This document shows positions 1 through 64,000 of a stretch of DNA of 64,000 nucleotides, one piece after another (position 1 is the stretch's first letter; the number at the start of each line of letters is the position of its first letter). This DNA comes from a virus, in IMG/VR virus record IMGVR_UViG_3300036770_006296, positions 142,618 through 206,617 of that record; one strand, given 5' to 3'. The position numbers and the translations under genes are program-made. The notes under the pieces are model-generated. The model saw only the letters and a list, made by a program, of their open reading frames with translations. It made no database searches and had not been told where the DNA came from.

Positions 1-24
1 GTAAAAATAAATTAAGTGAGAAAA

Positions 25-213
25 ATGAAATTACATCTGATAACCATTCTTGTAGTAGCAACAGTGCTTTCAATTTTGTACTTTTTGTTAATAAGTCCAA
101 CTATAATGTCTTTTATTCTTTTGGTAGGCATAATATCATTAGGCACGTGGGCTTTGATTAAATTTTATAAATTTGTCTACGCGACAGTTAAAAATCTAGT
201 TGGAAATGAATAA
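25..213 (+). CDS. small two-helix membrane protein
   Basis: About 62 residues made almost entirely of two hydrophobic segments (roughly residues 4-24 and 29-50) with a short charged tail, so a small inner-membrane protein. An in-frame GTG lies three codons upstream, but the ATG at 25 is preferred. Its last codons overlap the ATG of the next gene (ATGAATAA junction), typical of a tight phage operon. No family recognised. Confidence 0.55.
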   Translation: MKLHLITILVVATVLSILYFLLISPTIMSFILLVGIISLGTWALIKFYKFVYATVKNLVGNE

Positions 214-490
214 AGATAAAGCATTCGGCAAACTTATTACCTCAGATGGGATCGTTAAGGATTTGCAATTTTCTAAAAAAATGGTCACACTAAAAGAAAT
301 GCAGGATTGTGTTGGCGGATACATTGAATTCGTTTGGCTTAAGGATAATAAAATTCTCGTAGTTAATGAGGATGGAAAAATAACAGGATTACCAGATAAT
401 CTTACTGCCACTAAGTTAATAAGAGAACAGGGTATAAGCGACCACATAGTAGGCGATGCTCTTTTAATAGATCTTAAATACGTAGATTAA
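206..490 (+). CDS. DUF3846-like small protein
   Basis: A 94-residue soluble protein. The middle reads as a DUF3846-like module: VGGYIEFVWL, then NEDGKITGLPDN followed by AT, then an IVGDALLID ending. That family is common in phages and plasmids and has no established biochemical role. An in-frame TTG exists at 200, but the ATG at 206 overlaps the upstream stop and is the likelier start. Its stop overlaps the ATG of the next small ORF. Confidence 0.6.
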   Translation: MNKDKAFGKLITSDGIVKDLQFSKKMVTLKEMQDCVGGYIEFVWLKDNKILVVNEDGKITGLPDNLTATKLIREQGISDHIVGDALLIDLKYVD

Positions 491-657
491 TGCACAAGAA
501 GGAAAAAAACAAACAATCTAATTCTTTTTACGCGTACAACAATTTAAAAAGACGAGTGATGGAAAATCCTAATCCAGAAGAAAAAGACTGGATAAGACTA
601 AAATATGAGGATAAAATGGATTGGATTAACAAACACGGAAAGATCCTAGAGTTCTAG
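490..657 (+). CDS. small hypothetical protein (55 aa)
   Basis: Starts on the TAATG that ends the upstream gene and runs 55 codons to TAG. The product is charged and lysine-rich, with a Trp-containing tail (KDWIRLKYEDKMDWINKHGK). Translational coupling and continuous codon use support it. Not recognised. Confidence 0.55.
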   Translation: MHKKEKNKQSNSFYAYNNLKRRVMENPNPEEKDWIRLKYEDKMDWINKHGKILEF

Positions 658-658
658 A

Positions 659-1054
659 TTATCTTAATTCGTAGTAATCTATTCCATTCGTTATCACCCC
701 ATAGATGTTGTCATCTATTATAAAATTATACGCTCTTCCTATTATAGATTCGGGAAGTCTTGAAAGATCTCTTTTAGAGACAAGAACCGCTATAGGCTTT
801 TCCCTCACGTATCCACTAGGACTCATTACTATCTCTCTATTTAATATTTTAGAAAATTGATTAACTGAAGCCATCGAAACAGATCCTGGATATTTCCATT
901 CCTCTTGGGATATTAAATAGGGATCAATTAAATCATCAATAGCAAAAATAAAAGGAGTTTTACCGGTTTTTGTAATCAGGTATTCTAGCTCACTTCTTGT
1001 TATAGGAGCAGGATCTTTCGTAAAGAAATTTTCAAATAATATTAAATTTTTCAT
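659..1054 (-). CDS. tagged protein of unknown function (MKNLILFENF)
   Basis: A 131-residue protein whose first ten residues, MKNLILFENF, match the N-terminal tag shared by about 19 proteins in this window. The body is mixed alpha/beta with no recognised motif and ends near an NGIDYYELR segment. It lies just downstream of the larger tagged gene on the same strand, four bases away. By analogy with T4 internal proteins the tag may target it to the prohead; that is inference. Confidence 0.55.
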   Translation of the reverse strand: MKNLILFENFFTKDPAPITRSELEYLITKTGKTPFIFAIDDLIDPYLISQEEWKYPGSVSMASVNQFSKILNREIVMSPSGYVREKPIAVLVSKRDLSRLPESIIGRAYNFIIDDNIYGVITNGIDYYELR

Positions 1055-1058
1055 TTTT

Positions 1059-2654
1059 TCATTTCTTTAATTTCCAGCTTATTGCTCCAGCCCATGAGTC
1101 TTCCAGAGTTCTGAGATCGAAAGGAATAGTAATCTTTCCTGTTGCACTACCAGAAGTTCCCATTACTCTGTACGTCCCCCTTTGTCTATCTAAGTCGTGG
1201 ATTACTCCTTCGGAATTTCCTGAACTTACTCTATCCCCTATTTTTATGTAATCTAAATGTGGGTATTTAGAAGAGATTTCTTTCTCTGGCTCTTCCTCTA
1301 CAACTAGTAAAATTTTATTTATTTTATTTTTTAATATTTTCTCTAGATCTGCTCTTATTTCCACTTCTGGATCCTGGGATATTTTTTTCAATTCATTTGT
1401 AGCATAGTCAAGTACTGAGTTCAATAATATTTTTTTCTCGCCAGCATTAATAATTATTGGGGTTGGTTCTTTTAATAAATAACCTCCTGGTCTCCACATT
1501 CTTCTCTCTATGCTTTCCGCTGATGTTCCCTGCATATCTGCTACTGCATCTAAGAAAGATTTTTTAAGGAGATTAACTTTATATCTTTCGTCCGGCTCGT
1601 ATTTTTTACCGCTTGGTCCAAAATTGTATAGGGCGTAACAAAATATATTTTCATTTATTTTTTTTATTGATTCTTTGGCGATTTTAGAGAAGATGTCAGA
1701 TCCTTTTAATCTTTCCTCAGTTATATTTTTTGTTATGTCTACAATGCCTGATAGAATTTCAACTATTTTATTGGAGATATCTCTTAGGTCTACTCCTTGA
1801 TTTATATTATCGTCTATGATGATCATTTTTCCGAAGTTGCCAGCATTATCCCCTAATCCACAATGGTGTACAGCGCTTATAAATGCTTCTGTTGCTGTGT
1901 TATATTTTGGTCTTAGCGAGCTTCTTATTCCTCCCATTTCCCCGGAGGATCTTATTTCAAAGCTAGGATCTTTCCCTTCTTGTGCTTGTATTGATAGATT
2001 AGCTATCATTCCATCTATCCATGGCTCTACCCTTCGCATAGTGGGTGAATATCTAGGTTTCTCGTCTCCTTTTCTGTGTATTACTTTGCCAGTCCTTTTA
2101 TTGATTACATCTTTCTCGTAGTATCCTCTGGGTATATCAAGCTCTGATTCTATTTTTCTGTTATATGAATCCCAGTCTACAGCCTGCATAACATCTGTAT
2201 ATTTTATTTTTGGTATACTGATTACTGTAGCATTTGGATAGATATTTAAAAAAGATCCCTCCATTTTCTTAACAAGATCCCTGCTACTTCCTATGGTTAC
2301 TATGTAGTCTATATTTCCCTCTATATTATTTGTGAAGGTGTATCTAAAAAAATCCTCCAAGGTTTCACCAGGAGCCATCGAAAAACGGTCATCTTTTAAA
2401 GGATCCATTATAAATTTCTTAGCATTATCACCTTCCTCTGTGTCAGCAACATATGGAGTTCTTGGATAAAGACCAAAATATATTTTTATATTTGCTATAC
2501 CTCTTTCCGAAAAATTAAGATTGTTTGGATTTATTGTTTTTAGTAGCTCATTGGGGTTACTTGGATCGTTTTTTACAGATAAATATGTTTTCCCCTCACT
2601 ATCGTACCAAGCACCCTCGTTTATAAACTGTAGGAAATTTTTAAGATGATTCAT
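1059..2654 (-). CDS. tagged protein with phosphoribosyltransferase-like domain
   Basis: 531 residues. The N terminus MNHLKNFLQFINEGAW carries the shared tag and a plausible prohead-protease site (INE before G). A region near residues 275-292, MIIIDDNINQGVDLRD, looks like the PRPP-binding loop of type I phosphoribosyltransferases (hydrophobic strand, DD, then a Gly-rich turn). An earlier IDYIVTIGSSRDL segment (about 115-130) fits the same fold. Near residues 470-500, IGDRVSSGNSEGVI suggests an SH3-like KOW module. If packaged, it could be an enzyme delivered with the DNA. The PRTase assignment is by motif only and the substrate is unknown. Confidence 0.6.
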   Translation of the reverse strand: MNHLKNFLQFINEGAWYDSEGKTYLSVKNDPSNPNELLKTINPNNLNFSERGIANIKIYFGLYPRTPYVADTEEGDNAKKFIMDPLKDDRFSMAPGETLEDFFRYTFTNNIEGNIDYIVTIGSSRDLVKKMEGSFLNIYPNATVISIPKIKYTDVMQAVDWDSYNRKIESELDIPRGYYEKDVINKRTGKVIHRKGDEKPRYSPTMRRVEPWIDGMIANLSIQAQEGKDPSFEIRSSGEMGGIRSSLRPKYNTATEAFISAVHHCGLGDNAGNFGKMIIIDDNINQGVDLRDISNKIVEILSGIVDITKNITEERLKGSDIFSKIAKESIKKINENIFCYALYNFGPSGKKYEPDERYKVNLLKKSFLDAVADMQGTSAESIERRMWRPGGYLLKEPTPIIINAGEKKILLNSVLDYATNELKKISQDPEVEIRADLEKILKNKINKILLVVEEEPEKEISSKYPHLDYIKIGDRVSSGNSEGVIHDLDRQRGTYRVMGTSGSATGKITIPFDLRTLEDSWAGAISWKLKK

Positions 2655-2656
2655 CG

Positions 2657-2694
2657 GAATCTTTTTTTTATTTACTTTATAATCTCTACCTTTA
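2657..2694 (+). promoter_or_regulatory. class 1 promoter for the NADAR gene
   Basis: GAATCTTTTTTTTATTT at 2657 and TACCTTTA at 2687 stand exactly 30 nt apart (start to start), as in the other class 1 promoters here. The second box is a one-mismatch match to the Bacteroidota -7 element TAnnTTTG. The NADAR ATG follows at 2708. Confidence 0.6.
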
Positions 2695-2707
2695 CAAAAA
2701 ATAGAAT

Positions 2708-3184
2708 ATGACTTATATATCCTTTACTAAAGTAGATCTACCTTATGGATGGCTAGGAAACATGTCACCTTATCCAGTAAAATACGATGGTAAGATCTGG
2801 AGGACAACAGAAGCTCTCTTTCAGGCTCTTCGGTTCAACGATGATTCTATAAAAGAAGCTATAAGAAACGAGAAAAGTCCAATGGGGGCTAAATTAAAAG
2901 CTAAGTCTCTTATGAAATTAGATCCATCTAAGGTTTGCGTTTCCCCTCTTTCTGATACTGATTTGGAAAATATGAGAATGTGTATTAGACTTAAATTGGA
3001 ACAGCACCCTCATTTACTTAGCGAGTTATTAAAGACTGGAGGCTCCAAAATATACGAGGATGTTACTTCACGTGGTAAAAGAGGTAGTAATCTATTCTGG
3101 GGAGCTCTAATGGAGAATGGGGCATGGATAGGAGAAAATCATTTGGGAAAAATATGGGAGGATATTAGAGAATCTTACAGATAA
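2708..3184 (+). CDS. NADAR domain protein (YbiA-like)
   Basis: 158 residues spanning a single NADAR domain. Diagnostic segments are the N-terminal PVKYDGKIWRTTEALFQALR, a central GAKLKAKSL, and the C-terminal FWGALMENGAWIGENHLGKI, ending in a IRESYR tail. NADAR proteins hydrolyse N-glycosidic bonds. YbiA acts on riboflavin-pathway intermediates, and others remove ADP-ribose from guanine. In a phage it could reverse ADP-ribosylation or process NAD-derived metabolites; that role is inference. It has its own class 1 promoter and diverges from the tagged genes upstream. Confidence 0.85.
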   Translation: MTYISFTKVDLPYGWLGNMSPYPVKYDGKIWRTTEALFQALRFNDDSIKEAIRNEKSPMGAKLKAKSLMKLDPSKVCVSPLSDTDLENMRMCIRLKLEQHPHLLSELLKTGGSKIYEDVTSRGKRGSNLFWGALMENGAWIGENHLGKIWEDIRESYR

Positions 3185-3254
3185 TTTTCTCCCTCGTATT
3201 TTTATTTTTGTGTTTATTTTTGTATTATAATTAAAATCAATAAAAAGTTCAATT

Positions 3255-3596
3255 ATGGCTGTTAAAATGGAATCAGCAGATTTGCTGAAAGAGTACTTTA
3301 ATGGGGTTCTAAGTAGAGCCGATCATCACGCTCAGGGTGTTCAAGAAATTTCACTAGCTCTATTAGGTGCTGTCATCTGGAAAGCTGATGGCGACATAGA
3401 AGTTAAGTCTGTTAAAAACGAGGGGATGGGTAATATCCTTTGGTTCAACACTAGCGGTAGTAGGTATGCAATGTACTACAATCATGCTAATGTTAAGATA
3501 GAACTTCGTGAGAGAACTATGAATGGTGACACTCTCCATGAGTTCGACAACACTACGCCTATTTCTGAGGTGTTTACTGTTTTTAAGGATCTGTAA
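3255..3596 (+). CDS. small alpha/beta protein resembling integron cassette proteins
   Basis: 113 residues. The pattern RADHHAQGVQEISLALLGAV, then ILWFNTSGSRYAMYYNH, then IELRERTMNGDTLHEFDN recalls a family of single-domain integron-cassette proteins (VCH_CASS1-like) of unknown function. That match is from memory and unverified. An AT-rich leader with TATTTTTG at 3215-3222 probably drives it. The tRNA-like gene starts nine bases after the stop. Confidence 0.5.
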   Translation: MAVKMESADLLKEYFNGVLSRADHHAQGVQEISLALLGAVIWKADGDIEVKSVKNEGMGNILWFNTSGSRYAMYYNHANVKIELRERTMNGDTLHEFDNTTPISEVFTVFKDL

Positions 3597-3605
3597 AAGA
3601 TCTTT

Positions 3606-3731
3606 AGTCAGGTGGCGGAATTGGTAGACGCATAAATAAAGGTTAACAGTAAGGATAACGTAGAGTAACCTTGAAATACCCATAAGTATAGCTCATAAGT
3701 TATCATACAGGTTCGAATCCTGTCCTGACTA
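3606..3731 (+). tRNA. tRNA-Leu-like gene with abnormal middle
   Basis: The ends are a good tRNA: AGTCAGG pairs with CCTGACT, followed by A. The D-arm is the Leu type (GGCGGAATTGGTAGACGC), and the T-arm is ACAGG-TTCGAAT-CCTGT. The middle does not give a normal anticodon arm. It is about 40 nt longer than a class II tRNA and contains two interleaved complementary pairs: AAGGTTA/TAACCTT, and GATAAC (3654) with GTTATC (3699). It may be an interrupted gene, a degenerate gene or a tRNA-like RNA. The anticodon cannot be assigned. Confidence 0.55.
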
Positions 3732-3745
3732 CTAAATTAAATATT

Positions 3746-3871
3746 ATGTGGGTAAGAAAAACACCAAACAAATGGCAAAATGTAGTTGAGATAATAATAA
3801 TTTTATTATTAATGATAACCTGGTCATTATTAGTCAAAAGTATAACAAATGAAATACTTCCAATAAAATAA
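3746..3871 (+). CDS. small single-helix membrane protein (41 aa)
   Basis: Begins 15 bases after the tRNA-like gene. It has a short basic head (WVRKTPNKWQ) and one hydrophobic helix (roughly residues 14-30). The small size, Trp at both membrane borders and genomic position fit a small phage membrane protein. No family recognised. Confidence 0.45.
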   Translation: MWVRKTPNKWQNVVEIIIILLLMITWSLLVKSITNEILPIK

Positions 3872-3917
3872 GTATTTAATGAATCAGAAAAAAGTGTGAA
3901 TTTTTAAAACATTTAGT

Positions 3918-4256
3918 ATGAGATCAAGAGTTGAATACATTTTTCATAGGGAATTTAAAAACGATAAATCCTTTATGGATAAGCCATCCTTACTAGGGGC
4001 AATTTTCCCTAGAAAATATTCCGATACTGACATGCGAGAAACATTTCATAGGGGTGCTAGAATTGGCATTGAAATAGGATTAAACGAAGCATCCCCACAG
4101 GGGCAGAGAATACAATTGGACAATAATACTGATCTTAAACATAGAGAGTTTCTCGAAAAAATGTATGCACTTTGCGAAGAATACGAATGCTCCATTGAAT
4201 ATCATCCCGAAGTTGGTATGATCGTTTTAGATAAAATGAATAGTTATGAAAGATAA
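3918..4256 (+). CDS. hypothetical protein (112 aa)
   Basis: A soluble protein with a basic N-terminal half, a Gly-Ala turn (HRGARIGIEIGLNEA) near residues 53-67 and an acidic C-terminal third with Cys-Glu-Glu. It overlaps the next ORF by eleven bases, so it is translationally coupled. Not recognised. Confidence 0.5.
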   Translation: MRSRVEYIFHREFKNDKSFMDKPSLLGAIFPRKYSDTDMRETFHRGARIGIEIGLNEASPQGQRIQLDNNTDLKHREFLEKMYALCEEYECSIEYHPEVGMIVLDKMNSYER

Positions 4257-4449
4257 TAAACAAAGTCCAGTAGAAAGAATATTTGAACAATTCAATCTAC
4301 TATCTGATGCTGAATTTAAATCCTGGATGTTAAACCAGCATGATAATTTACACGAAGCGGAAAGAAAAATTCTTGCAGAAGAATATATGAAAGGCAAAAA
4401 GAAGGGTAAAAGATTAACCACAACAAGCACTTTAGTAAGGGGAAAATGA
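4246..4449 (+). CDS. hypothetical protein (67 aa)
   Basis: Overlaps both neighbours. It is predicted helical, with charged heptad-like segments in the first 45 residues and a Lys-rich stretch (MKGKKKGKR) toward the C terminus that could bind nucleic acid. Not recognised. Confidence 0.5.
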   Translation: MKDNKQSPVERIFEQFNLLSDAEFKSWMLNQHDNLHEAERKILAEEYMKGKKKGKRLTTTSTLVRGK

Positions 4450-4685
4450 ATAGATTAATTATAATTTTATTAGTAGCAATTTTTGCCTCTTGCTCAGAAA
4501 GAAGAGGATCTAAAGCTCCTGATTCAAAAAGAATGGAATTAGATTCTACATCCCAATACTACGACCAGAACTACAAAGTTTATACACTTGAAGGGTGTGA
4601 ATATATTGTAGTTGGATATGGAAATACTAGATGGGGATCTCATAAAGGTAATTGTAAAAATCCTATTCATAATGGAAACAAATAG
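4446..4685 (+). CDS. small lipoprotein
   Basis: 79 residues starting with a signal segment (IIILLVAIF) and a lipobox ending ASC, so the mature N terminus would be Cys16. The mature part ends in EGCEYI...GSHKGNCKNP, a Cys-containing tail I associate with small Bacteroidota-phage lipoproteins. It could act at the cell surface, for example in superinfection exclusion; that is inference. Confidence 0.6.
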   Translation: MNRLIIILLVAIFASCSERRGSKAPDSKRMELDSTSQYYDQNYKVYTLEGCEYIVVGYGNTRWGSHKGNCKNPIHNGNK

Positions 4686-4878
4686 AATAGTAACATTCAG
4701 CTGTAGTAATAAGATACACATCTACGAAAGAGGATGTGGAAAATTACCTAATCCCCCATATAAAAAACACGATAACATAGATTCAGCTGTTTTTTATATG
4801 TCCCAGGTTTTAGGTGTTAATGATATAGAGATAGTAATAGAAAAAAAATTAAAAAGAGAGAGTGATGAAATTAACTGA
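4672..4878 (+). CDS. hypothetical protein (68 aa)
   Basis: The reading frame is open further upstream, but the ATG at 4672 overlapping the lipoprotein stop is the natural coupled start. The product has CSNKIHIYERGCGKLPNPPY followed by a helical tail. Two Cys residues sit in the first 25 residues. Not recognised. Confidence 0.45.
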   Translation: METNRIVTFSCSNKIHIYERGCGKLPNPPYKKHDNIDSAVFYMSQVLGVNDIEIVIEKKLKRESDEIN

Positions 4879-5074
4879 TGATCAGAAGGAATTTATAATA
4901 AAAAAGTATGAATCAGCAGATATGGAAGGTTTTCCTTTCGAAGAAAAAGTTGAAATCATAGTAGATTACATGTTGGATGAGGATATTGAAGATATTTCGG
5001 ACGACGAGGACGGAGACGCGCATGAAGATCTATATAACACAGTTTGGGAATATCTAGAATCTCTTCCTGAATAA
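4865..5074 (+). CDS. acidic hypothetical protein (69 aa)
   Basis: Highly acidic: a DEDIEDISDDEDGDAHEDL core near residues 39-57 between two helical segments. Such acidic proteins often mimic DNA or bind basic partners, but nothing here proves that. ATG at 4865 is preferred over an in-frame GTG one codon earlier. Last gene before a class 1 promoter. Confidence 0.5.
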   Translation: MKLTDDQKEFIIKKYESADMEGFPFEEKVEIIVDYMLDEDIEDISDDEDGDAHEDLYNTVWEYLESLPE

Positions 5075-5081
5075 AATTAAT

Positions 5082-5119
5082 AAATCCTTTTTTATAAATA
5101 TCATTTTTCTCTATCTTAG
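5082..5119 (+). promoter_or_regulatory. class 1 promoter upstream of 5131
   Basis: AAATCCTTTTTTATAAA at 5082 and TATCTTAG at 5112, with motif starts 30 nt apart. Transcription would begin a few bases before the ATG at 5131. Confidence 0.65.
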
Positions 5120-5130
5120 TAGAAAACAGA

Positions 5131-5424
5131 ATGATAGATTATCTAAAATCCCAGGGATACTACGAAATAAGAGAAATTAATTCCAGGGGAATCTGCGGAT
5201 TGATGGATTTTATGTTCACTACAGGACTTGTGATAGGAATGGACAGGATTGGCTATTTCGGAAGGTACTGTTATAAAACTAGGCAAGAGGCTCTAGATGC
5301 CCTTAATAAATGGGATGGATCAGGAGATCCTCCCGGAAATTGGATAAAATACAAAGGATCTGGCGGGGAAAGAGAGAATCCCAATAATACTAATGGATGT
5401 TTAAATTGTTCTAAAAATGGATAA
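5131..5424 (+). CDS. hypothetical phage protein with DPPGNWIKYKG motif
   Basis: 97 residues, with a GYFGRYCYKTRQEALDAL segment and then WDGSGDPPGNWIKYKG before a short Asn/Cys-rich tail. This pattern recurs in uncharacterised phage proteins as far as I recall. First gene of the class 1 transcript. Overlaps the methyltransferase-like gene by eight bases. Confidence 0.55.
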   Translation: MIDYLKSQGYYEIREINSRGICGLMDFMFTTGLVIGMDRIGYFGRYCYKTRQEALDALNKWDGSGDPPGNWIKYKGSGGERENPNNTNGCLNCSKNG

Positions 5425-6031
5425 GATTTTTTTACCCGAGGATCTAATTGATATGGTTTCTAAACAAAGAGATTCTTTTTCTCATCTTATGGCTTTAAGA
5501 GATAAAGGAATGGAGCTCTACAAAAGATACGATTCTAGAGAAAAATTTAGGAGCGGTGTTTCTTGGCATGTTCCAACTCAATCTCTTGTAGATTTACTTA
5601 AATTACATTCTCCTTTAGTTTCTGTGGGAAGTGGATTTGCATACACAGAAAGTATAGCCAAAGAACAAGGGGCAGATATTATAGCAACGGATTTAAAACC
5701 GAACAAAGAAAATGCGTGGTGTAGAGATGGCGAGTTCTTTTGTGATGTCGAAGAAATAGATGCAGTTTCTGCAGTCAAGAAATATAAAGAACGGAATGTA
5801 TTTATGGCTTGGCCTCCTTATGATACAGACATGGCTTATAATGTAGCTTTAAATATGATGCCCGGATCAGTCTTGATATATGTCGGAGAAGGATGGGGAG
5901 GATGCAACGGAGACGACGAATTTTTCCAATATCTTAGCGATCAATTTGAGGAGATTGATGATCTAGCGATTCCTAAATGGTTCGGATTGAATGATTATTG
6001 TTCAGTTTATCGAAAAAAAGACAAAAAATAA
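5417..6031 (+). CDS. SAM-dependent methyltransferase-like protein
   Basis: 204 residues with a Rossmann-like core. LVSVGSGFAYTE (about 65-76) resembles SAM-binding motif I, ADIIATDLKPN (88-98) resembles motif II with its acidic ribose contact, and FMAWPPYDTDMA (127-138) resembles the catalytic (D/N/S)PPY loop with Trp in the first position. A WFGLNDYCSVY ending follows. The missing Asp/Asn/Ser at the PPY position means DNA-adenine activity cannot be assumed; it may modify another substrate or bind SAM only. Confidence 0.6.
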   Translation: MDKIFLPEDLIDMVSKQRDSFSHLMALRDKGMELYKRYDSREKFRSGVSWHVPTQSLVDLLKLHSPLVSVGSGFAYTESIAKEQGADIIATDLKPNKENAWCRDGEFFCDVEEIDAVSAVKKYKERNVFMAWPPYDTDMAYNVALNMMPGSVLIYVGEGWGGCNGDDEFFQYLSDQFEEIDDLAIPKWFGLNDYCSVYRKKDKK

Positions 6032-6033
6032 AG

Positions 6034-6071
6034 AAATCCTTTTTTTATAAAGATCCAATATTCTAACTTAG
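6034..6071 (+). promoter_or_regulatory. class 1 promoter for the RpoD-like sigma gene
   Basis: AAATCCTTTTTTTATAA at 6034 and TAACTTAG at 6064, 30 nt start to start. The sigma gene ATG follows at 6100 after an A-rich leader. Confidence 0.65.
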
Positions 6072-6099
6072 CAGACAATTTAAATTAAAAATATAAAGA

Positions 6100-6960
6100 A
6101 TGAGACAACTTAAGATCACATCGAGTATTACAAGTAGGGAAGATAAAGCTTTAGAAAAATATTTACAAGATATTTCAAAGGAGGAAATGATTACTGCCGA
6201 CGAGGAAACACATTTAACCAGAAGAATAAAAGATGGGGACCAGGAGGCTTTAGATAAAATGGTTAGAGCAAACTTAAGATTCGTTGTGTCAGTTGCCAAG
6301 CAATATCAACATCAAGGTCTTCCCCTGGTTGATCTAATAAACGAGGGAAATGTTGGACTGATAAAAGCTGCTAAAAAATTCGATGAGACAAGGGGATTTA
6401 AGTTTATATCGTATGCTGTTTGGTGGATTAGACAAGCAATAATGGAAGCTCTTTCAGAGAAAGCGAGAGTTATAAGAATACCTTTAAATCAAGTTGGTGT
6501 TTTAAGTAAAATAAACAAGGCATATGCTAGATTAGAGCAGGATCTAGGTAGAGCTCCATCCTCTGAAGAGATAGCAGATGAACTGGATCTCCCAGAACAG
6601 AAAGTCAAAGACACTTTAAGCAGTTCGAGAAATCATGTATCCTACGACGCTCCAATGGGGGGTGACCAAGAAAACTCCTCAATGATAGAAGTACTAAGCA
6701 ACGATTTCCCCTCAACAGATTCTATAATGATAGAGGAATCCTTAAGGGTTGATATTGAAAGAAGTCTCTCCGCCTTAGATCCTAAATGTAGAGAGATAAT
6801 AAAATTAAACTACGGAATAGGATACACACATCCTAAATCATTAGATGAGATTGGTGAAAAATACTCTCTGACTAAGGAAAGAGTAAGACAGATTAGAGAA
6901 AAGGGTCTTAGAAAGCTAAGGGTTGAATCTAGAAGCAAAACACTAAAACAATATCTCTAG
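6100..6960 (+). CDS. RpoD-like primary-type sigma factor
   Basis: 286 residues with the complete layout of a Bacteroidota primary sigma factor. The N terminus MRQLKITSSI and KYLQDIS correspond to region 1.2. Region 2 contains NLRFVVSVAKQYQ, DLINEGNVGLIKAA and FKFISYAVWWIRQAI. Region 3 carries the EEIADELDL helix, and region 4 is a helix-turn-helix with SLDEIGEKYSLTKERVRQI. All core-binding and -10-melting residues seem intact, so it should bind host core RNA polymerase. The similarity to host RpoD points to acquisition from a Bacteroidota host. It is a natural candidate to read the class 1 promoters, one of which drives it. Confidence 0.92.
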   Translation: MRQLKITSSITSREDKALEKYLQDISKEEMITADEETHLTRRIKDGDQEALDKMVRANLRFVVSVAKQYQHQGLPLVDLINEGNVGLIKAAKKFDETRGFKFISYAVWWIRQAIMEALSEKARVIRIPLNQVGVLSKINKAYARLEQDLGRAPSSEEIADELDLPEQKVKDTLSSSRNHVSYDAPMGGDQENSSMIEVLSNDFPSTDSIMIEESLRVDIERSLSALDPKCREIIKLNYGIGYTHPKSLDEIGEKYSLTKERVRQIREKGLRKLRVESRSKTLKQYL

Positions 6961-6972
6961 GATAAATAATAT

Positions 6973-7173
6973 GTGAAAGATTTTTTAAAATATCTAGTGG
7001 TGTGGATAAGTGAGAACTTATCCATTCCTTTTTGGATAGTTGGACATATACATCTTACCATGAACATTTACGGGGATCTCTATGAGGTCCTTTGTTCTTT
7101 AGGGATGAATATTATTGTTGGTGCTGGTTTTTACCTATCTTATAAAGAATGGAAAAAGAATAAAGATATATAG
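6973..7173 (+). CDS. small two-helix membrane protein (GTG start)
   Basis: An ATG two bases upstream is followed at once by TGA in its frame, so GTG at 6973 is used. It has two hydrophobic helices (about residues 5-27 and 41-58) joined by a short loop, and a Lys-rich C-terminal tail. It sits between sigma and the large tagged membrane protein. Holin-like in size and topology, but unproven. Confidence 0.5.
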   Translation: MKDFLKYLVVWISENLSIPFWIVGHIHLTMNIYGDLYEVLCSLGMNIIVGAGFYLSYKEWKKNKDI

Positions 7174-7193
7174 AAAGAACAAAAAAAATAAAT

Positions 7194-8798
7194 ATGAATT
7201 ACATAGAAACTTTCGAATCCTTCTACAACTTTGCTCCTAATGATGGAGGTGCTAACATTAACGAATTATTCTCTTTAAATCAGAGCTGTATGCCTAAATA
7301 TACATGCGAAGAATTCAAGAATTTATTTTCTTCCTATCTAAACGAGTCAGAAGAATATATGGATGATGATTCTTTAAATGAAGCTCACGCATACTACGAA
7401 ATCGCAATGCTTTCTGAAGCTAGATCTTCGTGGGGAGAAACCGAAGGGGATATTCATTATGTAGACGCAGAAACACACGTTATACTAGTTAAAAATTCAG
7501 AGGCTTTTATTATAGAAAAGAAAACTTTAGACTATGTACAGAATAACAATCTTAATGAGTTTAAAATGTTTTCGTTTAGTGATCTTAAAAAAGCATATCA
7601 CAAATTAAAGGATAAAGCTGTTGATTATGCTAAGAAAAAAATAAGCAACGCTAAGGAATTTGTTGCTAAGTCTTGGGATAAAATGTCAGATGGTGCTAAA
7701 AAAGCATGGGAATGGATGAAAACAGCAGTATCGGCCAGCGCTAAATTTGTAGGAGATAACTTAGAAACAATAACGATTGTTCTTACTGTACTTGGTTCAG
7801 TTTTAGGAATAGCTGGAGGACTTTTAACAGCAGTAGGAATAGGACCTATACTTACAGCAATTGCTGGGGGTATTATGGCTATAAATGGTGGTATACACAT
7901 ATATGAAGGATTCCATAAAATTCATCACGCAACTGAGATATCTAAGGATGTACCGGTAGATCCTATTGCTAAATTTGCGGCAGGTATGATTAAAGCTGGT
8001 CCTGATCTTTTCCTAGGATTATTATTTCTTCCTCTTGGATTTTATGATATAAGCCACGGATTAACAGAAGCACTAGCAAATCCAGCAGCAGGATCTATTG
8101 CCGCAGGGGTTAAAGAAACTGCTAAAGCTGCTTCAAAATCTTGGTTAGGAAATCTGGGCCACACTATAGAAAAAGTATTAGGTGGATTTCTTAAAAATTT
8201 CTTTGCTAATCCTAAAGTTGGCGCAGCAGTTGGCGCGGGTGTAGTCGGGGGAATTACAATCCTTGGTGCTAAATTCTTTACCGATGTTTGTGGGTGGCTT
8301 TATGAATTTATGCTTAAAAGTAGTGATTCGATACTTAAAGGAATAAATTGGCTTCTCGACATACCTAAAAAATTAACGGATGCGATTGATAAATTTTCTA
8401 AAGTTGCAGATGGATTTTTATCGAAGATAATAGCTAAAGGGTTAAGTGCTATAGTTAAGCCTATGACATCTTATTTAGCTAAAATATGTGAAAAATATTT
8501 TAAACCATTAGTTGATAAATCACGAAAATTTATACAAAGACAGATTGCTGCTAAAAAACTCTTAGATGCAGAAATGGAAAAAGCACACGGGGGTCATGGA
8601 AAAGGGGCGGACAATAAAAAACACGGAGAAATTCCAAAATCTAAAGGCAAGCCCTTATTTAAAATGGGAACTGTAGAGATTGAAAAAAAGGATGCCAAAT
8701 ATGCTTCTAAGGTAAATAAAGGAATTAAAAAAGTTAAAGAATCACAAGTCTGGGAAAATAAATATATTGGTTCTTTTGATGATTTAGAATTCATCTAG
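7194..8798 (+). CDS. large tagged membrane-active protein (possible ejected virion protein)
   Basis: 534 residues. MNYIETFESF is the shared N-terminal tag. A predicted amphipathic region (about 120-185, Lys/Ala/Trp-rich) follows, then long glycine/alanine-rich hydrophobic stretches (about 190-235, 255-290, 340-365), then Lys-rich amphipathic helices and a charged tail. This make-up is typical of proteins that insert into membranes, such as pore formers or ejected internal virion proteins. It is downstream of the sigma gene. No enzyme motif seen. The tag plus membrane segments favour a packaged protein acting during DNA entry; that is inference. Confidence 0.55.
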   Translation: MNYIETFESFYNFAPNDGGANINELFSLNQSCMPKYTCEEFKNLFSSYLNESEEYMDDDSLNEAHAYYEIAMLSEARSSWGETEGDIHYVDAETHVILVKNSEAFIIEKKTLDYVQNNNLNEFKMFSFSDLKKAYHKLKDKAVDYAKKKISNAKEFVAKSWDKMSDGAKKAWEWMKTAVSASAKFVGDNLETITIVLTVLGSVLGIAGGLLTAVGIGPILTAIAGGIMAINGGIHIYEGFHKIHHATEISKDVPVDPIAKFAAGMIKAGPDLFLGLLFLPLGFYDISHGLTEALANPAAGSIAAGVKETAKAASKSWLGNLGHTIEKVLGGFLKNFFANPKVGAAVGAGVVGGITILGAKFFTDVCGWLYEFMLKSSDSILKGINWLLDIPKKLTDAIDKFSKVADGFLSKIIAKGLSAIVKPMTSYLAKICEKYFKPLVDKSRKFIQRQIAAKKLLDAEMEKAHGGHGKGADNKKHGEIPKSKGKPLFKMGTVEIEKKDAKYASKVNKGIKKVKESQVWENKYIGSFDDLEFI

Positions 8799-8870
8799 TC
8801 TAGCTTATCTATTATCCGCATTGTAATAGATAGCGATAACAAGATTATTAATGACCCCGTTTAATTATAT

Positions 8871-9077
8871 ATGATAGCATATACAATTTCTGTCATCTTA
8901 TTTACCCTTATAATAGCATCTGGAATTTTCTTTTGGGTAGTATCGATGTTTACTGGAAAGGTAGAAAAGCCAATTCTATCCCTAATAGGATATGTATTTT
9001 GGCCAATAAGTCTTGTTTTTATATGGATTTATGCCTATTTTTACAATAAATACCAGAAGGGAAGAAAGGATATATAA
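8871..9077 (+). CDS. small two-helix membrane protein
   Basis: 68 residues: two hydrophobic segments (about 2-24 and 37-57) with a basic tail (YNKYQKGRKDI). Its last bases contain the class 2 promoter box for the next gene. No family recognised. Confidence 0.5.
   Translation: MIAYTISVILFTLIIASGIFFWVVSMFTGKVEKPILSLIGYVFWPISLVFIWIYAYFYNKYQKGRKDI
9068..9077 (+). promoter_or_regulatory. class 2 (late-like) promoter box
   Basis: GGATATATAA, ending four bases before the ATG at 9082. The same box recurs upstream of many tagged and lysis genes. A start site that close would give an almost leaderless mRNA. Confidence 0.5.
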
Positions 9078-9081
9078 ATCT

Positions 9082-9765
9082 ATGAAGAGGATAAAACTTT
9101 TTGAAAATTTTGACAATGAAGGGAAGTACTTATGGCCTGAAGCGGCGCTGTGGATAGAAGAACTTCATCCAGAAGAAATATGTTTTTTAGCTCTTTATGT
9201 TTCAATTGTAGAATACAACAAAAATCTTCCCTATAACAGAAGTACAGAAGATCTGCTTTTTCCTATAAAAACCGATTATAAAAGTTATGAATTAGAACCG
9301 GATTCTTATGACGATGAAGATGGAATTTCTAATTTTGAACTCTATTATGAAATACCATCAAAGAACAAAGAAAATTGTATATTTTCTATTGATGTTACAG
9401 GCAAAGGACATTTCACCCAAATTAGAAGAGGTGGATATATGGAGCCAGACGAAGGGGGTGAACCTATCCTTGATTCAATAGAATTTGATTCTGCTTACTA
9501 TTTAGATTCCAAAGAGGAGACGGAAATAAATTTTTCTGATAACTCTTATATTTTTAAATCTGACATTCTAACAAAAAAAGATCTAACTAACATAATAGAG
9601 TATGCCGCAGCTCAAAGAATAGAAGCTGATGATAATACGGATACTCATAAGCCTTTTATTCCACAAAGATTAATGGACAAGTGTCAAGAAATTAGAAAGA
9701 ATCATCCGGATTCAGTAAAAGGTGGTAATTTGCTGAACAGATTTGGAATTTTGGGAACAAACTAG
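9082..9765 (+). CDS. tagged protein with C-terminal LLNRFG motif
   Basis: 227 residues. The frame is open upstream, but MKRIKLFENF at 9082 is the shared tag and follows the class 2 box directly. The body is acidic, with no recognised domain. The C terminus GGNLLNRFGILGTN matches the ends of two other proteins here (the genes at 10066 and 37069), suggesting a common C-terminal docking or processing signal. Confidence 0.55.
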   Translation: MKRIKLFENFDNEGKYLWPEAALWIEELHPEEICFLALYVSIVEYNKNLPYNRSTEDLLFPIKTDYKSYELEPDSYDDEDGISNFELYYEIPSKNKENCIFSIDVTGKGHFTQIRRGGYMEPDEGGEPILDSIEFDSAYYLDSKEETEINFSDNSYIFKSDILTKKDLTNIIEYAAAQRIEADDNTDTHKPFIPQRLMDKCQEIRKNHPDSVKGGNLLNRFGILGTN

Positions 9766-9799
9766 AATTTATTAGTATAAGGATAGTTAAATCCTTAAA

Positions 9800-10057
9800 A
9801 TGAAAAATATATTTTTAGCTCTATCTTTATTTGTTTCTTTATTATCTTTTTCGCAAGATTATAAATTCAACAAATTATCTGTTGTTTCCCCTAATAGGGA
9901 TACTCTCTGGCTTCTAAATGACCCGTCGGGAAGGCTAATTGCTTATTCTTGGGAGCTAGAACAAAATCTACCTGAGAAAAAACCAGTAATTATTCTTGTT
10001 GAATCATTACCAACTATCGAGAAAAAAAAGAAAAAAGGATATATAGAAGGTAATTAA
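9800..10057 (+). CDS. small secreted protein
   Basis: 85 residues starting with a classical signal peptide (FLALSLFVSLLSFS) and a cleavage site after FSQ. The mature part of about 65 residues ends in a run of Lys. Likely periplasmic. Not recognised. Confidence 0.5.
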   Translation: MKNIFLALSLFVSLLSFSQDYKFNKLSVVSPNRDTLWLLNDPSGRLIAYSWELEQNLPEKKPVIILVESLPTIEKKKKKGYIEGN

Positions 10058-10065
10058 AAACCTTT

Positions 10066-10458
10066 ATGAGACATATACGATTATTTGAAAATTTCGACCA
10101 GGATAAAACAGTAGACTCATCTGGATTATTATTTGATTGGATTCCCTTTGATACGGAAGTTAATAATCCAATTAATTCTTCAGTCCCTACAGAAATAACT
10201 CCACAGAAACTTATAGAGTATTGCAACGCTAATCCGGAGATAGGTAAAGTAGGTTTGTATATTGCGCATAAAAAAAATCCTGCTGGGGGATTTACTAGAT
10301 ATGTAACCACTTCAACAAATCCTTTGTTATTAGAATCGGCAATGTTTGATAGCGAGTTTAACAAGATTAATGATGTGAAAGGAATAAGTGCAGCATCTCT
10401 TGATTCATTTGGGAAGGGAGCTTCAATGATGAACAGATTCGGATTATTCGACAAGTAA
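10066..10458 (+). CDS. tagged protein with C-terminal MNRFG motif
   Basis: 130 residues. The N-terminal tag is MRHIRLFENF and the C terminus is GKGASMMNRFGLFDK, so it shares both end signals with the gene at 9082. The middle is different, indicating modular end signals around unrelated bodies. Followed by a strong terminator. Confidence 0.55.
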   Translation: MRHIRLFENFDQDKTVDSSGLLFDWIPFDTEVNNPINSSVPTEITPQKLIEYCNANPEIGKVGLYIAHKKNPAGGFTRYVTTSTNPLLLESAMFDSEFNKINDVKGISAASLDSFGKGASMMNRFGLFDK

Positions 10459-10486
10459 TTATAAGTTATACATATTAAAAAATATT

Positions 10487-10510
10487 AAAACCCGGTAACG
10501 GGTTTTTTTT
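10487..10510 (+). terminator. intrinsic terminator
   Basis: AAAACCCG, loop GTAA, CGGGTTTTTTTT. It ends the transcript of the tagged genes at 9.1-10.5 kb. Confidence 0.85.
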
Positions 10511-10608
10511 ATGAATTTTTTTTCCTATTTTTTCAAAAAAATATAAACTTTTTTAAAACCCCTGCATATAATATAAGTATAAAATAAAAACAATTTAAAT
10601 TTTTAATT

Positions 10609-11082
10609 ATGGAAAAAAGAGAAGCAAAAATTGAAGCACTTTTGGCTTTAAAGAATGACAAGTCAGTAAAAGCATGGATTGGTCCTAATCATGTTCTTTT
10701 CAAGGACAGTGACGAAAATAGGGACATGTTCCTTACTACTTATCGAATTAGAAATGCCTATGAGGAACTGCTATTAAAATTAGAAGTTAATGAGGAAGTT
10801 ACAGAAGAAAGAGATCTTCTATTAATCAAAAGGTTTTTTGAAATGATGTTTTATCCACCTAGAAAAATGAGCATCAGCGATTGGAAAAACGGAAGAGATC
10901 CTATTGTTAAAATAGTAAAGGCTTATAAGGATGTTAGATGGAAAGGTAACAGAAGAAGAAAACATGAAATAACTCTTTTATTAGATGACGGAAAAAAGAT
11001 ACAAATTAATCCAGGGGATGTTTTGAATAAGTTTTTCCATATATGGGGAAATTTCGATTCACTTATAAATTCTAAGTTATAA
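10609..11082 (+). CDS. hypothetical protein (157 aa)
   Basis: Isolated between two intrinsic terminators, so it is its own transcription unit. The upstream 100 nt are AT-rich with TATAATATAAG but no clear class 1 box. The product is basic in its second half (VRWKGNRRRKHEITLLLDDG), possibly nucleic-acid binding. Not recognised. Confidence 0.55.
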   Translation: MEKREAKIEALLALKNDKSVKAWIGPNHVLFKDSDENRDMFLTTYRIRNAYEELLLKLEVNEEVTEERDLLLIKRFFEMMFYPPRKMSISDWKNGRDPIVKIVKAYKDVRWKGNRRRKHEITLLLDDGKKIQINPGDVLNKFFHIWGNFDSLINSKL

Positions 11083-11106
11083 GTATTTTCTTGTTAATAA
11101 AATATT

Positions 11107-11136
11107 AGCCGGCTTCACATTAAGCCGGCTTTTTTT
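11107..11136 (+). terminator. intrinsic terminator
   Basis: AGCCGGCTT, loop CACATT, AAGCCGGCT and then six more T. Nine perfect pairs. Ends the 10609 unit. Confidence 0.9.
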
Positions 11137-11157
11137 GCGGGTTTTTTTAAGGCGGGG

Positions 11158-11167
11158 GGATATATAA
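11158..11167 (+). promoter_or_regulatory. class 2 promoter box upstream of speD-like gene
   Basis: GGATATATAA inside a G-rich lead (GGCGGGGGGATATATAA), 21 bases before the ATG at 11189. Confidence 0.5.
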
Positions 11168-11188
11168 CCAGTAAATAATTACTAATTG

Positions 11189-11560
11189 ATGGAAGAATTT
11201 GGCCCTCACATAACTATTGATCTAAAAGGATGTCCTAAAGAAACATTATCTAACTACGAGTTACATTTTAATTATCTTAAGAATCTTCCGGAATTAATAA
11301 GTATGACACCAATAACACAGCCTTATGTGTTTCCTTATTCTGGATTGGTTCCAGAGGATAAAGGTATAACTGGAATAGTTATAATAGCCGAGAGCCATAT
11401 ATCTGTACATTCATTTGAAGAGAAAGGATATTGCTTTATTGATATTTTCTCTTGTAAAGATATGGATGTAGAAAGAGCTATACAAATAACATTGGATACT
11501 TTTAAACCTACTGACTCAGAAATTAATATAGTTAAAAGGGGAAAAGATTTTCCTAGATAG
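11189..11560 (+). CDS. speD: S-adenosylmethionine decarboxylase proenzyme (SpeD/SpeH-like)
   Basis: 123 residues, the length of the small prokaryotic class. The signature GIVIIAESHISVHSFEEKGY followed by FIDIFSCKDMDVERA contains the self-cleavage Ser69, which becomes the pyruvoyl group, the catalytic His71 and a downstream Cys in the usual place. Decarboxylated SAM supplies the aminopropyl group for spermidine. The deoxyhypusine-synthase-like gene 1.8 kb downstream suggests a phage polyamine module. ATG at 11189 is chosen over an in-frame TTG one codon before it. Confidence 0.88.
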   Translation: MEEFGPHITIDLKGCPKETLSNYELHFNYLKNLPELISMTPITQPYVFPYSGLVPEDKGITGIVIIAESHISVHSFEEKGYCFIDIFSCKDMDVERAIQITLDTFKPTDSEINIVKRGKDFPR

Positions 11561-12019
11561 TTATTTTTTAAATTTTCTTTTCATCTCTTCAATCTCGCTT
11601 ATGATATTTTTCATATCATTCTTAACTATCACTGTTGATGTGTTTCTTACCGAAGTGGAGGAGGAGTCAACTTTTTTCAATGTTTCCATATTCATTTGAC
11701 TTAATATCTTGTTATCCTCTTTTTTAGCTTTGTCCTTTAGATAGTCGAGCATTGTCACAAATTCTTTTTCCCTTTCTAATATTTCGTTGGTACAACTTTT
11801 TTGTTCTTCCCTTATCTTAGTATCTTTTTCGTTTAATTCAGTCTCTAATGACTTTATTTTATTTGTTTTTGCCTCTACTTCCTCCTTTAGTTCATCTTTA
11901 CTTTCTATTATAGAAGGACCTATCGTGATTACCACTATGGAGAATAAAATAAGTGAAAGAGCTATCACCTTTTGCGGGGTTGAAAACTGGGCTAAGATCT
12001 CTGCAATATATTTAAACAT
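11561..12019 (-). CDS. membrane-anchored coiled-coil protein
   Basis: 152 residues: one N-terminal transmembrane helix (about residues 18-36) and then a long charged coiled coil (about 40-110) with a second helical segment at the C terminus. The layout resembles phage inner-membrane spanins (Rz type) and other anchored coiled-coil proteins. No partner outer-membrane lipoprotein is nested in it, so the spanin call is only a possibility. Its stop abuts the convergent speD stop. Confidence 0.5.
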   Translation of the reverse strand: MFKYIAEILAQFSTPQKVIALSLILFSIVVITIGPSIIESKDELKEEVEAKTNKIKSLETELNEKDTKIREEQKSCTNEILEREKEFVTMLDYLKDKAKKEDNKILSQMNMETLKKVDSSSTSVRNTSTVIVKNDMKNIISEIEEMKRKFKK

Positions 12020-12059
12020 ATTTTTAGTTGTTATTTGCTGATTCTTAATATATACTCAT

Positions 12060-12368
12060 ATGGCCAATATAATTAAAGGAAATTTAGAAATAATGGGACA
12101 GGATCTTCCTGGTAAGATGTCATGGACCAGTGTTCCTGCTCAATTAGAGTTATTAGGGGGAAATGGATGGAGACTTCCTTATGAAAGTGAATTTTTAGAG
12201 ATCTTCCAGCTATATAAACTTGGTATTGGTGGATTTAAGCCATCACGATATTGGTCATACTCATCGTATCTTAATAAAGCTTGGTATTATGATCTTAGCG
12301 TGGGATATTCTCCACACATCATAGATAAAACTAACCTGTATTACGTTAGACTTGTTAGAGACATCTAG
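12060..12368 (+). CDS. DUF1566-like small protein
   Basis: 102 residues. The pattern GNGWRLPYESEFLEIFQLY, then GGFKPSRYWSYSSY, then YYVRLVRDI is the DUF1566/Lcl-type fold (related to C-type-lectin-like modules), usually found in secreted or virion proteins. No signal peptide. Could be a small adhesin or decoration protein; the role is inferred. Confidence 0.65.
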   Translation: MANIIKGNLEIMGQDLPGKMSWTSVPAQLELLGGNGWRLPYESEFLEIFQLYKLGIGGFKPSRYWSYSSYLNKAWYYDLSVGYSPHIIDKTNLYYVRLVRDI

Positions 12369-12385
12369 AAATAGATAACAGATCC

Positions 12386-12601
12386 TTAACTTGAATTCCT
12401 CATACGGAAAAGATTTTTTCTGACTGACTTATCTAAATCCTCAGAAGTTGTTCTTAATCCTTTATCGTATATGTTAGAAAGGGATCTTGCTACTTTGTTT
12501 TGATCGAGAATTATCTCCCATCTGGGATCTTTTTCCTTGTTGATGATTTCCTCTGCTATTTCTTTGCCTAGCTCTTCAACTTTTTTTTCGTATGCTCTCA
12601 T
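12386..12601 (-). CDS. hypothetical helical protein (71 aa)
   Basis: Mostly helical and charged, with Arg/Lys-rich C-terminal third (LDKSVRKNLFRMRNSS). Last gene of a three-gene minus-strand group with two paralogous tagged proteins. Not recognised. Confidence 0.45.
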   Translation of the reverse strand: MRAYEKKVEELGKEIAEEIINKEKDPRWEIILDQNKVARSLSNIYDKGLRTTSEDLDKSVRKNLFRMRNSS

Positions 12602-12628
12602 AATATTTTATACCAGATGATTCTGGTT

Positions 12629-12943
12629 TTATTTCATCTGGTTGTATATTTTTTGCAAATCCCCAACAATCCAGTCTTCGGGGTATCCATCATCTTTAGA
12701 ATTTTCTATAGCATCACTTATTATTGAGATGTATTTATACTCCTCGCTTCTACGATTAAATTTAGGAGTGTTTTCTTGACCATTATAGTAGTTTAGTATA
12801 TCTTTGATTGTGGATTTTAAAACATAAAGATCCGCGCCAAGTTCTATAGCTTTATTTATTTTTTTAGAAATAGCTGTGTAAGGATCTTCTGATCCTGGAT
12901 GGAATTCGTATAATTTTAAAAATTCTTTGTATTTAGTTAGCAT
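12629..12943 (-). CDS. tagged protein, YKEFLxxxEFHPG subfamily
   Basis: 104 residues. The N terminus LTKYKEFLKLYEFHPG is a variant of the shared tag, and it is paralogous to the next gene (IKKYKDFLSINEHHPG). The body is helical with acidic patches and a conserved layout ending in VGDLQKIYNQ. The variant tag recalls T4 MKTYQEF more closely than the others do. Confidence 0.5.
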   Translation of the reverse strand: MLTKYKEFLKLYEFHPGSEDPYTAISKKINKAIELGADLYVLKSTIKDILNYYNGQENTPKFNRRSEEYKYISIISDAIENSKDDGYPEDWIVGDLQKIYNQMK

Positions 12944-12944
12944 T

Positions 12945-13301
12945 TTAAAATGAGTATTCTTTTATAATATTCTCTATCTCCTTCATTATTAGATCCTCGT
13001 CGTACCAATCTTCCTCAGCTAATATAAATTTTTGTCTTAGTGAATTTATGGCGGAGTTTAAGTCCGTTCCTATAGAAATACCTTTTTTTTCTTTAAAATC
13101 CATAATGTCTCTGTCACTATAAGCTGTTGCTTTATTTATTTTATAAAAATCTAAATAGAAAGATAAAGCCTCCATAATAACTGGTATAGTAAATCCTCCA
13201 TCCATCAATTTTTTTATACCTTCTCGTATCATATCTTGGACAGGAATAGCACCGGGGTGATGTTCATTTATTGACAAGAAATCCTTGTATTTTTTTATCA
13301 T
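12945..13301 (-). CDS. tagged protein, YKDFLxxxEHHPG subfamily
   Basis: 118 residues, a paralogue of the gene at 12629: same N-terminal KYK(D/E)FL...E.HPG and a similar helical body with a C-terminal amphipathic helix. A class 2-like box (TTATATATC on the plus strand at 13306) precedes its ATG. Confidence 0.5.
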   Translation of the reverse strand: MIKKYKDFLSINEHHPGAIPVQDMIREGIKKLMDGGFTIPVIMEALSFYLDFYKINKATAYSDRDIMDFKEKKGISIGTDLNSAINSLRQKFILAEEDWYDEDLIMKEIENIIKEYSF

Positions 13302-13357
13302 AGATTATATATCAAGAAATAAAAACCAATTATTAACTATAATTAAATAAAAATAGA

Positions 13358-14338
13358 ATGGTAAAGAAAAAAGGACCTATCAGTATGTTTATAGAAAGAA
13401 ACTATAAACACTTTAATGCAGCAGCTCTAAAAGATGCTGCTATAGGATATGAAACACACATCGACGGTGGAGGAAAAATGCTGGTCTCTCTTGCTGGTGC
13501 AATGAGCACAGCAGAACTTGGTATTTCTCTTGCTGAAATGATTAGAGCTGGTAAAGTTGATATTATTTCTTGTACTGGTGCCAACCTAGAAGAAGATCTC
13601 ATGAATCTTGTAGCACATTCACATTACAAGAGAATACCTAATTACAGAGATCTTACCCCAAAAGAGGAGCGTGATTTATTAGACAATGGACTTAATAGAG
13701 TTACAGATACTTGCATTCCGGAGGAAGAAGCATTCAGAAGACTACAGAATCACATATATGATATATGGAAAAAAGCAGAAAGCAGAGGAGAAAGACACTT
13801 TCCACACAAATACATGTACGAATTAATAAATAGCGGAGTGTTAGAGCAGTACTATGAAATTGATCCTAAGGATTCATGGATGGTTGCAGCAGCAGAGGTG
13901 AATTTACCTATGGTTGTTCCAGGGTGGGAAGATTCCACCTTAGGAAACATCTTTGCTTCGTATGTAATAAAAGGTGACTTGAAGCACGACACTGTAAAAA
14001 ACGGGATAGAGTATATGGTTTCTTTAAGCCATTGGTACAGGGAAAATTGTCAAGAGCCAGGAATAGGATTCTTCCAGATAGGTGGGGGAATTGCCGGGGA
14101 TTTTCCTATCTGTGTTGTACCTATGATGTACCAAGATCTTGAATGGGAGGATGTACCATTTTGGTCTTATTTCTGTCAAATTTCGGATTCAACAACATCT
14201 TATGGTTCTTATTCAGGAGCAGTACCAAATGAAAAGATTACTTGGGGCAAATTGGACGCAGACACCCCTAAATTTATTGTAGAATCGGATGCCACAATAG
14301 TTGCTCCCCTGATTTTTTCATGGATATTAAATAAATAG
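13358..14338 (+). CDS. deoxyhypusine-synthase-like protein (polyamine enzyme)
   Basis: 326 residues with the deoxyhypusine synthase fold markers. These are an N-terminal GGGKMLVSLAGAMSTAELG (NAD region), VDIISCTGANLEEDL, HVDGGGIAGD-type IGGGIAGDFPIC, and the C-terminal SGAVPNEKITWGK whose Lys298 aligns with the active-site Lys of eukaryotic enzymes. Bacteria lack eIF5A, and bacterial DHS-like proteins are thought to act on free polyamines (homospermidine-synthase type). Together with the SpeD-like gene this suggests spermidine remodelling for DNA packaging or ribosome function. The substrate is inference. Confidence 0.85.
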   Translation: MVKKKGPISMFIERNYKHFNAAALKDAAIGYETHIDGGGKMLVSLAGAMSTAELGISLAEMIRAGKVDIISCTGANLEEDLMNLVAHSHYKRIPNYRDLTPKEERDLLDNGLNRVTDTCIPEEEAFRRLQNHIYDIWKKAESRGERHFPHKYMYELINSGVLEQYYEIDPKDSWMVAAAEVNLPMVVPGWEDSTLGNIFASYVIKGDLKHDTVKNGIEYMVSLSHWYRENCQEPGIGFFQIGGGIAGDFPICVVPMMYQDLEWEDVPFWSYFCQISDSTTSYGSYSGAVPNEKITWGKLDADTPKFIVESDATIVAPLIFSWILNK

Positions 14339-14434
14339 AGTTTGAATATATATTAGATGAAAGAGATATACGGCCTATTGATATTCTCTATAGTTATTTT
14401 ATTAGCAGGCTATATCAACATAAAAAAAGAAAAA

Positions 14435-15166
14435 ATGAAGCATCTTAAAAGTATAGATGAATTTAAAATAGCAAATGAACAGCTTTTTTCTGACGCTAAT
14501 AAATTTTCTAAGCTCTTCGGATTAGATTCACCATCTAAAGACTCAAGTGATAATAAAGATTCATCTTCAGGAGGGACAGATTCTTCTGGAGCATCCTCAT
14601 CAATTTCTGCCAAAACAGAACTTGGTAATTATGGTAAATTTAGTGAAGCATCTAAGAAAAATGCTCCTCTAATTATGGTTTATGGAGGTATAGATGTAGG
14701 AGGCAAAAAGAGTGGAGAATATATGTATGACTATTTAGGAAAAATAGGAAGCTCCGCTAATATTTTTGTGGCAAAGGATCACAAAGTAGATGGCAAAGGA
14801 TCATACAAAGCAGTCAAAGATAAATTGTCTGAAAAATCGATATCGCCTTCTAAAAAAATATTATATCTTTTTTCTGGAGGATATAAACCAGGAATGGAAT
14901 TATTAAATAGTGTTTCGGCTTCAGAGTTCGACTTAATATATCTAGTTGATATTTGGATGGGTAATTCAAAAGTTGCTTCCTTTTATAAAAATTTAGCAGA
15001 GAATAATAGAGGTAAGGTTAGGTATTTTTATAGCGGAGACGGAGCTCAAAATGCAGATGCAAAAAACAGTTTAATTAAAACTCTGAACTTCTACAAGTCA
15101 AATGATCAAAACAATCATATGGCAACAAACACAGATGCCGTCTCTGATCTATCAAATAAATTATAA
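14435..15166 (+). CDS. tagged protein, NEQLF subfamily, alpha/beta body
   Basis: The open frame extends upstream to 14357 and would add a hydrophobic helix. MKHLKSIDEF at 14435 is the shared tag and is taken as the start. The segment IANEQLFSDANKFSKLFG is closely matched in the next gene and in the lysozyme at 31152. A Ser/Asp-rich linker (about 40-70) leads to an alpha/beta domain with PLIMVYGGIDVGGKKSGEY and ILYLFSGGYKPGMEL, which recalls a hydrolase core but has no assignable triad. Confidence 0.55.
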   Translation: MKHLKSIDEFKIANEQLFSDANKFSKLFGLDSPSKDSSDNKDSSSGGTDSSGASSSISAKTELGNYGKFSEASKKNAPLIMVYGGIDVGGKKSGEYMYDYLGKIGSSANIFVAKDHKVDGKGSYKAVKDKLSEKSISPSKKILYLFSGGYKPGMELLNSVSASEFDLIYLVDIWMGNSKVASFYKNLAENNRGKVRYFYSGDGAQNADAKNSLIKTLNFYKSNDQNNHMATNTDAVSDLSNKL

Positions 15167-15167
15167 A

Positions 15168-15944
15168 ATGAAACACATAAAGAACATACAAGAATTTAAT
15201 CACCTTTATGAACAGTTATTTGCTGCTGATATTGCAAAATTTAACAAATTGATGGGTATATCAGTGGAAGAAACCGGTATGGAGGAACCAAATATATCTC
15301 CTGCTGAAAATCCTTCTGGTTCAGGGTCAGCCTTTGCTTCTGTTGTTAAACTTAACACCAGTCAGTTAGATGAATATGGATCAACTGTTGGGATTAGTGA
15401 AAAAGGAGATAATGCTCCATTACAGCAGCCAGCAAGAGGGCCTTTAGGAAATATAGTAAATTCAGCTTATGCTAACTTAAATGTTTCAACTAGAAAAATA
15501 CCAGGGACTCTCGGAGGTAATTTAGGTTGTGCAGCAGCAGTTTCCATTATATTTTATAGAGCTACTGGATACGCAATAGCTGGTTCTGGAGCTATCACAC
15601 TAGGCACCGCTCACATGTGGAACCATTTTGAAAAAGAAAGCAGAAATCCCAGCGGAGTTTGGCAGAAAATAACTAATTGGAAGACTGACTCACAGCCTGG
15701 AGATATAATATTAACATCTAGAGGGTCTAAAGCAGGACACGTGGGTGTTGTTGTAGAGGGAGGTAACATTATATCAAATTCTTCTGGAGGATTCCAAGGA
15801 GATAAAAAAGGACAGATCGAGCTAAACTATAATCTAAACACATGGCAAAGTGTTGCTAATAGAAATCCACAGCAAACTGCTTCTTTTAGATATAAAGGAC
15901 CCTATAAAAACACCTGGGGTAAAACGGAAAAACCAGTAGCATAG
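15168..15944 (+). CDS. tagged CHAP/NlpC-type peptidoglycan hydrolase
   Basis: 258 residues from ATG 15168, which follows the upstream TAA by one base. The tag MKHIKNIQEF and LYEQLF are followed by a low-complexity linker (about 40-95) and a C-terminal cysteine-peptidase domain. The Cys lies in GGNLGCAAAVS, then PGDIILTSRG, then the His in KAGHVGVVVEGG, and a downstream SNSSGG. This order (Cys, His, polar) is that of CHAP and NlpC/P60 amidases. A tagged, packaged wall hydrolase would suit cell entry rather than lysis. Confidence 0.7.
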   Translation: MKHIKNIQEFNHLYEQLFAADIAKFNKLMGISVEETGMEEPNISPAENPSGSGSAFASVVKLNTSQLDEYGSTVGISEKGDNAPLQQPARGPLGNIVNSAYANLNVSTRKIPGTLGGNLGCAAAVSIIFYRATGYAIAGSGAITLGTAHMWNHFEKESRNPSGVWQKITNWKTDSQPGDIILTSRGSKAGHVGVVVEGGNIISNSSGGFQGDKKGQIELNYNLNTWQSVANRNPQQTASFRYKGPYKNTWGKTEKPVA

Positions 15945-15981
15945 AATCATTTTTTTATTGGTGCTTTAATCTCTATATTTG
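15944..15981 (+). promoter_or_regulatory. class 1 promoter for the 16-20 kb operon
   Basis: GAATCATTTTTTTATTG at 15944 overlaps the previous stop, and TATATTTG lies at 15974, 30 nt start to start. It heads a run of closely spaced genes from 15996 to beyond the Dda helicase. Confidence 0.7.
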
Positions 15982-15995
15982 GACAAAAATCATTT

Positions 15996-16220
15996 ATGGG
16001 AGAAAAAGTAATCAAGGTAAAAGACAATTACCGAACGAATCCGGAAAGCCACATTCCTGGCGGATCCGTAGTGGAAACCTTTAACGATAAAGGTATAAGA
16101 TTAGTTTACGATAAGATTAAAAATCCGGGCGCATATATCAGGAGAATTACTAAGGATGAATCTATAATCAGGGTATATGTAGACGGGGAACTTAAATTCG
16201 ATAGGAATGGAGAACAGTAA
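15996..16220 (+). CDS. hypothetical protein (74 aa)
   Basis: Basic beta-rich protein, first gene after the class 1 promoter, consistent with early expression. It has a NPGAYIRRITKDESIIRVYVDG stretch in its second half. Overlaps the next gene by 14 bases. Not recognised. Confidence 0.5.
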   Translation: MGEKVIKVKDNYRTNPESHIPGGSVVETFNDKGIRLVYDKIKNPGAYIRRITKDESIIRVYVDGELKFDRNGEQ

Positions 16221-16554
16221 ATTTACGGATCTGGTCTACTTTGGACATGATCACTATGGGGAAAAAGCAAACAATGCACAGAAGGAGGAAAAAGAATTTA
16301 TAGAAACCCTTAGAGAAAGATTTCCTTCCGTTCAATTTAAGGATGCTTACGATGAGATCAAAGGATTTAGGCAAGAAGTCATTTTAGAGAAGTCTTTTCA
16401 GGACGAATATTATTCGTGGGTATTTGCATTCGGATGGATGGACTACTCACTTAGTACTTGTTTAATGGTTGCAAATATAGACGGGAAAGATGATGCGAAA
16501 AAATACATCAATTTAGCAAAGGCCGAATATCCAGAAAATTTTAAAACCCAATAA
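16207..16554 (+). CDS. hypothetical protein (115 aa)
   Basis: Soluble protein with an N-terminal DLVYFGHDHYGEKAN segment and a Trp/aromatic central part (YYSWVFAFGWMDYSLSTCLMV). No catalytic motif identifiable. Translationally coupled to the gene before it. Confidence 0.5.
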   Translation: MENSKFTDLVYFGHDHYGEKANNAQKEEKEFIETLRERFPSVQFKDAYDEIKGFRQEVILEKSFQDEYYSWVFAFGWMDYSLSTCLMVANIDGKDDAKKYINLAKAEYPENFKTQ

Positions 16555-16561
16555 AATTAAA

Positions 16562-17068
16562 ATGAAATATCTAGATTATAAAGTAACAGAGCTACCAGAT
16601 AGCATAGAGAATCTTTTTTGTAAGCCTCTGGATGAAAGAGGAGAAAGAGTTGGATTAGATGATATACAAATCCAGATTATAACTCTAGCAATGGTTTCGT
16701 CTAAAGAGAAAACCGACTACATGTACGAGAAGCTAAAGAGCGATAACTATCTCTCACTTATACTGGAGGACCGTCTAAAATCTATTAACTGCAAAACTGA
16801 TAATGGGGTTAAGATATTAATTACATACTCATGTAAATCCCCAGGAGAAGTTGTGATGTACACTTACTACTTAGCATACAAAATGAAGGAATTAGGAATA
16901 GAATTTTTAGATATGGAGGCACTGTGCTTAGAAGTTTTTCCTAAGGGATTTTTTTCTAGTGAGACATTAGAAAAATATTGGTACACACAAAAAGTGGATA
17001 CAGGGGGTAAAAAGGGCGGAGACAATTTGTTGGACTATAATAAAGCAGCCGAAAGTCTCGTGAAATAA
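16562..17068 (+). CDS. hypothetical protein (168 aa)
   Basis: Mixed alpha/beta protein. VKILITYSCKSPGEVVMYTYYLAYKM in the middle looks like a buried strand-turn-helix. Starts seven bases after the upstream stop. Not recognised. Confidence 0.5.
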   Translation: MKYLDYKVTELPDSIENLFCKPLDERGERVGLDDIQIQIITLAMVSSKEKTDYMYEKLKSDNYLSLILEDRLKSINCKTDNGVKILITYSCKSPGEVVMYTYYLAYKMKELGIEFLDMEALCLEVFPKGFFSSETLEKYWYTQKVDTGGKKGGDNLLDYNKAAESLVK

Positions 17069-17103
17069 ATTCTAACTCCTACTCTATAATAAGTAAAGTC
17101 TAT

Positions 17104-17244
17104 ATGGAAAAAGATAAAGACGTTATTAAAGATATTACCAATCTTATTAAGAAGTATCCAAACGATTACGAGCTTGGTAAGAAAATAAGGGAGATGTTTA
17201 GTTCTGTAGTAAAAGACGGGGAAAATAATGAACATCGTAAATGA
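17104..17244 (+). CDS. small hypothetical protein (46 aa)
   Basis: Short charged helical protein (DKDVIKDITNLIKKYPNDY) whose TGA overlaps the ATG of the SLOG gene (ATGA). This coupling is the main support. Confidence 0.5.
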   Translation: MEKDKDVIKDITNLIKKYPNDYELGKKIREMFSSVVKDGENNEHRK

Positions 17245-17753
17245 TTAAATATTATGCTGGGATAGGCTCAAGAGAAACCCCTCCGGGTATTGAACCTATG
17301 ATAGAGGAAATAGTTAAGATCCTTACTAAATTTGGATATGTTCTCCGCTCTGGTGGAGCAGATGGATCTGATTTTATGTTCGAAAAATATTGTGAGGGTG
17401 AAAAAGAAATATATCTTCCCTGGAAAGGATTTAATAAAAACACCTCAGATCTTTATTTAGATAATATGGATCCTGGAATTATAGAGAGATCCAAAGAGAT
17501 CGCAAAGAAATTTCATCCCTCTTGGAACTTTTTATCCGATGGAGGAAGAAAACTTATGATCAGGAACACTTTTCAGATTCTAGGTAAAGATCTAGAAAGT
17601 CCAGCTTCTTTTGTTGTGTGTTGGACACCAGGAGGAAAGATATCAGGGGGCACAGGACAAGCTTTAAGGATCGCAAAAAGCTTATCCATACCTATATTTA
17701 ACTTATATGAAAAAGACTGCTTATACAAGCTAAAAATACAAATAAATAAATAA
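17241..17753 (+). CDS. SLOG-family (DprA/LOG-like) nucleotide-binding protein
   Basis: 170 residues with a Rossmann-like SLOG fold. AGIGSRETPP (6-15) is followed by LRSGGADGSD (35-44), the Gly-rich ligand loop, and SGGTGQALRIAK near residue 137. Phage proteins of this type are often labelled DprA-like, but they lack the DprA winged helix. SLOG domains bind or cleave nucleotide-derived signals, so a counter-defence role is possible but unproven. Confidence 0.75.
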   Translation: MIKYYAGIGSRETPPGIEPMIEEIVKILTKFGYVLRSGGADGSDFMFEKYCEGEKEIYLPWKGFNKNTSDLYLDNMDPGIIERSKEIAKKFHPSWNFLSDGGRKLMIRNTFQILGKDLESPASFVVCWTPGGKISGGTGQALRIAKSLSIPIFNLYEKDCLYKLKIQINK

Positions 17754-18326
17754 ATGGCAGACACAATTAACTTACCAAACCCTAAAGAAAGAAACCTTTT
17801 CTTTGACAAACAGGTCTCACAAAGTTCTGTAAATACCCTTTCGAAAGATATCATAGAAATTAACGAGCATGACGAATACATTAAAAAAATCTATGATGCT
17901 CACGACTTAAACTATACTCCTAAACCAATTAAGATCTATATCGATTCTTATGGAGGATATGTTTACCAGTGTCTAGGTTTAGTTGGTATAATGAGATCCT
18001 CTAAAACTCCTATTCATACAATAGTTACTGGGTGTGCAATGTCTTCGGGATTTTTGATAGCTATATCGGGACACAAAAGATTTGGACATCTTAGATCTAC
18101 ATATTTATATCACCAAGTTGCAGGAGGTGCTTTTGGAAAGGTGAAGGACATGGAAGAAGAACTTGCTGAGATTTTAAGATTACAGCAAGCAGTGGAGGAG
18201 ATAACACTAGAAAGTACTGCTATAACAAAAAAGATGCTAGAGAAAGCATATAGAGGGAAAAAAGACTGGTATATTACATCAGAACAAGCAATTAAATTAA
18301 AAATAATAGATGAAATAATATCTTAA
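17754..18326 (+). CDS. clpP: ClpP-like serine protease
   Basis: 190 residues, the length of ClpP. It shows PIKIYIDSYGGYVYQCLGLV (oxyanion-hole Gly-Gly), TGCAMSSGFLIAISG with the nucleophilic Ser near 97, and TYLYHQVAGGAFGK with the catalytic His near 121. It ends in ITSEQAIKLKIIDEI, typical of the family. It has no ATPase partner in the window, so it may use host ClpX/ClpA or act in head processing. The stop overlaps the helicase start (TAATG). Confidence 0.88.
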   Translation: MADTINLPNPKERNLFFDKQVSQSSVNTLSKDIIEINEHDEYIKKIYDAHDLNYTPKPIKIYIDSYGGYVYQCLGLVGIMRSSKTPIHTIVTGCAMSSGFLIAISGHKRFGHLRSTYLYHQVAGGAFGKVKDMEEELAEILRLQQAVEEITLESTAITKKMLEKAYRGKKDWYITSEQAIKLKIIDEIIS

Positions 18327-19753
18327 TGGAAGAACCTAAAATAATTCCTAAGCCTATTATAGATCTTTCGTCTTTAAATAAAGATCAGAAAGAAGCTTTT
18401 GATAAGCTTAAGAATTTTATATACAATAGAAAAGATGATGATATTTATGTCCTAAAAGGTTGGGCAGGAACGGGAAAGACCTATTGTGTTAGTGTACTTG
18501 TTAGATATGTTCTTGATGTTATTTATCCCGATAAAAATTGGTATAAGATAGCAGTTACTGGGCCAACTAATAAGTCTGTTAGGGTAATTAAGAAAACAAC
18601 TGGGATAAAAAATCCTAGAGTTATTTTCCAGACTGTTCATAAAATGCTCGGTCTAACAGAAAGAATAACACAGGACGGGCAACAGGAATTTGTTAATCAA
18701 GGGGATTTTGTTCCTCAAATAGAAAAAGTCAAACTTCTTATTATAGATGAAGTGTCTATGCTTAATGATGACTTGTTTCATGAAATATTAAGATATAGAG
18801 ACAGAGTCAAGATTATATGTATGGGTGATCCCGCACAAATCCCTCCAGTCGGAAAACCTGATTGTATTCCCTTTAGAGACGAATTTGCTGAAATGTATGG
18901 AATAAAAACTATAGAGCTTAAAACAATAATGAGGCAAAAAGGAGATAATCCTATTATAGACACTTCAGTTAATATAAGAAATGATTTAGAAAATCCCTAT
19001 GTTGACACAGGTAACACATCTAAATTAAATGATAGGGGGGAAGGAATAGAGATAATAAATATAAACTCTAGCGATCGAAGGGTTACTTTCTCGGATATAC
19101 TTTCTAGCTATTTTAAAACTGAAGAGTTTAAGGAGGATTCCGAATACTCTAAAATAATAGCTTGGAGGAATAAAACAGTAGAAACTATGAATAATCTTGT
19201 TAGGAAGGTTATTTACGGAGAAGAAAATATCGGATCTAAAATATTAATAGGAGAAAAGCTTATAGCCAATAATCCTATTATGGATATGAATCAGATACTT
19301 TTTAATACCAATGACGAGTTTAGTGTGGAGAACTTCGAAATAAAAAAAGAAAAAGTTAAGGTAGATGGCGAGGAAGGCACTTTGAAGTATTATGAAACTA
19401 GAGTTACCTATTTAAATGATGACGACAAGAAAGTTTGTTATTATATAGACATACTACACGAAGACAGCGAATCATATTTTAATGTTTTAGCGAGTAAGCT
19501 TAAAAAGATAGCTATAGAAAAAAGAGGCAAAGAAAAATCGTGGATAAAATATTATGATTTTCTTAGAAGGTTCGCAGATGTTAGTTATGCCTATGCTATA
19601 ACTGCCCATAAATCTCAAGGGAGTACGTATAACACTGCTTTCGTTCTCGAAGATGATATAGATGTCAACACTAATATCGTGGAGAGAAATAGAATAAAAT
19701 ACACAGCATACACAAGATCAAGTAAAAAATTATATGTACTTAAACGATTCTAA
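18326..19753 (+). CDS. dda: Dda-like SF1B DNA helicase
   Basis: 475 residues. Walker A is LKGWAGTGKTYC (about 43-54), Walker B is LLIIDEVSML (about 136-145), motif III is GDPAQIPPVG, and the C-terminal UvrD-type motif is AITAHKSQGSTYNTAFV with arginine-bearing YTRSSKKL. This is the arrangement of T4 Dda, a 5'-3' helicase acting at replication start and strand exchange. The last 20 bases overlap the next gene. Confidence 0.92.
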   Translation: MEEPKIIPKPIIDLSSLNKDQKEAFDKLKNFIYNRKDDDIYVLKGWAGTGKTYCVSVLVRYVLDVIYPDKNWYKIAVTGPTNKSVRVIKKTTGIKNPRVIFQTVHKMLGLTERITQDGQQEFVNQGDFVPQIEKVKLLIIDEVSMLNDDLFHEILRYRDRVKIICMGDPAQIPPVGKPDCIPFRDEFAEMYGIKTIELKTIMRQKGDNPIIDTSVNIRNDLENPYVDTGNTSKLNDRGEGIEIININSSDRRVTFSDILSSYFKTEEFKEDSEYSKIIAWRNKTVETMNNLVRKVIYGEENIGSKILIGEKLIANNPIMDMNQILFNTNDEFSVENFEIKKEKVKVDGEEGTLKYYETRVTYLNDDDKKVCYYIDILHEDSESYFNVLASKLKKIAIEKRGKEKSWIKYYDFLRRFADVSYAYAITAHKSQGSTYNTAFVLEDDIDVNTNIVERNRIKYTAYTRSSKKLYVLKRF

Positions 19754-20078
19754 AATAAAACACCTATTAGCAATATTTTTTGCGATAGGCATATCTCACG
19801 AACTGGTTGTTTTATTGAGATTTTCTATACCTGAATTATCCTTAATTTATACGGTGGGTTTATTGATATTAATATTTAATTTTTCCGCAGTAAAAAGATA
19901 TGTCTGGCCTCCTGGATTGGGCATCATAGGTATTTTTTCTTTACTCTATTTTGTATTTCTTTTGATAGGATATGGAGCTGAATTTTTTAGAGATTTATCA
20001 TCTGTCATATCTATAGCAGTCTGGCTTAAATGTATATCATGTCTAAATAATGAAATAGATATGGATGATTATGAATAA
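19734..20078 (+). CDS. polytopic membrane protein (114 aa)
   Basis: Three hydrophobic segments (about residues 10-30, 34-52 and 59-80) and a fourth weaker one before an acidic tail. Starts inside the helicase gene. Function unknown. Confidence 0.5.
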   Translation: MYLNDSKIKHLLAIFFAIGISHELVVLLRFSIPELSLIYTVGLLILIFNFSAVKRYVWPPGLGIIGIFSLLYFVFLLIGYGAEFFRDLSSVISIAVWLKCISCLNNEIDMDDYE

Positions 20079-20532
20079 TGTAAAAATAAAAAAGAGGATG
20101 AAGACATCGGAAAAATATAGACATATAGGGTATTCGTATCCTGGAGTACCTAGCGGATGGAAGCCTATAGTTGAGAAGACAATAGTAGAGATAGAAAGAA
20201 AAATGTGGCCTAGATGGATTCCATTGTTTGTTAAAAGATGGATACACTATCTAGCTACAGGAAACAGTGTGGTTAGGGTTAGAAGTAGATTTTGGTATAA
20301 GATAAGAACTAAGCTAACAAGGGGTCAAATGGTAACTGATATTAAAGACAAGTTTGCTACTCTTAGAATATATGGACATTTTCATGAGGAGATAGAAAAG
20401 ATAATAGAGAAAGCAGAGGATAACTGTTACCGCACTTGTGAAAAATGTGGGGGAAAAGAAAAAGTTAGAAGCGTAGGGAAAGGATGGATATACAATCTTT
20501 GTAAACCTTGTAGATTTTCTAAATCTAAATAA
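20065..20532 (+). CDS. basic protein with C-terminal zinc ribbon
   Basis: 155 residues, Arg/Lys/Trp-rich. The C-terminal part carries CEKCGGKEKV and then LCKPCRF, a CxxC...CxxC zinc ribbon. The basic body suggests nucleic-acid binding. Start may be 20065 or the ATG at 20071; the first overlaps the upstream stop. Confidence 0.55.
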   Translation: MIMNNVKIKKRMKTSEKYRHIGYSYPGVPSGWKPIVEKTIVEIERKMWPRWIPLFVKRWIHYLATGNSVVRVRSRFWYKIRTKLTRGQMVTDIKDKFATLRIYGHFHEEIEKIIEKAEDNCYRTCEKCGGKEKVRSVGKGWIYNLCKPCRFSKSK

Positions 20533-20568
20533 ATCCTTTTTTATTCTTTAGTAGAATTTCTATTTTTA
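20531..20568 (+). promoter_or_regulatory. class 1 promoter for metallophosphoesterase gene
   Basis: AAATCCTTTTTTATTC at 20531 and TATTTTTA at 20561, 30 nt start to start. The ATG at 20573 is very close, so the 5' leader would be nearly absent. Confidence 0.5.
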
Positions 20569-20572
20569 TATC

Positions 20573-21391
20573 ATGAAAGTATTGACGTTGGGAGATGTGC
20601 ACGGAAGAGATAGATGGATGTTTCACACCCATGGAAGCCCTTATGAGTTTAATAATTGGATGACTATGATTGGAAAAGGGGTCCCCGCGGATGATGTAGA
20701 ATTCTGGAAAGAAATGCCATATTTACAATATGACAAAATTGTTTTTATTGGAGACTATGTTGACAGCTTTGATATTAGCAATGTTACAATCCTAGACAAT
20801 CTTAAAAAGATATTGTTTTTTAAAAAAGCATTACCAGATAAAGTAGTTCTTTTATTGGGAAATCATGATATTCAATATTTTGTTCCTAATGAAATATGCA
20901 GCGGATATAGAGCAGAAATGAAACCGGATCTTTATCAGTTATTTACAGAGAATAAAGAATGTTTTAAAGTTGCTCATTTAGAAAAAGATAATACCGGTAT
21001 TAAGTATCTTTGGACACATGCAGGTGTTACTAATGGATGGCTAAAAGATGTTTGTAAGGATATTAATAATCCAAGATATAGGCACTATGAAATAGCTAAA
21101 GACTTTGATCCTAATGATCTGGAGAAATTTATAAACGATCTATTTGAACTCAGAGTTGATAATATATTTAATGTAGATGCACATAGTGGTGGTTATAGCT
21201 TGTGGGCTGGTCCTTTTTGGGTTAGACCAACAATTCTAAATAATTATCCTCTAGAAGGTATTAATCAGATAGTTGGACACACACCGCAAAAAACTGTCGA
21301 GCATATTAAGTGTGGAGATGTTACTCATTATTTAGTAGACTGCCTTTTTGACGATTGTGATGATGTTTTAGTTCTAGATATAGAAAAATGA
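20573..21391 (+). CDS. calcineurin-type metallophosphoesterase
   Basis: 272 residues with the full metal-site order: LGDVHGRDRW (7-16), FIGDYVDSF (about 61-69), LLGNHDIQYF (about 98-107), WTHAGVTNGW (about 144-153) and GHTPQKTVEH near 236. The DVHG, GDYVD, GNHD, H and GHTP set is that of PP1/PP2A-like phosphatases and Ap4A hydrolases, including lambda phosphatase. Substrate not predictable. Confidence 0.85.
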   Translation: MKVLTLGDVHGRDRWMFHTHGSPYEFNNWMTMIGKGVPADDVEFWKEMPYLQYDKIVFIGDYVDSFDISNVTILDNLKKILFFKKALPDKVVLLLGNHDIQYFVPNEICSGYRAEMKPDLYQLFTENKECFKVAHLEKDNTGIKYLWTHAGVTNGWLKDVCKDINNPRYRHYEIAKDFDPNDLEKFINDLFELRVDNIFNVDAHSGGYSLWAGPFWVRPTILNNYPLEGINQIVGHTPQKTVEHIKCGDVTHYLVDCLFDDCDDVLVLDIEK

Positions 21392-21708
21392 CAAGAAAGT
21401 TTAAGTTCGATAAGGAAGACAATAGATGGTTTGTAGAATTACCCGAGTGGGAGGGGGAAAAAGAAGATCTTGAAATGGTAATGGGTGCAGACATTCTATT
21501 AGACATTCTTTCTGGAGGTTCTGACTATTGCTATGTTACTTTTAGTGACGAGCCATTTGACGAAGCTAAGATTCTTTCTTATGACTATAACGAATCTACT
21601 GCGGGCTATTACAACAATGACGCTTGGCACGGGCCATCAACGGTTTGGCTTTGTTATGTTACTGAATTTGTTTTTGGTAAATATCCAGAAAAAATATATT
21701 ACAAATGA
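21388..21708 (+). CDS. hypothetical phage protein (106 aa)
   Basis: Acidic protein beginning RKFKFDKEDNRWFVELPEWE with conserved Trp residues, and later STAGYYNNDAWHGPSTVWLC. I associate this with a small conserved phage family (possibly DUF6717), unverified. Coupled to the phosphoesterase by an ATGA overlap. Confidence 0.5.
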   Translation: MTRKFKFDKEDNRWFVELPEWEGEKEDLEMVMGADILLDILSGGSDYCYVTFSDEPFDEAKILSYDYNESTAGYYNNDAWHGPSTVWLCYVTEFVFGKYPEKIYYK

Positions 21709-21776
21709 AAGCCGGGGTGGTTGCGATTTCCCCGGCTTTCGATGATACTTGCGTAACATCACGGTCCTAAGCCGTG
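21707..21776 (+). terminator. two tandem hairpins, probable terminator
   Basis: GAAAGCCGGGG pairs perfectly with CCCCGGCTTTC (21707-21740, 11 bp). It overlaps the end of the upstream gene and lacks a classical T-run after it. A second hairpin, CACGG/CCGTG (21760-21776), is followed by a T-rich tail beginning TAATATTTTTG. The pair probably ends transcription or stabilises the mRNA. Confidence 0.6.
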
Positions 21777-21828
21777 TAATATTTTTGAAATTTTTGTTTT
21801 TAGTTAGCCTATAATATATTTATTCGCT

Positions 21829-22035
21829 ATGAAAAAAAAACAAGAAATCATCAGGGAAAAAGAGATAGATATTCCTACCTTAGCTGGTAAAAGAAAACAG
21901 CTTTTCGATAATATGAGAATTCTATATCCTAAAGGAAAAAAAGAGGCACAAATGGATCTTTGTCAAGAATTACATGAAAGTAGGATCGATTATTATCTTG
22001 AAAGTATCTTTAGCTTAAAAATTAAAAACAAATGA
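21829..22035 (+). CDS. hypothetical protein (68 aa)
   Basis: Basic helical protein, first of a two-gene unit with the lipoprotein. Charged throughout, with no motif recognised. Overlaps the lipoprotein start by four bases. Confidence 0.5.
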   Translation: MKKKQEIIREKEIDIPTLAGKRKQLFDNMRILYPKGKKEAQMDLCQELHESRIDYYLESIFSLKIKNK

Positions 22036-22274
22036 GAAAAACATTATTTATTCCTGCTATCGTATCTGTTCTTTGTTCGTGTGCTATTAAAAACGGAACT
22101 AAGGAGATAGATTGCGTTGTCACTAAATCTGAGGCGATACCAAAGAAATCTATTCATGACGAGATGAATCCTACTAAATATATGATCGAAACAGATTGTG
22201 GAAAATTTTTTAGCTCTAGAGAAAATTATCAAGTTGGTGACACAGTTAAAATGACTATAGTCTATTACAAGTAA
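22032..22274 (+). CDS. small lipoprotein
   Basis: 80 residues. The signal segment LFIPAIVSVLCSC ends in a lipobox, with the lipidated Cys likely residue 17. The mature part has VGDTVKMTIVYYK at its end, a small beta-barrel-like pattern. Its position before the endolysin raises the possibility of an outer-membrane spanin, but it lacks the Pro-rich middle. Confidence 0.6.
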   Translation: MRKTLFIPAIVSVLCSCAIKNGTKEIDCVVTKSEAIPKKSIHDEMNPTKYMIETDCGKFFSSRENYQVGDTVKMTIVYYK

Positions 22275-22292
22275 AATTTAGGTTTTTATTTT

Positions 22293-22320
22293 GGGATATA
22301 TAATGTAAAAATTATATCCC
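22293..22320 (+). promoter_or_regulatory. late-like promoter embedded in start-codon hairpin
   Basis: GGGATATA (22293) pairs with TATATCCC (22313-22320), which ends exactly at the endolysin ATG. The class 2 box GGATATATAA (22294) is the 5' arm. Read-through mRNA could hide the start codon, while mRNA begun at the box would lack the 5' arm and be translatable. Confidence 0.65.
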
Positions 22321-23133
22321 ATGATACTTAAATTAGGCTCCAAAGGTACAGCGGTAGAAAAACTACAGAATTTTTTAGGTGTACCGATCAATGGAAATTT
22401 CGACGAAAGCGTAGATAAAGCTTTAAAAACTTGGCAAAAATCAAACGGATTAAAAGATGATGGTATAGCAGGACCAATCACTCTTAAAAAAATGGGTATA
22501 ATCCTAGAATCCGATATCCCTGTTCCTACTTCTTCTTTTAAACTTGATAAGTTAAAAGGACATATTCCCGATTCTGTTATAGCTCAAATACCAGATACCG
22601 CAGCTAAATTTGGAATAACAAACGTGCTTAGACTTTCGCATTTTCTTGCACAGTGTGGGCACGAGTCTGGAGGTTTTAAGGCAGTATCAGAAAATCTTAA
22701 CTATTCAGCCGATGGTTTAAAAAAGATATTTGGAAAATATTTCCCTGGTAATCTTAATGAGTCATATGCTAGACAACCAGAAAAAATTGCTGCTAGAGTT
22801 TACGGAAGTAGAATGGGAAATGGCGATGAAGCTTCCAAAGACGGATGGAAATTTAGAGGAAGAGGATACATCCAATTAACAGGAAAATCTAATTACGAAG
22901 CATTCGACAAATTTGTAGATGATGACATATTAGGTAATCCAGATTTAGTTGCAACCAAATACCCTCTAATGTCAGCAGCTTGGTTTTTCAATAAAAATGG
23001 TCTATGGACTATTTGTGATAAGGGCGCGGATGATGCAACGGTTACTGCTGTTACAAAAAGAGTAAACGGAGGAACTATAGGATTATCTGATAGGATTAAA
23101 CATTTTAAAGAGTATTATTCTTTGCTTAAATAA
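22321..23133 (+). CDS. endolysin: peptidoglycan-binding plus GH19 domain
   Basis: 270 residues. An N-terminal PG_binding_1 domain (about 3-60, GSKGTAVEKLQNFLGVPING then DDGIAGPIT) is followed by a GH19 chitinase-like lysozyme domain. Key parts are HFLAQCGHESGGFKAVSENL with the catalytic Glu near 118, then KFRGRGYIQLTGKSNY and AAWFFNKNGL. It cleaves the glycan backbone of peptidoglycan. No signal peptide, so release would need a holin. The start codon abuts a hairpin containing a late-like promoter. Confidence 0.9.
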   Translation: MILKLGSKGTAVEKLQNFLGVPINGNFDESVDKALKTWQKSNGLKDDGIAGPITLKKMGIILESDIPVPTSSFKLDKLKGHIPDSVIAQIPDTAAKFGITNVLRLSHFLAQCGHESGGFKAVSENLNYSADGLKKIFGKYFPGNLNESYARQPEKIAARVYGSRMGNGDEASKDGWKFRGRGYIQLTGKSNYEAFDKFVDDDILGNPDLVATKYPLMSAAWFFNKNGLWTICDKGADDATVTAVTKRVNGGTIGLSDRIKHFKEYYSLLK

Positions 23134-23158
23134 TATATACAGTAAAATAATTTATAAT

Positions 23159-23767
23159 ATGTGTTATACTAGAGAACAAATAGAAAAGGCTGTTAAAGCA
23201 AAAGGATATGTTTGGTTCGCGGATGATGCAAACAAAACATACGACGTAAACATAGTTGGTGTTAGAAATAATGCACCAAGTGTTGCTGATAAGGTAACTA
23301 ATGTTTTTGATGACTGTTTAACAATCTCTTATAAAGACGAAGCTGCTGCATGGCAATTCTTCTGCTGGATGGGAACTTGTGACCCGGGTAAAAAAGGGGT
23401 TATGGAGTTTCATAACAATAAAGGAGTTGCTAGATTAGTACCCGGTCAATATAGAGGGGTTTGGAAAATAGACAAACACCAGGGCAAATACGATGCTCTT
23501 TGTCAAAGAAACGGAAACGTAACTGTTTGGAGAGATGCTAATAGAGATTTGCTTTTTGAAGAAAAAGTAACAGACACTGGTATGTTTGGTATTAACATAC
23601 ACAAAGCAGGACAAGATTCTACATGGGTAGAAAATTGGTCAGAGGGGTGTCAAGTATTTAAAAGAGTTAAGGATTTTGATGCTTTTATGGCTATTTGTAG
23701 AAAAGCTTCTAAAATTCACGGGAATAAGTTCTCTTATACTCTATTAGAATCTACGGATATAGTTTAA
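23159..23767 (+). CDS. YkuD/L,D-transpeptidase-like protein
   Basis: 202 residues. The C-terminal part, MFGINIHKAG...WSEGCQVF, has the His-x(n)-S-x-G-C arrangement of L,D-transpeptidase-like folds, with the nucleophilic Cys in EGCQV. The N-terminal 100 residues lack a known motif. Lying next to the endolysin, it may modify or cut peptidoglycan cross-links. The family match is by motif only. Confidence 0.6.
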   Translation: MCYTREQIEKAVKAKGYVWFADDANKTYDVNIVGVRNNAPSVADKVTNVFDDCLTISYKDEAAAWQFFCWMGTCDPGKKGVMEFHNNKGVARLVPGQYRGVWKIDKHQGKYDALCQRNGNVTVWRDANRDLLFEEKVTDTGMFGINIHKAGQDSTWVENWSEGCQVFKRVKDFDAFMAICRKASKIHGNKFSYTLLESTDIV

Positions 23768-23768
23768 T

Positions 23769-24035
23769 CTATATTCTTTTTATCAATATTTTAAGATCTT
23801 TAGATCCTTTTATGAGGCGATGATATTCGCCTCTTTTTATTTGTATAGGCCCTTTTAGTTCGATCGGGAGAAGATTATCAAATTGAAATTTCCAATCAGT
23901 TTCTCCTATAGCTTCTATTATCCTGTCCTCTTCATCGAAGTGCCATTTAAGCTCCTCGTCAAATAAAGATTCTTTAAATATCCTGATGGATTCTTTCTCT
24001 GAAATCCATTCCTCTCCGAAGGGTAAATCTTCCAT
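23769..24035 (-). CDS. acidic hypothetical protein (88 aa)
   Basis: Acidic first half (GEEWISEKESIRIFKESLFDEELKW split by Trp) and a basic C-terminal end. Convergent with the transpeptidase-like gene, and preceded on its own strand by a GATATATAA box. Not recognised. Confidence 0.45.
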   Translation of the reverse strand: MEDLPFGEEWISEKESIRIFKESLFDEELKWHFDEEDRIIEAIGETDWKFQFDNLLPIELKGPIQIKRGEYHRLIKGSKDLKILIKRI

Positions 24036-24064
24036 AATTTATATATCTTTTTTAAGGCCACGAA

Positions 24065-24075
24065 GGAATATATAA
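24065..24075 (+). promoter_or_regulatory. class 2-like promoter box for the two-component cluster
   Basis: GGAATATATAA, one base longer than consensus, 13 bases before the histidine kinase ATG at 24089. Confidence 0.4.
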
Positions 24076-24088
24076 TACAACTAACACT

Positions 24089-25855
24089 ATGTCTACTCTA
24101 TCTAAAATCTCTCTGGTATTATCTGCTTTAATAATGTCTATTTATTTTAGTATACAATCTCTATTAGTTTTCAATTATATCGATTATACGGAATCTTTGG
24201 GTAGATTTGAATATGGATGTTTCGTTTTATTTGTCCCACTTTTTTCGATAGTTGTTAGAGAGTTTATAATAAAAAATAAGAGGAGTATTAAATTAAATAT
24301 CTATGGTAAAAAATTAAATGACGTTCTTGTGAAGCAGTCGCATAATAGATTATTCTATAATGGAAATCTATCAGAGGCTGCTAAAGAATTAACTAAAGAG
24401 GTCACACAATCCATTAATGTTGAGAGATGCTCAGTTTGGCTATACAATAGGGATAAAACATCAATAGTTTGCCAACAGCTTTATATTAAGTCAGAGTACA
24501 CTTGGTATCAGGGATCTGAATTACTCGAGAAAGACTTTAGGCCCTATTTTGATGCTTTGAAAAATAATCCTGTCATTGTAGCAAATAATGCAGAGAAACA
24601 TCCCTCTACATCTTGCTTTAGTGAAGTTTATTTAAAACCATTGGGCATAAAATCGATGTTAGATGTACCTATCCTGTTTAAAGGTGATGTAATAGGAGTA
24701 ATATGTATAGAGAGCTTAGTAAAAAAAGAATGGTGTGAATTCGAGATTAATTTTTCCAAGTTGCTCTCTTCCTTATATACTTTTTCTTATTCAGTAAAAG
24801 AAAACAAAAAACAAGATCAAAAAATAGATGACATTAATAATTTTATAGATGAAGCTGCCCTTGTTTCTAAAACAGACGCAAAGGGAAAAATTGTATATGT
24901 GAATAAAAAATTCGAGGAGGTATCAGGATGGAGTCTGAAAGAAGTAATAGGTAAGGACCACAATATAGTTAATTCAGGTGAACATCCCAAGGAAATGTGG
25001 GCAGAAATGTATAAGAGTGTTTTAGTAGATAAAAATATTTGGAATAGGGTTATTACAAACAAAGCAAAAGATGGACATTTATACCATGTGGACACTTATA
25101 TAAAAGCGGAATTCGACACGGAGACTGGAGATCTAATAGGATTTATTTCTATCAGGCAGGATGTAAGTAAAATAGTATATACATTACAAGAGATAGACAA
25201 GAAAAATACTTATTTAGAACATGCTGCTAAAATAATTAGACATGACATGCACTCGGGAATAAACACCTATATTCCAAGGGGGATTAGCTCACTAGAAAGA
25301 AGACTTTCCGACGAAGATATAAAAAATCTTAAAATAGAAGCTCCATTAAAAATGATTAAAGAAGGGCTTAGACATACTCAAAAGGTATATAAAGGAGTTT
25401 ATGAGTTTACTAATCTTGTTAAAAAGGACGCAGCCCTTAACAAGGATGAAATAGATCTAAAGTATATCCTCGACGATTATCTTTCTTCGACTGCTTATAA
25501 AAGCCAGGTTGATATATCAAACTTAGGAAAGTTTAGTGTCAATGAGGCTCTTTTTTGCACTGCAATTGATAATTTAATAAGGAACGGACTTAAATATAAT
25601 GATAGTAACAACAAATCTGTAAAAATATCAAGAATAGGAAATATTATTTATGTTGAAGACAATGGTAGAGGCTTAACATCTGAAGAATTTAAGACTCTTT
25701 CTAAACCATATACTAGGAAGGAGGGTCAAAAAGAAACCGGTACTGGCTTAGGATTAAATATATGTATATCAATACTCAAAGAACACGGATTTTCAGTCGA
25801 TTGTGAAAAAAAGGTTGAAGGCGGATCTAGAATAAAAATAAAGTTAGATAAATGA
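24089..25855 (+). CDS. phage membrane histidine kinase (GAF-PAS-HATPase)
   Basis: 588 residues: two transmembrane helices (about 5-30, 38-60), a GAF domain (about 80-240, with ERCSVWLYN and SMLDVPILFKGDVIGVICIE) and a PAS domain (about 250-365, KIVYVNKKFEEVSGWS). The histidine box is RHDMHSGINTY with His near 383. The GHKL ATPase has N-box DNLIRNGLKYN (about 491), G1 VEDNGRGL and G2 GTGLGLNI. All residues for autophosphorylation are present. It shares the H-box and ATPase with the kinase at 26454 and heads a five-gene signalling cluster. Complete sensor kinases are rare in phages. Confidence 0.9.
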   Translation: MSTLSKISLVLSALIMSIYFSIQSLLVFNYIDYTESLGRFEYGCFVLFVPLFSIVVREFIIKNKRSIKLNIYGKKLNDVLVKQSHNRLFYNGNLSEAAKELTKEVTQSINVERCSVWLYNRDKTSIVCQQLYIKSEYTWYQGSELLEKDFRPYFDALKNNPVIVANNAEKHPSTSCFSEVYLKPLGIKSMLDVPILFKGDVIGVICIESLVKKEWCEFEINFSKLLSSLYTFSYSVKENKKQDQKIDDINNFIDEAALVSKTDAKGKIVYVNKKFEEVSGWSLKEVIGKDHNIVNSGEHPKEMWAEMYKSVLVDKNIWNRVITNKAKDGHLYHVDTYIKAEFDTETGDLIGFISIRQDVSKIVYTLQEIDKKNTYLEHAAKIIRHDMHSGINTYIPRGISSLERRLSDEDIKNLKIEAPLKMIKEGLRHTQKVYKGVYEFTNLVKKDAALNKDEIDLKYILDDYLSSTAYKSQVDISNLGKFSVNEALFCTAIDNLIRNGLKYNDSNNKSVKISRIGNIIYVEDNGRGLTSEEFKTLSKPYTRKEGQKETGTGLGLNICISILKEHGFSVDCEKKVEGGSRIKIKLDK

Positions 25856-26457
25856 AAAAAATATTTTTAATTATTATCCTATTGGGGATAAGGGGATTTT
25901 GCTTTTCTCAAAACTTTTATCCGATACAAACAATTTTAAAAGGAGATTCTGTTGTTATATACACGCTAGAACAGTCTCAAGATATAAATCTAATGATACA
26001 GAATCAAAAATCATTAAATGTAAGCTATAAGAGCAAATATGAGCACTATCTAGGAAAAACAGACAGTTTAGAAAAAATAGTAGCTGCGCAACTGTACTTG
26101 ATTGATAGCTTAAGATTAGTTCAAAAAAATCAAGATAGCTTGGAAAAAAAATTACACACAATAGAAAGTTGGTTAGTAAAAGCATCAATCGATAACTCTT
26201 ACCTCTATATGTCATGGCAGGATTCTAAAATTAAATCGGTGGACCTAACATTATATACTGTTCATTGCAGTATGCAAACAGGAACGATAAGAATGGTTAG
26301 GAGAGGTCCTAATGATGAATTTTATACCTGGAAAGGAATAAACCACACAAGAAGAGAAAGCCCCTCCATTAACTGGGAATTAAAATATCCAGAGGAAGAT
26401 AGGCCGATAGTTAATAATTTACCAGTAGATATCAAAATAAGTCAATATGTAAGATGA
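25852..26457 (+). CDS. secreted coiled-coil protein of the signalling cluster
   Basis: 201 residues: a signal peptide (IFLIIILLGIRGFCFS, cut near FSQ), a helical region with repeated DSL heptads (about 60-105) and a C-terminal beta-rich domain with TLYTVHCSMQTGTIRMV. Overlaps both kinase genes by four bases, so it is co-translated with them and may be a periplasmic partner or ligand sensor. Confidence 0.55.
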   Translation: MKKIFLIIILLGIRGFCFSQNFYPIQTILKGDSVVIYTLEQSQDINLMIQNQKSLNVSYKSKYEHYLGKTDSLEKIVAAQLYLIDSLRLVQKNQDSLEKKLHTIESWLVKASIDNSYLYMSWQDSKIKSVDLTLYTVHCSMQTGTIRMVRRGPNDEFYTWKGINHTRRESPSINWELKYPEEDRPIVNNLPVDIKISQYVR

Positions 26458-27893
26458 AAAAAATAGTGCTTTTAGTAGTAATACTATTCTCTTTCCAGAG
26501 CTTTTCTACCGCTCAAGGAATAACCCCGAATAAAAAATCTATAGTTGAAGCTGTTTGGGATCAAGGAATACCAGTTTGTCCTGATGACAAATACATATCT
26601 TCACTTATCGACAAAGTTGGATTTGATAATCTAAGAAATAATAAAAAACCTATTGATAAGAATGAAGCTAAATTGTGTAGGGAGATAGGGATTGCTTTTT
26701 ACAATAGGGGAATGTATGAAGCTGCTGACTGGTATTTAGAAAGAGTCAGAGGATACGTTGAGGTTGTAGAACTCGAGCCGGAGGTGGTTTTTGAAACACC
26801 CAAGCAGGAAGAGGAAGAGGAGGATGTTTCTATAGATGATATAAAAAGTCTAGAAGCGGACAAGGAATTTTTACAAAATCTTCCTAAAAGTTACGACAAC
26901 GTTTCTCCCGGTGACATGAAAAAGTTAGCGGACCAAATTGAAGACCAAATAAAAAAGCTCATTGCAGAAAAAGAAGCTTTATTAAAAAGAAATGCTCCTA
27001 AATCTGTTATAGATGCTAAGGATGCTGCTATAGGATCTTTAGGAAAAGAAAAAGAAATCATAGACCTATCTATAGAAAAAGAAGATTTAGAGGTAGAAGT
27101 AGTTGACTTAGAAGACGATAAAAAAGTATTAAGGAAATATTTAATAGGATCCGTTATAGGAATTATTATAGCTATTTTAGCAATAATAGCTCTACTACAA
27201 AGGAAAACAATAAGAGTAAAAGACGTAGAGCTAGAAAAGCAGTTAGATGATATCAATAAGAAAAATACTTATCTTGAATATGCTGCTAGAATTATTAGAC
27301 ATGATATGCACAGTGGTATTAATACTTATATGCCTAGAGGCCTTTCCTCTCTACAGAAAAGAATGGATCAGGAAAAAATCGATGAACTAAAGATCGGTCC
27401 TTCTTTAAAGATGATTTCAGAGGGATTAGCACACACCCAAAAGGTATATAAAAATGTATATGAATTTACAAATCTCGTAAAAGTTAAGGCAGATTTTAGT
27501 ACTAAAGAAATAGATCTAAAGGAGGCTTTGGAGAAATATCTAGCTAACACCTCATACAGAAATCAAGTTGTAATAGATGATCTTGGTTTGGTAAATGCTA
27601 ATGAGCAATTGTTTTGTAATGCAATAGATAATCTGATTAAAAATGGCCTCAAATACAACGAGAAAAACGACAAATGTGTTAAGATATATAAGGAAGTAGA
27701 TGTAATAGTTGTTGAAGATAATGGTATAGGATTAACGTCTAAAAAATTCGAAGAATTAATCAAAAAAGGCATTGATACAGAATCTGATACCGGTATTGGA
27801 TTAAGTATTACAAAAGCAATTATTGAAGAACATGGCTATTCCATCTTTTGTGAGAAAGTTGAGAATGGCACAAAAATGAAAATAAAAATATAA
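26454..27893 (+). CDS. second phage histidine kinase, periplasmic sensor type
   Basis: 479 residues: a signal peptide, a periplasmic region with a Glu-rich linker (about 110-125) and coiled coil (150-220), one transmembrane helix (about 226-246), then the H-box IIRHDMHSGINTYMPRG (His near 283) and an ATPase domain with DNLIKNGLKYN, VEDNGIGL and SDTGIGLSI. The cytoplasmic half is clearly homologous to the first kinase, so the pair arose by duplication and domain swapping of sensors. Confidence 0.88.
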   Translation: MKKIVLLVVILFSFQSFSTAQGITPNKKSIVEAVWDQGIPVCPDDKYISSLIDKVGFDNLRNNKKPIDKNEAKLCREIGIAFYNRGMYEAADWYLERVRGYVEVVELEPEVVFETPKQEEEEEDVSIDDIKSLEADKEFLQNLPKSYDNVSPGDMKKLADQIEDQIKKLIAEKEALLKRNAPKSVIDAKDAAIGSLGKEKEIIDLSIEKEDLEVEVVDLEDDKKVLRKYLIGSVIGIIIAILAIIALLQRKTIRVKDVELEKQLDDINKKNTYLEYAARIIRHDMHSGINTYMPRGLSSLQKRMDQEKIDELKIGPSLKMISEGLAHTQKVYKNVYEFTNLVKVKADFSTKEIDLKEALEKYLANTSYRNQVVIDDLGLVNANEQLFCNAIDNLIKNGLKYNEKNDKCVKIYKEVDVIVVEDNGIGLTSKKFEELIKKGIDTESDTGIGLSITKAIIEEHGYSIFCEKVENGTKMKIKI

Positions 27894-27894
27894 A

Positions 27895-28326
27895 ATGATT
27901 AATTCTATACTATTAGTTGATGATGAGGATTTATTCCACTTAGTTTTTGAAGATGCCTGCAGTCTTTTGGATATAACACTTTCTCTTGAAAGTCTAACTT
28001 CTGCTGATGAAGCAGAGAAACTGTTTAAAGCATGGCACAAAGAAGCCGATGGAAAACCTGAGTGTGTGTTTGTAGATCTTAATATAATAGGTTCTTCTTT
28101 CGATGGCATAGAGCTAATAAGAAAAATAAATTTTGAATACGGTAATCATGTTGTTATCGGTATTATCTCCTCATCAAACGAACCAGAGGAACAATCAAAA
28201 GCTTTACAGGCCGGAGCTCAGTTTTGGATAATAAAATCCGACGACATAGAACCTAGGTTAGAGGATTTTAAAAAAGATTATGAGGGATATAAAAACAGAA
28301 CAAATTCGTTCAAGGTTTATAAATAG
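27895..28326 (+). CDS. single-domain response regulator (receiver)
   Basis: 143 residues, a receiver domain without an output domain. The acidic pocket is VDDED (8-12), the phosphoacceptor Asp lies in CVFVDLNIIG (about 57-66), the conserved Ser/Thr in GIISSSNEP and the Lys in FWIIKSDD (about 105). One base after the second kinase. Like CheY or Spo0F it must act through a protein partner, perhaps the coiled-coil membrane protein next door. Confidence 0.85.
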   Translation: MINSILLVDDEDLFHLVFEDACSLLDITLSLESLTSADEAEKLFKAWHKEADGKPECVFVDLNIIGSSFDGIELIRKINFEYGNHVVIGIISSSNEPEEQSKALQAGAQFWIIKSDDIEPRLEDFKKDYEGYKNRTNSFKVYK

Positions 28327-28331
28327 AATAT

Positions 28332-29009
28332 ATGAAGCTAAACAAAGAAACTAGGGGACAGCTTCTAGATTTATGGAAGAAAAGAAAAATAAGTCTAAGT
28401 GGTAATATCCTAAAGGTTATAGATGCTGATGGTGACGAGGAGCTGAAAAAATATTTAGACGAATCTATCCAAAGAGACAACGAAGTTAGAAGAAAAAGAC
28501 TGGATGTTACTAAGAAGGTGCAATCACAAAATGATGAGCTAATAGTTTGGAAAGAAGAGAATGAAAAGATACAAAAAGAACTTCTAGATTCTCTTAAAAA
28601 AACTGAGGAGTCAATGCAGGAGTCAGAAAGACTCAGAGAAGAAGCAGAAAAAGCCAAAGAAGAAGCAGAAGCTTCAATGTTAGAAGCTCAATCTGCTAAA
28701 GAAGAAGCTGAAATAGCTAGAGAAGAAGCAGAAAATGCTAAAAACGCTGCAGAAAATGATCTAGATCTGATACAGAAAAAAACGCAGTTTGAATTAATAG
28801 GAACTATTATTAGAGTTGCTCTTTGGGTAATTCTTGGAGTAGGTGTTGTAACAACTATGGTTTATCTTATAGCTCTTTTTACTGGAGTTGATACTGCAGT
28901 TATTGGATCAACTTGGTCAAATATAGTTGGTATACTATTGACCAACTCATTTAGCATAGTTGGTACTATAATGGGTGTAAAATACGCATCTGAAAAGGAA
29001 AGTAAATAG
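28332..29009 (+). CDS. coiled-coil protein with two C-terminal membrane helices
   Basis: 225 residues: a charged N-terminal part, an Ala/Glu/Lys-rich coiled coil (about 75-150, repeats of EEAE and AKEEA), then two transmembrane helices (about 157-180 and 195-215). Co-directional with the kinases and receiver, so a likely effector or scaffold of the cascade. No enzymatic motif. Confidence 0.6.
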   Translation: MKLNKETRGQLLDLWKKRKISLSGNILKVIDADGDEELKKYLDESIQRDNEVRRKRLDVTKKVQSQNDELIVWKEENEKIQKELLDSLKKTEESMQESERLREEAEKAKEEAEASMLEAQSAKEEAEIAREEAENAKNAAENDLDLIQKKTQFELIGTIIRVALWVILGVGVVTTMVYLIALFTGVDTAVIGSTWSNIVGILLTNSFSIVGTIMGVKYASEKESK

Positions 29010-29579
29010 TTATTCAAATCTTTTTTCTTCCGCTATAGAATTTAAATATTCGTTCAGTTCTAGTTCTTTTCCTCCTTTACTTACAAACAGAGTATATTTA
29101 TTATTATCCGCTTCCTCATCGGTCGTTCTATCTATGACATCGTCAGCTCCTAGTTTGAATTTTATTCTATTTGCTAAATCTGATCTTGTTTTTTCGTCAT
29201 TGAATTCCCATTGATATTCAGAAATAATGTTTGTTATTTCCTCTCTAATTATATCCGATTCAACACTAGAGGGAAGCAAATTATTAAGATATACTACATT
29301 TGATAAATGCGATGCAATAGTAGGAACTAGATACATTTTCATCATAAGAACCGGGGTCATAGAAACTTCATCTATCCAAGACTCAAATTCAAAATCCATG
29401 ATCTTGTCTTTGTGTGTATGTATGTAATCCTCGATAACTTCGATACATCCCTCATAGTCCTCTATAAGATCCTCTATAGTAAAAGGAAAAAACTTTTTAA
29501 TTGTTTTTGGTCCTCTCTGAAGAGATTCTATTTTTTCAAATATTGAATCTCTAATATCAACTTTTATATTTTTTTCCAT
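29010..29579 (-). CDS. hypothetical protein (189 aa)
   Basis: Acidic, mostly helical protein with TRSDLANRIKFKL near residue 135 and a short beta C terminus. Its stop abuts the stop of the coiled-coil gene (convergent). Not recognised. A structural role is possible but unsupported. Confidence 0.5.
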   Translation of the reverse strand: MEKNIKVDIRDSIFEKIESLQRGPKTIKKFFPFTIEDLIEDYEGCIEVIEDYIHTHKDKIMDFEFESWIDEVSMTPVLMMKMYLVPTIASHLSNVVYLNNLLPSSVESDIIREEITNIISEYQWEFNDEKTRSDLANRIKFKLGADDVIDRTTDEEADNNKYTLFVSKGGKELELNEYLNSIAEEKRFE

Positions 29580-29641
29580 ATTATTTCTAGATATTTATTG
29601 TAAAAAAATTTCGTTCTCAATAGGATAAATAAAGATAAAAT

Positions 29642-29842
29642 ATGGACTATAGAGAATACCTTGAAAACATAAAAAAGAAACTAGACTCTTTAAATAAAGT
29701 TGCTGGAGTTAACCCAGAAGCAGACAGGGAGCTTAAAAAACAAATGCAACAATCTCAGATGCCATCCGATGAGATATTCGATATGTTAGGGCACGGTGCT
29801 AAAATGTGGATGGATAAGAATAAAAATCAAAATCCTTTGTAA
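29642..29842 (+). CDS. small helical protein (66 aa)
   Basis: Two amphipathic helices rich in Lys and Gln, ending in WMDKNKNQNPL. Directly upstream of the second sigma gene. Not recognised. Confidence 0.45.
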   Translation: MDYREYLENIKKKLDSLNKVAGVNPEADRELKKQMQQSQMPSDEIFDMLGHGAKMWMDKNKNQNPL

Positions 29843-29893
29843 CTAATCTGGCTTTAGACCGTAAGAAGTTTATAATCCATTAAAAATGTATTA

Positions 29894-30775
29894 ATGCGGG
29901 ATTTTAAAATAATTAACCGGATAACAAATACCTCTGATAATCTAAACCGATACTTCAATGAAATATCAAAATATGAATTATTAAGTGCTGAGAAAGAGGC
30001 TGAACTTGCTTTTAAAGCTAAGGCTGGTGACGAAAAAGCTAAAGAAGCAATATTAAAATCTAATCTAAGATTTGTTATTTCTGTTGCAAAATCGTATGTT
30101 TCTGGCAACTCCCCACTGGAAGATCTTATATCTGAAGGAAACAAAGGATTAGTAGAAGCAGTCGAAAATTTCGATCCGACTACCGGATTCAAATTTATTA
30201 GTTATGCTGTTTGGCATATTAGGAAAAACATACTTGTATATCTTAATAATCACACAAGATCCATAAGAATCCCTTCTAACGTAAATAATGAGATGCGAAA
30301 ATATCATGCTATAGAGGAATCTTTTATCTCTTATAATGGTAGGGAACCTTCAATAGATGAGATGCTAGAGATAATAGAAAATCCTGAATATGGGATCCAG
30401 ATTTCTAACGCCACAATAGATACAATTAAAAACACCCCGTTATCTATTCCTCTCGAAAATTACGGAAAAGAAAATGACGAGATTGGCTCTCCTCTAAGTT
30501 GGTTGCAATCATCTGAAAATAGTGATGGTATAACATTGAGTGACGATATCAGGAATATTATCTTGCGAGTTCTTTCAGAGTTAAAGCCTATGGAAAGGGA
30601 AGTTACTATTTTAAAATACGGACTTGGAGACTCAAAAGAACCTATGAGCTATAAAGCTATAGGGGAGAAGCTAGAAAAAACAACAGAATGGGCTAGGATT
30701 ATTTCTAAGAAAGCTGAAATGAGGATGAAGGCTATTATTAGGAGAAGAAAAATAAAAGAATTATTCTTCGATTAA
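29894..30775 (+). CDS. divergent sigma-70-family factor (late sigma candidate)
   Basis: 293 residues. Regions 1.2 and 2 are well preserved (NRYFNEISKYELLSAEKEAEL, SNLRFVISVAKSYV, DLISEGNKGLVEAV, FKFISYAVWHIRKNI), and region 4 keeps a helix-turn-helix (MSYKAIGEKLEKTTEWARIISKKAEMR). Relative to the RpoD-like factor it has changed -10 readers (WHIRKNI for WWIRQAI) and an unusual recognition helix (TTEWARII). It could direct host core to the TATATAA boxes, analogous to T4 gp55. That specificity is inference. Confidence 0.88.
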   Translation: MRDFKIINRITNTSDNLNRYFNEISKYELLSAEKEAELAFKAKAGDEKAKEAILKSNLRFVISVAKSYVSGNSPLEDLISEGNKGLVEAVENFDPTTGFKFISYAVWHIRKNILVYLNNHTRSIRIPSNVNNEMRKYHAIEESFISYNGREPSIDEMLEIIENPEYGIQISNATIDTIKNTPLSIPLENYGKENDEIGSPLSWLQSSENSDGITLSDDIRNIILRVLSELKPMEREVTILKYGLGDSKEPMSYKAIGEKLEKTTEWARIISKKAEMRMKAIIRRRKIKELFFD

Positions 30776-31089
30776 GCTAGTTCCATTTCCTCTATTCTAA
30801 AAGGCAATTTAGTTCCGTATCTGTACATACAAAAATGATCAAATTCTTCTTCGTTCATTTTGTCAGTGTGGAACTCCATTTCATCCCACAGAACTTTATT
30901 ATTCTTGTCTTTTAAATAGAGATCGAAAACATCTTTGCCTTTCTCTATCTTTTTTACGAGAGAGTTATTTAGATCTTTTTTTATTTTTTCCGCTCTTTCT
31001 TTAGAGATTGTTATTTTTTCAATCCACTCTTTTCTAGACCCTTCTTCAATTACAGATCCTCTTATTATGTAAGCTTTCTTATTATTCAT
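30772..31089 (-). CDS. hypothetical protein (105 aa)
   Basis: The frame is open 20 codons further upstream, which would add a hydrophobic stretch, but that part lies over the promoter of the divergent lysozyme gene. MNNKKAYIIRGSVIEEG at 31089 is preferred. Charged alpha/beta protein with a CMYRYGTKLPFRIEEM end. Overlaps the sigma stop. Not recognised. Confidence 0.45.
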   Translation of the reverse strand: MNNKKAYIIRGSVIEEGSRKEWIEKITISKERAEKIKKDLNNSLVKKIEKGKDVFDLYLKDKNNKVLWDEMEFHTDKMNEEEFDHFCMYRYGTKLPFRIEEMELA

Positions 31090-31124
31090 ATCTGCTAATT
31101 TAATAAATAAATTAAAAAGCAAAA

Positions 31125-31134
31125 GGATATATAA
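31125..31134 (+). promoter_or_regulatory. class 2 promoter box for tagged lysozyme
   Basis: GGATATATAA, 17 bases before the ATG at 31152. Confidence 0.5.
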
Positions 31135-31151
31135 AGATAATAGAGACAAAA

Positions 31152-31979
31152 ATGAGACATCTTAAATCATTAGAAGAGTTTAGAATAGTTAATGAGCAGC
31201 TATTTAAAGATGGCGAAGCATTAATGAAACTCTTAAGCGGAGGTAAACTTCAGGATTCTCCTGTAGAAGGATCAGTAACAATAAAAGGAGGAGCTATATC
31301 AGGGGATAAAGCCAAAAATGCACAAGCAGTGATAAATTCTATGAATAAGCATGGAATAACAAACCCTTACACACAAAAAGCAATACTAGGTGTAATTGGT
31401 AAAGAGTGCGGGTTCATACCTCAAAATGAGACATCATACTCTACCACTTCTTCTGCTAGAATAAGAAGTATATTTGGTGAAAGAGTTAGTAAAATGACTG
31501 ATGCACAGATTGATCAGTTAAAAAAGAACGATGAAGCTTTCTATAATTACCTGTACGGCGGAAGATACGGAAATGCTCCTAATGAGGGATACAAATATAG
31601 AGGTAGAGGATTTAATGGTATAACATTCAAAGGGGTTTACCAAAAAATGAATGATCTCATGAATCGGATTGGAAAGCTGGATAGAAAGGTTGATCTAGTG
31701 GCTAATCCAGATGTCATTAATGATATAGATGTTGCTGCAGAATCTGCAGTGCTTTATTTTATAGACAGGGCTTCTTCCCCAGAAATGAACAAGAAATATG
31801 GTGTTAAGGATCTAAACGGATTCAAAGACGAGGAAACAGCAGTTAAAGCTATGGTTCATGCAAATGCTGGATGGGGATCTAATATGAATTCTCCGTTTCT
31901 AGCAACTAGCTTAAATAAGGCTAAGGATATGGCTAAGCAATTTAGTATTGCAGATTTAGGTCAAAATAATTTAGCTTAA
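31152..31979 (+). CDS. tagged GH19-like lysozyme
   Basis: 275 residues. The N-terminal tag MRHLKSLEEFRIVNEQLF is shared with the genes at 14435 and 15168. A linker leads to a lysozyme domain with ILGVIGKECGFIPQNE (catalytic Glu candidate in KEC), GYKYRGRGFNGITFKGVYQ (compare KFRGRGYIQLTGKSNY in the endolysin) and MVHANAGWG near the C terminus. Two wall-degrading enzymes carry the tag and one endolysin does not, which fits packaged entry enzymes versus free lysis enzymes. Confidence 0.75.
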   Translation: MRHLKSLEEFRIVNEQLFKDGEALMKLLSGGKLQDSPVEGSVTIKGGAISGDKAKNAQAVINSMNKHGITNPYTQKAILGVIGKECGFIPQNETSYSTTSSARIRSIFGERVSKMTDAQIDQLKKNDEAFYNYLYGGRYGNAPNEGYKYRGRGFNGITFKGVYQKMNDLMNRIGKLDRKVDLVANPDVINDIDVAAESAVLYFIDRASSPEMNKKYGVKDLNGFKDEETAVKAMVHANAGWGSNMNSPFLATSLNKAKDMAKQFSIADLGQNNLA

Positions 31980-31980
31980 A

Positions 31981-32322
31981 TTATCTTCTAAATTTATTAG
32001 GAAACATTCTTCTCCACTCGTGACCTTGTGGAATGTCCTTTGCTCTTACACCGAATATCTTTTCTTCTGGGCATGGATCCATTTCTCTAACCATTCGATT
32101 GTTCATCCAGGTCTCTATTTTAACAAAGTTATTATTACAAGCCCAAGATTCTATTGATCTGTTCCATGATGAACCTGTCATAAACGGAAAATTTGTATTT
32201 GAGTTATTAACGACATCCGTTATTTGACTTCCTTGAAGTTCAACTTTTATCTCACCAAAATTCCTATGCTTAAGAATCATAGTCCTTTGGTTGAAATTTT
32301 CGTATAGTTCTATATAATTCAT
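31981..32322 (-). CDS. tagged protein (MNYIELYENF)
   Basis: 113 residues. The frame is open 11 codons further, but MNYIELYENFNQR is the tag and the upstream codons belong to the endonuclease gene. The body has paired Cys (WACNNN, DPCPEE), Trp residues and an Arg-rich end (GHEWRRMFPNKFRR). Not recognised otherwise. Confidence 0.5.
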   Translation of the reverse strand: MNYIELYENFNQRTMILKHRNFGEIKVELQGSQITDVVNNSNTNFPFMTGSSWNRSIESWACNNNFVKIETWMNNRMVREMDPCPEEKIFGVRAKDIPQGHEWRRMFPNKFRR

Positions 32323-32323
32323 T

Positions 32324-32998
32324 TTATTTTTTACATCTTCCTGTTTTAAAACCATCTGGTATTTTTTCCCCCTCGGGTATTCTTTTGTTTTCTAGCAATA
32401 CAGGATTGTAATACCATTTATAATTCTTTTTTCTCATTGGATTATTATCGCCTGAAAATCTTTCCCTATATCCATTTATTATACTTTCGTAATTTTCACC
32501 GAATCTTTGTCTTTCGTTTTTATATTTGGATCTTGATTTTTTTAAATTTATTTTTATATTTTCTGCTTTTTCTAAACCGTATATTTCTTCTAAAGATTTT
32601 CCTTTTTTCCTTTTTGTGCTGTCGTGATTCTTTGATAATTTTTCCTTGTGGTCTAAAGAGAATTCCCTATTTTTAAGTGCTTTACTAATTTTATTTTTTA
32701 TTTCATCCAATTTAGGATTATTGCTCATTGTATCTCCTCCGTCGCCGCCTTTAGATATATTATATCCTATATTCCTATCATTAGATTTATAAAATTCTAT
32801 CCAATATTTTTCAGAATTAGATAGATCCTCGTAATTATCTGTTTCGTATATTATTTCTTTTTGAAAATATTCTATTCCATATTTTTTTATAGCTCTTTTA
32901 ATTAATACACCCGAACCCATATAATTTTTATTAGAAAGTGTATCTTTACCTATGTATATTTTGCCGTCTAATATATTAGTTATTATATAAACCTGCAT
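32324..32998 (-). CDS. GIY-YIG homing endonuclease
   Basis: 224 residues. VYIITNILDGKIYIGK (3-18) is the GIY-YIG motif, with GSGVLIKRAIKKYG and the catalytic-region Glu in EKYWIEFYK. It is followed by Gly-rich linkers and Arg/Lys-rich NUMOD-like repeats (about 95-190) and a basic C-terminal module with WYYNP. This is the layout of T4 Seg-type free-standing homing endonucleases. It lies among tagged genes and almost touches the gene at 31981, consistent with insertion. Confidence 0.85.
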   Translation of the reverse strand: MQVYIITNILDGKIYIGKDTLSNKNYMGSGVLIKRAIKKYGIEYFQKEIIYETDNYEDLSNSEKYWIEFYKSNDRNIGYNISKGGDGGDTMSNNPKLDEIKNKISKALKNREFSLDHKEKLSKNHDSTKRKKGKSLEEIYGLEKAENIKINLKKSRSKYKNERQRFGENYESIINGYRERFSGDNNPMRKKNYKWYYNPVLLENKRIPEGEKIPDGFKTGRCKK

Positions 32999-33009
32999 AT
33001 TTTATATTT

Positions 33010-33582
33010 TTACCAAGGATTGCTAGATTTAATACCTATCAATTTACGATAACGTGAGATATTGCACGACCAGTATTTAGCTTTCCATTTAGGCCCAGGT
33101 TGATCACAGCGCATTCTTTTTTGAAACGATCTTGCTTTTTTAGGATCTGCATTATTAACTCTCATTCCTGGTTCACCGAATCCAACCTTAACAATGTTAC
33201 CGCTTTGATTTTTTGTGTATACACCAAATTTCCTAGGACCTGAAGGTGTTCTGAAAGGTCTATTGAGGTTTACTTTTCTACCCCTATATTCTGCCTCATG
33301 TAGCTCTTCTACATCTTCAAAAGGTATGTCGAGAAAAACCTCTCTTCCCTCATATATTCCCCTTTTGCCAGCATCAGTACCAACCAACCAGATTTCATCT
33401 TCAGTTAGTCCAATATTTCCTTCATTAAATAATATTCTAGCTTCGTTAACAAGATCTAACCACGCTTCTGATTCCACCCTAAAAACGCTTTCTAGTAAGC
33501 CTATACCGTTGTTAAAGTGATAAGATAAGTTCTCAGATAAGGAATTATTATTAAATGCGTTAAAATCGCTTATATGCTTCAT
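33010..33582 (-). CDS. tagged protein with KARYWSC-type domain
   Basis: 190 residues: the tag MKHISDFNAF, a helical middle and a C-terminal basic domain with KVNLNRPFRTPSGPRKFGVY, VKVGFGEPGMRVNNADP and CDQPGPKWKAKYWSC. That last pattern recurs widely in T4-like and marine phages as an uncharacterised (DUF5872-like) module, presumably virion-linked. Two conserved Cys and many basic residues suggest metal or nucleic-acid binding. Confidence 0.65.
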   Translation of the reverse strand: MKHISDFNAFNNNSLSENLSYHFNNGIGLLESVFRVESEAWLDLVNEARILFNEGNIGLTEDEIWLVGTDAGKRGIYEGREVFLDIPFEDVEELHEAEYRGRKVNLNRPFRTPSGPRKFGVYTKNQSGNIVKVGFGEPGMRVNNADPKKARSFQKRMRCDQPGPKWKAKYWSCNISRYRKLIGIKSSNPW

Positions 33583-33587
33583 ATAAA

Positions 33588-33597
33588 TTATATATCC
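33588..33597 (-). promoter_or_regulatory. class 2 promoter box (minus strand)
   Basis: Reads GGATATATAA on the minus strand, five bases before the ATG of the gene at 33010-33582. It abuts the end of the PAP2 gene. Confidence 0.5.
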
Positions 33598-34320
33598 TTA
33601 TTTGATTAGATCATTCTGAAACATAATATCACATATGTATCTTGAGATTTTTGTATCCGATGGATAGTGGATGCCAACCACCTCCCTGCTTCTTGCAATT
33701 TTTTCTCCTACTTCTCTAACCTCGGACGCAATTTCAGGATGTTTTCTTGCATAATGCTCTGCCATTGTAAATGCAGTGAGTGCGTGCCCGCTCGGGTAAG
33801 CTGCGGTCATGGCATCAGTTCTTATTAATGGATACAATGGAATGTCATAAGCTTTAGCTAACTGATATGGCCTAGGCCTATTAATGACGTCCTTCAAATA
33901 ATTAAGAATCGCGTCCGTTTGGTTGTCTATCCTAAAATATCCATCCATAGTCTCTTCGTATCCTTTTGAATTTAAAAAATCTATAAAAATGTTTGGTAGA
34001 TTGCTCTGGTCATCAGCGTATCTAGCAAATGTAACATCATCTCCCGTTGCATTTGATGTTAATTCTAGTAATTCTTCTAGGTCTTTTCTTGTAGTTTCGC
34101 TGTCGTTCAAAGGAGCTTCTTTTATGATCTTTTCTATTAGCCCCTCTTTTTCGAACCATTTTCTTATGGGATCATTCTTATCTTCTATGATCTCCTTGAA
34201 TTCAATCGGTGCATTTCCATAAACTATTTGATTAATATCAACGGTTTTTTCTGACTTATTTAAAGATTGCTCAAGAATTATAGAATTATTTAATTCTTTA
34301 AAATAGCTTATATACTTCAT
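33598..34320 (-). CDS. tagged PAP2-type phosphatase
   Basis: 240 residues. After the tag MKYISYFKEL and a possible processing site (IILEQ), the C-terminal half has the three PAP2 motifs: KDVINRPRP (about 141-149), YPSGHALTAF with the catalytic His (about 175-184) and SREVVGIHYPSD with the nucleophilic His (about 211-222). Bacterial relatives are soluble acid phosphatases or lipid phosphatases. A packaged phosphatase is unexpected; it could act on nucleotides or phosphorylated defence signals on entry. Confidence 0.8.
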   Translation of the reverse strand: MKYISYFKELNNSIILEQSLNKSEKTVDINQIVYGNAPIEFKEIIEDKNDPIRKWFEKEGLIEKIIKEAPLNDSETTRKDLEELLELTSNATGDDVTFARYADDQSNLPNIFIDFLNSKGYEETMDGYFRIDNQTDAILNYLKDVINRPRPYQLAKAYDIPLYPLIRTDAMTAAYPSGHALTAFTMAEHYARKHPEIASEVREVGEKIARSREVVGIHYPSDTKISRYICDIMFQNDLIK

Positions 34321-34347
34321 ATAGCTATATATCGATCCTAGATATTC

Positions 34348-35124
34348 TTAATCTCTAAACCACCAAATCATTCCGTCCCAAAGAGCATCCCCGTGATTGA
34401 TCCAAGGAGCACGTTCTTCTTCGAAATATTCTTTATCTAATATATCATCCTCGTCTTTTCTATAATCGCTAGGAGTTATTCTTTCTTTTTTCTTTTTTAA
34501 TTCTTTCCACCAATCTTTTTTATCAATATAAGAGTAATCAGGAACTATTCCTATTTCTCCAGGATATGAATCATTGAGTCTAACTGTTGCAGGTAGTCCA
34601 TAATACCAGATCTTTCTACCGTTTTCCTTTTCTTGGTTTAAGAAATCGAATGGGTGTTCTAATAGTATAGTTTCTAAAGATTGAGCGCGGGAGAGAGCAT
34701 ATCCGATTTCTCTAGAAAAGAATGAGTATACCAATTTTCCGTTTGCATACATCTCACATTTTCCACCATTTCTCATATCCCACTCATCCCATTTATATTT
34801 CATGGTGTTGTATTGACGATATCTGATTTCCCAGCATATTCTATGAGCTCCTTTATCTATATAAGGAATTAGCTCTCTTATACAAGGCTCGTGAATATCT
34901 CCATCCTCGTCAGAAATAGCTTCGTAGTCTGACCAATCTAACCACCATGTATCTGGACATCCATTGGATTTACCAAGTTCGTGTTCGTATCCAGGGATGG
35001 AATATACTGGATATAGTTTTCCGTCTATCGCTACATCAAATATTTTGTGTAGTCTTTGAAATGGTGCTCCTTCGGATTTTCCGTATTTCTCCTGAGCTTG
35101 AGCTAATGTTAATGTTTCTTTCAT
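34348..35124 (-). CDS. hypothetical protein (258 aa)
   Basis: Trp- and Tyr-rich acidic protein with CPDTWWLDWSDYEA, CWEIRYRQYNTMKYKW and a C-terminal WINHGDALWDGMIWW. No motif I can assign. First gene of a six-gene minus-strand series reading toward the PAP2 gene. Confidence 0.5.
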   Translation of the reverse strand: MKETLTLAQAQEKYGKSEGAPFQRLHKIFDVAIDGKLYPVYSIPGYEHELGKSNGCPDTWWLDWSDYEAISDEDGDIHEPCIRELIPYIDKGAHRICWEIRYRQYNTMKYKWDEWDMRNGGKCEMYANGKLVYSFFSREIGYALSRAQSLETILLEHPFDFLNQEKENGRKIWYYGLPATVRLNDSYPGEIGIVPDYSYIDKKDWWKELKKKKERITPSDYRKDEDDILDKEYFEEERAPWINHGDALWDGMIWWFRD

Positions 35125-35207
35125 TTATTTTTATTTTTATAAATCCCAAATACTTTTTCTCTTCTTTTTTGGAAATTTAAAAGAAATCCAGAGTAAAAAT
35201 TTTTGGA

Positions 35208-35360
35208 TTATTCTTCCCATGTTTCTTCTTTGTCCATCTCTTTTAATTCAGATTGAATTTTCTTATCATTGATAAATTTAGCATCTTCCCATGCTTCTTT
35301 TCTGTCTCTCCATTTAATCCAGAGTCTAAAGAAATCGTATATTAATTTTATCTTGCTCAT
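35208..35360 (-). CDS. small hypothetical protein (50 aa)
   Basis: ATG overlaps the stop of the upstream minus-strand gene (positions 35357-35360). Charged helical protein with Trp residues (LWIKWRDRKEAWED). Coupled start is the main evidence. Confidence 0.5.
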   Translation of the reverse strand: MSKIKLIYDFFRLWIKWRDRKEAWEDAKFINDKKIQSELKEMDKEETWEE

Positions 35361-35605
35361 TTTTTAAATACGATATCCCAGTTTTTATCAAACATTTTAT
35401 CAATAGTTTCCTTATGATTTGGATCATCTTCTAACAATCCCATTAGATCCTTATACATAAGATAAGCAAATTTTAGATCCTTTAGATATCCCTCGCAATA
35501 ATCCCCATTTGGACTTTGCTTACAAGAAATTGCTGAACAGCATCCGTCTTCTCCACAAGCATCACAAACTGAACAATATGGAGATTTATATTTCTCTGGA
35601 TTCAT
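35357..35605 (-). CDS. cysteine-rich small protein
   Basis: 82 residues. The first half contains eight Cys (CSVCDACGEDGCCSAISC then YCEGY), probably binding one or two zinc ions or forming an iron-sulfur site; the second half is helical. No known family. Confidence 0.55.
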   Translation of the reverse strand: MNPEKYKSPYCSVCDACGEDGCCSAISCKQSPNGDYCEGYLKDLKFAYLMYKDLMGLLEDDPNHKETIDKMFDKNWDIVFKK

Positions 35606-35611
35606 AATTTA

Positions 35612-35947
35612 TTAATAAAGATCCTCACTATATAAAGTTCTACTTCCACCTCTTGATCTGTCATTCAGTTGACCCGCGGATTCAGCAATATTATATCCTT
35701 CTTCTCTATCAACAAAACGATTTTTATTAGTTAGAAATCCTTGGATTGATTCTCCAACTTCACCTGGTATGTCTCTTAACCCTGTAATTGCAACCATTTG
35801 ATATATGCAATTGCCGTGTCTCCACCCGGATACAACAACACCCCTATCGACATTGTATGGTCTAAAACCTCTATGTTCTAAAATATCTGGTTTCTTTAAG
35901 GGAAGATCCTTGTACCAAACAGCAGCACATAAAATATACTCGTCCAT
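35612..35947 (-). CDS. conserved phage protein with RHGNCI motif
   Basis: 111 residues from ATG 35947, the coupled start. DEYILCAAVWYKD, then GVVVSGWRHGNCIYQ and a REEGYNIAESAGQL segment, form a pattern I have seen in many uncharacterised phage proteins. Function unknown. Confidence 0.55.
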   Translation of the reverse strand: MDEYILCAAVWYKDLPLKKPDILEHRGFRPYNVDRGVVVSGWRHGNCIYQMVAITGLRDIPGEVGESIQGFLTNKNRFVDREEGYNIAESAGQLNDRSRGGSRTLYSEDLY

Positions 35948-36222
35948 TATTTTATCTTTAAAAGCCAATTAGCTAAATGTTCATCAATAGTTAATTCGTC
36001 CCACTCATAATCAGTGAAACCTTTCCTGCAATATTCACCAAAGTTTATAAGATCTACTGCAGTAAAACCCGGAGTTCTTTTTAAAACATCCTCGACAACT
36101 TCGGGAGATGCCTCCTCACCTTTTGCCTCTATATCTTTCCATTCTTTTTCTATAGATTCAGAATCCATAGAGTTAAATTTCTCTGCTAACATAGCAGTTA
36201 GCTTCATTTCATTTAGGTTCAT
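35947..36222 (-). CDS. hypothetical protein (91 aa)
   Basis: Acidic helical protein, ending DEHLANWLLKIK. Stop overlaps the start of the downstream gene. Not recognised. Confidence 0.5.
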   Translation of the reverse strand: MNLNEMKLTAMLAEKFNSMDSESIEKEWKDIEAKGEEASPEVVEDVLKRTPGFTAVDLINFGEYCRKGFTDYEWDELTIDEHLANWLLKIK

Positions 36223-36688
36223 ATTCTTTTATTTGTTTTATGTATGCTTCGTATACTGTTGTTCTAGTTGATCCGGTGTTTTCGTATTTGTCTACAGGAA
36301 TCCATCTTGTCTCCATAGTGTCTCCTTCTTTTCTTTCACATGGAAATGCTACTATATTCGTGTCTTCTATGTCAGGTCCTTGACAAAAAAGCTCTTTCCA
36401 AGTTGATTTCTCTAGATAATTTCTTAGAGCGCTCCATGCTTCCATATCGTGTGAGAGCCACATGTTGTCGTCGTGATTCATCGCATAATCAATCTGTCTT
36501 TGTATCTCCTCTGCTAGAGATTTCCCTTGTTGTTCTGAAAGTCTTTTACCAAAGTTTCTAACTAGATCCGACGGGTACATTGCAGATGCTATTGTGTATC
36601 TTCCGCAGAAGTATCTCAGAGAAGACCAAGTAAGATCCCATTCCCAGTCGCTCAATGGTTTAATCTTTTGCTTTTCCTTTGTTTTCAT
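36209..36688 (-). CDS. hypothetical protein (159 aa)
   Basis: Trp-rich helical protein (DWEWDLTWSSLRYFCGRYTIASAMYP split by basic residues) and a CERKEGDTMETRW segment. First gene of the minus-strand group starting at 36688. Overlaps the next gene by 14 bases. Not recognised. Confidence 0.5.
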   Translation of the reverse strand: MKTKEKQKIKPLSDWEWDLTWSSLRYFCGRYTIASAMYPSDLVRNFGKRLSEQQGKSLAEEIQRQIDYAMNHDDNMWLSHDMEAWSALRNYLEKSTWKELFCQGPDIEDTNIVAFPCERKEGDTMETRWIPVDKYENTGSTRTTVYEAYIKQIKEYEPK

Positions 36689-36749
36689 AAAATTTATACT
36701 AAAAATGAAGGTTTAAGTTTCTTCTGTAAAAATAAGAGATAAATATAAG

Positions 36750-37076
36750 ATGGAAGGATATGTTTATCTGATTGTTGAGGGTGATCATAATGGGGAAGAG
36801 AAGTACAAGATAGGAGTAACTAAGAACGACCCCCAGAAAAGACTTAAGAAATTAAAAACGGGTAATTCAAATCAGCTAGATATCCTTAAACTTTATAAGA
36901 GCAAGCACTATAAAAAGGTGGAAAAAATTCTACACCGAAAATTTATAAGTCAAAGGACATTATCAGGGAACGAGTTTTTTTATCTAAGTGACGAACAGGT
37001 GTTTGGATTTATAAAGTATTGTGAAGAAGCAGAACACATTATAGAGTCGCTTCAGGATAATCCATTTTTTAAGTAG
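36750..37076 (+). CDS. T5orf172/GIY-YIG-like nuclease domain protein
   Basis: 108 residues. YVYLIVEGDHNGEEKYKIG opens the fold, followed by TKNDPQKRLKKLKTGNSNQ and KVEKILHRKF. This is the single-domain T5orf172 (MUG113-like) variant of the GIY-YIG superfamily. It could be a nuclease or a nucleic-acid-binding relic; the catalytic Glu near the C terminus is plausible but not certain. Convergent with the coiled-coil gene. Confidence 0.75.
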   Translation: MEGYVYLIVEGDHNGEEKYKIGVTKNDPQKRLKKLKTGNSNQLDILKLYKSKHYKKVEKILHRKFISQRTLSGNEFFYLSDEQVFGFIKYCEEAEHIIESLQDNPFFK

Positions 37077-37536
37077 AGCTAAGTCCAAAACGGTTAAGTA
37101 AAGCCGCACCTTTACATCTTAGTGCTTCTAATATTTTTTCGTCTAGCACTTTATCTAGTTCTTCCCTCGGATTTTCCCTATATAGCCTAGCCATTTCTAA
37201 AGGATATTCATTAAACGATTTTATAAGATCACATAGGCGATCATATATTTCTGTGCTTCTGCCATCATTTCTATCTGCTATGATTTCTCTCCAATTTTCT
37301 AGGCAGTCTAGTAATTCTGCCCTTTCATATAGATTAGAGTTTTCCTCCTCTAGGTCTTCAAATTTTGATTTTAGATTATCGAGGTCTCGCTCTAAATACT
37401 CAATCCTCTCCTTTGCTTCCAAAAGTTCAGATAGGTAGTCTTCTTTTGTTTGATTTAATTCTTGATTCTCGTCTTCGAGGCCCTCTATATAAAGAATAAG
37501 CTCCTCAACCTTTTTTTCTTCTAATTTATTAGTCAT
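37069..37536 (-). CDS. coiled-coil protein with C-terminal LLNRFG motif
   Basis: 155 residues: a long coiled coil (about 5-85, Leu/Glu/Lys heptads), a helical region and the C terminus CKGAALLNRFGLSST, which matches the ends of the genes at 9082 and 10066. No N-terminal tag. Own class 1 promoter at 37550-37587. Confidence 0.55.
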   Translation of the reverse strand: MTNKLEEKKVEELILYIEGLEDENQELNQTKEDYLSELLEAKERIEYLERDLDNLKSKFEDLEEENSNLYERAELLDCLENWREIIADRNDGRSTEIYDRLCDLIKSFNEYPLEMARLYRENPREELDKVLDEKILEALRCKGAALLNRFGLSST

Positions 37537-37549
37537 AAAGAATTTTATG

Positions 37550-37587
37550 CAAATTTAGAAAAAATTTAGAGGAATAAAAAAAGATTT
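37550..37587 (-). promoter_or_regulatory. class 1 promoter (minus strand)
   Basis: On the minus strand AAATCTTTTTTTATTCC begins at 37587 and TAAATTTG begins at 37557, 30 nt apart. Drives the coiled-coil gene at 37069-37536. Confidence 0.7.
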
Positions 37588-38170
37588 ATTTTCTTTTCTT
37601 TCTATTAGCTTTAGCTTGTTGGTAGAGTTTTTTGTCGTGCATTTTTGTAGTCTTTCCTCCAGTTACGAAAGAGTTTACTCTAGCCATTGCCCATTGCTGT
37701 GGATTTGTTCCTGGAATGTGACCAGTTTTCCAAGCAGCATATCCTCTCTTCCAAACTTGTGTGAGTATTCCCTGTGGGAATCCTGTTTTATCTGACTTCT
37801 TTTTAAGTGCTTTTCTGACAGGACTAGTTGGAGAAGATACCCCTTCATTTAAAAAGCCCTCGAATTCTAATAGTTCTGATTCTGTTAAATGATCGAGGAA
37901 CTCTATAAATTCATTTTCTAGATCCTCTAATATACTCATGAATTCGTAAGGATCTGTAATTAGGTTTTCTCCAAACATTTGTTTGTATTTTTTTGTGTAT
38001 TTGCTGGTTTTAGTCCCCACCTTCTTACCCACGCCCGCTTTGCGCGATTTATAATCTGCATCCCATGGGCCATAAGCGGAAGAATCATCGTCTCTTTTAT
38101 GAGCGTGTTTTTTTATTTCCCTCCGCATCACGTTAGGATTTTTAGTAAGATACTTCTTGGGTAATTTCAT
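37586..38170 (-). CDS. DUF5824-like phage protein
   Basis: 194 residues from ATG 38170 (the frame is open 14 codons further). The N-terminal basic domain has KYLTKNPNVMRREIKKHA and DADYKSRKAGVGKKVGTKTS. The C-terminal domain has GFPQGILTQVWKRGYAAWK, HIPGTNPQQWAMARVNSF and VTGGKTTKMHDKKLY. This pair is widespread in T4-like phages (DUF5824) and probably virion-associated. Function unknown. Very basic, so DNA contact is plausible. Confidence 0.7.
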   Translation of the reverse strand: MKLPKKYLTKNPNVMRREIKKHAHKRDDDSSAYGPWDADYKSRKAGVGKKVGTKTSKYTKKYKQMFGENLITDPYEFMSILEDLENEFIEFLDHLTESELLEFEGFLNEGVSSPTSPVRKALKKKSDKTGFPQGILTQVWKRGYAAWKTGHIPGTNPQQWAMARVNSFVTGGKTTKMHDKKLYQQAKANRKKRK

Positions 38171-38192
38171 AATGTATTTATCCAACTCTATA

Positions 38193-38230
38193 AAAACATT
38201 TTTTTTAAACAAATGAATTTTCTAGGTTTG
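38193..38230 (+). promoter_or_regulatory. class 1 promoter for the 38-40 kb genes
   Basis: AAAACATTTTTTTTAAAC at 38193 and TAGGTTTG at 38223, 30 nt apart. Because transcription must start after 38230, the ATG at 38232 is an unlikely start and 38247 is favoured. Confidence 0.6.
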
Positions 38231-38246
38231 CATGACTATAAAAAAT

Positions 38247-38789
38247 ATGAAAAGAAAAAAAGATTATCCAACTCTAATTCATGGCTCTATCTTTAGCCCT
38301 TGCTTTATGACAGAGGAAGAATTCGAGAATGGATATAAGTCTTCAATATTTTATATAGAAAAAGATTTCCGCGAGGAATACGAAAAACACATAGCAGCAA
38401 TGTCTCACATTTCAAATATAGCAAAGAGCTACATTTTTAATAACTGGGAAAAGGTTAAGGATTGGAGTGATTTAGAAGTGGTTGTTAAACATGGGCCAAC
38501 TGGAGAAAAAACATACTATTACTCTTACAAAGAAAAAATAAGAAAGAAAGAATACGGCAGAGGTATGATTTCGGAGCTACTTATGAAGTCCGATAAAAAA
38601 AAGAAAAGAAACCAAAACCCTGTTTTAACTATAAATAATGTGGTACTAGATCCAACCGATGGCGATTTTTCAATCACTATAAACGGAAAAGAACATTGGT
38701 GGATACAAGACGAGGCTGTTATAATTATAGCAGACTATATAGAAAAAAGATTAAAAAAAGAAAATAGCCCTGATGAAAAGGAGATATAA
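38247..38789 (+). CDS. hypothetical basic protein (180 aa)
   Basis: Start chosen at 38247 from the promoter position (alternative ATG at 38232). Lys-rich protein with a WEKVKDWSDLEVVVKHG segment and a C-terminal beta/alpha part, GDFSITINGKEHWWIQDEAV. Not recognised. Confidence 0.5.
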   Translation: MKRKKDYPTLIHGSIFSPCFMTEEEFENGYKSSIFYIEKDFREEYEKHIAAMSHISNIAKSYIFNNWEKVKDWSDLEVVVKHGPTGEKTYYYSYKEKIRKKEYGRGMISELLMKSDKKKKRNQNPVLTINNVVLDPTDGDFSITINGKEHWWIQDEAVIIIADYIEKRLKKENSPDEKEI

Positions 38790-38790
38790 A

Positions 38791-39270
38791 ATGTATGGAA
38801 TTGTTTGTAACAATATAAGTTCTTTACAGAAGGGTATCCAATTTGGTAAATCTATTGTTGAATATGCAACTAAGTATGGCAGCAATGACCAGTATAAAAA
38901 ATGGGCTAGCGGGGATAAACAAGTAATGCTCTATGATGGTGGAAGTACTAATTCAAGAAGATTCGATGGAAAATATATTGGATCAATGAACAGATACTTA
39001 GATGAGTTAGATAAACATAAAATAGAATTGGTTTCTTTTTATGAGAAAGATTTAGGAGACCAACTAACTTGTATTTGTTTATTACTAGATGAAAGGATAT
39101 GGGACACCGAAAAATTTAATGACTACGACGGGCCATTTATAGACAAGCATGGAAAAGAGCCTTCTCAGATTCCCTATAATTACTGGAGATCAAAATTTGG
39201 TAACAGTGAAGAAGAAATAAATAAAATATTTTTTCTTAGAAAATTTTTTAAAGAATTAAAAATCTTATAG
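38791..39270 (+). CDS. PTH2-like fold phage protein
   Basis: 159 residues from ATG 38791, one base after the upstream stop. MYGIVCNNISSLQKGIQFGKS, EYATKYGSNDQYKKW, then VMLYDGGSTN and VSFYEKDLGDQLTCICLLLD resemble a phage family with the fold of peptidyl-tRNA hydrolase 2. Given the tRNA focus of this phage that is suggestive, but catalytic residues could not be confirmed by eye. Confidence 0.5.
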   Translation: MYGIVCNNISSLQKGIQFGKSIVEYATKYGSNDQYKKWASGDKQVMLYDGGSTNSRRFDGKYIGSMNRYLDELDKHKIELVSFYEKDLGDQLTCICLLLDERIWDTEKFNDYDGPFIDKHGKEPSQIPYNYWRSKFGNSEEEINKIFFLRKFFKELKIL

Positions 39271-39273
39271 TTT

Positions 39274-40293
39274 ATGTCAGAAAAATCCAATTCGGATGTT
39301 AGGAAAAGAATAAAAAATTTAATTAATATATCAAATAGAATGATGAAAAGAAACGAGAACAGATACGTTGACATGACAGATGACGATGATGATTTAGGAT
39401 TAGTTGATACGCATAAACATACCCAATGGTCAGTTCTTCAAAACGATCAATTTGCGCCATCATATGTTTCAGTTTCTAGAGTTCCTAGTGGTTTATATGA
39501 GATGAAATGGAACTCTCCTATGCAAACTTGGGTTTTAGCAAAGCAAGCTCTAAATATAGACGAGCTATATGAACTACCATCCCCTGAAATAGAAAGTATA
39601 CTTAACGATATTAGGCTTTTTTGGAAAAAGAGAGGAGTTTATAGGGATTACAATTTTGTTCATAAGAGGGGTATACTTCTTTACGGAGATCCAGGATGTG
39701 GAAAATCCGGAATCATACAGCTTTGTGTTAAAAGCTTAATAGAGGAAGAATCCGGAATCGTAATAAACATAAAAGAGGATGAGGATTTTAAAGCCTTCTT
39801 AGAATTTGTTCCTACTATAAGAACAATAGAGCCAGAAAGACCTCTTATTGTTATATTAGAGGATATCGACTCCCTAGCTGGAGAGGACCGGTACTCAACA
39901 ACTAAACTCTTAAACATACTAGACGGTGTTAAACAGATAGAGAATGTTGTTTATATAGCAACAACAAATTACCCTGAAAAATTACAGGAAAGAATTACCA
40001 ACAGACCTTCCAGATTTGATAGAAGGTATGAGGTTCAAATGCCATCGAGAGAAATTAGAGAAGCATACATCAAAAACAAGCTAACTGATGATGACTTAAA
40101 GACAATTAACATGGAGGAATGGCTAGACGCATCAGAGAACATGTCATTATCACATTTAAAAGAGATGGTGATTTCTGTTATTGTGATGGGAAAAGACTTT
40201 GATGAATCACTATCTGCTTTAGATGCACTCTCGGAGAGACCTAAAATTAAAGGAGGGAAAAGAAAATCTGGAATAGGTTTCGGAAAATCATAA
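39274..40293 (+). CDS. AAA+ ATPase (BCS1/FtsH-type module)
   Basis: 339 residues. Walker A is LLYGDPGCGKSG (about 134-145), Walker B is LIVILEDIDSL (about 191-201), sensor 1 is YIATTNYPEKL and the arginine finger region is RPSRFDRRYEV. A helical lid follows, ending in a Lys/Gly tail. The N-terminal 120 residues are specific and may recruit substrate. Likely a chaperone-type remodeller. The class 2 box of the next gene lies just after its stop. Confidence 0.85.
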   Translation: MSEKSNSDVRKRIKNLINISNRMMKRNENRYVDMTDDDDDLGLVDTHKHTQWSVLQNDQFAPSYVSVSRVPSGLYEMKWNSPMQTWVLAKQALNIDELYELPSPEIESILNDIRLFWKKRGVYRDYNFVHKRGILLYGDPGCGKSGIIQLCVKSLIEEESGIVINIKEDEDFKAFLEFVPTIRTIEPERPLIVILEDIDSLAGEDRYSTTKLLNILDGVKQIENVVYIATTNYPEKLQERITNRPSRFDRRYEVQMPSREIREAYIKNKLTDDDLKTINMEEWLDASENMSLSHLKEMVISVIVMGKDFDESLSALDALSERPKIKGGKRKSGIGFGKS

Positions 40294-40297
40294 TGCG

Positions 40298-40307
40298 GGA
40301 TATATAA
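40298..40307 (+). promoter_or_regulatory. class 2 promoter box
   Basis: GGATATATAA, 14 bases before the ATG at 40322. Confidence 0.5.
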
Positions 40308-40321
40308 TCTAAGACTAACAA

Positions 40322-41386
40322 ATGAAGAGTTTTAGAGATAAATTTCCAGGGCTTACTGAAGAACAGATAAGAATCAAGTATAAAATCTGGGAGAAAGAGA
40401 AAGAGAGAGAAAAACAACTCAGGGAGTCTATCGAGAGAAGAAGACGAAATCCTTTTAAAGAGGATGATGAGGGAGACGAGGGGGCATCTTATTCGGGTAG
40501 CTTAGATATAGATGGAACGCATGGGATAGTTTCCGACGCCGCTTTAATTGGCTCCAATGTCACATTTTTTTACCAAAACGGAAATAAAACATTTACTAAA
40601 ACTGATTCGAAGGGAGCATTTAATGTTCCGAGAAGTTTCGGAGATGGTTATATTATTGTTGACGGAGGTATAGATTCGGTCAACGGTCTTCCTTATATGG
40701 GACAATACAGAATAGACTCCGCATTTTTTCATAAGTATAGAGCAATAACCCCAATCACACACATTGCCAGTCATATTTGGGACTGCACACCTACCAGAAC
40801 TCCAGAAGAAGCGATGGATCTAGTTATCGATAATATATCGCACCTTACAAATATAAGTATACCTAATATAGACAAGGGATTTTTATTTAATAGCGATCAT
40901 GTTAGGATCACATTGGACGACGTAGAAGGAGCTAAGGAGGTCCAAGCAATAAATACCATTATAGAAATATATTCTGATCTTATAGGGGCTTTAAAATCAA
41001 ATATGGAGGGGGAAATAATACCTAATAAAACCCAAACATATAAGGAAATAGCAAATTATCTTCTCACTAAAGTGAATGGGCAGGAATCAATAAATTACAC
41101 AGATGATTTCTTTAAATTTCACGTGACTAATCAGCAAAAAAACCATGAGACTTGCTGTTCTTATTTAATAAACAAAGCCATAAAAAGTATAAACAAAGCT
41201 TTAGTAAAAGATTCAATACAAGCAACTAAAGAAATACAGGCTTTAAATTTTATAGTTAAGAGCGAATGGTGTGATAAATCTCTATATATGACTAATGATT
41301 CTAGCGCAAGCCCACAAAAAATATGGGATAGCATTGAAAGAAAAAATCCAGTTAACCTGATAGATTCTATAAACCTAGAGATTTAA
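40322..41386 (+). CDS. probable virion structural protein
   Basis: 354 residues. After a charged helical head (RKYK... EREKQLRESIERRRR) comes a beta-sandwich-like part (about 60-115): GTHGIVSDAALIGSNVTFFY and TKTDSKGAFNVPRSFGDGYI, a carboxypeptidase-regulatory-like pattern used in phage fibre and decoration proteins. The C-terminal 200 residues are helical. Late-type promoter supports virion function. The exact role is unknown. Confidence 0.5.
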   Translation: MKSFRDKFPGLTEEQIRIKYKIWEKEKEREKQLRESIERRRRNPFKEDDEGDEGASYSGSLDIDGTHGIVSDAALIGSNVTFFYQNGNKTFTKTDSKGAFNVPRSFGDGYIIVDGGIDSVNGLPYMGQYRIDSAFFHKYRAITPITHIASHIWDCTPTRTPEEAMDLVIDNISHLTNISIPNIDKGFLFNSDHVRITLDDVEGAKEVQAINTIIEIYSDLIGALKSNMEGEIIPNKTQTYKEIANYLLTKVNGQESINYTDDFFKFHVTNQQKNHETCCSYLINKAIKSINKALVKDSIQATKEIQALNFIVKSEWCDKSLYMTNDSSASPQKIWDSIERKNPVNLIDSINLEI

Positions 41387-41980
41387 TTATTTGTGGTGAT
41401 CAAGGTCAGTCGGATAGTCTTTTAGCTTTTCCATTATTCTCTTAAGATCTTCATAAGAATATGGCTTATAATTATTGGTGTCTACACCTACATCCATAGT
41501 TCTTCTTCTTTTTGATTTAGTCCACCATTCATCATCTTTAAGATTGTTGTGACAGTGTCCGTGCAATTGCCAGGTTCCTTTATGGTAGTTGTTCCATATT
41601 TTCATTGGCCAATGACTAAGTACAATATGGTCGTCATCTATTTTTATTTCTAAATAAGAGCTCACGCTCTCAAAAACCTCGTGGCATCCGTCCCTATTTT
41701 TATAGATATTCTCGTCGTGATTTCCCAGTATAATATGAACATTCTGACATATGATTCTCTCCCTGAATCTAAAAATGTTTTCAGCCCCCCCAAAACTCCA
41801 ATCTCCTAAATGGTATAAAGTGTCCTCTTGTCCAACTACTGAGTTTATTGAATCAACAATTTTATTATTGTGATCTTCTAGATTTTTAAAATCTCTACAT
41901 CTGGATTTATCATCCCATTTGCTTATTCCCGAAACTATGTTTTTATGCCCATAGTGGGTATCTGAAGTAAAATATATCAT
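41387..41980 (-). CDS. calcineurin-type metallophosphoesterase
   Basis: 197 residues from ATG 41980 (MIYFTSDTHYGHKN); the longer open frame upstream is not credible. Metal motifs: SDTHYGH (6-12), LGDWSFGG (about 62-69), LGNHDENIY (about 88-96), LSHWPM (about 124-129) and LHGHCHNN (about 144-151). The SDTHFGH start is typical of a phage/bacterial subfamily often called YfcE- or PE-like. Substrate unknown. Confidence 0.85.
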   Translation of the reverse strand: MIYFTSDTHYGHKNIVSGISKWDDKSRCRDFKNLEDHNNKIVDSINSVVGQEDTLYHLGDWSFGGAENIFRFRERIICQNVHIILGNHDENIYKNRDGCHEVFESVSSYLEIKIDDDHIVLSHWPMKIWNNYHKGTWQLHGHCHNNLKDDEWWTKSKRRRTMDVGVDTNNYKPYSYEDLKRIMEKLKDYPTDLDHHK

Positions 41981-42026
41981 AATGCTTATATTACGGAACT
42001 TTTGTAAGATTTCATGTAAAATTAAT

Positions 42027-42347
42027 ATGGTTTTCCACAAATTTAAAGAGTGCATAGATATTTTAATATCAATACACAATAAAAATATGGAAGCATATAA
42101 GTTGGGTATAGACATATTAGACTATCATGATTCTTACGATAAAGCTATTAATATTTTATTTGAAGAGATATTGACTGAAGAGGGAATGGATTGGTTAGGC
42201 TGGTATCTTTATGAAAAAGATGGCATATCGGGAAACCCAAAAAAAGATATGAAAGCGTGGGACAATAAAAAAGAGATTTGTAAAAATTTAAAGGATCTTC
42301 ATGTTTATCTCACTAAAAATAACTATTTTAAGCGGAATGAAAGATAA
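42027..42347 (+). CDS. conserved phage protein (106 aa)
   Basis: Start at ATG 42027. Helical protein beginning FHKFKECIDILISIHNKN, with ILTEEGMDWLGWYLYEKDG and a WDNKKEICKNLKDLHVYL end. The pattern recurs in Bacteroidota phages as far as I recall. Function unknown. Divergent from the phosphoesterase. Confidence 0.55.
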   Translation: MVFHKFKECIDILISIHNKNMEAYKLGIDILDYHDSYDKAINILFEEILTEEGMDWLGWYLYEKDGISGNPKKDMKAWDNKKEICKNLKDLHVYLTKNNYFKRNER

Positions 42348-42537
42348 AACAAATTCTATAATTAATTGGGAACTGCACCAAAAGCTTTCTCCTAAAAGAA
42401 AAATAGATACCGAATACAAATATAAAAAGCCTAATGGAAAAAAACCAGGATGGTTCAAAAGATTTGTGTCCTACATAAAGAAGACTCTACAAGGATTAAA
42501 TGAAATGTTAAGAAATGGGTACTCATCTAGAAGCTAA
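42337..42537 (+). CDS. basic small protein (66 aa)
   Basis: ATG 42337 overlaps the end of the previous gene. Lys-rich (HQKLSPKRKIDTEYKYKK, then KPGWFKRFVSYIKKTL), likely nucleic-acid or membrane binding through an amphipathic helix. Overlaps the next gene by 23 bases. Confidence 0.45.
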   Translation: MKDKTNSIINWELHQKLSPKRKIDTEYKYKKPNGKKPGWFKRFVSYIKKTLQGLNEMLRNGYSSRS

Positions 42538-42718
42538 ACCTAGCCCTAAAATAGTTATCGATGGCGAAATCTATAGGGTTGAAAAATTTTATATATCGGA
42601 GCTTGGCTATCTTATGATGAGATTATACTCAGAAGATAGAAAAGTCTACACCACACATAATCTGGGAACCCACAACCCCGAAGAAAATATATTTAAAGAT
42701 GCAATCGAAAAAAGATAA
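42515..42718 (+). CDS. hypothetical protein (67 aa)
   Basis: Small beta-rich protein (KIVIDGEIYRVEKFYISELG then MMRLYSEDRKVYTTH). Overlaps both neighbours. Not recognised. Confidence 0.45.
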   Translation: MGTHLEAKPSPKIVIDGEIYRVEKFYISELGYLMMRLYSEDRKVYTTHNLGTHNPEENIFKDAIEKR

Positions 42719-43208
42719 AGATCTGGTTCTCATAAATGTAGAAGGCCCAATACTGAAGGTTAAAAGAGCTGATGAGGGTGACTATGTTTTATATGACAAC
42801 GAAGATTCAATAGTAGATATACTGAATCCCAAAAAATTTGTAGACTTCATATTTAATGATTATCCCCTGGTCTATACAGATGGAAAGGAAATTAAATATA
42901 AAAACTATGCTCCTAAAGACAGGGCAAACAGAGGGGAGTTAGCTAGGTTTATGTTTGGTGGAGGGGTAAGTAAAGGATTTTTAGAATTTAGTAAAATTGA
43001 TGGACAATGGCTATCACCAATTCCAGAGGAAAGGGAATGGCAGGAGGATGTTTTAAAAGAGATATTTCCGAGCTATCCAGAAGCCGCTCCCAAATGGCAG
43101 TATATGAATGGTCTATTACAGATAGCATTGAGATATAAAGAACAAATGGAGGTAGATCATGGCATTAGCTCTGGTGAAGAAGAACTAGAAGACGATGAAA
43201 ATGGGTAA
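42699..43208 (+). CDS. hypothetical protein (169 aa)
   Basis: Mixed protein with GRVKRADEGDYVLYDN-like beta start, a GELARFMFGGGVSKGFLEF middle and an acidic tail (SSGEEELEDDENG). Overlaps the DUF1937 gene by 14 bases. Not recognised. Confidence 0.45.
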   Translation: MQSKKDKDLVLINVEGPILKVKRADEGDYVLYDNEDSIVDILNPKKFVDFIFNDYPLVYTDGKEIKYKNYAPKDRANRGELARFMFGGGVSKGFLEFSKIDGQWLSPIPEEREWQEDVLKEIFPSYPEAAPKWQYMNGLLQIALRYKEQMEVDHGISSGEEELEDDENG

Positions 43209-43545
43209 AAAATTAATTTATATTGCATCCCCCTATACCAATCCGGATGAGAGGGTGAGACACGAGAACTATTTAATAGTTACTAAAATTGCAGGAGATC
43301 TAGTATCCAGAGGAGCTGTTGCAATATCGCCTATAACTTATGGACACATATTAGCTGAGCACACTAAAATGTCAACAGATTGGGATTTCTGGATGGATTT
43401 CTGTCTTGTGCTTCTAGCTAAATGCGACGAGATTCTGGTCTGTAATACTATGGTTGGTTGGGAAGAATCTAAAGGAGTTACTGCAGAAATTGAATTTGCT
43501 AAGAAGAATGGAATAGAGATAAAATATTTAAATCCCATAAAATAA
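43195..43545 (+). CDS. DUF1937-like (nucleoside deoxyribosyltransferase superfamily) protein
   Basis: 116 residues (or 114 from ATG 43201). KLIYIASPYTNPDERVRHEN opens the fold, then VAISPITYGHILAEH, WMDFCLVLLAKCDEILV and GWEESKGVTAEIEFAKKNG. The E in the SKGVTAEIEFA helix is the usual nucleophile position in nucleoside 2-deoxyribosyltransferases. It may act on nucleosides or NAD-like signals. One of several nucleotide-handling enzymes here. Confidence 0.75.
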   Translation: MKMGKKLIYIASPYTNPDERVRHENYLIVTKIAGDLVSRGAVAISPITYGHILAEHTKMSTDWDFWMDFCLVLLAKCDEILVCNTMVGWEESKGVTAEIEFAKKNGIEIKYLNPIK

Positions 43546-43553
43546 AGGGAAAT

Positions 43554-43910
43554 ATGACAAATACAATTGCTTTAATAATCGGTATTTTATTTGGATTCAT
43601 TGCACAGGTTATGACTTTTTTTCAACTACAGGGACCGATTAAATATGATTGGTTTAAAAATCACTACTGGTTAACTGTTTTAATGGGAATTCCGATATCA
43701 ATGTTATTCATGTATTCAGTAAAGAATATGATTATAGCATTTGATGGACAGATGTGGCCATCCAGATTAATAGGATTTAGCATAGGAGCAATGGTTTTTA
43801 CTTGGCTTAGCTGGAAGGTATTTAATGAACCAATAACTTTAAAAACTCTAGTGTGTCTTTTGTTATCTGCTGGTATATTAATAATACAACTTGTATGGAA
43901 AACACCTTAG
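43554..43910 (+). CDS. four-helix membrane protein
   Basis: 118 residues with four hydrophobic helices (about 4-22, 38-58, 68-86, 95-113), resembling one SMR/EamA-type unit. The short loops and a WLSWKVF signature suggest a small transporter-like or superinfection protein. Unproven. Confidence 0.55.
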   Translation: MTNTIALIIGILFGFIAQVMTFFQLQGPIKYDWFKNHYWLTVLMGIPISMLFMYSVKNMIIAFDGQMWPSRLIGFSIGAMVFTWLSWKVFNEPITLKTLVCLLLSAGILIIQLVWKTP

Positions 43911-44206
43911 ATATCATAATAGAAAGCATGACTGATGCTGAATGGGAGAAAGTAAAGCATAAAGCTGAAACTAACAGAGCTCATAGAGCAGCAAAAACAT
44001 TTAGGGATAAGAGAGAATCCGCTATTAAGTTTGGTGATTGGATACTAAAAAAGAATCTAGTAAATGGATATGACACGGATGGATCTTCTTGTTGGGTAGT
44101 TCCTGACGGAAAGGGAAATACCTATACAACGGTTGAGATTTATAATATTTATTTAAGAGGAGATTGGGAAGAAATAGAGGATGACGATATAGAAGATGAA
44201 ATATGA
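43895..44206 (+). CDS. hypothetical protein (103 aa)
   Basis: ATG 43895 lies inside the end of the membrane protein gene. Charged protein with AKTFRDKRESAIKFGDWILKK and an acidic tail (WEEIEDDDIEDE). Overlaps the next start (ATGA). Not recognised. Confidence 0.45.
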   Translation: MENTLDIIIESMTDAEWEKVKHKAETNRAHRAAKTFRDKRESAIKFGDWILKKNLVNGYDTDGSSCWVVPDGKGNTYTTVEIYNIYLRGDWEEIEDDDIEDEI

Positions 44207-44466
44207 CGGAAAGAGAACTACAACTTTTAGGATTTGAGCAAAAAGTCCAAAATGACCCAGATTGGGGAATTTATCACTATTACACCTATGAAGTAACTAA
44301 AGGATTAGATTTTATATCTAATGCTAGTGATGAAATTAAGGAAGGTGAAGAATGGTACGTAGAATTTTTTGAATCCACACCAGCTATCAGATTTTATGGC
44401 TTTGGTGAGGTTCAAGCATTAATAAATCTTTTAGAAAAACATAAAATAAATGAACAACCTGGATAA
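44203..44466 (+). CDS. hypothetical protein (87 aa)
   Basis: Small acidic alpha/beta protein: ERELQLLGFEQKVQNDPDWGI, a YYTYEV strand and EVQALINLLEKHKI. Similar short proteins accompany phage nucleotide-metabolism genes, but no function is known. Overlaps thyA by 17 bases. Confidence 0.5.
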   Translation: MTERELQLLGFEQKVQNDPDWGIYHYYTYEVTKGLDFISNASDEIKEGEEWYVEFFESTPAIRFYGFGEVQALINLLEKHKINEQPG

Positions 44467-45664
44467 AGATTATCAGGATCTACTAAGAGACATAATTAGT
44501 AGTGGAGTTGTAAAACAGGATCGTACCGGCACTGGAACATTATCTGTTTTTGGTAGACAAATAAGACATAAAATGTCAGACGGATTTCCGTTACTCACCA
44601 CAAAGAAAATGTATTGGAAGGGAATTGTAACCGAACTACTATGGTTCTTACGGGGAGATACGAACATTAAGTTTCTAGTTGACAATGACTGTCATATTTG
44701 GAATGGTGATGCGTATAAAAGATTTACGTACTATACGGACGAGGAAACCTCAATGGAAAGATTTATAGAACTTATTAAAACAGATGATGAGTTTGCTAAG
44801 AAGTGGGGTGATTTAGGCCCCGTGTATGGTAAGCAATGGAGAGATTGGGGTGGTAAAGAAATAAAGGTAATAGATGGAAAAGTAATGACAGTAATAAACG
44901 ATCAAATCCAAAACCTAATCAATGACCTTAAAACAAACCCAGACTCAAGACGATTAATGGTTTCAGCTTGGAATGTAGGTGAATTAGACCAAATGGTTCT
45001 TCCACCTTGTCATTATGGATTTCAAGTTTACACAAGAGATTTAACTTTAGAAGAAAGAAGAAAACTCGTTAGCCCTGATATGTTTAATCAGATTTATAAC
45101 GGAGGCGGACCTGAATCGTTATCTAATTCTGAAATAAATCAATGGAATGTTCCAACTAAAGCGATATCTCTGATGTGGAACCAGCGTTCTGTTGACGTTT
45201 TTTTAGGACTTCCTTTTAATATAGCTTCCTATGGATTACTTCTGGAAATCATTGCTAAGGAGGTTAATATGATTCCTGATGAGTTGATTGGTAACTTAGG
45301 TGATACGCATTTGTATTTTAATCACATTGATCAGGCGAAAGAGCAGATCGGTAAAAAATACACACCACAGGAAAGAGAATCAATGCTCAAGGATGCAATG
45401 AGCTGGCGTAAATATAATAAAGCATTAAATGAGTTAGCTCCTTTTGGTGGAGGTATGAGCGAATATTACGAGACACATAAGATTCCAAAAACTACAAGGG
45501 ATCCTTATCCTCTCCCTAAGTTAAATTTCAATATGGAATGGTGGGATGAGCCTTTTATGCAAGCAGTTATGTCTGAAGCTTTCTGTAAGTGTTTGATAGA
45601 AGAAGATATACAGCTTGCTGGGTATCAATCACATCCAACTATTAAAGCACCACTAAATAATTAA
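44450..45664 (+). CDS. thyA: thymidylate synthase with insertion
   Basis: 404 residues, against about 264 in the usual enzyme. Key sites are intact: DRTGTGTLSVFG, LLWFLRGDTNIKFL, GPVYGKQWRDWG, the nucleophile LPPCHYGFQVY (Cys near 187), RSVDVFLGLPFNIASYG and GDTHLYFNH. The extra length comes mainly from an insert of about 50 residues between the catalytic Cys segment and RSVD (TRDLTLEERRK... NQWNVPTKA), an insert around 100-120 and a long C-terminal tail. It makes dTMP from dUMP with methylene-tetrahydrofolate for phage DNA. Confidence 0.95.
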   Translation: MNNLDKDYQDLLRDIISSGVVKQDRTGTGTLSVFGRQIRHKMSDGFPLLTTKKMYWKGIVTELLWFLRGDTNIKFLVDNDCHIWNGDAYKRFTYYTDEETSMERFIELIKTDDEFAKKWGDLGPVYGKQWRDWGGKEIKVIDGKVMTVINDQIQNLINDLKTNPDSRRLMVSAWNVGELDQMVLPPCHYGFQVYTRDLTLEERRKLVSPDMFNQIYNGGGPESLSNSEINQWNVPTKAISLMWNQRSVDVFLGLPFNIASYGLLLEIIAKEVNMIPDELIGNLGDTHLYFNHIDQAKEQIGKKYTPQERESMLKDAMSWRKYNKALNELAPFGGGMSEYYETHKIPKTTRDPYPLPKLNFNMEWWDEPFMQAVMSEAFCKCLIEEDIQLAGYQSHPTIKAPLNN

Positions 45665-45912
45665 TGAAGAAGTACATTATAATATCTCTATCCGCATTCA
45701 TATTAGAAACTGCTTCTACGATGTATATAGCTACTGTGGCAAGTAGAAGTATGTATATGATATTTTGGGCTTTTATAGGGCCATTTTTAGGGCTTCCTTT
45801 TGTTGGTTATATGGTTGAATCTAAAACTTGGGGCGAGAGATTAAAAATGGCTCTTGCTTCCTCCGTTGGTTATAGTGTGGGAGCACTTTTAATTTATATA
45901 ATAGACATTTAA
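45664..45912 (+). CDS. small membrane protein after thyA
   Basis: 82 residues, coupled to thyA by a TAATG overlap. Two to three hydrophobic helices (about 3-22, 28-48, 62-80). Not recognised. Confidence 0.5.
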   Translation: MKKYIIISLSAFILETASTMYIATVASRSMYMIFWAFIGPFLGLPFVGYMVESKTWGERLKMALASSVGYSVGALLIYIIDI

Positions 45913-45977
45913 TTAATAGAATCTTTAAGTTTCGAAAAAATAGCAAAAGCAATAATACATAAAAAGAGATCAATATT

Positions 45978-46361
45978 TTGAGCAAAAAAAAACCAGATAA
46001 CGTTTCAGATAATCCTGGGATATTACCCTACGGGAGTAATGTTGGCGCACCGGCGATAACTCCTACAGATGTTCAACATTGGAAAGGACCTAGAGTAATT
46101 TCAGTTAATCAGCAATTTGAGGATAAGTTTTTAGAGCTTAAAAAAGAATATGAAAAGCTTATTGAAGAATATAGATGGAACGATCTTGTCTATAAAGCAA
46201 AATTTAATTTTGAGCCAGTGATAGGAAAAACATACCACCTTTATTACAATAAGGAGGGTAAAGTATTTTTATCACTAGTTTCACCTAATGAATGGACTTA
46301 TGAATTCATTGGTTCTTTTAAATATAATCACGATAATAAGTGGATAAAAGTCGATCAATAA
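45978..46361 (+). CDS. DUF2452-like protein (TTG start)
   Basis: 127 residues. NPGILPYGSNVGAPAITPTD, FEPVIGKTYHLYYNKEGK and FLSLVSPNEW make a clear match to the DUF2452 family pattern, found in bacteria and phages without known function. The only start in frame near the conserved N terminus is TTG at 45978. Confidence 0.75.
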   Translation: MSKKKPDNVSDNPGILPYGSNVGAPAITPTDVQHWKGPRVISVNQQFEDKFLELKKEYEKLIEEYRWNDLVYKAKFNFEPVIGKTYHLYYNKEGKVFLSLVSPNEWTYEFIGSFKYNHDNKWIKVDQ

Positions 46362-46373
46362 AATTTATTAAAT

Positions 46374-46622
46374 ATGAAAAGTGGAAGATTAATTATTTGT
46401 GGTTTACTTTTAATAATAACTGGAGCTTTACTATTTTTTACCTCCTATAGGAAAATTAGTAACGAAAAAGAAAAAGAAATTCTAACCAACGAACTGGAAG
46501 AAAAACAGCTAAGAATAGATGAACTTGAATCGGAGGTAGAAACACTAGAAGATGAAATTTCAAATCGTGAAATAGAAATAAAGTTCTGGGGAATGAAATA
46601 TGATTCAATAAAACAAAAATAA
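46374..46622 (+). CDS. anchored coiled-coil protein (82 aa)
   Basis: One N-terminal membrane helix (about 5-23) and then a charged coiled coil to the C terminus. Size and layout resemble small inner-membrane spanins, but no lipoprotein is nested with it. Confidence 0.5.
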   Translation: MKSGRLIICGLLLIITGALLFFTSYRKISNEKEKEILTNELEEKQLRIDELESEVETLEDEISNREIEIKFWGMKYDSIKQK

Positions 46623-46623
46623 A

Positions 46624-46935
46624 ATGGAAAAACCAAAAATTTCTCCAGTTATTAGATCTGGAATTAAAATTATTGAAAACATAATCGAAGGGGTTACTAT
46701 TAAAATCTTAGATGATGAAATGTCTAGAACAGACCCCACAGAATTTTTACCACTTGGCGCACTGGGTGTTAAAGTTAATGTAAATTGGGAAGATGTAGGA
46801 TCTAAAGATATTTTTCTTACTGCAGATCTTTGTGAACAAATGCACAGTCCATACGGTGATAAGATAGCGGAAGAATTTATTTTTCCTATGTTTAGAGATG
46901 AAATGGAAAAATTAAAGGAAGAAACTTATGAATAA
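46624..46935 (+). CDS. hypothetical protein (103 aa)
   Basis: Begins one base after the upstream stop. Mixed alpha/beta, with LGALGVKVNVNWEDVGS and an acidic helical end. Not recognised. Confidence 0.45.
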   Translation: MEKPKISPVIRSGIKIIENIIEGVTIKILDDEMSRTDPTEFLPLGALGVKVNVNWEDVGSKDIFLTADLCEQMHSPYGDKIAEEFIFPMFRDEMEKLKEETYE

Positions 46936-47119
46936 AATATCATTTAAGATAAGCAGGGAAATGCTTATGGAAATGTCATCTTTAAAAACACCAGAGGACG
47001 GGTTTGAATATATTGAAGATTGCTTTGCTATAGATAAGAATAGAATTGAAAAAATAACAACTATATTCGAGCCCTCTATGGAGCCTCAATTAACTATAAC
47101 TATCAAACCAAAATTATAA
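46928..47119 (+). CDS. hypothetical protein (63 aa)
   Basis: Small protein with KISREMLMEMSSLKT and a beta C terminus (EPQLTITIKPKL). Overlaps both neighbours. Not recognised. Confidence 0.45.
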   Translation: MNKISFKISREMLMEMSSLKTPEDGFEYIEDCFAIDKNRIEKITTIFEPSMEPQLTITIKPKL

Positions 47120-47322
47120 TGGATCATAAAAAATATCCTCCTATTACTCCAGAGAAAAGCACTTCAAAACCTATGGGTGCTCTTGCGAGAAGAGCAGAGG
47201 ACGAAAGAATAAGGAAAGAGGAGGAGATTAAAAAATCAATGAAAGTCGATATTCCACTAGATCCAAATATAGATTGGGTTATAAAAAATATAAACGGAAA
47301 AAATTATCTATCAGTAAAATAA
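47119..47322 (+). CDS. hypothetical basic protein (67 aa)
   Basis: Lys/Arg/Glu-rich helical middle (ARRAEDERIRKEEEIKKS). TAATG overlaps at both ends. Not recognised. Confidence 0.45.
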   Translation: MDHKKYPPITPEKSTSKPMGALARRAEDERIRKEEEIKKSMKVDIPLDPNIDWVIKNINGKNYLSVK

Positions 47323-47741
47323 TGGAACTATTAAACACACATCCAATTAAAAAATCCGATCTTGGGTTCCACGGAAATCTTTTCGGAGGAAAACTTCTCG
47401 CATGGATAGATGCTGCCGCGGCTGGGTATTGCATGCAACTTTGTGATAGTCCCAGAGTAGTTACAGTTTCTATAGATAAGTGTAATTTTGAAAAACCTGC
47501 TAGGGAGAGCCAGCTTCTAAAAATATATGGAAATCCAACTAAAGTTGGGAATTGCTCTGTTACACTTTATATGGAAGCTAGAGCTCATAACGTTTATACT
47601 GGTAAACAAGTTTTAGTTTTAAAAACACATATAACTTTCGTTCATATAGATGAGGAGGGTAATCCTATTCCGATAGGTGAAAAGGGTAGAAATAGAATAA
47701 ATAGGATCATAGGCGAACAACCTGATCCGAATGATAAATAA
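47322..47741 (+). CDS. hotdog-fold acyl-CoA thioesterase (YciA-like)
   Basis: 139 residues from the coupled ATG 47322. GFHGNLFGGKLLAWIDAAAAGYC (catalytic Asp in WIDAA), VTVSIDKCNFEKPA and VLVLKTHITFVHIDEEGNP are the hotdog thioesterase pattern. Such enzymes release acids from acyl-CoA. Rare in phages; it might alter host membrane lipids or CoA pools during infection. Confidence 0.82.
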   Translation: MELLNTHPIKKSDLGFHGNLFGGKLLAWIDAAAAGYCMQLCDSPRVVTVSIDKCNFEKPARESQLLKIYGNPTKVGNCSVTLYMEARAHNVYTGKQVLVLKTHITFVHIDEEGNPIPIGEKGRNRINRIIGEQPDPNDK

Positions 47742-47747
47742 AATATT

Positions 47748-48161
47748 ATGGAAAAAGTAAGAGTGTATTTAGACGACGTTAGAACCCCTATAGAAGAGGA
47801 TTGGATCGTTTGTAGGGATTACGATGAATTTGTTGATAAAGTCAATGAAATAGGCTTAAATAACATCTATATGATATCACTAGATCATGACCTAGGAGAA
47901 ACTGCCATAAGGGAATATTTTAAGAATGTAAAAACAAATTACATTTTAGATTATGATAATATTCACGAAAAAACTGGATATGACTGTGCAAAATGGATAG
48001 TAGAAGAAAGTATGAATAAAGGGATAGATCTACCTTTGATAATGGTACACAGTGCAAATCCTATAGGATCGTCTAATATAATGGGTTATATAAACAACTA
48101 CCTTAAAAACAAGAGGCTCCCACAAAATTGCACAAGACATAAAATACCCCACACGGTTTAA
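47748..48161 (+). CDS. CPP-type receiver-like protein
   Basis: 137 residues. VRVYLDDVRTPIEEDW, MISLDHDLGE, GYDCAKWIVEE and PLIMVHSANPIGSSNIMGY define the receiver-derived family described as cyclic-phosphate-processing (CPP) receiver and linked in the literature to RNA repair. The LDD and SLDHDLG acidic residues and the HSANP motif are intact. With Ro60 and the HAD-type gene, it hints at an RNA-end-processing capability. Confidence 0.7.
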   Translation: MEKVRVYLDDVRTPIEEDWIVCRDYDEFVDKVNEIGLNNIYMISLDHDLGETAIREYFKNVKTNYILDYDNIHEKTGYDCAKWIVEESMNKGIDLPLIMVHSANPIGSSNIMGYINNYLKNKRLPQNCTRHKIPHTV

Positions 48162-48171
48162 TATATAGTAT

Positions 48172-48501
48172 ATGGAATTTATAAAAAAATTATTTTCAGC
48201 AATTGCTCTTTCACTGATAGTATCTCTTCCATTATCGATGTTAGAAGCTTTGACTGTATATTCTATTATAAATCTTTACGAAATACCATATCTAATAAAA
48301 TTTCAATACTATCAGATTTTAGGTATAAGCTTTATTATAATGATAACAAGAAATCGTATTAGAATAGGATCTGAAGACGAAAAAGATAAAGAAAAAGATC
48401 TTGTTTCATCTATAATATCCCTAAGTGTTAATAGGTTATTTAGAATAGTATTTGTTTGGTCTGTTTCTTTTGCAGTTCATTATATTTTCTTTAATAGCTA
48501 A
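48172..48501 (+). CDS. membrane protein (109 aa)
   Basis: Three hydrophobic segments (about 8-30, 38-58, 82-105) separated by a Lys/Asp-rich loop (SEDEKDKEKDL). Not recognised. Confidence 0.5.
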   Translation: MEFIKKLFSAIALSLIVSLPLSMLEALTVYSIINLYEIPYLIKFQYYQILGISFIIMITRNRIRIGSEDEKDKEKDLVSSIISLSVNRLFRIVFVWSVSFAVHYIFFNS

Positions 48502-48513
48502 TAAAATAGATAA

Positions 48514-49056
48514 ATGATAAGCACTCTTTTAACAATAATTATACCCTGTAAAAACTCAGTAATCGAACTTAAAAAAACGATTAACGATATAGCCAAAAAA
48601 ACAAAAATAAAGGACACGAGAGTTTTAGTCCTAGATTTTGGTTCTATAGACGGGTCATATCAATATGCTGCACAAGCATCAAATGAAATGATAAGAATTA
48701 TCAGAATAGAGTCTATAAAAATGGAGGAGGGAGAAACGGTAAAAGATGCCTATAATCTAGTACACACTCCTTATGTATTAGTTATGGTACCCGGATCAAC
48801 TTTTAGTGATCCTGATCTATTTTTTACCTCACTAAACGAGATGTCTAAAATAAATTATCCAGTAGCTTATCTAAAAAAAGAGGACTTTATAAACGACTTA
48901 ATGTCTAGATTCTTAAAAAATAAAAGGAAGATAAACGCTATATTTGCTGATAAAGAATCCTTAAATATTTTAGTCCACAACCCCGAAGGTCCAGATTCTG
49001 ATATATCCTTAGAAAATATGTCTAAGGGAATAAAAGTTGGGGGTTTTACTAACTAG
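48514..49056 (+). CDS. GT2-like glycosyltransferase fold, short form
   Basis: 180 residues. LLTIIIPCKNSVIELKKTI, then VLVLDFGSIDGSYQYA and VLVMVPGSTFSDPDLF match the nucleotide-sugar half of family 2 glycosyltransferases. The DxD site is replaced by PGSTF, and the acceptor half is shortened, so catalysis is doubtful. Either a degenerate or a minimal enzyme. Confidence 0.6.
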   Translation: MISTLLTIIIPCKNSVIELKKTINDIAKKTKIKDTRVLVLDFGSIDGSYQYAAQASNEMIRIIRIESIKMEEGETVKDAYNLVHTPYVLVMVPGSTFSDPDLFFTSLNEMSKINYPVAYLKKEDFINDLMSRFLKNKRKINAIFADKESLNILVHNPEGPDSDISLENMSKGIKVGGFTN

Positions 49057-49263
49057 CTATGATTGATACATTTTTCTCTTTCTACTAGATCTTTCATCTA
49101 GCAAATCAAATTCTTCTTTTACGCTATTCCAAAGAATCTCCAGTGGCTTACTAATATTCCCGCCATCTTTCTGGATAGATGCTATGAATTTAACCCAAAG
49201 TTTAAATTCTTTTTCGTCTCTTACGTTAATCCCCTCTTTTCTAGAGGAACCTTTTGATAACAT
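49057..49263 (-). CDS. hypothetical protein (68 aa)
   Basis: Basic helical protein, convergent with the glycosyltransferase gene and driven by a class 1-like promoter at 49305-49342. Not recognised. Confidence 0.5.
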   Translation of the reverse strand: MLSKGSSRKEGINVRDEKEFKLWVKFIASIQKDGGNISKPLEILWNSVKEEFDLLDERSSRKRKMYQS

Positions 49264-49304
49264 CTTTTTAAAATTTTAGTTAAACTTAATAACTTTTAAT
49301 ACTG

Positions 49305-49342
49305 CTAAATTAACATCTTATTGTTAATAAAAAAAATATAAA
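49305..49342 (-). promoter_or_regulatory. class 1-like promoter (minus strand)
   Basis: On the minus strand a TTTTTTTTATT tract is followed 13 nt later by TAATTTAG, the same tract-to-box distance as at 57935. The AAATC head is degenerate. Confidence 0.5.
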
Positions 49343-49379
49343 CAGTGTTTTTTATACTATTTCATTAAAAAAAAGCGAG

Positions 49380-49691
49380 TTATGGGTGGTTTTGGAAGTG
49401 TTCTTTTGCTTCTTTAGCCATCTGAGCATACTCATATAGCTCCATATTGACAAAATATTCTATAGCTTTCTCCATTGCTTTAGGAATATCACTTCTTTTC
49501 ATATATATTTTAGAGTAAACCTCATCTTCCCACGAGAACTCCATAAAAGATTCTTCTATAAGATCTTTATTTTTAGCTAAATAAAGAGCAGTTTCAACGG
49601 ATCTTTTATAAACTTTACCAGGATTTCTTGTTAACCATTCTTCCAAATGATCCGGATCAACTTCATTTATCATTTCTATTTCTTCAATCAT
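49380..49691 (-). CDS. hypothetical acidic protein (103 aa)
   Basis: Acidic helical protein (EEIEMINEVDPDHLEEW start; Tyr- and Ala-rich helix near the C terminus). Not recognised. Confidence 0.45.
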   Translation of the reverse strand: MIEEIEMINEVDPDHLEEWLTRNPGKVYKRSVETALYLAKNKDLIEESFMEFSWEDEVYSKIYMKRSDIPKAMEKAIEYFVNMELYEYAQMAKEAKEHFQNHP

Positions 49692-49771
49692 ATAAAGTTC
49701 ATACCATACAAAAGAGATTTTGTTCCGAAACTAAATTTAATACCTACAATAAAAATAGTATAAATAAGACT

Positions 49772-49933
49772 ATGGAAAATTCAATAATTTTACCTTCATG
49801 TATTTCCCACTTAAATGAGATCAAAATAGAAACATTAGAAGAAGCAATGAAGTTTGAGCTTCTAATGGAAGTCTACAAGAAAAAAACGTATCTTGAAATA
49901 TCTAATATATTAGAGCAAGAAGATAAAAAATAA
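49772..49933 (+). CDS. small hypothetical protein (53 aa)
   Basis: The frame is open to 49628, but MENSIILPSCISHLNEI at 49772 is the realistic start, two bases ahead of the coupled phosphoesterase gene at the 3' end. Helical and acidic. Not recognised. Confidence 0.45.
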   Translation: MENSIILPSCISHLNEIKIETLEEAMKFELLMEVYKKKTYLEISNILEQEDKK

Positions 49934-49935
49934 TT

Positions 49936-50598
49936 ATGAAGTTAGTATTTATATCCGATACTCATACCCTACATGACCGGTTTAATATACCAGATGGTGA
50001 TTTTATCATACACTGTGGTGACGTTTCAAGCAGAGGATATAGAAGTGAGGTCGAAAAATTTTTAGATTGGTATTGTGCTTTACCACATAAGCACAAGATT
50101 ATGATACCAGGAAATCATGATTTTTTCTTTGAAGAATACTACGAAGCTTCATCAAATTACTGCGAATCCAGAAACATACATTTACTGGTAGACAGTGGAA
50201 TAGAGTTAGAAGGCATTAAATTCTGGGGATCTCCTATAACACCATATTTTCATAATTGGGCTTTTAATAGATTCCGTGGATCATCCATTCAGCCACATTG
50301 GGATAAAATACCAGAGGGAGTTGATGTTCTTATTACACATGGTCCTCCTGCATATATGGAAAACGGATTATCTATGGTTCTTGAGGGTGAAGATGTTGGA
50401 TGTGAGGACCTTTATAAAGCAATTAAGAGGGTAAATCCTAAGATTAATGCTTTTGGACACATACATGAGGGATATGGTACGTACGATGATGGACAAACAA
50501 TTTTTATGAATTGTAGTTTACTAAACAGGAGATATTCGCCAGTTAATAAACCGATAGAAGTTTTATACGAGGATGGAAAATTTTCTCTCTATAAATAA
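49936..50598 (+). CDS. calcineurin-type metallophosphoesterase (MPPED-like)
   Basis: 220 residues. Motifs: LVFISDTHTLHD (3-14), FIIHCGDVSSRGY (about 24-36), MIPGNHDFFFEEY (about 56-68), VLITHGPPAYMENGL (about 132-146) and AFGHIHEGYGTY (about 172-183). The THGPP and GHIHEGYG pair is that of the MPPED2-like subgroup with cyclic-nucleotide phosphodiesterase activity in animals. It could degrade cyclic-nucleotide signals; this is inference. Third metallophosphoesterase in the window. Confidence 0.85.
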   Translation: MKLVFISDTHTLHDRFNIPDGDFIIHCGDVSSRGYRSEVEKFLDWYCALPHKHKIMIPGNHDFFFEEYYEASSNYCESRNIHLLVDSGIELEGIKFWGSPITPYFHNWAFNRFRGSSIQPHWDKIPEGVDVLITHGPPAYMENGLSMVLEGEDVGCEDLYKAIKRVNPKINAFGHIHEGYGTYDDGQTIFMNCSLLNRRYSPVNKPIEVLYEDGKFSLYK

Positions 50599-50599
50599 T

Positions 50600-50971
50600 A
50601 TGCAGAAAGGGACACCAGTCTCAGATTCTTTTAGAAAAAAACTAGTAGAATTGGGATACCATAAATTCGATGGTAAGCCTATTAAGGGTCAGATTTGCTA
50701 TGATGCCTACTTTAAAGATTTTGAATCAGAGGGTTCTTCTAATTATACAATATATTGCTATTGCTATGACCTAAATGATATAGTTCCGAATCCGGAGATG
50801 TTTGAATTCTCTTTCGAAGTTCAGATAAATGCAGGATTAGGTATTATAGGATTAGAAGCTATCCAATGGGATTTCAAAACTGAAGAGAGCGCAGAATTTA
50901 ATATAGGTTTCTTTGAGAAAAAAGTTGAGGTAGTATGGAAAGCTTTAGGAGGATTAAAATTTCCTTCTTAG
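50600..50971 (+). CDS. hypothetical protein (123 aa)
   Basis: ATG 50600, directly after the phosphoesterase stop. Beta-rich with YTIYCYCYDLNDIV and VQINAGLGIIGLEA. No family recognised. Overlaps the convergent flavoprotein gene by four bases. Confidence 0.5.
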   Translation: MQKGTPVSDSFRKKLVELGYHKFDGKPIKGQICYDAYFKDFESEGSSNYTIYCYCYDLNDIVPNPEMFEFSFEVQINAGLGIIGLEAIQWDFKTEESAEFNIGFFEKKVEVVWKALGGLKFPS

Positions 50972-58737: not shown

Positions 58738-58751
58738 CTGAATTAAAATAT

Positions 58752-59444
58752 ATGATAAAAGAATTAGAAGGATTTCAATGGGGCTGGATGGATCGGGGAA
58801 CAGATTCAGGAAACTACCACAAAGAAACCATGATAGGAGAAATATTCCTACAAAGAGCTTACGAAAGAATATTCGAAGTGGAACAAGGAGATATAGTTTT
58901 GGATGTCGGAGCTAGTGTAGGACCTTTTACAAGATCAATCTTAAGTAAAAACCCCAAACATGTTTTTTGTTTAGAGCCAAGTGTTTCTGAATTCAAATGC
59001 CTAGTTAAAAACACAATTGGATATCCAGTAACTCAAATAAACAAGGGAATTTGGGATTTTAATGGATCGGTAAATAGCGACCAACTATTCGGAGGGGAAG
59101 CACAAATGGAAACAATGACCTTTAGGACTTTCTTAGATCTTTTTGGTATTGATAGAATAGATTTTCTAAAAACTGATTGTGAAGGAGGTGAATATGAGAT
59201 ATTTAACTCAGAAAATCTGGATTTTATAAAATCAAATGTTCGTAAGGTGGTAGGTGAATGGCACTTGAGATCGCCAGGGAATAAAGATAAATTTAGAAAT
59301 TTCAGAGATACAGTTCTTCCATTATTTCAAAAGTACGAGGTTTATTCAATAGACGGGATTGATATAAAATGGGATCTATGGAATGAGCACTTCTTAGAAT
59401 ATTACGACGAGGTGATTCTTTATATAGATAACAGGAATATGTGA
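58752..59444 (+). CDS. FkbM-family methyltransferase
   Basis: 230 residues. The frame is open back into tRNA-Leu, so the ATG at 58752 is chosen. GDIVLDVGASVGPFTRSIL (SAM motif I), HVFCLEPSVSEFKCLVKN (motif II) and MTFRTFLDLFGIDRIDFLKTDCEGGEYEIF are the FkbM methyltransferase signature. Such enzymes O-methylate sugars or small molecules. Its position directly behind tRNAs, without its own terminator, suggests it shares the attenuated transcript. Confidence 0.85.
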   Translation: MIKELEGFQWGWMDRGTDSGNYHKETMIGEIFLQRAYERIFEVEQGDIVLDVGASVGPFTRSILSKNPKHVFCLEPSVSEFKCLVKNTIGYPVTQINKGIWDFNGSVNSDQLFGGEAQMETMTFRTFLDLFGIDRIDFLKTDCEGGEYEIFNSENLDFIKSNVRKVVGEWHLRSPGNKDKFRNFRDTVLPLFQKYEVYSIDGIDIKWDLWNEHFLEYYDEVILYIDNRNM

Positions 59445-59551
59445 CCTATAAAGGTGTAGAAACTATAACATGGACGGAAGAAAATGCAGATACTATTTGT
59501 AATTTTCTAAAACATAATAGACTTGTATCATTTTATGGATATATAGAATAA
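59441..59551 (+). CDS. small hypothetical protein (36 aa, GTG start)
   Basis: GTG overlaps the methyltransferase stop. A short product with TYKGVETITWTEENADTICN and NRLVSFYGYIE. Coupling is the only support. Confidence 0.4.
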   Translation: MTYKGVETITWTEENADTICNFLKHNRLVSFYGYIE

Positions 59552-59560
59552 AGTCAAAAA

Positions 59561-60946
59561 ATGAGACCAAGCAGAGTACTAAACTTTGATAGTTATACCA
59601 AATTATTTGAGCAGGAGTCTTCTACACCAGTTAAAACAATCAGCGAGATAATATCTCTCTTTTTTAAATGTTACATGTTTGTAGCTACTAAAGCAGTAGA
59701 TTATAAAGATGTACTTGCCGATTTGATATCTGTATCAGAAGAAAAAGATCCAGCTAAAAGATCCGAAACAATGGAATCTGTTATTAAAAAAGTAGCAGAG
59801 AAAATAGATCCAAAATATGCTACAATAAAAGAAGATGCTATTAAAGCAGCAACTTCTATCAAAGAAATCTATGCTCAAGTTGCTTCAGCAGAAGATGCTA
59901 AAAAGAACGCAGATGCAATTAATAAAATGGTTACTAGTAAAATAGTAAACTATCAAGATATTCTTAAAAATGAGCCTTTAAAAGAGCACGCAAATGTATA
60001 TGGGTTTGATCAATATTCATTCCCTTTACTTTACGAGAAAAATACATTCGATGACGAAAGAGCAGCTCTTACAGATAAAATGAAATCTTTGTATTCTGAA
60101 ATGATTTCACAGAAAAAAAATCCTAGCAGTGCAACATTAAAAGCTAAAGCCGATGAGGTTGTATCTAAGTTTGATGAGTATCAAAAATTACTCTCTGATA
60201 AAGGGGCTTGGGAAAAAATGAAGAGGAAGGAAAGGAAGGAAAAATTAGAGACGATGAATGCTGAGATTGATGATATGATTCAAAAAGCCAATCAGCTTCA
60301 AAAATCTGAATTAGCCAAGATCGGGGTAGACAAGAAAATAGCAGATACTATGTCAAATATTATCACTAGTATAAATTCTATGTCTGATAAAGCTAAAGCT
60401 ATTGACGATAAAGCAATTGCTGACGCTAAGGATGCCGAAGAAAAAAAGAATCAAGAAAAGGTAGAGTATAAAGCTGGTGACATTGTTAAATATAAGAAGG
60501 ATAACGGTGAAGAAGCACAGAGCGAGATAGTTAAAATAGAGGGGGACAAAGTTTACTTTAAAGATAAGGACGGAAAAGAATTTTCTAAGGACAAAAAAGA
60601 CCTTACGGGAAAAGTAGAAGGGAAAGAAGAAGATAAAGACAAAGGTAAGGATATTAGCAGTGGTAATGTAGACAAGAAAAATCTAAAAAAAGATGGTCCT
60701 AATGTTGAAGCAATTAAGAAATTCCAAGAAGACTATAACAATTTAGGAATAGGAAAAAAATTAACGGCTGACGGATTATACGGAAAAAATACAGAAATCG
60801 CTGTTGATAAAGTTGCTAAGATGATTAAAAACATATCTGGAAAAGATATTAATACCGACGGAGGTAAAAAACTTACTGGAGATCTTCAGGATAATCTTAA
60901 AAAATTACTAGCTAATAAGGATAAGATTAAAGAAATCCTCGGATAA
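59561..60946 (+). CDS. tagged coiled-coil protein with KOW- and PG-binding-like parts
   Basis: 461 residues. The N terminus MRPSRVLNFDSYTKLFEQE is a divergent tag ending in a possible protease site (LFE). A helical Lys/Ala/Asp-rich rod covers about 60-300, then a small barrel (YKAGDIVKYKKDNGEEAQSE, VYFKDKDGKEF), then a C-terminal PG_binding_1-like segment (AIKKFQEDYNNLG, LTADGLYGKNTEIAV). This suggests a packaged or virion protein touching the cell wall. Confidence 0.6.
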   Translation: MRPSRVLNFDSYTKLFEQESSTPVKTISEIISLFFKCYMFVATKAVDYKDVLADLISVSEEKDPAKRSETMESVIKKVAEKIDPKYATIKEDAIKAATSIKEIYAQVASAEDAKKNADAINKMVTSKIVNYQDILKNEPLKEHANVYGFDQYSFPLLYEKNTFDDERAALTDKMKSLYSEMISQKKNPSSATLKAKADEVVSKFDEYQKLLSDKGAWEKMKRKERKEKLETMNAEIDDMIQKANQLQKSELAKIGVDKKIADTMSNIITSINSMSDKAKAIDDKAIADAKDAEEKKNQEKVEYKAGDIVKYKKDNGEEAQSEIVKIEGDKVYFKDKDGKEFSKDKKDLTGKVEGKEEDKDKGKDISSGNVDKKNLKKDGPNVEAIKKFQEDYNNLGIGKKLTADGLYGKNTEIAVDKVAKMIKNISGKDINTDGGKKLTGDLQDNLKKLLANKDKIKEILG

Positions 60947-60999
60947 AAAAATTAACAGTTCTAATACAATAGGAGCTGGAATTTTAAAAAAATGAAAAA

Positions 61000-61284
61000 A
61001 TGAAACATATATTCGAATTTGAATCATTCTCAGAAAAAGTAAATGAGGGATTCTGGAATTCTCTTTTTGGTGGACCAACAGTTGATGACGCAGCTCATGA
61101 TTCTATGAGAGGACAAGGATTTAGCCACAGAGGTAAAGATAAGGATGAACAAAACTACATCGTGTTCCAAGGACAAAAATTCTATCCTGATCAAATTCAA
61201 TATGATGATGTTTATTCAACTAAACCTATCCCAAGAATAGAAAATGGAATTCTTATAGTTGCTAATCCGGCTTGGAATTTATAA
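61000..61284 (+). CDS. tagged small protein (MKHIFEFESF...VNEGFW)
   Basis: 94 residues. MKHIFEFESFSEKVNEGFW is a model tag with a clear VNE-G junction, comparable to INE-G in the gene at 1059. The mature part has QNYIVFQGQKFYPDQIQYDD. Not recognised otherwise. Confidence 0.55.
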   Translation: MKHIFEFESFSEKVNEGFWNSLFGGPTVDDAAHDSMRGQGFSHRGKDKDEQNYIVFQGQKFYPDQIQYDDVYSTKPIPRIENGILIVANPAWNL

Positions 61285-61294
61285 AAAAAATCAA

Positions 61295-61332
61295 AAATCA
61301 TTTTTTTTATTGGAAACTTTTAGCTACTTTTG
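61295..61332 (+). promoter_or_regulatory. class 1 promoter of tRNA locus 2
   Basis: AAATCATTTTTTTTATT at 61295 and TACTTTTG at 61325, 30 nt apart. A TATATAA stretch follows at about 61336. Confidence 0.75.
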
Positions 61333-61362
61333 AGGTATATAAATAAAAGAACAAAAAATTCA

Positions 61363-61437
61363 ATGCAACAATTTCTAAATATCGTACAAGTTCAGCTCGA
61401 TCTTCTTGAGGATATTGGAAAGTGTCAGAGGAATTAA
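61363..61437 (+). CDS. leader peptide of tRNA locus 2 (24 aa)
   Basis: ATG to TAA, 25 codons, the same length as leader 1 but unrelated sequence. CAA/CAG stand at codons 2, 3, 9, 11 and 22; GAT at 13 and 17; GAG at 16; CTA, CTC, CTT, CTT at 5, 12, 14 and 15. Asp, Glu and CTN-Leu tRNAs are encoded downstream; a Gln tRNA was not found. Codons 21-23 carry the antitermin­ator TCAGAGG. Confidence 0.7.
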   Translation: MQQFLNIVQVQLDLLEDIGKCQRN

Positions 61438-61486
61438 TTGATATAACGATACAATTTAAACCTCTGATAACCTCAGAGGTTTTTTT
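61425..61486 (+). terminator. attenuator: antiterminator segment and intrinsic terminator, locus 2
   Basis: Terminator: AAACCTCTGA (61458-61467), loop TAACC, TCAGAGGTTT (61473-61482) and further T. TCAGAGG in the leader (61425-61431) is a copy of the 3' arm and can pair with CCTCTGA (61461-61467), preventing terminator formation. Confidence 0.8.
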
Positions 61487-61495
61487 GTTTTATAT

Positions 61496-61512
61496 GGTCT
61501 TTGAAATATTGA
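61496..61512 (+). promoter_or_regulatory. boxA-like element, locus 2
   Basis: GGTCTTTGAAATATTGA, a one-base variant of the locus 1 element, between the terminator and the first structured RNA. Confidence 0.45.
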
Positions 61513-61516
61513 AATT

Positions 61517-61601
61517 AGGAATAAGGTAACCACAAACCCACTGGTATTAGGCAGCTCTTGAGATGGAATGCAAGACAGAGCGTAGGTCCTGCCTTATTCC
61601 T
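61517..61601 (+). ncRNA. tRNA-sized structured RNA, not a canonical tRNA
   Basis: 85 nt closed by AGGAATAA/TTATTCCT (8 bp). Inside are ACCA/TGGT with a 9-nt loop, and GGCAG/CTGCC enclosing CTCTTG/CAAG-AC-AG with a 10-nt loop, giving a three-way junction. No TTCGA T-loop. It occupies the first slot of array 2, where the Gln-rich leader would predict a Gln tRNA. It may be a highly diverged tRNA or a small regulatory RNA. Confidence 0.5.
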
Positions 61602-61608
61602 TTTTTAT

Positions 61609-61680
61609 GGTCGGTTCATCTAGGGGTCAGGATACAAGGTTTTCATCCTTGTCACACGGGTTCGAATCCCGTACCGACTA
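61609..61680 (+). tRNA. tRNA-Glu (anticodon TTC)
   Basis: GGTCGGT with ACCGACT, anticodon arm CAAGG-TTTTCAT-CCTTG, T-arm ACGGG-TTCGAAT-CCCGT. Confidence 0.93.
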
Positions 61681-61690
61681 CTACAGCCTG

Positions 61691-61747
61691 TACCCTTGAG
61701 AAACTCGTATTTAAAGATAAGCAGGTTGGTTACGAAATAAAAGGGTA
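61691..61747 (+). ncRNA. structured spacer between tRNA-Glu and tRNA-Asp
   Basis: TACCCTT (61691) pairs with AAGGGTA (61741), enclosing TCGTA/TACGA. A 57-nt closed element without tRNA features. Similar in plan to the 58569 element. Confidence 0.4.
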
Positions 61748-61766
61748 AGAGAATAAGTAACAAATT

Positions 61767-61840
61767 GGTCCTACAGTCCAGTTGGAGTGGACGCCGCCCT
61801 GTCACGGCGGAGATCGCGGGTTCGAGTCCCGCTAGGACCG
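61767..61840 (+). tRNA. tRNA-Asp (anticodon GTC)
   Basis: GGTCCTA with TAGGACC, discriminator G, anticodon arm CCGCC-CTGTCAC-GGCGG, T-arm GCGGG-TTCGAGT-CCCGC. Confidence 0.95.
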
Positions 61841-61846
61841 CAATAT

Positions 61847-61919
<73 letters not shown>

Positions 61920-61928
61920 CTAAGCCCC

Positions 61929-61977
61929 CATTTCGTACCGTTACTGGATAATATAAATCTAAGTAACGTACGAAATG
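61929..61977 (+). other. long hairpin in tRNA array 2
   Basis: CATTTCGTAC-C-GTTACT pairs with AGTAAC-GTACGAAATG: 16 bp with one bulged C and a 16-nt loop. No T-run follows, so it is more likely a processing (RNase III type) site or protective element than a terminator. Confidence 0.65.
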
Positions 61978-61990
61978 GAAATAATTTAAA

Positions 61991-62005
61991 GTTCTTTGAT
62001 ATACT
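61991..62005 (+). promoter_or_regulatory. boxA-like element before the HNH gene
   Basis: GTTCTTTGATATACT. At the other loci this element lies just before a tRNA or stable RNA; here the HNH gene separates it from the tRNA-Leu-like gene. Confidence 0.4.
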
Positions 62006-62040
62006 TTATTACATCAATTTCAGATTTGGTAGTCTTTCTT

Positions 62041-62050
62041 GGATATATAT
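62041..62050 (+). promoter_or_regulatory. class 2-like box before the HNH gene
   Basis: GGATATATAT, 17 bases before the ATG at 62068. Confidence 0.35.
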
Positions 62051-62067
62051 ACTAAAACGATTGTTTT

Positions 62068-62523
62068 ATGTATAGCAAAAATAAAATATCAGATATAATG
62101 ATAATAGAGGAGATAAAAACAGGAAATACGATGAATACCTGCGCTATTAATCTAGGTATTAAATTTTCGACGTTTAAAAGAAGAGCAATTTTACTTGGTG
62201 TTTATACTCCAAATCAAGGAAGAAAAGGAATTAAAAGAAATCCTAGTGAATTTAATAAAATTACAATATCTTTAGACGATATAATATCGGGGAAACATGA
62301 AGGACATTATACATCTTCAAGATTAAGAAAAAGATTAATTAAAGAAGGATATAAGAAAAATCAATGTGAAGAATGTAATATAAAAGAATGGAACGGGAAA
62401 GAGATAACATGTGAGCTACATCACATTGACGGAAATAGGGGTAATAACAGGTTGGAAAATTTATTAATACTCTGCCCTAATTGTCACTCTCAAACCCCTA
62501 ACCACTCAAAAAGAAATACCTAG
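62068..62523 (+). CDS. HNH homing-type endonuclease
   Basis: 151 residues. The N-terminal helix-turn-helix-like part (NTCAINLGIKFSTFKRRAIL) is followed by the HNH domain: CEECNIKEWNGKEITCELHH, IDGNRGNNRLENLLILCPNC, HSQT. Two CxxC pairs bind zinc, and the HH...N...H set is complete. It stops exactly one base before the tRNA-Leu-like gene, which has a poor 5' half, as expected if the element invaded the tRNA array. Confidence 0.88.
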   Translation: MYSKNKISDIMIIEEIKTGNTMNTCAINLGIKFSTFKRRAILLGVYTPNQGRKGIKRNPSEFNKITISLDDIISGKHEGHYTSSRLRKRLIKEGYKKNQCEECNIKEWNGKEITCELHHIDGNRGNNRLENLLILCPNCHSQTPNHSKRNT

Positions 62524-62596
62524 GTACCCCAATTGGCAGAGGGAATAGATTTAGGATCTATAAAGTGAGGGTTCGAGTCCCTCCCTGGGTACACCA
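62524..62596 (+). tRNA. atypical tRNA-Leu (anticodon TAG)
   Basis: GTACCC pairs with GGGTAC. Anticodon arm ATAGA-TTTAGGA-TCTAT gives TAG, T-arm GAGGG-TTCGAGT-CCCTC, then A and an encoded CCA. The D-arm is weak, the variable loop is short for Leu and two extra C sit before the acceptor 3' strand. It may be damaged by the neighbouring HNH insertion or be a minimal form. Confidence 0.6.
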
Positions 62597-62599
62597 AAA

Positions 62600-62673
62600 G
62601 GTCCCTTAGCTCAGTAGGTTAGAGCAACTGACTCATAATCAGTAGGTCCACGGTTCGAGCCCGTGAGGGACCA
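62600..62673 (+). tRNA. tRNA-Met (anticodon CAT), copy 2
   Basis: Identical over all 74 bases to the tRNA at 58489-58562, pointing to recent duplication or gene conversion between the two arrays. Confidence 0.93.
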
Positions 62674-62674
62674 C

Positions 62675-63193
62675 ATGAAAGTTTTATTTTTAGATCATGA
62701 TGGAGTAATTTGTCTTTCTTCACAATGGGGAGGGAGATACAAGAAGAAAGGATACGATAGTAATCCCGAAACTCCGCTGGATCTTAGAATGGACAGCTTT
62801 GATAAAAAGGCGGTTAAGGTTCTAAACGAGATTATAGAATTAACTGGATGCGAAATCGTTGTTTCTTCAGATTGGAAAAACTGGGGAGATTTAGAACAGA
62901 TGCAAAAAATGTATATTACTCGGGGGATCAAACCTCCTATCGATCTTACTCCTAACATGAAAGATTTCGACGAGAATGGATTTGCTCTTTTTGAATGGAA
63001 AGAGTTATATGGAGCTATACGTGTTACAGAAATTAGGGAATGGCTTAAAAATCACCCAGAAGTAACACATTGGGTTGCTGTTGATGATATGGATCTTTCT
63101 AAGTTAGATAACTTTGTAATGACTACTAAACCTTACAATGAGGGGATAAAACAATCAGGAATTAAGGATAAAATCGTTAAATTTTTGATTTAA
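62675..63193 (+). CDS. HAD-type phosphatase (RNA-repair-associated family)
   Basis: 172 residues from ATG 62675, one base after tRNA-Met. VLFLDHDGVICLSS (motif I, DxD as DHD), CEIVVSSDWKNW (motif II Ser), then WLKNHPEVTHWVAVDDMDL (motif IV DD). This matches the HAD subfamily also found in multi-domain 'Swiss Army knife' RNA-repair proteins. Its co-transcription with tRNAs suggests removal of 2' or 3' phosphates from damaged tRNA ends; that role is inference. Confidence 0.75.
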   Translation: MKVLFLDHDGVICLSSQWGGRYKKKGYDSNPETPLDLRMDSFDKKAVKVLNEIIELTGCEIVVSSDWKNWGDLEQMQKMYITRGIKPPIDLTPNMKDFDENGFALFEWKELYGAIRVTEIREWLKNHPEVTHWVAVDDMDLSKLDNFVMTTKPYNEGIKQSGIKDKIVKFLI

Positions 63194-63199
63194 TTAATA

Positions 63200-63237
63200 A
63201 AATCTTTTTTTAGGGCCGTTATATTTCGCTAATTTTG
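63200..63237 (+). promoter_or_regulatory. class 1 promoter for gene 63279
   Basis: AAATCTTTTTTTAGGG at 63200 and TAATTTTG at 63230, 30 nt apart. Confidence 0.65.
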
Positions 63238-63278
63238 TGATATAATGTATGTATAAGTTTAACATTAAAAATTTTATT

Positions 63279-63671
63279 ATGGAAAAACAAATTTTAAAAA
63301 GATTTACTATGAATGTGGATCACACAAACCCAGATGCTAAGATGTCATTCACTACTGTTGGTACTGGTAAAACAGAAAGGGAAGCAGCAGTATTTGCTCT
63401 TGGTATGTTTTATAAAATCATGGATGGTGACGAGGGTGACCAAGGAATTCAAAGATATGAGGATGCTTTGGAAATTGTTAATGAGAAATTGGAGGAAGTG
63501 GAAATTGATCAGGTGATAGACTCTTTAATAATGGGAGAGGTAGAAAAAGATTCAGATATTTTCTATAATGCTTATGAGTCCACTAAAGTTGAATATAGCT
63601 GGAGCGAGGTTAAAGAAGTGTCGGAGTGTGGATATACGGCCAGTATGGAAGTAATCGAAACTTATTACTAA
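63279..63671 (+). CDS. hypothetical acidic protein (130 aa)
   Basis: ATG 63279 is taken because it lies after the promoter with an A-rich leader. MEKQILKRFTMNVDHTNPD, TVGTGKTEREAAVFALGMFY and an acidic tail. The GTGKTEREAA stretch superficially resembles a P-loop but lacks the preceding Gly pattern and strand. Not recognised. Confidence 0.55.
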   Translation: MEKQILKRFTMNVDHTNPDAKMSFTTVGTGKTEREAAVFALGMFYKIMDGDEGDQGIQRYEDALEIVNEKLEEVEIDQVIDSLIMGEVEKDSDIFYNAYESTKVEYSWSEVKEVSECGYTASMEVIETYY

Positions 63672-63689
63672 TTAATCCAAAAATATCAG

Positions 63690-63726
63690 AAACCATTTTT
63701 TATTCAAAATAATTGTTATACTTTTG
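63690..63726 (+). promoter_or_regulatory. class 1 promoter of tRNA locus 3
   Basis: AAACCATTTTTTATTC at 63690 and TACTTTTG at 63719 (29 nt apart), then TGAAAC as at locus 1. A GATATATAA box follows near 63747. Confidence 0.7.
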
Positions 63727-63765
63727 TGAAACAGTATCGGAATAAAGATATATAAGAAAGAAACA

Positions 63766-63873
63766 ATGAAAAACTGTAGTAAACATAACATCATTCGCAT
63801 GAACAGTCAGATTAATGGCTGCTATCAAACGGTGGCGTTTTGGGCTAAGGGGAAAGAACCCGATCGGAGCTAG
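63766..63873 (+). CDS. leader peptide of tRNA locus 3 (35 aa)
   Basis: ATG to TAG, 36 codons, encoding 19 of the 20 amino acids (no Leu), with four Asn, two Cys, and His, Tyr, Trp, Phe, Thr and Gly included. The only downstream tRNA visible is Phe (leader codon 25 is TTT). The broad composition predicts a large mixed tRNA array beyond the window. The last codons GAT CGG AGC TAG contain the antiterminator. Confidence 0.65.
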   Translation: MKNCSKHNIIRMNSQINGCYQTVAFWAKGKEPDRS

Positions 63874-63932
63874 ATACAGGAAATCATAAATAGATATTTT
63901 GGAAAAGGCTTCGATTATTCGAAGCCTTTTTT
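63864..63932 (+). terminator. attenuator: antiterminator segment and intrinsic terminator, locus 3
   Basis: Terminator: AAAAGGCTTCGA (63903-63914), loop TTAT, TCGAAGCCTTTT (63919-63930), more T. TCGGAGCT (63864-63871, end of leader) can pair with GGCTTCGA (63907-63914), eight pairs with two G-T. Confidence 0.75.
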
Positions 63933-63936
63933 ATTT

Positions 63937-63953
63937 GTTCTTTGACATACTGG
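63937..63953 (+). promoter_or_regulatory. boxA-like element, locus 3
   Basis: GTTCTTTGACATACTGG, six bases before tRNA-Phe. Confidence 0.5.
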
Positions 63954-63959
63954 AAAATT

Positions 63960-64000
63960 GGGTTGGTAGCAAAGTTGGTCAATGCACTAGACTGAAAATC
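63960..64000 (+). tRNA. tRNA-Phe (anticodon GAA), cut by window end
   Basis: GGGTTGG acceptor strand, D-arm GCAAAGTTGGTCAATGC, anticodon loop start CTAGA-CTGAAAA. The 3' half lies outside the window. Confidence 0.8.

Follow-up and report, generated by a model that had tools for sequence, protein, structure and literature searches.

Putative ribosome-mediated attenuators upstream of phage tRNA arrays carry leader codons that match the tRNA genes downstream

The window analyzed here is a 64,000-nt stretch of viral DNA, corresponding to positions 142618-206617 of a 206,617-bp contig; position 64000 of the window is the last base of the contig. It contains three units of one design, all on the + strand and each located 5′ of tRNA genes (Table 1). 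From 5′ to 3′, a unit is composed of a promoter-like TAnnTTTG site, a short ORF, a terminator, a boxA-like TCTTTGA sequence and tRNA genes, and in all three cases the 5′ arm of the terminator is complementary to the last codons of the ORF. The same three units are present in related phages. The tRNA-Phe gene following the third unit is cut at position 64000 because the contig ends there. Apart from the three arrays, no further tRNA genes were identified anywhere on the 206,617-bp contig; since its start carries none, the contig does not simply close on itself.

Table 1. Predicted features of the window and of leader-containing loci in two other phages.
Genome	Feature	Sequence or content	Position	Strand	Remark
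Window	TROVE/Ro60-type protein gene		53988-55613		
Window	Attenuator 1, promoter-like site	TATATTTG	57965..57972	+	
Window	Leader peptide 1	MNKLINILPSILRPSIRRSRKVLC	58009..58083	+	TTA, ATA, AGA, CCN and TCN codons correspond to array 1 anticodons; P 0.0006
Window	Attenuator 1, segment 2		58068..58077	+	
Window	Terminator 1		58108..58138	+	
Window	boxA-like element 1		58141..58153	+	
Window	tRNA array 1	Ser(tga) Arg(tct) Pro(tgg) Ile(tat) Met(cat) Leu(taa)	58157..58738	+	ARAGORN
Window	tRNA-Met(cat), array 1 copy		58489-58563		
Window	Structured spacer, array 1		58564-58653		
Window	Attenuator 2, promoter-like site	TACTTTTG	61325..61332	+	
Window	Leader peptide 2	MQQFLNIVQVQLDLLEDIGKCQRN	61363..61437	+	CTN, GAT and GAG codons match array 2, weakly
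Window	Attenuator 2, segment 2		61423..61431	+	Changes in step with terminator in L042 and L167
Window	Terminator 2		61459..61486	+	
Window	boxA-like element 2	GGTCTTTGAAATA	61496..61508	+	
Window	~90-nt element	GGAATAAGG...CCTTATTCCTTTTTT	61514-61606		
Window	tRNA array 2	Glu(ttc) Asp(gtc) Met(cat), HNH endonuclease ORF, Leu(tag) Met(cat)	61609..62674	+	
Window	Structured spacer, array 2		61683-61766		
Window	Hairpin		61928-61978		Fold z -7.8
Window	Second boxA-like sequence	GTTCTTTGATATA	61991		3′ of hairpin
Window	HNH endonuclease ORF		62068-62523		
Window	tRNA-Met(cat), array 2 copy		62600-62674		
Window	HAD_SAK_2 domain protein gene		62663-63193		E 2.6e-23
Window	Attenuator 3, Bacteroidota-type -7 promoter element	TACTTTTG	63719..63726	+	TAnnTTTG match
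Window	Leader peptide 3	MKNCSKHNIIRMNSQINGCYQTVAFWAKGKEPDRS, stop	63766..63873	+	35 aa; 19 amino acids, Leu absent
Window	Attenuator 3, segment 2 (antiterminator 5′ strand)	GATCGGAGCT	63862..63871	+	Inside last codons and stop of leader 3
Window	Intrinsic terminator 3 (segments 3:4 and U-run)	AAGGCTTCGATTATTCGAAGCCTTTTTT	63905..63932	+	Fold z -3.7; conserved
Window	boxA-like element 3	GTTCTTTGACATACTGG	63937..63953	+	Occurs 3′ of terminators in relatives
Window	tRNA-Phe(GAA), 5′ half		63960..64000	+	Rfam RF00005, 28 bits over positions 1-39
LR745206	Leader and array	STHKNFSKSHKWFS; His Phe Trp Lys Arg Ser			
LR745206	Leader and array	SYESYYEE; Glu Tyr			
LR745206	Leader and array	ISIAVIGNGAGAI; Ile Gly Met Ala			
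LR745206	Leader and array	TTMNLNMTMNLTLNVVNITLCNIR; Asn Arg Leu Val Ile Thr Met			
LR745206	Leader and array	PVNPQPQDQDP; Pro Asp Gln			
KVP40	Leader-like 37-aa ORF before tRNA array (L314)		178807-178917	-	Terminator 3′ of ORF

Several other features were distinguished around the arrays. The TROVE/Ro60-type RNA-binding protein (Pfam PF05731), encoded 2.4 kb 5′ of array 1, is 52% identical to gp540 of Bacillus phage G, and large tRNA arrays are also found in many relatives with TROVE genes. The tRNA-Met(cat) gene is present in two identical copies, one each in arrays 1 and 2, which could encode AUA-reading Ile tRNAs. Both arrays contain structured non-tRNA spacers; stable RNAs without known function are also located inside the tRNA arrays of T5 and T4. 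Array 2 is split by the HNH endonuclease ORF and includes a long near-perfect hairpin 3′ of tRNA-Met, with a second boxA-like sequence beyond it. The ~90-nt element between boxA-like element 2 and tRNA-Glu, possibly a novel small RNA, had no Rfam match; it is almost identical in the relative L007, while L008 and L012 have no room for it. The HAD_SAK_2 domain protein encoded between arrays 2 and 3 is of the RNA-repair type.

Leader 3 had been described in the initial annotation as a 35-aa peptide using every amino acid except Leu, while Leu tRNAs are encoded in arrays 1 and 2. Recalculation of its coordinates and composition confirmed this description, and Leu(taa) and Leu(tag) were indeed found in the two arrays. 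Among random 35-codon ORFs drawn with the codon usage of the window phage, at least 19 amino acids occur in 1.3%, and at least 19 combined with the absence of Leu in 0.005%. The reported terminator and G-T-containing antiterminator within the last codons were also recovered: segment 2 is complementary to GGCTTCGATT of the terminator arm, with G-T pairing included. The leader is kept in ten or more relatives, in most of which TAnnTTTG is located 40-48 nt 5′ of its ATG, and eight copies of equal length show 59 synonymous and 49 nonsynonymous codon differences.

No relative was found among viral or genome contigs with the ORF adjoining attenuator 3 as a query, the exact tRNA-Phe half gave no match, and the leader 3 peptide had no real match among named phages. 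Relatives were drawn by a TROVE-protein search (46 viral loci), and ten of them, with the same leader 3 and readable downstream DNA, were compared. In eight (L007/L052, L008, L010, L012, L013, L014/L054, L024 and L042/L055) the leader is followed by 15-18 tRNA genes, with the shared set Phe, Lys, Trp, Arg(acg), Cys, Ile(gat), Val, Asn, Tyr, Gly, Ala, Met, His, Thr and Gln, to which Ser, Lys(ctt), a second Tyr or Gly(gcc) is added in some phages. All 15 anticodons of this set are served by codons of leader 3, and Leu is missing from both. The array is reduced to six tRNAs of the shared set in L009/L053, and to four (Trp, Arg, Cys and Gln) in L006, the closest relative by TROVE protein (96% identity); the array of the window phage itself may therefore be partly decayed. 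The prediction that a large multi-isotype array lies beyond the window is thus supported by the sequences of the leader 3 family, in eight of the ten relatives and with the predicted set lacking Leu, while two relatives depart from it and the DNA of the window phage stops at position 64000. Leaders and arrays also change together in unit 1: in L006 the ATG of leader 1 and several array 1 tRNAs have both been lost, and in a relative of 68% identity (L015, 12588-12647) array 1 has no tRNAs for Ser and Pro, and Pro is also missing from the leader, MIGKSISLRLILRSFIRRF.

The correspondence extends to codon choice. Leader 1 contains TTA, ATA and AGA codons, which are decoded by Leu(taa), Ile(tat) and Arg(tct), respectively. 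In leader 2 the Leu codons are of the CTN type, read by Leu(tag), and the ATY and CGC codons of leader 3 correspond to Ile(gat) and Arg(acg), members of array 3 in the relatives. The weakest match in the window is that of leader 2, of which array 2 decodes 30% of the codons vs a background of 21% (P 0.2); its five Gln and two Val codons are unexplained, as array 2 contains no Gln or Val tRNA. Across relatives, leader 1 shows 12 synonymous vs 52 nonsynonymous differences, and the order of its residues shifts while the L/I/P/S/R composition is kept.

The two alternative RNA structures were examined with a folding model in which the ribosome and all upstream RNA were masked and pairing of segments 2:3 was calculated at a point at which the 3′ arm of the terminator is still to be transcribed. 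With the ribosomal A-site at codons 2-29 of leader 3, the value of the antiterminator was 0.98, and from Pro32 to the stop codon it was 0; a similar pattern was obtained for leaders 1 and 2, L012, L040 and two leaders of phage LR745206. In the untranslated window leaders, the model gave 0.48-0.76 for 1:2 pairing before segment 3 is made and 0.94-0.98 for the antiterminator afterwards. Since the ribosome-free transcript favours the antiterminator at this point, with the 3′ arm yet to be transcribed, an untranslated unit would not terminate as in trp, and on this model a complete failure of translation may leave the unit on rather than off. In unit 2 the three segments covary: TCAGAGG/CCTCTGA, present in most copies, is replaced by GCCGAG/CTCGGT in L042 and by TTTCCAGAG/CTCTGGAAA in L167, with segment 2 and both terminator arms changing together.

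To assess the codon-array match, each leader was scored against every array by the fraction of codons decoded and the number of anticodons served, and the arrays were permuted. For 29 dissimilar leaders the match was 106.7 vs a permuted mean of 1.9 (sd 11.1; z 9.4). With named phages added (35 leaders) it was 133.6 vs 1.6 (sd 12.1; z 10.9), the highest of 50,000 permutations being 57.3. A hold-out set of 17 new leaders, collected with a second DNA pattern and analyzed without changes, gave z 5.4, with the observed value reached in none of 50,000 permutations, and z 0.7 and z -1.2 when read in the +1 and +2 frames. All 52 leaders together gave z 12.8, again with 0/50,000 permutations reaching the observed value; leaders of more than 50% similarity were merged and weaker kinship remains, so these z values are not exact probabilities. 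Out-of-frame controls were null. The match was also seen at the isoacceptor level: in the split codon families of Leu, Arg, Ser and Ile, the array serves the codon box in 109 of 142 cases, compared with an expectation of 79.4 (z 5.2). The claim that leader composition predicts array content is thus backed far beyond the window phage.

Attenuators outside this family were searched for with a detector blind to codon content, which requires a terminator at most 450 nt from the first tRNA, a complementary segment upstream and an ORF ending there. A DNA pattern of tRNA pairs was used to sample 120 viral loci without selection. Of 207 viral array starts, 25 were matched by the detector, compared with 0.65 in dinucleotide shuffles, and at a stricter score 15 vs 0; the resulting 12% is a lower bound for whole arrays because many viral “starts” are gaps inside arrays. 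The majority of array starts show no attenuator unit. Bacterial loci with the same tRNA-pair pattern gave one match in 67 (L214, a Roseivirga genome), probably by chance, and its leaders do not fit the Ile, Asn and Tyr tRNAs that it encodes. Matches in unrelated phages include L040 (a 385,934-bp contig), with ...ICASSIASAKAVAPRIVPCSSKW... before Pro Pro Ser Ala Ala Gly Ile Val Cys Lys Lys Lys Trp Arg, L051, with MYMFLSLYSSLYLSLLYK... before Tyr Leu Leu Ser Ser, and L046, with ...VKKCWHMFGFAGK... before Ala Phe Lys Met Cys Gly Trp His Trp. The tRNA arrays of T4 and T5 gave no detector match, and that of phage PAU has no leader and terminator. L020 and L036, with scores of 9-10, were rejected as below the threshold, and their leaders do not match the arrays. 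The leader-like ORF of KVP40, kept in 50 Vibrio phage records and mostly unannotated, is a candidate only; its antiterminator is unconvincing, and it was dropped as a clean example as no antiterminator pairing was detectable in relatives.

The deposited genome of the huge phage LR745206 (634,780 bp) contains five attenuator units, and each of the five leaders obtains its best score with its own array. This result bears on the view that the short ORF is no more than a small phage gene with its own terminator, that the tRNAs are transcribed separately and that the similarity in composition comes from coincidence or low complexity. Terminators between phage genes are common, and the detector also matched leaders that do not fit their arrays (L119, L430, the first of L167 and the second of L073). 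We nevertheless regard this view as highly improbable, considering the permutation result for the 52 leaders with out-of-frame controls at zero, the match at the isoacceptor level, the reordering of leader 1, which yet keeps its composition, and the five self-matching leaders of LR745206.

Codons decoded by the array are more frequent in the sensing zone of the leaders than in the tail (504/744 vs 140/323, P 8e-14). In leader 3, the residues missing from array 3 (E, P, D and the last S) are located in the insensitive tail, with the exception of two AGT Ser codons, which have no cognate tRNA in most arrays. A leader of 19 amino acids would respond to nearly any block of translation, and near-universal leaders also occur at other long arrays, e.g. 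in KVP40; the leaders might thus sense translation slowdown in general, like those of some antibiotic-resistance genes, irrespective of which tRNAs follow. Short arrays, however, are preceded by narrow leaders: RRQTRKQIQGIRK before Arg, Gln and Lys (L175), PVNPQPQDQDP before Pro, Asp and Gln (L312), SYESYYEE before Tyr and Glu (L310), and the leader of L051 before Tyr, Leu and Ser. Together with the exclusion of Leu from leader 3, these make a general sensor very unlikely.

The boxA-like 16-mer GTTCTTTGACATACTG, as found after terminator 3, is also present in a Bacteroidota 16S-23S spacer. In one Roseivirga genome, the only one concerned, it lies 75-85 nt 5′ of 23S rRNA, i.e. a boxA sequence precedes stable-RNA genes of the host phylum. 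By its sequence, the phage element would be a host-type boxA (NusB/S10), shielding untranslated RNA from termination.

We propose that phage tRNA arrays are switched on through ribosome-mediated transcription attenuation in response to a scarcity of their own tRNAs, and consider this very probable; the direction of regulation is suggested by the anatomy of the units. Each array would be driven by its own promoter through the short leader ORF and the intrinsic terminator. With all needed charged tRNAs present, the ribosome would reach the last codons and cover segment 2, the terminator would form and no tRNAs would be made. If any charged tRNA cognate to the array became scarce, e.g. when host tRNAs are cut by anticodon nucleases, degraded or outcompeted during infection, the ribosome would stall at that codon, segment 2 would pair with the 5′ arm of the terminator and RNA polymerase would read through, the boxA element probably shielding the long untranslated tRNA transcript. 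As the leader would be stalled by lack of the same tRNAs, the array would be switched on when needed. Leader 3 would be a pan-codon version, with almost one codon per kind for an array of 15 isotypes. It is documented that host tRNAs are depleted in early infection and through anticodon nucleases, a loss that phage tRNAs counteract (PMC10264068, PMC11555353).

The units share with attenuators of amino-acid operons (E. coli trp, his, pheA and thr) a leader ORF rich in codons related to what is regulated, the alternative antiterminator and terminator, the U-run and, as proposed here, the stall logic. The short leader ORF ends at the antiterminator strand, an intrinsic terminator is combined with a mutually exclusive antiterminator, and leader codons match the downstream supply, weakly for leader 2 of the window. 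In contrast to these operons, the phage units would control tRNA genes and not enzymes, one leader would sense up to 15 isotypes, and codons are chosen at the isoacceptor level. Rfam matches of the region to Phe_leader and Thr_leader (RF01859 and RF00506; 26 and 24.8 bits vs 55) were far below the threshold and were set aside. Given the same architecture as in trp, his and phe, and since uncharged tRNA would stall the ribosome too, the units might respond to a host starved of amino acids, tRNA genes being controlled only incidentally. A shortage of amino acids is, however, not relieved by extra tRNA, and a match to isoacceptor codon boxes would be needless for amino-acid sensing, so that we find this extremely improbable and retain sensing of the array’s own tRNAs. 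T-box riboswitches also couple tRNA charging to transcription 5′ of translation-related genes, but their RNA binds tRNA directly, whereas the phage units use a leader peptide; an Rfam scan of the region gave no T-box match at E<=1. Genes responding to translation stress are controlled by leader peptides in mexXY/PA5471.1, ermB and msrD. There, too, a ribosome stalled on a short ORF unblocks a gene that helps translation; the trigger is an antibiotic or general stress, whereas the phage leaders would respond through a list of codons naming the downstream tRNAs.

Studies of phage tRNAs that escape tRNA-cutting defences supply the likely benefit, i.e. replacement of depleted host tRNAs; they cover tRNA sequence and promoter strength, and neither mentions attenuation or leader peptides (PMC10264068, PMC11555353). 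No earlier description of leader-peptide attenuators at phage tRNA arrays was found in full-text literature searches, which covered few subscription journals. As far as can be told, the mechanism is of a known kind, and its target, the sensing of multiple tRNAs and its breadth are new.

It is likely that these units represent a general, repeatedly evolved phage class, in which an array carries a ribosome-read inventory of itself and is made only when its own codons stall, a built-in detector of host tRNA depletion, including that by tRNA-cutting immune systems. The pattern is visible in public genomes such as LR745206. If the proposal is true, attenuation would extend from biosynthetic enzymes to tRNA genes, with one leader sensing up to 15 tRNAs, and a 100-base sequence would allow the content or decay of an array to be predicted. 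The reasons why phages encode tRNAs, and the circumstances in which these are used, have been debated for decades; tRNAs kept off until they run out would favour the depletion and defence view over plain codon compensation.
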